In this document: one piece after another, positions 1 through 16,661 of the stretch
Numbering within the stretch: the first letter of the stretch is position 1
Layout of the letters: each line of letters begins with the position of its first letter
NCBI GenBank assembly: GCA_027575765.1
Contig: JANBPT010001006.1
Location: forward strand, 1 to 16,661
From: Tieghemiomyces parasiticus
Lineage: Eukaryota > Kickxellomycota > Dimargaritomycetes > Dimargaritales > Dimargaritaceae
DNA: 16,661 nucleotides
Direction: 5' to 3'
Notes under the pieces: generated by a model
The model's database searches: none
What the model saw: the letters and a program-made list of their open reading frames with translations, nothing else
What the model was told of the DNA's origin: nothing
Made by a program: the position numbers and the translations under genes

Positions 1-195
1 AATATTTTGGACGAGGAGGCCATGCTCCGGGCAGCCACGGCCGCGTCCTTGCTGACCGCCCAGCAGGCTGCCGATCAACCGCCGGCCGACGGGGTAGCGG
101 TAGCACAGGCTCGGGAGGGTACGGAGGACGCCGGGGATGTGGAGGTTAATGGATTGGGTACCCCACCTCCGGCTGAGCAGGCCACATACCTCTAG
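1..195 (+). CDS. C-terminal end of an unidentified protein (partial, 5' end outside window)
   Basis: The frame is open from base 1 and ends at TAG 193-195, giving 64 residues from Asn-Ile-Leu to the C-terminal Ala-Thr-Tyr-Leu. Codons favour G or C in the third position, as in the recognised genes here, and an AATAAA lies 162 nt after the stop, so this looks like the tail of a real gene rather than a chance frame. The peptide is rich in Ala, Gln, Glu and Pro, with a short helical-looking start (LRAATAASLLTAQQAADQ) and then a disordered acidic/proline-rich end. I do not recognise a family. An internal ATG at 22 exists, but the upstream codons are open to the window edge, so it is unlikely to be the start. 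Confidence 0.55.
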   Translation, partial: NILDEEAMLRAATAASLLTAQQAADQPPADGVAVAQAREGTEDAGDVEVNGLGTPPPAEQATYL

Positions 196-356
196 GGTTG
201 GCCATTCACAGAACTAGACCCTTACTCTTTTTTTTCGGTCACACCCGGTTCTGCGATGGTGTCCCTATTCAAATCTATTATGTTAAATGTCGGCACCGAA
301 GGCCGACAGAAGCGGCATTTTTGGCTCCAGAACTCAATTCAGCACTGTACGATCAC

Positions 357-362
357 AATAAA
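357..362 (+). terminator. Polyadenylation signal AATAAA for the left-edge gene
   Basis: An exact AATAAA lies 162 nt beyond the TAG at 193-195 on the same strand. The spacing matches the other stop-to-AATAAA distances in the window. Cleavage would be expected some 10-30 nt further on. Confidence 0.5.
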
Positions 363-2278
363 TCCCCATTTGTCGTTGGTTCCCCGGCCACCGTCCCGGT
401 TTCTCGGCGCCGCTGGTCCCCTGTTTAGGGTCGGACCTTGGAAGGTTGAGAGACAGTGCAGAATCGTCAATAGCCATATGGTTTTCACTTGAATGGTCAA
501 GTCTATCCCACATTGTGAGGGGCACCAGGGGCCGGTGAATATTAAGGAGCCTGTCGCGTAATTTTTAGTGGCCTTGCCCCAACCGACCAGGTGTAACAAT
601 GGACACCTGTGCTTCCTGGCACACTTCCTCTTCCCCCCCTTTTCTTTACCACGCCTTCATGTCTTTCCAACGACCTGGCCTGGGCGGGAAACAGCGCCCC
701 ATTGTATATTGCTTAACTCTGTAAGGAATATGGTTTACGTTTCGGCATGGGCGCTTGTAGAGCCTGCGCTACCGCAATTGCCCACCACTTAAGGGTCAAG
801 GCCTGATACCTCAAGCCTGGTATGTTGAAAAGAGCCACCCTCCTCCCTCAGCTTACCCTCAGCCGAGCAACGTTCTCAAATCATGCTACTCGCCGATGAC
901 GACACCCCGTGTGAATCCTAAGGTATAGGACCCTCTTTTGGTCTACTAAACCGGTATGGATATGTAATAGAATACCTGCCAAGTAACCGCATGGCAAATG
1001 ATCATGGGCTCCCCGTTGGTGAGGTCATCTCTTCTAGGTGTGCCTGAGATACGAGCCAATCAGCAAACGTTGCGACGCTTGAGGCCCCCGAGTAGCTTCA
1101 AGGATCATCATTTATCCGTGGACCATTTTGACTAAATACTAATGGAAAAGGGCAATGGCTGACTTTGCTTTATTGACCCATCTCCCCTCTCCGGCATCAA
1201 TATCTGTTTAGGCTTTTAGCAGCCATTGTGCACGTATTCTTTCCATGTCTATGCCTTGCCGAAGCATTAATTCCGCTGCACCACAGGCAAAAGAGCTGAC
1301 TTTGAATCCGAGTGGTGGGGTCACAATCGTTGCCAGGCTGGGTACCTATGTTGCTCCGAGTTTAGCGTATTGTTCGGAGGAGACTTGGTCGGAAGGCAGA
1401 GATACCTCCCGCTGTGTTAACAAAAGGAAATGGGCCATGGCTAATCGTGAAGGAATATGGGTAAGGGGTTGTGAGAGGGGGGCGATTTTCTCTGAGTTCT
1501 GCACTGCGCGCAGCTGGAGTCGTTGCCTATGCACGTCCGGGACGGCTGCAAGACCAAGTGCTCTGGCTTCACAGCATACCCGGCACCAGATATCCAGTTG
1601 GCGCAGGTGCTCACTCCCTTGGGGCGGTGGAGGACCCTCCCTGGCCCCTCCACCATAGGACGGACCATCGTGACGGTCGACGTCATCCGAGTCCGGCTGT
1701 TCCTCACAGACCCTAGGTAATTGGGGGGGGGGTTCCGAGTTGGGAAATCCCCCTTACCCCTCACCCGTATCCCCCGCCTTGGCACTTTCCGACATGGGGA
1801 GTCTCCGCTCTGTCGACACCTTCCCACATTTCTGCCAACGACCACCCTCTTGCACTTAAAACTTGGCACCGCCCGTGTCACCCGGCTGTACCTGACCAGC
1901 CTTTAAATGGTGCAGCCGAGACGCGCGCGTCCGTACCCGCTACCGGAACAACTTTTCTTTACCAGGCTGGTAATACTGTCCATCACCTCCCTTCTCTCCT
2001 CCACCCCTATCACTTCTTCACTTTACCAGCCACCCCCCCCTCTATCCTTTTTCAGCTCCGTCGGTCTCACCCTTGTCTGTTCGGGTCTCGGTGTTTGTGT
2101 GTGTTCCACATGTCTATAGCGCCTTCACCCACGTCGATTTCCCTCACTGCTCTCCCATTTCTCAATTAGAGCCTTTTCTTAGTCCGCTGTCGTCTTTCCT
2201 CCTATCGCAAGCTTACTGAGTAGACCAACAAAATCAGTCTGACTAGACTCGACTTGTACCTTGCACACCCGCCACGCG
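363..2278. other. Intergenic region upstream of PLD; no gene supported
   Basis: About 1.9 kb has no frame with credible codon use or recognisable protein. The longest open frames (137 codons plus at 1245-1658; 146 codons minus at 1441-1881) have no domain-like pattern. Visible elements are a CCAATCA box at 1056-1062, a run of ten G at 1723-1732, TTTAAA at 1902-1907, and a strongly pyrimidine-rich block from about 1958 to 2215. The pyrimidine-rich block directly precedes PLD exon 1 and is probably its core promoter and 5' leader. Confidence 0.5.
1958..2215 (+). promoter_or_regulatory. Pyrimidine-rich promoter/leader block of PLD
   Basis: The plus strand here is dominated by C and T with scattered CTTCTC and CACC runs. 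It ends about 65 nt before the proposed ATG at 2279. CT-rich blocks just before the start codon are common in fungal genes, and similar tracts precede the ATGs at 13884, 14764 and 11821 (minus). No clear TATA box sits at the expected distance. The transcription start cannot be placed from sequence alone. Confidence 0.4.
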
Positions 2279-5200
2279 ATGGCGACCCCCCAAGCACCGG
2301 TTGCCCTCCCCCACCAGGGGCGTGAGGACTACCCCCGCCGTCCCGGGGCTGGCTACGAACTCCAGGCCTTGCCTACGGGCGCTGAGAAGCCGCCGTACAG
2401 CATCCCAACTACCGCTCAGAGCGCCGACACCCTAACCCCCGGTCATAACGACGGACCTGCATTCGTGGCCCCACTCAAGTAAGTTGGTTGCAGAGCGGTC
2501 CTGGAGCCACGGCAGTGTTGCTGCCGTAGCCAGTGGCCCCCCTTCAGTGACGCGTTTTGGGAACGAACACTGGAAACTCGGTCCATTCAAAGGCCAGAGC
2601 AGAGACTCGATGGCGACCGTCGGATAATTATTTTTTTGCCATCCATCAGCCCTTGCACCCCGCCCAAGCCCAAGGGTCCCTGCTCCCTAGCGTTGATGTT
2701 CTACAACTCCTCTCCTCGTACAATACTAACCTTGGCTGAGCCACTCTACCTACCCCAACTCACCGTGATATTGTACACCTCTTCCTCTCCTACCGCGACA
2801 TCTATCAGAAACGAATCGGACATGGTCGCACAGCCCCGCCAGAGTGCCAAAAAGTCATCTTTCGCGGACCTGGCCAACTTCTGGCGCGGGGGCCGTCGAA
2901 CTCGCCATCACCCATCGTCACCCGAGCTGAGCCAGACCACATCCCGGGCCATACCCGACCCCTCGCCTCTCCAGCACGCTCCGACCTCGATCAGCCAGCA
3001 AATAGATGGGGCCGAGACCCCATCCGGTGCGGCAACGCCGTCCACTCCGACCGGTCGCGGTACTCAGCGTCACCATCGTAAGCAAGGCCGCCACCGCCAG
3101 CCCGGTACCACCTGGTCGTCCACCCTAGCCCGGCTACGTGAGCGCGAGAACACTGGCCGGTCACAGGGCGACGGCCCCGGTTCCTCCACCGAGGAGGGTG
3201 CCGCCAATTCCGGCGAGGTCAATCCGAACCGGGTCCGGTTGCGTCAGAGTCTGCAGCGCGCCGTGCGCAAGGCCAACGCCTTCCGGGTGTCCACTCGTCG
3301 TCGCCGCGACGGCCACCTCAAGAGCGTCAACAACCAAAACACCGCGTTCCCTCTGCTAGGCAGCGCCATGATCGTGCCCATTTACTTTCTGCAGCGTGAC
3401 GAGCACGGATGGAAACCTCCACCCATCATCTGGGAGGCTATGCGCCTGTCGGTGACCGACTCTGACGTGGAACAAGAACAGCAGACCCACTTCACCTTCC
3501 GTATCGAGCTTGAGTACGGCGACGTCAAGTGGGTGGTCTACCGCCGTTTCTCGGAGTTCCTACGCCTACACTACCTCCTGACCCTTCGCTACTATCAGGG
3601 AAAGATCCCCGAGCTACCGAGCCTACCCTCCCAGGTCAACTATGCCTTCGAGGCCGCCAAGATTTACCACAACGACCAGGAACGCACCCGCCGTCGCCGT
3701 GACGCCGCCCAAGGCCGTCGCGCCGCCCTCGAGAACTACCTGTTATCCCTACTGAAGGTGATGAACATGCGTGTGTCGTACGAGCTCTGCGCCTTCCTCG
3801 AACTGAGCGCCGTGTCCATTACCAAGGATCTCGGGTGGAAGGGCAAGGAAGGCTTCCTGGACCAGAAAGTGCAGCGTTTGCACAAGGACGGTTGCTTCGC
3901 CATGTGTCAGCGTAGTCGTTGGCGGTCCAAGTGGCTGTTGGTGCGCGACTCCTTCGTGGCCGTGTGCGACACCCTTGGCGACACTTCCCCCTCCGATGTG
4001 TTTCTGGCCGACCCGAGCTTCGAGGTGCGCCAGTACCATACCCCGCTAGGCCATAACCCGCTGCACCCGTACCGCCTGTCCCTGCTGAACTCCAAGCGGC
4101 GCATCGAGCTACGCGGGGAGAGCGCCAAGCAGATGAACGAGTGGTACGAGAGCCTACAGCACATCAAGCTCAACTCGCCCTGGGCCCAGCCCCACCGCTT
4201 CGAATCCTTCGCCCCGATCCGCGAGAACACACATGCCACCTGGTACGTGGATGGCCAGCAGTACTTCTTTGCCCTGTCCGAGGCCCTACGTCACGCTAAG
4301 GAGACCATCTTCATCGAAGACTGGTGGCTTAGCCCAGATATTTACCTGCGCCGCCCACCTGCCGAGAACGAGGAGTTTCGTCTCGACCGCCTGCTGTACC
4401 GCAAGGCCGAGGAAGGCGTGGTCATCTACATTGTGGTGTACAAGGAGGTCACGGTGTCCCTTCCGCTCAACTCCCTGTGGACCAAGAAGGCACTGCGCAC
4501 ACTGCACCCCAACATTCACGTGCAGCGCCACCCGGACCACCTGCCGGGCGGGACCTTCTACTGGGCTCACCACGAGAAGATCGTGGTGATTGACTCCAAC
4601 GTGGCCTTCATCGGCGGCCTGGATCTCTGCTACGGTCGGTACGACACCCATGCCCACCGCCTCGCCGATTACACTCCGCAGGTACCGCGCCCCGACGGCC
4701 GCGGAAATGAGTGCATCCGGCCCCTCATGTTCCCCGGCCAGGACTTTAACAATGCTCGCATTAAGGACTTTGCCAACGTGGAGAGAGATTTTTTCCCGCT
4801 GATCCCACGCGAGCGCTCCCCGCGCATGCCCTGGCACGACGTGCACATGGGTATGGTGGGGCCCGCCGCCCGCGACGTGGCCCGCCACTTCATCGAGCGG
4901 TGGAACTTTATCAAGTCGAGTAAGGCCCAGCAGCGGTCGTCCCTACCGTACCTCATGCCCAAAGGCGAGTATGTGAGCACCCGCGCCGACTTTGATTTCC
5001 GTGGAACCTGTCGCACTCAGATCCTGCGCAGCAGCGCCCAATGGAGCATGGGTATCCAGCGCGAGCGGTCCATCTTCACCGCCTACGCCGACCTTATCAG
5101 CACCGCCCAGCACTTTGTGTACATTGAGAACCAGTTTTTCATCACCTCGGCCAAAGACGACCCCAGCCACGAGGTCAAAAATCTGGTGGGTAAGGCGCTG

Positions 5201-8200
5201 GTGGACCGAATTGCGCGCGCTCACCACGAGGGCACCAAATTCCGTGCCATTATCATCATCCCGCTTATGCCGGCCTTCGCAGGAGACATCAACGCCGGCA
5301 ACGCCGCCACTCTGCGCCTGGTAGTGTCGTGGCAGTACCAGTCCATTAGTCGCGGGGCACACTCGATTATGGGCCAGCTGCGGGCCCAGGGCGTGCCCAA
5401 CCCCGAAGAGTACATTTCGTTCTACAGTCTCCGCAACTATGACGTAATCAACTGGCGCCCCAATGCCGGGCTCGCCCGGCGTGCCAACGACGTTGCCGCC
5501 GCGCTGCCCACATCGCCCAACCCGGCCGCATCCTCGAAGCCAAGCGCCCCGTCGCCCACTGAGGGCAGCAATGGCCCGGCGTCCCTTGACCCCCAGGTGG
5601 TGCCATCCATCGCTGGTGACGAACCTGTTGAAAATCCGTCCGGCGGACACGGGAAGGGTGACCCGGGTCCGGCTGGCGGGAATGGGTCCGGTGCCGCTGG
5701 TGTGAGCGTGGGACGCAACCCGGTGAAGTTGGGCGGTGAGGTGGCCAACGAAGTCATGAAGGCCGGGAACGTTCCCCCCAATCGCGAGAAGCCGGCGCCT
5801 CGCCAAAAGTCCGGAAAGGTCCCGGTCAACTCCCGCAAGTCTCCCGAGTACCCGCCGACCAGCCTGCCCGATGCTGAAATCTTCGAAATGATGCGCCGGG
5901 AACGTAGCAAACAGATTCGTCACGCCGAGTTTTTGGCCTGGCAGCGCGAGGAGGCCGAGGCGGGGTCCGTTGGTGAAGATCCAGACGGCGGACACCCTCA
6001 CCACCAGCCTCGGCGTACCAAACCGTCCATCGGGGAGATCCTGAAACCGCGCACCCTTGACCCGGCTTGGGTCGAGAAAGTCCTACCGTCCAACCCACCC
6101 ATCTTGGCCGCCCCGCCACCGGAGAAACAGCGCGCCCCACTGCGCTTGGATAATTTTGATCTCGAGTTGCCTGTCAACGATGCCAATGTCGATGAGAAGC
6201 GCCAGGTCGAGTACCTCCGACACATGGCTGACCAGCCCCTGCTGGCCACTCGTGCTCGTGTCCTGGACGATCTTCCGGAGGCCCCTGATGCCCACCTGGT
6301 AGCCCGGCCGTCCGACTACCCGCGCGCCCGTAACACCAACCGGGAACCTGACGCCGTCGATTTGCAGTCGGCCAGCGGCGGTGGCGGCGACCTCACCGAC
6401 GATGAGGAAGACCGTCATCTGAGGAGCAGCGTCACCGGGCGGGCGATGGGTGGTCATCGTCGTCATCTTCATCAACCTCACCACCTCCCCCACGCCCGCA
6501 ACTTCCGTCATCCGCGCTACGGTCGGAACGCCGCGGGTACGGCTGGGCCGGGACTGACCAGCGACAGCGACAATGATTCGTTCGTATCCGCTCGCGACAG
6601 TTACAGTACTTCCAGCAGCAGCAGCAGTGCCAGCAGTAGTGACGAGGCTCGCGAAGAGGCCGACAGTACCGACGAGATTAATGAGGTGGACGCGTCCCAC
6701 CGCCGCTCTCGCCGTAGCCATCCACCGCGCTACCGCCAGAATAGCAAGGACCCCCGCCGTGTCAACCGGCGTAGCTCATCGTTCGGATCCGACTCCCCAG
6801 CACGCGCCTGGCTCCCCGGCCGTCTGGCCGATCACGCCGAGCAACTCTTCCGACCACCTCGCTCCAAGGACCGTACTGACACCCGCCGCCGTAACTACTC
6901 TCGCCCGGAGCTGCAGGACCTGGACCACTACCCGACCCAGTCCAGCCGACCATTGGGGACCCCACCTAACGGGCGTGCTGAGGGCGAGACTGGTCCAACC
7001 GAGGCGGAACCCGAAGTCGCGGAGCCTCCTAGCCCCGGCGCTGAACTGGAAGCCCTACGCCGCAAGTTCCCCATCGAGGACCCTAACCTGGTCACCAGCC
7101 ACGTGTCGTTTGAGGAGATGATGTTTATGCGCGAGAAGTGGCTGGCCGAGAACCCCGACACTGATCTGACGGAGCAGGACATCTTTGGTAACATTGAGAT
7201 GCTCAAGCAGATCGTGACGGAGCAGGTGTACATCCACTGCAAGCTGCTAATAGTGGACGACCGGAGGGTAATCATGGGGTCAGCCAATATTAATGACCGG
7301 TCCATGCTGGGCGACCACGACTCGGAAATTGCCATTCTGGTCGAAGACCAGGCCCAAGTGGAGACCACCATGGACGGCAAACCCTACCAGGCGGCCAAGT
7401 TTGCGCACACCCTGCGGACCTACCTCTGCAAGGAACACCTGGGCCTCCTGTCCGGGACCGATATGGACGCCATCCACAAGGAGGAGCTGGAGATTATCGA
7501 ACGGTACCTCCAGAAGGAGGTCCCTGCTGCCGCGTCGCCGTCCTCTCCGGATCCAGCCCAGCGTCTGTCGGCCGCGTCATCTACCGGGGGTTCTGCCAAA
7601 AGCCCACCATCGGTGGACCACCTGTCGGACTCGTCGTTGCCCAACCAACGGTCCCGCGAGAAGCAGCCGGCCACCGAAGCTGACGAATATGTGGGCGGTC
7701 ACGCGGAGGTTACCGGCGACACGGTTGAGGCCTCCCCGGGAAGCTCGGGTCGGTCACCCGACCGTCTCGGCGGCGATTCGCACCAGATTGGATCCAGTCG
7801 TAGCCGACGAGGCAGTCATGCTCAGTCTACAGCCTCCACGAACGCCACCACAGCCCAGCTGACCGATGGCAAGCCCAGTGCACTGCACATCCCAGGGGCT
7901 ACCGAACAGCTTGATTCGGATACCAAACGATCCCACGACGACCTGGTGGCCGACCCCCTGAGCGACCACTTTTTCCGCGAGAACTGGGTGGCCACCGCCC
8001 GCCAGAACACCCAAACCTACCGCGACGTGTTTAAATGCGTGCCTGACGACACTATCGCCAACTGGGCGGCCTACAAGGGCTTCGTGCCCAACCACGTCCT
8101 CGCCGGTCATGCCATCATGGATGGTCACAGTCATGAAGAGGTCATGGATAAACTCAAGGCGGTCAAGGGCCACCTCGTTGTCTTCCCACTCAACTTCCTC

Positions 8201-8269
8201 CAGGAGGAGAACTTGAGTGCCGCCAGCATGAGCGCTGAATACGTTGTACCGCTCAAGGTGTTTATCTAA
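2279..8269 (+). CDS. PLD1: Phospholipase D (PX-PH-HKD type, Spo14/PLD1 family), two exons, with long insert between the catalytic halves
   Basis: Predicted join(2279..2478, 2809..8269), 1,886 residues. It hydrolyses phosphatidylcholine to phosphatidic acid and choline at Golgi, secretory or plasma membranes; in yeast the family (Spo14) serves secretion and sporulation. Domains: PX at about 278-401 with the RRF phosphoinositide signature at 312-314; PH at about 409-522; first catalytic half with HEKIVVID at 655-662; conserved FVYIENQFF at 836-844; second HKD, HCKLLIVD, at 1543-1550, followed by GSANIN; conserved C-terminal domain at about 1782-1886 (DPLSDHFF, VPNH, VFPLNFLQEENL). The two HKD histidines are 888 residues apart, against roughly 300-430 in typical eukaryotic PLDs, because of a disordered insert at about 952-1487. 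A second linker lies at about 1638-1776. Start choice: the ATG at 2279 opens a 200-nt exon ending in a perfect GTAAGT donor; the alternative ATG at 2822 (MVAQPRQS) would give 1,815 residues. PLD identity is near certain; the N-terminus is less so. Confidence 0.95.
2479..2808 (+). other. Predicted intron 1 of the PLD gene
   Basis: The donor is GTAAGT (2479-2484). The acceptor TATCAG ends at 2808 after a pyrimidine-rich stretch. Exon 1 ends with two bases of a codon and exon 2 starting at 2809 supplies the third (AA|A, Lys), restoring the PLD frame. A perfect TACTAAC lies at 2724-2730. Two other acceptors deserve mention. One ends at 2649 after a T-rich tract, is in frame, and gives a 171-nt intron, close to the 169-nt introns elsewhere in the window. 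The other ends at 2740, is 11 nt past the TACTAAC branch A, and is out of frame. If the intron is retained, translation stops at the TAA inside the donor. Confidence 0.6.
5462..7067 (+). other. Disordered insert inside PLD between the two HKD halves
   Basis: About 535 residues (952-1487) separate the end of the first catalytic half (SFYSLRNYDVINW) from the lead-in to the second. The segment is rich in Pro, Ala, Gly, Arg and Ser. It has a His/Arg-rich patch near 1283-1305, a Ser tract followed by acidic residues near 1332-1352 (with CAG/AGC repeats in the DNA at about 6614-6628), and Arg/Ser-rich stretches. Two parts look less random: LPDAEIFEMMRRERSKQIRH and RLDNFDLELPVNDANVDEKR. The reading frame is unbroken and the third-position G/C preference continues, so this is coding sequence and not an unspliced intron. 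Confidence 0.8.
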
Positions 8270-8532
8270 TTTTCGTTACCCTTTCCCTAATGTGTGTGTG
8301 TGTTTTTACAAAAAGGAATTAGTGTTTCTGTACCTTTTCGATGGCTTCCTTAGTTATTAATATGTCACCCTTCTCTATTCCCATCACCCCTTTCTTTTCC
8401 GTTTGTATCTCGGACCCCTGATTTTATACGCATTGTTTGTGCCCTTATACCTGCTGGGTTTCATTAGCGGATTTGCGCCCTTCCACGGCTTGTAATAGGA
8501 CGCCTCATGTATCCCTCTCTCTCTCTCCCCTT

Positions 8533-8538
8533 AATAAA
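8533..8538 (+). terminator. Polyadenylation signal AATAAA of PLD
   Basis: Exact AATAAA 264 nt past the PLD stop codon, within TTAATAAACG. It is followed after about 10 nt by T-rich sequence of the kind that flanks cleavage sites. Confidence 0.6.
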
Positions 8539-8652
8539 CGCATCTGTATGTGAATATTTTTATCTTATTTTTACCATTGTCATCTGGATACGGGTCGGCC
8601 TTCGTTGGGAGAAAAGCCCTCAACGGGCCCACCCTATGGTCGGTGGGTTCAC

Positions 8653-8663
8653 TTTATTTTATT
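8653..8663 (-). terminator. Overlapping polyadenylation signals of TMF1
   Basis: On the minus strand two AATAAA hexamers overlap by one base (TTTATT at 8653-8658 and 8658-8663 on the plus strand). They lie only 14-24 nt past the TAG at 8677-8679. The 3' UTR of this gene would therefore be very short, and cleavage would fall before the PLD poly(A) region is reached. Confidence 0.55.
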
Positions 8664-8676
8664 TTTTTACTCACCG

Positions 8677-11600
8677 CTACCGCTTGGTGAGCTGCTCTAC
8701 CCGGGTGATCAGCTCGGTAATCTGCACCTTATACATTTCTTTCATGTCGGAAATATCCGCCTGAAGTTCCGCCACCAGCTCAGTCTTCTCACCGAGCAGT
8801 TCCAACACGGTAGCGTGTCGGACGGCGAGATCCTTAGATTCGGTCTCCAAGGTCGTTAGTCGTTGAACGGTAGCCACCAGTTCCTCCGTTTCGGCCGCCT
8901 TAGTGGCCAAAGTTTCCTCGAGTTGAGTTCGCCGGTCACTGACGGTTTGAAGCTGGGTTTGTAAGGTGGCTATTTGGGCTTTGAGCTGCCGCATGGCCGT
9001 CAGACTCCCCGTAACCGAGGCGTCCGGGCCGGTGGTGGGGGTAGGCGTACCACCCAAGGTGCTGACACTGCCTCGACGTGATGAGGCGGGGGATGACGGC
9101 CGACTCGCCTCCAGGCGAGGTGACAACCCGCGGAGAAGCAGGGAGTGATGCGGGGAGGCCGGTAATGATGCTGATGACGACGACGATGGTGGTGGTGGGT
9201 TGACCTCCAAGCCATTAGTCGTGGCGGCGATGGCCGACGTTTCAGGGGCGTTGGTACTATGAATAGCTACGGGGCCGTTGCTAGGCGATAGGGCCGCGGC
9301 CCGAGGCAATCCCGCTTCGGCCTGCTGCGCGGTGAGCTGTCGTTCTAAATCGAGGTTCACCTGGGTGGCGCGAGTTAGTTGTTTAGTCATCCGCTCCACT
9401 TGGGATTCCAGCTCGGTCGCCCGGACCTGCGCCTCCTCGGCTTGGCGGGTCAACTCGCCCCGCTCGTCCTCTAGATCCTCGCTACGTACGCGGGCATCAG
9501 CGAGACTAGCCTCGGCACTTTCGACCTGCTCGGTCAGGTCGGCCACTCGCTGCTCTAAGGCGGAGATTCGTGCGTCGCGGTCGGCAAGCTGCTTCAGGGC
9601 CTTCTTCAGGTTGGTCTGCAGCTTACGTTCCGTCGTGGCGCGCGAGACTGTCTCGGTGTTGAGCCGGTTGGTCAGTTCCTCAATCTGCCGGAAGAGCGGA
9701 GCCGTGTGCTCGTGGATGCTGACGTTATAGGTCTCGCTGCTAGATTCGGCCAGCTCTAGCCGCATCCGGAGCGTGCTGATTTGCCCCAGGAGCGTGGTCT
9801 CTTGGCTGTGGAGGTTGGCGTTGAGCGTGGCGATTTCCTGGTCACGCTCCTCCAGTTTGGCGTCGGCTACCTGGCCTTGCTGTGCCAGAGCGGCCTCAGT
9901 GTGGCGGAGCTTGTTTTCCAGAGCCTGGGCACGCGCGGTCTAAGCAAGCGTTCAGTTGTAATATATATATATATAAAACGGGGAGGGGGAAGAAAGCAGC
10001 ATAGTTAATAATGGTTAGGCCAACGAAAAGAATCAATGGATCACTTAACTACAGATCAATGGCCGCTGGCCACCGCAATCGCCTTTCCCTAATTGGGTTT
10101 TGACTTACTTCCTGCTCCCGAGCCTGACTACTGGCTTCGCGCTGGGCCTGGGCTACCTTGGCCTTCGATGCCTGAATCTCCTTATTAGCTGCCTCAAGGC
10201 TGGCTTGCACCTTTGCCTGGGCCTTCTCGGCGGCTCGCGCTCCGTTCTGCAGTTCCTGGACAGTCCGCTTCAGCTGGTCTACCTGCGTGGCTTGGGCTTT
10301 CAGTTGCTCGATGCGACGGACGTCGGCCTCCTTCTGGGCGCGTAACTTACGTTCCCCTTCATCGACTTTCGCTTGGACCTTCTCGGTCTTGGCCTGGGCC
10401 GCACGTAGTAACCGCTCGCCGTCGGCCACCTCGCCACGCAACCGTTTGATGGTGTTGGATAGCCGCAGTTCTTTGCGGGACAGGTTTCCACCTTCCTCGA
10501 TGAGCTGGGAAAGTTGGGCGTCGCGTTCGGTAAGGGTTTCCTTTTGGCGAGCAAGAACCTTTTCGAGCTTTTGGATGTCCGAGTTGCCCTTGGAGTTGGC
10601 CAGGAGAGCCTCGATGCCCGTTTTGAGGAGGGAAATCTCATCGTTGCGGAGGGCGAGAGTGCTCTCGTGTTCCGCCGCTGCCGCCGTTGTCAGGGCCTGA
10701 CGGTGGTCCAATTGCGCCTTGAGCTGATCAATTTGGCTCGTGAGCTGGCCGTTCTGCTCCTGGGCCACTTCCAGTTGCCGCTCGCGCTGCTCTAAAGTGC
10801 GCTGCAGGACGGCTTCGTCGATATCGAGGGACGCGCGCGGGTCCAGCGGGGTTACTGTTGTCATTGTGGGTGCTGAAGAGCGCTCGACTTCCGTGTCCGA
10901 TTCGGCGGAGGCCGAGAGTTCATGTGTATCGGTGGGGGCGGCCACGCCGGGCGTGGTAAGGACTGTGGGATGGTTTGGCGGTGACGAAGAGGTTGAAGTA
11001 GGCGGGTTCGCCATACTATCCTCACTTCCACGAACCGGGCGGGATGCGGCCGGTTCAGGCGACACGAGTGGGTCAACAAGAGCCTGTTGCAACCGTGGGG
11101 ACGAATAGGTGCGGGACACACGCTCACCGGTGGCGGGTGATGGCCGATCCACTGCTAGGGCACCACTGTCCTCTAGGACGGTAGGCTTGACGATAGAGAG
11201 GGCAGGCGATGGGAGGCGATCCACTGCTGGCGGCTGCTCGGTAGACATGGTCGGGGTGATGTTTGCGGTGGCCGGTGTAGCGTTTGACGAATTTACGGCA
11301 GCATTGAGACGCTCGTCTAGGGACTGACGGCCAGGCCGCGTATCCGCACCACCATCTCTGCCAGTACCGGCGGTGGTAGCAGTGTGCTTGGCCCGGAGAC
11401 TGTCGGTGCGATTTTGGTTAGACCCTAACCGTTGCGATGGGGGCATCGCCGAAGCAGCGACCACCACGTCAGCGGGTAACGGCACGAGCGCTGGTAGGTC
11501 ACTCTCCGATGCCGTAGGTACCGGTTTTGCACTGTTCTGTACACGGGACTGGGGGGTCTGGGCACCAGTAGCGGACGAAGCCCGTGGTTGTCTTGGCGGC

Positions 11601-11821
11601 TGGGCTGCACCCGGGGGCCGGCGGTTCTGACTCGGAGTACGGCGCATGGTATTCGAACTCCGGCCGGGGGTAGAGGCCGGGCCGGATACAGGCCCTGGTT
11701 GGCCATCGCCCGCCGCGGCAATGTCCAGAACTTGGTCGAGGCGGTTCTCGACGGAGTTGATGGCTTGCTTAAAGATGCCACCCCAGGACCGGTTGGCATC
11801 CGGTGCGCCAAAGAAGCTCAT
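8677..11821 (-). CDS. TMF1: TMF family golgin (TATA element modulatory factor 1 / Sgm1-like coiled-coil protein), two exons
   Basis: Predicted complement(join(8677..9939, 10109..11821)), 991 residues. Golgins of this family are long coiled coils on the Golgi that bind Rab6/Ypt6 and tether vesicles. N-terminus: MSFFGAPDANRSWGGIFKQ runs into an amphipathic helix ending ENRLDQVLDI, very like the start of animal TMF1. Residues 36-325 are Ser/Pro/Thr-rich and disordered. Coiled coil starts near 328. The TMF_DNA_bd-type segment lies near 400-480 with the diagnostic EEGGNLSRKELRLSNTIKRL. A TAPLFRQIEEL motif, also conserved in TMF1, lies near 655. A Ser/Pro linker lies at about 760-880. The C-terminal TMF_TATA_bd-type Rab6-binding coil occupies about 885-991 (VLELLGEKTELVAELQADIS, then KEMYKVQI). 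The family identification is firm. The start at 11821 rests on the match of the first residues to TMF1; the frame is open further upstream to 12124, but that extension has no family features and looks like leader. Confidence 0.93.
9940..10108 (-). other. Intron of TMF1, containing an AT dinucleotide run
   Basis: 169 nt. On the minus strand the donor is GAA|GTAAGT (exon 1 ends at 10109) and the acceptor is CTTGCTTAG| (exon 2 starts at 9939). Both exons meet at a codon boundary and the coiled-coil heptads continue across the join. CTAAC at 10018-10014 is a good branch site. A pure alternating AT run occupies 9961-9975, between branch site and acceptor. Confidence 0.85.
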
Positions 11822-13717
11822 GGCGTAGAATGTGAAAGCAGTGGTAATAAAGGCTAATGCGGGAGGGGATGAAGAAGGGGTGGTGATGGAAAAAGGGGCG
11901 GGGGGTATAGAGCGTTCGTGGTGGTTGAGTGGACAAAGGAAAGGGATGGCCGGGGCGGGACGTGTCGTGTAACTGGCGATGGGGCGAGAATAAACGTGAC
12001 GGGCGCCAGCTATCAAAGGAGGAACCGGAGTGGCGAAAGGAGTAACACGGGGCACCGTCACGGTCGAGAAGTAAGTCCGATGCCCTTGCCGTACTGTCGG
12101 CCTAATTATGGCGCACTTTTGCACGGGTCGGTTTCGGAACGTGCGCTGCGTGGAGTGTCCGGCGAGCTGCTGAACGGTACCGCTGAAGCTTCCCGCCGCA
12201 GGAGGAAGTCACTTGGTCTTCATCCGTATTAGGACCCGTAGCTCAGCTCCCCGTTGCTCCAGCAGGCACATGATACCCCTAGCCCATGTCTCTGGGCATG
12301 TCTAATGGTTTGGCCTACCCCCCCCCCCTCCCACGTTAAACAAATAGTATATTTGGCCATGTTTGATTAACGTACGCCATATGAAAGCACATCAATGACA
12401 GCCTGAGCTGCCTAGCGACATCCATCTGGAAGAACTATGGTCGGCCCTTGCTGAAAATGGGGGTACACTATCCGGCTTCTACCCATCAAGGAACCGGGCT
12501 CCCAGTCAGGACTACGCAATGTCAGCGATGACTTAGGACCGACGTGCAAAACCCGGCGGCCAGGTCTGGGATACTAAACCACTTCGGTCATTCGGATGTA
12601 TCCATAGGAGGGTAGCATCTATACCGCCTTTCCCGCGCGCGGTTCACGCAGGGGTATGGCATCAGGCTAGAGTCATTCCGCACTAGGAAGTGCCTCAGTA
12701 CATGGCTGGGCAATACTCATTCTATTCTTATTCGATATAATTAACACACTCTGCATCGTGACCAGCAGGTTGTGTTAAACTGGTAGGGCGCACACTCATC
12801 TCAACAAAAAATAAAGAAAAACTGCATGAATGGCAATGCCTAAGGACCCCAAAGCAGGATTCTGATAAGTATGCGGGACCGGGTCATGGTGCTATTCAGA
12901 GGTCAACGGGACTCAACCGTGTGGCACTGCAGTACGATTGATACGTCGGTGCGACGCCAGCTAGAAGGGACAGCCCTTAACCCAGTGAATATAACAGGGT
13001 TCACCTTTCCGAGGTTTCATAGTTGGTCGTGCTGTCGACGCACTTCATTCCTTGGTTACTGCGGCTGCTGGTAGTTTTGGCACAGCTCACACTGTTTGAT
13101 ATCGGCCGTTCCGTACCCGGCCGCACTATCTCCCCCCTCCCATAGAAGCTGGACCCAGCCGCGTGGCCCACGGTTTCCTGCACGCACACATTCCTTCTGG
13201 CAGTGCCAAGAAATGTGTGTGACCTGACCCCGGCGCCCATCTGTTCGTATCCGTTAGCGCCGGGCTTTGCGGAATTCACGGTGATACAAGGGATCCAGCT
13301 ACTGACTATCCGGAGGTTTCGTCCAGTGGCCATAGGTTCTCTTATAACCGATAGCCAGATGGGCCCGATGGTTGACCATTGTAATGGACCTGGCAAATTA
13401 CTCTGATATCTCTCACCTCGGGTGCTGGGCGCGTACGTCATTGCTGGCCCACCGCCACCCCCATCCCTCATCTCCTCCACGCGTCACTTGCCCTTCCTCT
13501 CTTCACATATCCCTCCCTCCCAGCCCCACTTCATTTCCCCGCTGAAACCATGAGTTCCCCCCCCCTTTCTCCACACATGTTTATCCCGCCTTCCCCACGG
13601 GTGACCGACACACTTGCATGACGCGGTGAGCACCTCTCCTGCCTCTCCCACCCTGACGGATATTTGCGTCCGTCGGCCTGACGCCCCCGCCTCCCGGTCC
13701 GCGAGTTCACCAAAGAG
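11822..13717. other. Intergenic region between TMF1 and the 13884 gene; no gene supported
   Basis: The first 60-100 nt (minus strand) are a pyrimidine-rich TMF1 leader. From about 12125 onward stops are frequent in all frames, base composition is even, and G/C-ending codons are not favoured. The longest frame (159 codons, minus, 13001-13480) shows no domain pattern. Eleven C in a row lie at 12318-12328. From about 13440 the plus strand becomes CT-rich and leads into the TATA box of the next gene. I find no rRNA, tRNA or transposon ends. Confidence 0.5.
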
Positions 13718-13724
13718 TATAAAA
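13718..13724 (+). promoter_or_regulatory. TATA box (TATAAAA) of the 13884 gene
   Basis: An exact TATAAAA sits in GC-rich surroundings 166 nt before the ATG at 13884. A TATA-directed start would fall near 13745-13755, giving a leader of about 130 nt. The ATG formed by the last A of the box (13724) would be upstream of transcription and so is not a plausible start codon. Confidence 0.6.
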
Positions 13725-13883
13725 TGTCGACCTCTTCGCCCCCTCAGTCATCGTCATCACCACTTTCTATGTTTCTACAATTCCGTCTCCACCTACTATT
13801 CTCTCCAATTTTGTCGCTCACATACCTCAGGTTTGTTCTTAACCTATCCACCGTCCACCACGAAACATATTTTCAGCATAGCC

Positions 13884-14336
13884 ATGGGCGGTCTCAGTCG
13901 GGCCAGGTCTCTGGTGGTCACGGGCGCCAAAAGCTCTCAAATCCGTATCATGAACCGCATGGGCCGCTACCGGTCCCCACAGCAAATGATCAATGCGGCG
14001 CGGGAATGGGTCGATATGCACGAATCCTACCTTTACCACACTTCCTACTGGACCTATGACGAAGGGTTCCGTAAGGGCCGCCAACTCGAATCCCGCGACC
14101 AGGACGCCCAGCTCCGCGGCAACGTCTTTGTCCGCTTGGTACGGCTCCAGCGGTCCCCGCGCGTCCGCTGCGTGGTGGTCACGGCCCCGGACTACGTATA
14201 TGCAACCGGGGATATGAATCCGTACTGCTACGGAGACGAAATTCGTGTCGAGACGTGGTTGGAGATGCGGCCAGATGATTCGTTTTATCATGCCGTGATG
14301 GCCGTCTTGACCGAGCGCTACAATGTCAGCTTTTAA
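13884..14336 (+). CDS. Uncharacterised 150-residue protein with a basic, possibly mitochondrial N-terminus
   Basis: I do not recognise a family. The ATG at 13884 lies in a strong context (gccATGG), follows a TATA box and a CT-rich leader, and the frame closes with tandem in-frame stops TAA TAG (14334-14339). Third positions favour G/C. The first 40 residues have eight Arg/Lys and no acidic residue, with Ser and hydrophobic residues between, which resembles a mitochondrial presequence. The rest looks like a folded domain rich in aromatics: WVDMHESYLYHTSYWTYDEG, then FVRLVRLQ, a beta-like RCVVVTAPDYVYATGD, and VETWLEM near the end. There are no membrane segments and no cysteine cluster. A possible 46-nt leader intron (GTTTGT at 13831 to CAG at 13876) would not change the protein if the start is 13884. 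Being a real gene is likely; the function is unknown. Confidence 0.75.
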   Translation: MGGLSRARSLVVTGAKSSQIRIMNRMGRYRSPQQMINAAREWVDMHESYLYHTSYWTYDEGFRKGRQLESRDQDAQLRGNVFVRLVRLQRSPRVRCVVVTAPDYVYATGDMNPYCYGDEIRVETWLEMRPDDSFYHAVMAVLTERYNVSF

Positions 14337-14763
14337 TAGCGGAGTGTATTGATGTATTACTACCCCCTCCTCTTTCCTCCTTGATTATTTTTCCTCGCGG
14401 CAGTTATATCCCACCACTCCAACTTTATCGTCGGCTTTGAGCCCATCTGTATATCACACCCAATATTCAATGTCCGTACTGCCACTAACCCCAAGCGTAG
14501 CCAACGTGTAGCGCCCCGTAACCTTTCCTCGTCCTAACGCCCCCCTCCGTCACAATAAAATTAATTGGAGTTGCAGCCGGCGTATACTCTGGAAGGAAAG
14601 AAATGCCGAGAGCAGTTCTTTGCTGCAAGGCACGTCAGCCCTCTATTACTCTCGCCCCATGGCAGACCCTTGTTCCCATCGAACACTTGCCTCATTTTAC
14701 TCTCGCTTGCAAGCGCCGACACCAACCCCTCTCTACCCCCTCCCTTCATTTCACCTTCTCACC
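14337..14763 (+). other. 3' UTR of the 13884 gene and leader of the next gene
   Basis: 427 nt between tandem genes. The first part is CT- and T-rich 3' UTR with TGTATAT at 14448-14454. AATAAA follows at 14554-14559, and from about 14640 a pyrimidine-rich stretch runs up to the next ATG. Only about 205 nt separate the poly(A) signal from that ATG, so the promoter of the second gene must be compact or overlap the first gene's 3' end. Confidence 0.5.
14554..14559 (+). terminator. Polyadenylation signal AATAAA of the 13884 gene
   Basis: Exact AATAAA, 217 nt past the TAA stop, embedded in ACAATAAAATTAATT. Confidence 0.55.
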
Positions 14764-15402
14764 ATGGCGGACATCGCCACCTCCGATGCCTTCCACACCC
14801 GACTCCGCCACGTCCTGCAACGGTACCAACTGGTGGCTCGATATTGCCTCGGCAAGCGGGATTTCACGCAGGCCACGGCGTACCTGGCCAAGATCTGCAG
14901 TATCCTCGACAACCTGGACCAAGCCGTATGGGCCCAGGTTCTGGCCCTCGGTCAGCCCGTGCTAGAACTCCAAACCGCGACCCCTACGGAGGCCGACGGG
15001 GAAGTGTCCACCCAGATCCCGCTCAGCGACCTGGATCTTGCGCTGGTGACGGACCTAAACCTGAACGGCTTGTTGGCAGGGGCAGTCCCGACTAGCGCCA
15101 CAGCGCCAGCGGCCATGACTAAAAGGCGGCCGCCGTTGGACCGTGCCGTGGCCGAGTTACGTGGAATTTCCTATTGGAATCTGGGCGACGGGTACCAGCG
15201 GGCAGGTAACCTGGTGCTTGCCGAGACGGCCTACAGCCAAAGCTCCGACTGGTTCTACCGTGGCCGCCACACCGCATCGAATCTAATGGCCCTCGAGCGT
15301 CTGGCTGACGTTGTGGAGTTACTGGGTAAGCAGCAGCTTGCTGGAAACCTGCGGCGGCGGCAGGACAAGATTCGGAGGCAGCTCACGGAGGGGGACAAGT
15401 AG
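14764..15402 (+). CDS. Uncharacterised 212-residue helical protein with a TPR-like repeat
   Basis: The family is not recognised. The ATG at 14764 (tcaccATGG) directly follows a CT-rich leader, and the protein MADIATSDAFHTRLRHVLQR to QLTEGDK ends at TAG 15400-15402. Codon third positions favour G/C throughout. The sequence is almost wholly helical. One repeat at about 134-167 fits the TPR pattern well: Tyr137, Leu140, Gly141, Tyr144, Ala153, Tyr157 and Ser160 fall on consensus positions 4, 7, 8, 11, 20, 24 and 27. Flanking helices (RYCLGKRDFTQATAYLAKI near 26-44; NLMALERLADVVELLGK near 176-192) could be partial repeats, with a loop of low complexity at about 68-125. The C-terminus is strongly basic (NLRRRQDKIRRQ). 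An in-frame ATG at 14659 would add 35 residues starting MADPCSHRTLASFYSRLQAP; its sequence looks like leader. A protein-binding adaptor role is only inference. Confidence 0.75.
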   Translation: MADIATSDAFHTRLRHVLQRYQLVARYCLGKRDFTQATAYLAKICSILDNLDQAVWAQVLALGQPVLELQTATPTEADGEVSTQIPLSDLDLALVTDLNLNGLLAGAVPTSATAPAAMTKRRPPLDRAVAELRGISYWNLGDGYQRAGNLVLAETAYSQSSDWFYRGRHTASNLMALERLADVVELLGKQQLAGNLRRRQDKIRRQLTEGDK

Positions 15403-15470
15403 TTCGATGTATCGGGGGTTTCATGCTTTCTACCCGCTGTTGTAAATTATAGTTTAAGACTTAAGCTCGG

Positions 15471-15476
15471 AATAAA
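15471..15476 (+). terminator. Polyadenylation signal AATAAA of the 14764 gene
   Basis: Exact AATAAA 69 nt past the TAG at 15400-15402. Confidence 0.55.
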
Positions 15477-15946
15477 ACATTTGACTAGGCGTGAAGAGTA
15501 TACCTTCAGGGTACGAAGAATGTGTACTATTTAATTGCTCGAGGTCGGGTTTCTTCGTGACCTAATGTCCCGAGTCCTACGCCACCCGACACTAAGTATA
15601 CGATGGCAGTGCTGTCCACGCTATCCGGGCTGTACACCTAAAACAGCTGGAAGGTATACATCGCCCCAAGGCAGTAGTCGTGAACGATCAGGAGTACAGT
15701 AGCGTACCGAAAATAACATCCCCTTCGCACAAGGCTCTCGCTGTCCAACACGGCGAGGGGCGGACAGGATGACGAAAAAAAAATACAAGTGACAAATGGA
15801 AGTTTAGGTAAAAGATTGGGATGAATAGGTATGGCAGTCGAGTGGAGAGGCAGGGCGGAAAGGAAGTATCAGAGGGGGGGATTATGCTTCAAGCCGCCCG
15901 CGCCGGGCCAGATCGAGCGAGCAGTTGCTGGGCTTCATGAGCCACT
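15477..15946. other. Convergent intergenic region
   Basis: 470 nt between the poly(A) signal of the 14764 gene and the stop of the minus-strand right-edge gene. There is no supportable gene. A run of nine A lies at 15775-15783. No AATAAA is seen on the minus strand close to the stop at 15947; the nearest ATTAAA (15530-15535 complement) is over 400 nt away, so the 3' end of the right-edge gene is undefined. Confidence 0.45.
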
Positions 15947-16661
15947 TCACATCTCCAGCTCGAAGACGCCCGTGTGCTTGTCTATTCAAAGGGTAGGTCG
16001 AAGTAAGGGTGAAATAAAAAAGAGTTAGTACCATTGCCAATCCCAGTGGTGGGCTCGTAGCACCAGGATTACGAACGAAACAAATACGTAAGGACAAAGC
16101 GAGGCCCACGTGATCGGCAGCCGATGACCGGTTCGGAGGTTCCAACTTACCTCGGTCGTTACCGTGAGTCTCATTATCGGCCTCGTCTTTCTCCTCGTCC
16201 TCATCTTCCTCCTTGAGGCTCATGCTCATCATTTTAGGGATAGGGTCGGGGCCGCCCAAGGTGTTGAGGCCCAGACTAGGGATCGATGTCTTGTTGAGCG
16301 GGGTGTTGGGCGGCGCCCGGAAGCCGGGCTGCTGCGAACCGACCGACGAACCCAATACCGACCCGCTCTTGCCATCGTCCGTCCGGCCACCGCGGTTGTG
16401 GGGCACCTGCAGGGTCTGGGGCTGAGCGGTGGACGAGGTCACGGTCGAGCCAGTGGAGGCGGGCATGGTGTGCGCGAGGGTCGATTGGCTACCAGGACGT
16501 AGTCCGTCCGCCGAAACTTCGGCACCCGGCCGGGCCACGTTGCGGGCGCGGAAATTGTAGCCTAGGGGGGCGTTTACACCGGGTACGGACCGCATGTGTG
16601 ATGGGGCATTTTGGGAGAGCGGGGAGTGGCTCAGCGCCAGCAGCTGGTCCGATCGGTAGAC
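15947..16661 (-). CDS. Putative eIF4E-binding protein (4E-BP-like translation repressor), C-terminal 181 residues; 5' end outside window
   Basis: Predicted complement(join(15947..15981, 16151..>16661)). The frame is open to the window edge. The first visible residues, VYRSDQLLALSHSPLSQ, hold a canonical eIF4E-binding motif YxxxxL-hydrophobic (16658-16638). Ser-Pro follows at Tyr+11, and Val-Pro-Gly-Val-Asn has its Pro at Tyr+25. In human 4E-BP1 the same elements are Tyr54, Ser65-Pro66 (a TOR-pathway phosphosite) and the second eIF4E contact IPGVT with Pro79: identical spacing with no gap. After the last intron the protein ends DKHTGVFELEM, and FELEM resembles the TOS motif FEMDI that ends 4E-BP1. 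Between lie a disordered Ser/Thr/Pro/Gly/Gln linker with Thr-Pro sites and an acidic run (KEEDEDEEKDEADN), making it longer than the roughly 65 residues after Tyr54 in human. Known role of the family: when unphosphorylated it competes with eIF4G for eIF4E and blocks cap-dependent initiation. Another eIF4E-binding class (4E-T or Eap1-like) is the main alternative. Confidence 0.75.
15982..16150 (-). other. Last intron of the putative 4E-BP gene
   Basis: 169 nt. On the minus strand the donor is GAG|GTAAGT (exon ends at 16151), a perfect TACTAAC branch site lies at 16030-16024, then a pyrimidine-rich tract and the acceptor GAATAG ending at 15982, 43 nt past the branch A. The donor leaves one codon base and the next exon supplies AC (Asp). 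All ten codons after the junction (AAG to ATG) end in G or C before TGA at 15949-15947, matching the coding bias of the window. A second AG at 15978-15977 would instead give the other open frame. Confidence 0.75.

Follow-up and report, generated by a model that had tools for sequence, protein, structure and literature searches.

The right edge of a contig from Tieghemiomyces parasiticus (Dimargaritales) raises the question of whether a fungus can carry a true 4E-BP, and whether such a protein would answer to TORC1. The stretch of DNA analysed here (the window) is the entire contig of 16,661 bp, with no sequence beyond position 16661. Its minus strand runs off the right edge inside the gene in question, where the frame reads VYRSDQLLALSHSPLSQNAPSHMRSVPGV... 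We propose, with a probability of about 87%, that the gene at this edge is that of a fungal 4E-BP, of which the window holds the C-terminal part. The predicted mode of action of the protein is to bind eIF4E via YRSDQLL and Pro-Gly-Val (PGV), to reach TORC1 via the C-terminal FELEM, and to release eIF4E on likely phosphorylation by TORC1. At the level of sequence, this reading is built on homology, motif spacing, a C-terminal TOS consensus, an architecture that recurs across early-branching fungi, and the presence of eIF4E and Raptor genes in the same genome.

The part of the gene that lies within the window consists of two minus-strand exons. The first (16151..16661) is open at the contig end and lacks the N-terminal part of the protein. 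A 169-bp intron (15982..16150) follows; its donor is GTAAGT (at 16150), its branch site TACTAAC (16024-16030) and its acceptor TAG (before 15981). The final exon (15947..15981) ends in ...DKHTGVFELEM and a stop codon (15947-15949). Without splicing, the frame continues into non-coding sequence; the spliced fragment is 181 aa long. The original prediction, which had placed the C-terminal part of a 4E-BP at the window edge, was confirmed for the motifs but had missed the last exon behind the intron. The gene is already in the database, solely as a truncated hypothetical protein (P0001, IWQ60_010478, 159 aa), whose splice and spliced end are identical to those of the window gene. Since this model begins at a Met downstream of the Ser-Pro site described below, it contains no eIF4E motif and has no Pfam match. 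Elsewhere in the window, domain scans revealed a PX-domain phospholipase D on the plus strand (2483-8266) and two minus-strand frames (8680-9939 and 10052-12208) with TMF_TATA_bd and TMF_DNA_bd domains. The two frames are likely parts of one gene, presumably a TMF1/Sgm1-type golgin.

Three elements of animal 4E-BP1 had been reported at this edge, and all three were found where they had been placed, on the minus strand: the canonical eIF4E-binding motif YX4L-hydrophobic, as YRSDQLL (16638..16658); a Ser-Pro at Tyr+11 (16620..16625), which we take to be the place of human Ser65-Pro66; and a PGV at Tyr+25 (16575..16583). The PGV is a predicted non-canonical eIF4E contact, a role described for 79-PGV of 4E-BP1 in passages of PMC8558276. 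Among all six reading frames, the spacing of Tyr, Ser-Pro and PGV occurs once in the window, and it is absent from each of 1000 dinucleotide-preserving shuffles of it (0/1000 with a relaxed pattern as well), in agreement with the earlier view that such matching distances are hardly due to chance. The window protein also departs from its relatives in several places. Asn-Ala stands where Thr70-Pro71, a common though not a defining site of the family, would be expected (Thr-Pro in Dimargaris), Asn takes the place of Thr82, and the third motif position holds Ser in place of the Arg or Lys of most relatives. Two Ser/Thr-Pro sites are visible in the fragment, namely the Ser-Pro at Tyr+11 and a Thr-Pro in the linker block RAPPNTPLNK (16290..16319, minus strand), which is common to Dimargaris and Dispira. 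In the Dimargaritales proteins (P0002, P0003, P0004, P0005 and P0041) this block is conserved as R[AV]PPNTPxNK, with PK and then a Met-rich stretch behind it; it was not seen in the remaining fungal alignment rows and is possibly a further proline-directed phosphosite.

Profile searches pointed to the 4E-BP family. The Pfam eIF_4EBP profile (PF05456) scored 19.8 bits on the spliced fragment (E 0.00077), under the cut-off of 24, with the match covering profile positions 50-81 and the earlier part lying off the contig; with an E limit of 10, Pfam listed only this family and a weak KAR9 match. A profile made solely from 26 animal 4E-BPs gave 18.8 bits on the 181-aa fragment; among 20,000 residue-shuffled versions of this protein, of which 18,394 were scored, the highest value was 13.8. 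A chance motif is not supported by either the spacing shuffles or the residue shuffles. Searching the organism's own genome with PF05456 yielded no match and was uninformative, since its 14 controls did not yield any match either.

With the spliced fragment as query, two proteins were found: its own model P0001 and P0002 of Dimargaris cristalligena, a full-length protein of 215 aa that aligned over the entire fragment (E 1.2e-21). P0002 matches Pfam eIF_4EBP at 6.2e-26 (91 bits) and the human 4E-BP1 chains in the PDB at 4e-17, and it has a TTPGGT block, the eIF4E motif, IPGVT and FELEM; judging from these features, it is a complete 4E-BP. A query with residues 1-85 of P0002 retrieved 15 proteins, and a profile from six fungal members gave 1248 matches. 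The best 120 of these include at least 41 fungal relatives, as recognised by name; the others were animal or nameless, and some names are incomplete. Besides Dimargaris and Dispira, these relatives come from Conidiobolus, Neoconidiobolus, Entomophthora, Basidiobolus, Thamnocephalis, an incompletely named "Syncepha...", the Mortierella group, the Mucorales (Syncephalastrum, Lichtheimia, Rhizomucor), Gigaspora, and the chytrids Thoreauomyces, Phlyctochytrium, Gaertneriomyces, Spizellomyces, Geranomyces and Rhizophlyctis, with the genera assigned to orders as we presume them to belong.

The architecture is largely constant among these 41 relatives (P0001 of the window itself is not counted). Both the double TTP block (TTPGGT/STTPGGT, T37/T46) and the YX4L-hydrophobic motif are present in 40/41, the exception in each case being the partial P0041. 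The Tyr is included in 40 of them. Ser-Pro stands at Tyr+11 in 37 of these 40 (the exceptions are three Mucorales with SE, SD and SQ), and [PA]G[VI] at Tyr+25 in 38 (26 PG and 12 AG; the exceptions are P0045 and the aberrant P0047). At the place of the RAIP motif we found ARHIP in Dimargaris, SRAIP in Linnemannia, ARDIP in Thamnocephalis and APVAVRR in chytrids. The relatives are short, measuring 109-152 aa outside the Dimargaritales and 183-215 aa inside, ranges that omit partial and aberrant models save two Dispira models with flawed ends. Of 11 that were scanned, 10 contain eIF_4EBP far above the cut-off and no other domain; the eleventh, P0041, starts after the motif and has no domain match. 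A very long protein, additional domains or unconserved spacing would each have spoken against a 4E-BP; the relatives are short, those scanned and long enough to cover the motif show no additional domain, and the spacing is kept in most of them. The candidate is thus supported by the Dimargaris relative, the profiles and the conserved spacing; the profile hit suggested as a check was obtained above the cut-off for full-length relatives, with the fragment itself remaining under it.

Some lineages showed variations of their own. The three Mucorales proteins (P0071 of Syncephalastrum, P0090 of Lichtheimia and P0105 of Rhizomucor) have AGV for PGV, SE, SD or SQ where Ser-Pro would stand, and the tails FEMEA, FDMDD and FDMEE, perhaps reflecting an altered mode of control. 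Mortierella-type 4E-BPs (P0023-P0040) mostly have AGV as well, and Actinomortierella P0029 retains PGV. The Dispira models P0004 and P0005 end in GDKGKF..., where the window reads NDRGKLE; they seem to run on into an intron that matches the window intron in position and phase, and their last exon is probably mis-annotated.

The last exon brings in the element by which the protein may be connected to TORC1. The human form of the TOS motif is FEMDI, and animal TOS motifs have Asp as residue 4, where the tail of the window protein, FELEM (15950..15964, minus strand), has Glu. The published consensus is given as F-acidic-hydrophobic-acidic-hydrophobic in passages of PMC6325617 and as F-X-hydrophobic-acidic-hydrophobic in passages of PMC11348030; FELEM satisfies both forms. 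A strict TOS pentapeptide immediately before a stop codon appeared in 5 cases in total across the six frames of 1000 shuffled windows. Dimargaris shares 10 of the final 11 residues with the window protein. Among the fungal relatives in the matches listed, 31/41 close with a strict TOS or have a single residue after it (counting one FEMEA, with Ala taken as hydrophobic), and two more have the looser forms FHMEL and FAMDM. The remainder comprises the two Mucorales tails FDMDD and FDMEE, two partial models that break off at FELE, and four proteins with no usable end (the partial P0034, the aberrant P0047 and two Dispira models). The TOS consensus is retained from chytrids to Dimargaritales, while the linker varies freely.

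The main phosphosites would sit in the N-terminal half, beyond the contig end at 16661. A search of the organism's own assembly returned no credible piece of this half: three candidates (on C925, C844 and C69; E 0.038, 0.048 and 1.0) were taken as chance, as none of them lies at a contig end and those on C925 and C844 carry internal stops.

The predicted partners of the protein are encoded in the same genome. A canonical eIF4E gene with two exons was found on contig C961, with a like-scoring locus on C2. Its contact residues were mapped by eye, with what we take to be the human eIF4E sequence as reference. The dorsal and lateral contacts are those named in the text of PMC8558276, which describes Glu132 as conserved in metazoans. 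By this mapping, the fungal eIF4E keeps the dorsal equivalents His37-Pro38-Leu39, Val69, Trp73 and Leu131 and the lateral equivalents Phe47, Ile63 and Ile79, and has His rather than Glu at position 132. A pairing of this position with motif position 3 was considered and dropped; His is likewise present in 6fbz, the closest solved eIF4E, and yeast eIF4E has Arg, so that the difference looks general among fungi. For Raptor, C653 carries an open frame of 1768 aa, and C954 a second locus with a similar score. The TOS groove of Raptor is made by its caspase-like and solenoid parts, according to passages of PMC7464330; in the fungal protein these parts match those of solved Raptors (about 1e-165 for the human ones).

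Like-scoring contig pairs were seen for the Raptor, eIF4E-family and kinase loci of this assembly (C653/C954, C961/C2, C898/C480, C1173/C1258 and C587/C689 of G000), as if two haplotypes had been kept apart; the 4E-BP fragment, in contrast, occurs once. Among the five kinase regions examined, a minus-strand frame on C878 (L028, G000:C878:7400-10200) encodes an S6K-like AGC kinase, with S6K1 as the best solved relative (2.9e-78) and AKT2 close to it (8.4e-78). From its assumed start Met it begins MNHHVFQLEEDLP, which includes a TOS-like FQLEE whose last residue is acidic; FVMDE of PRAS40 likewise ends in an acidic residue. Such a TOS-like start was found in this one of the three readable kinase frames.

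To place the fungal proteins relative to those of animals, we used a tree of the N-terminal core (82 columns), with 28 of the 41 fungal relatives, the window and 26 animals chosen by name from the listed matches; the 13 fungal rows dropped were near-duplicate, partial or aberrant. One branch parts all fungi from all animals (support 100/100, and present in each of the 200 bootstrap trees). With its 33 residues, the window row groups with Dimargaris and Dispira (96/88); no other end branch is as long as its own (1.34). Since the columns are few and the bootstrap had not settled, we rely on the split between fungi and animals only. This split speaks against contamination and recent transfer, and it fits descent from a common ancestor, without dating the origin. 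Of the two origins that had been put forward, a shared ancestor fits the split, and an independent gain is not needed, since the whole architecture is shared.

The evidence above can be weighed against four other readings. The one with most weight, improbable though we consider it, holds that the protein is a true 4E-BP homolog that binds eIF4E under the control of another kinase, with a tail not meant for Raptor. In line with this, no TOS had been reported from fungi up to 2017 according to a passage of PMC5745459, the visible part contains just two Ser/Thr-Pro sites, and the Mucorales have SE, SD or SQ for Ser-Pro. However, the TOS consensus was kept from chytrids to Dimargaritales next to a freely changing linker, and the genome encodes a Raptor with both caspase-like and solenoid parts. 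Somewhat less probable still is that the T. parasiticus copy, unlike those of its relatives, is decaying or N-terminally truncated and no longer a working TORC1-controlled brake. The long branch, the loss of Thr70-Pro and of the basic residue at motif position 3, the N-terminal half not found in the assembly and the single copy next to paired Raptor and eIF4E loci could all be read in this way. Yet the contig merely stops inside the gene, the frame is open with intact splice sites, both eIF4E-contact motifs are present, and the tail and linker block are almost identical to those of Dimargaris.

Two readings deny the protein its place among inherited fungal 4E-BPs, and we regard both as very unlikely. 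Convergence, by which an unrelated Caf20/Eap1-type eIF4E-binder or a chance motif would match the spacing, draws on the shortness of the fragment, its score under the Pfam cut-off and the weak second match to KAR9; it is opposed by the 0/1000 shuffles, by a full-length relative that is clearly eIF_4EBP, and by the description in passages of PMC7139794 of p20/Caf20 as confined to Saccharomycotina and without homology to 4E-BPs beyond the motif. Even less credible is an animal-derived gene, through assembly contamination or recent transfer; the family is indeed best known from animals, but the 29 fungal rows (window included) stand on one side of the branch against 26 animals in all 200 bootstraps, the window groups with Dimargaris and Dispira, and its closest relative comes from the Dimargaritales.

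Taking the window gene as a TORC1-controlled 4E-BP, the switch would, by analogy with animals, operate as follows. 4E-BPs are disordered when alone. When TORC1 is quiet, the unphosphorylated protein would place its YRSDQLL helix on the dorsal face of eIF4E and its PGV on the lateral face, keeping eIF4G off eIF4E, and cap-dependent translation would drop. When TORC1 is active, Raptor would hold the FELEM tail, and phosphorylation of the Ser/Thr-Pro sites would free eIF4E.

The window gene resembles animal 4E-BP1/2/3 and Drosophila Thor (PF05456) in the YX4L-hydrophobic motif, the Ser-Pro at Tyr+11 and the C-terminal TOS, and its full-length fungal relatives share the family profile and the double TTP block with animal 4E-BPs; its PGV at Tyr+25 is as in 4E-BP1 and not as in Thor. 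Unlike animal 4E-BPs, the Dimargaritales proteins have a linker several dozen residues longer, with an extra Thr-Pro block, and the window protein has Glu at position 4 of its tail and no Thr70-Pro. The assumption that 4E-BPs are described from animals alone did not hold: phosphorylation of a Dictyostelium 4E-BP, detected with a T37/T46 phospho-antibody, is an established mTORC1 read-out in passages of PMC6977259 and PMC11379915, a likeness drawn here from published use and not from sequence. In addition, many fungal relatives (from Conidiobolus, Basidiobolus, Mortierella, Gigaspora and others) had been automatically named eIF4E-binding proteins, so that the family label itself is not new in fungi. 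These share family and architecture with the window gene, which, unlike them, appears in the database as a hypothetical protein of 159 aa that lacks the eIF4E motif. Yeast Caf20 (p20) and Eap1, which compete for eIF4E through a YX4L-hydrophobic motif, had been called unrelated. Passages of PMC7139794 and PMC8558276 agree with this, giving them no homology beyond the motif and, as the non-canonical part, a helix in place of PGV. Our search of the openly licensed literature, in the text accessible there, found no paper describing a fungal 4E-BP of the PF05456 family, which a closed paper may report; in the accessible text of PMC11791286, which deals with eIF4E across 538 fungal species, 4E-BP is mentioned a single time, in the title of a reference. 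As far as these searches show, the identity of this gene and the TOS tails of fungal 4E-BPs are new.

The window gene is therefore a divergent, mis-annotated member of a 4E-BP family that extends across many early-branching fungi, and would have been inherited from an ancestor that fungi and animals had in common. The full versions in early-branching fungi suggest that this growth switch probably predates the divergence of fungi and animals. No name recognisable as Dikarya was present among the best 120 of 1248 matches, where several names are incomplete or missing. We consider it probable that a complete TORC1-TOS-4E-BP-eIF4E switch existed in that ancestor, that chytrids, zygomycete-type fungi and Gigaspora kept it, and that it disappeared on the line to Dikarya, with yeasts substituting Caf20/Eap1; the TOS docking code would then not be an animal invention, and the S6 kinase of the same fungus may carry it too. 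The interest of the locus thus lies in the age of the link between TORC1, TOS and 4E-BP, and in its likely loss in yeasts. If fungal 4E-BPs work as predicted, yeast would be the exception and its lack of a 4E-BP a loss, and early-branching fungi would become models for the animal-type link between TORC1 and translation.
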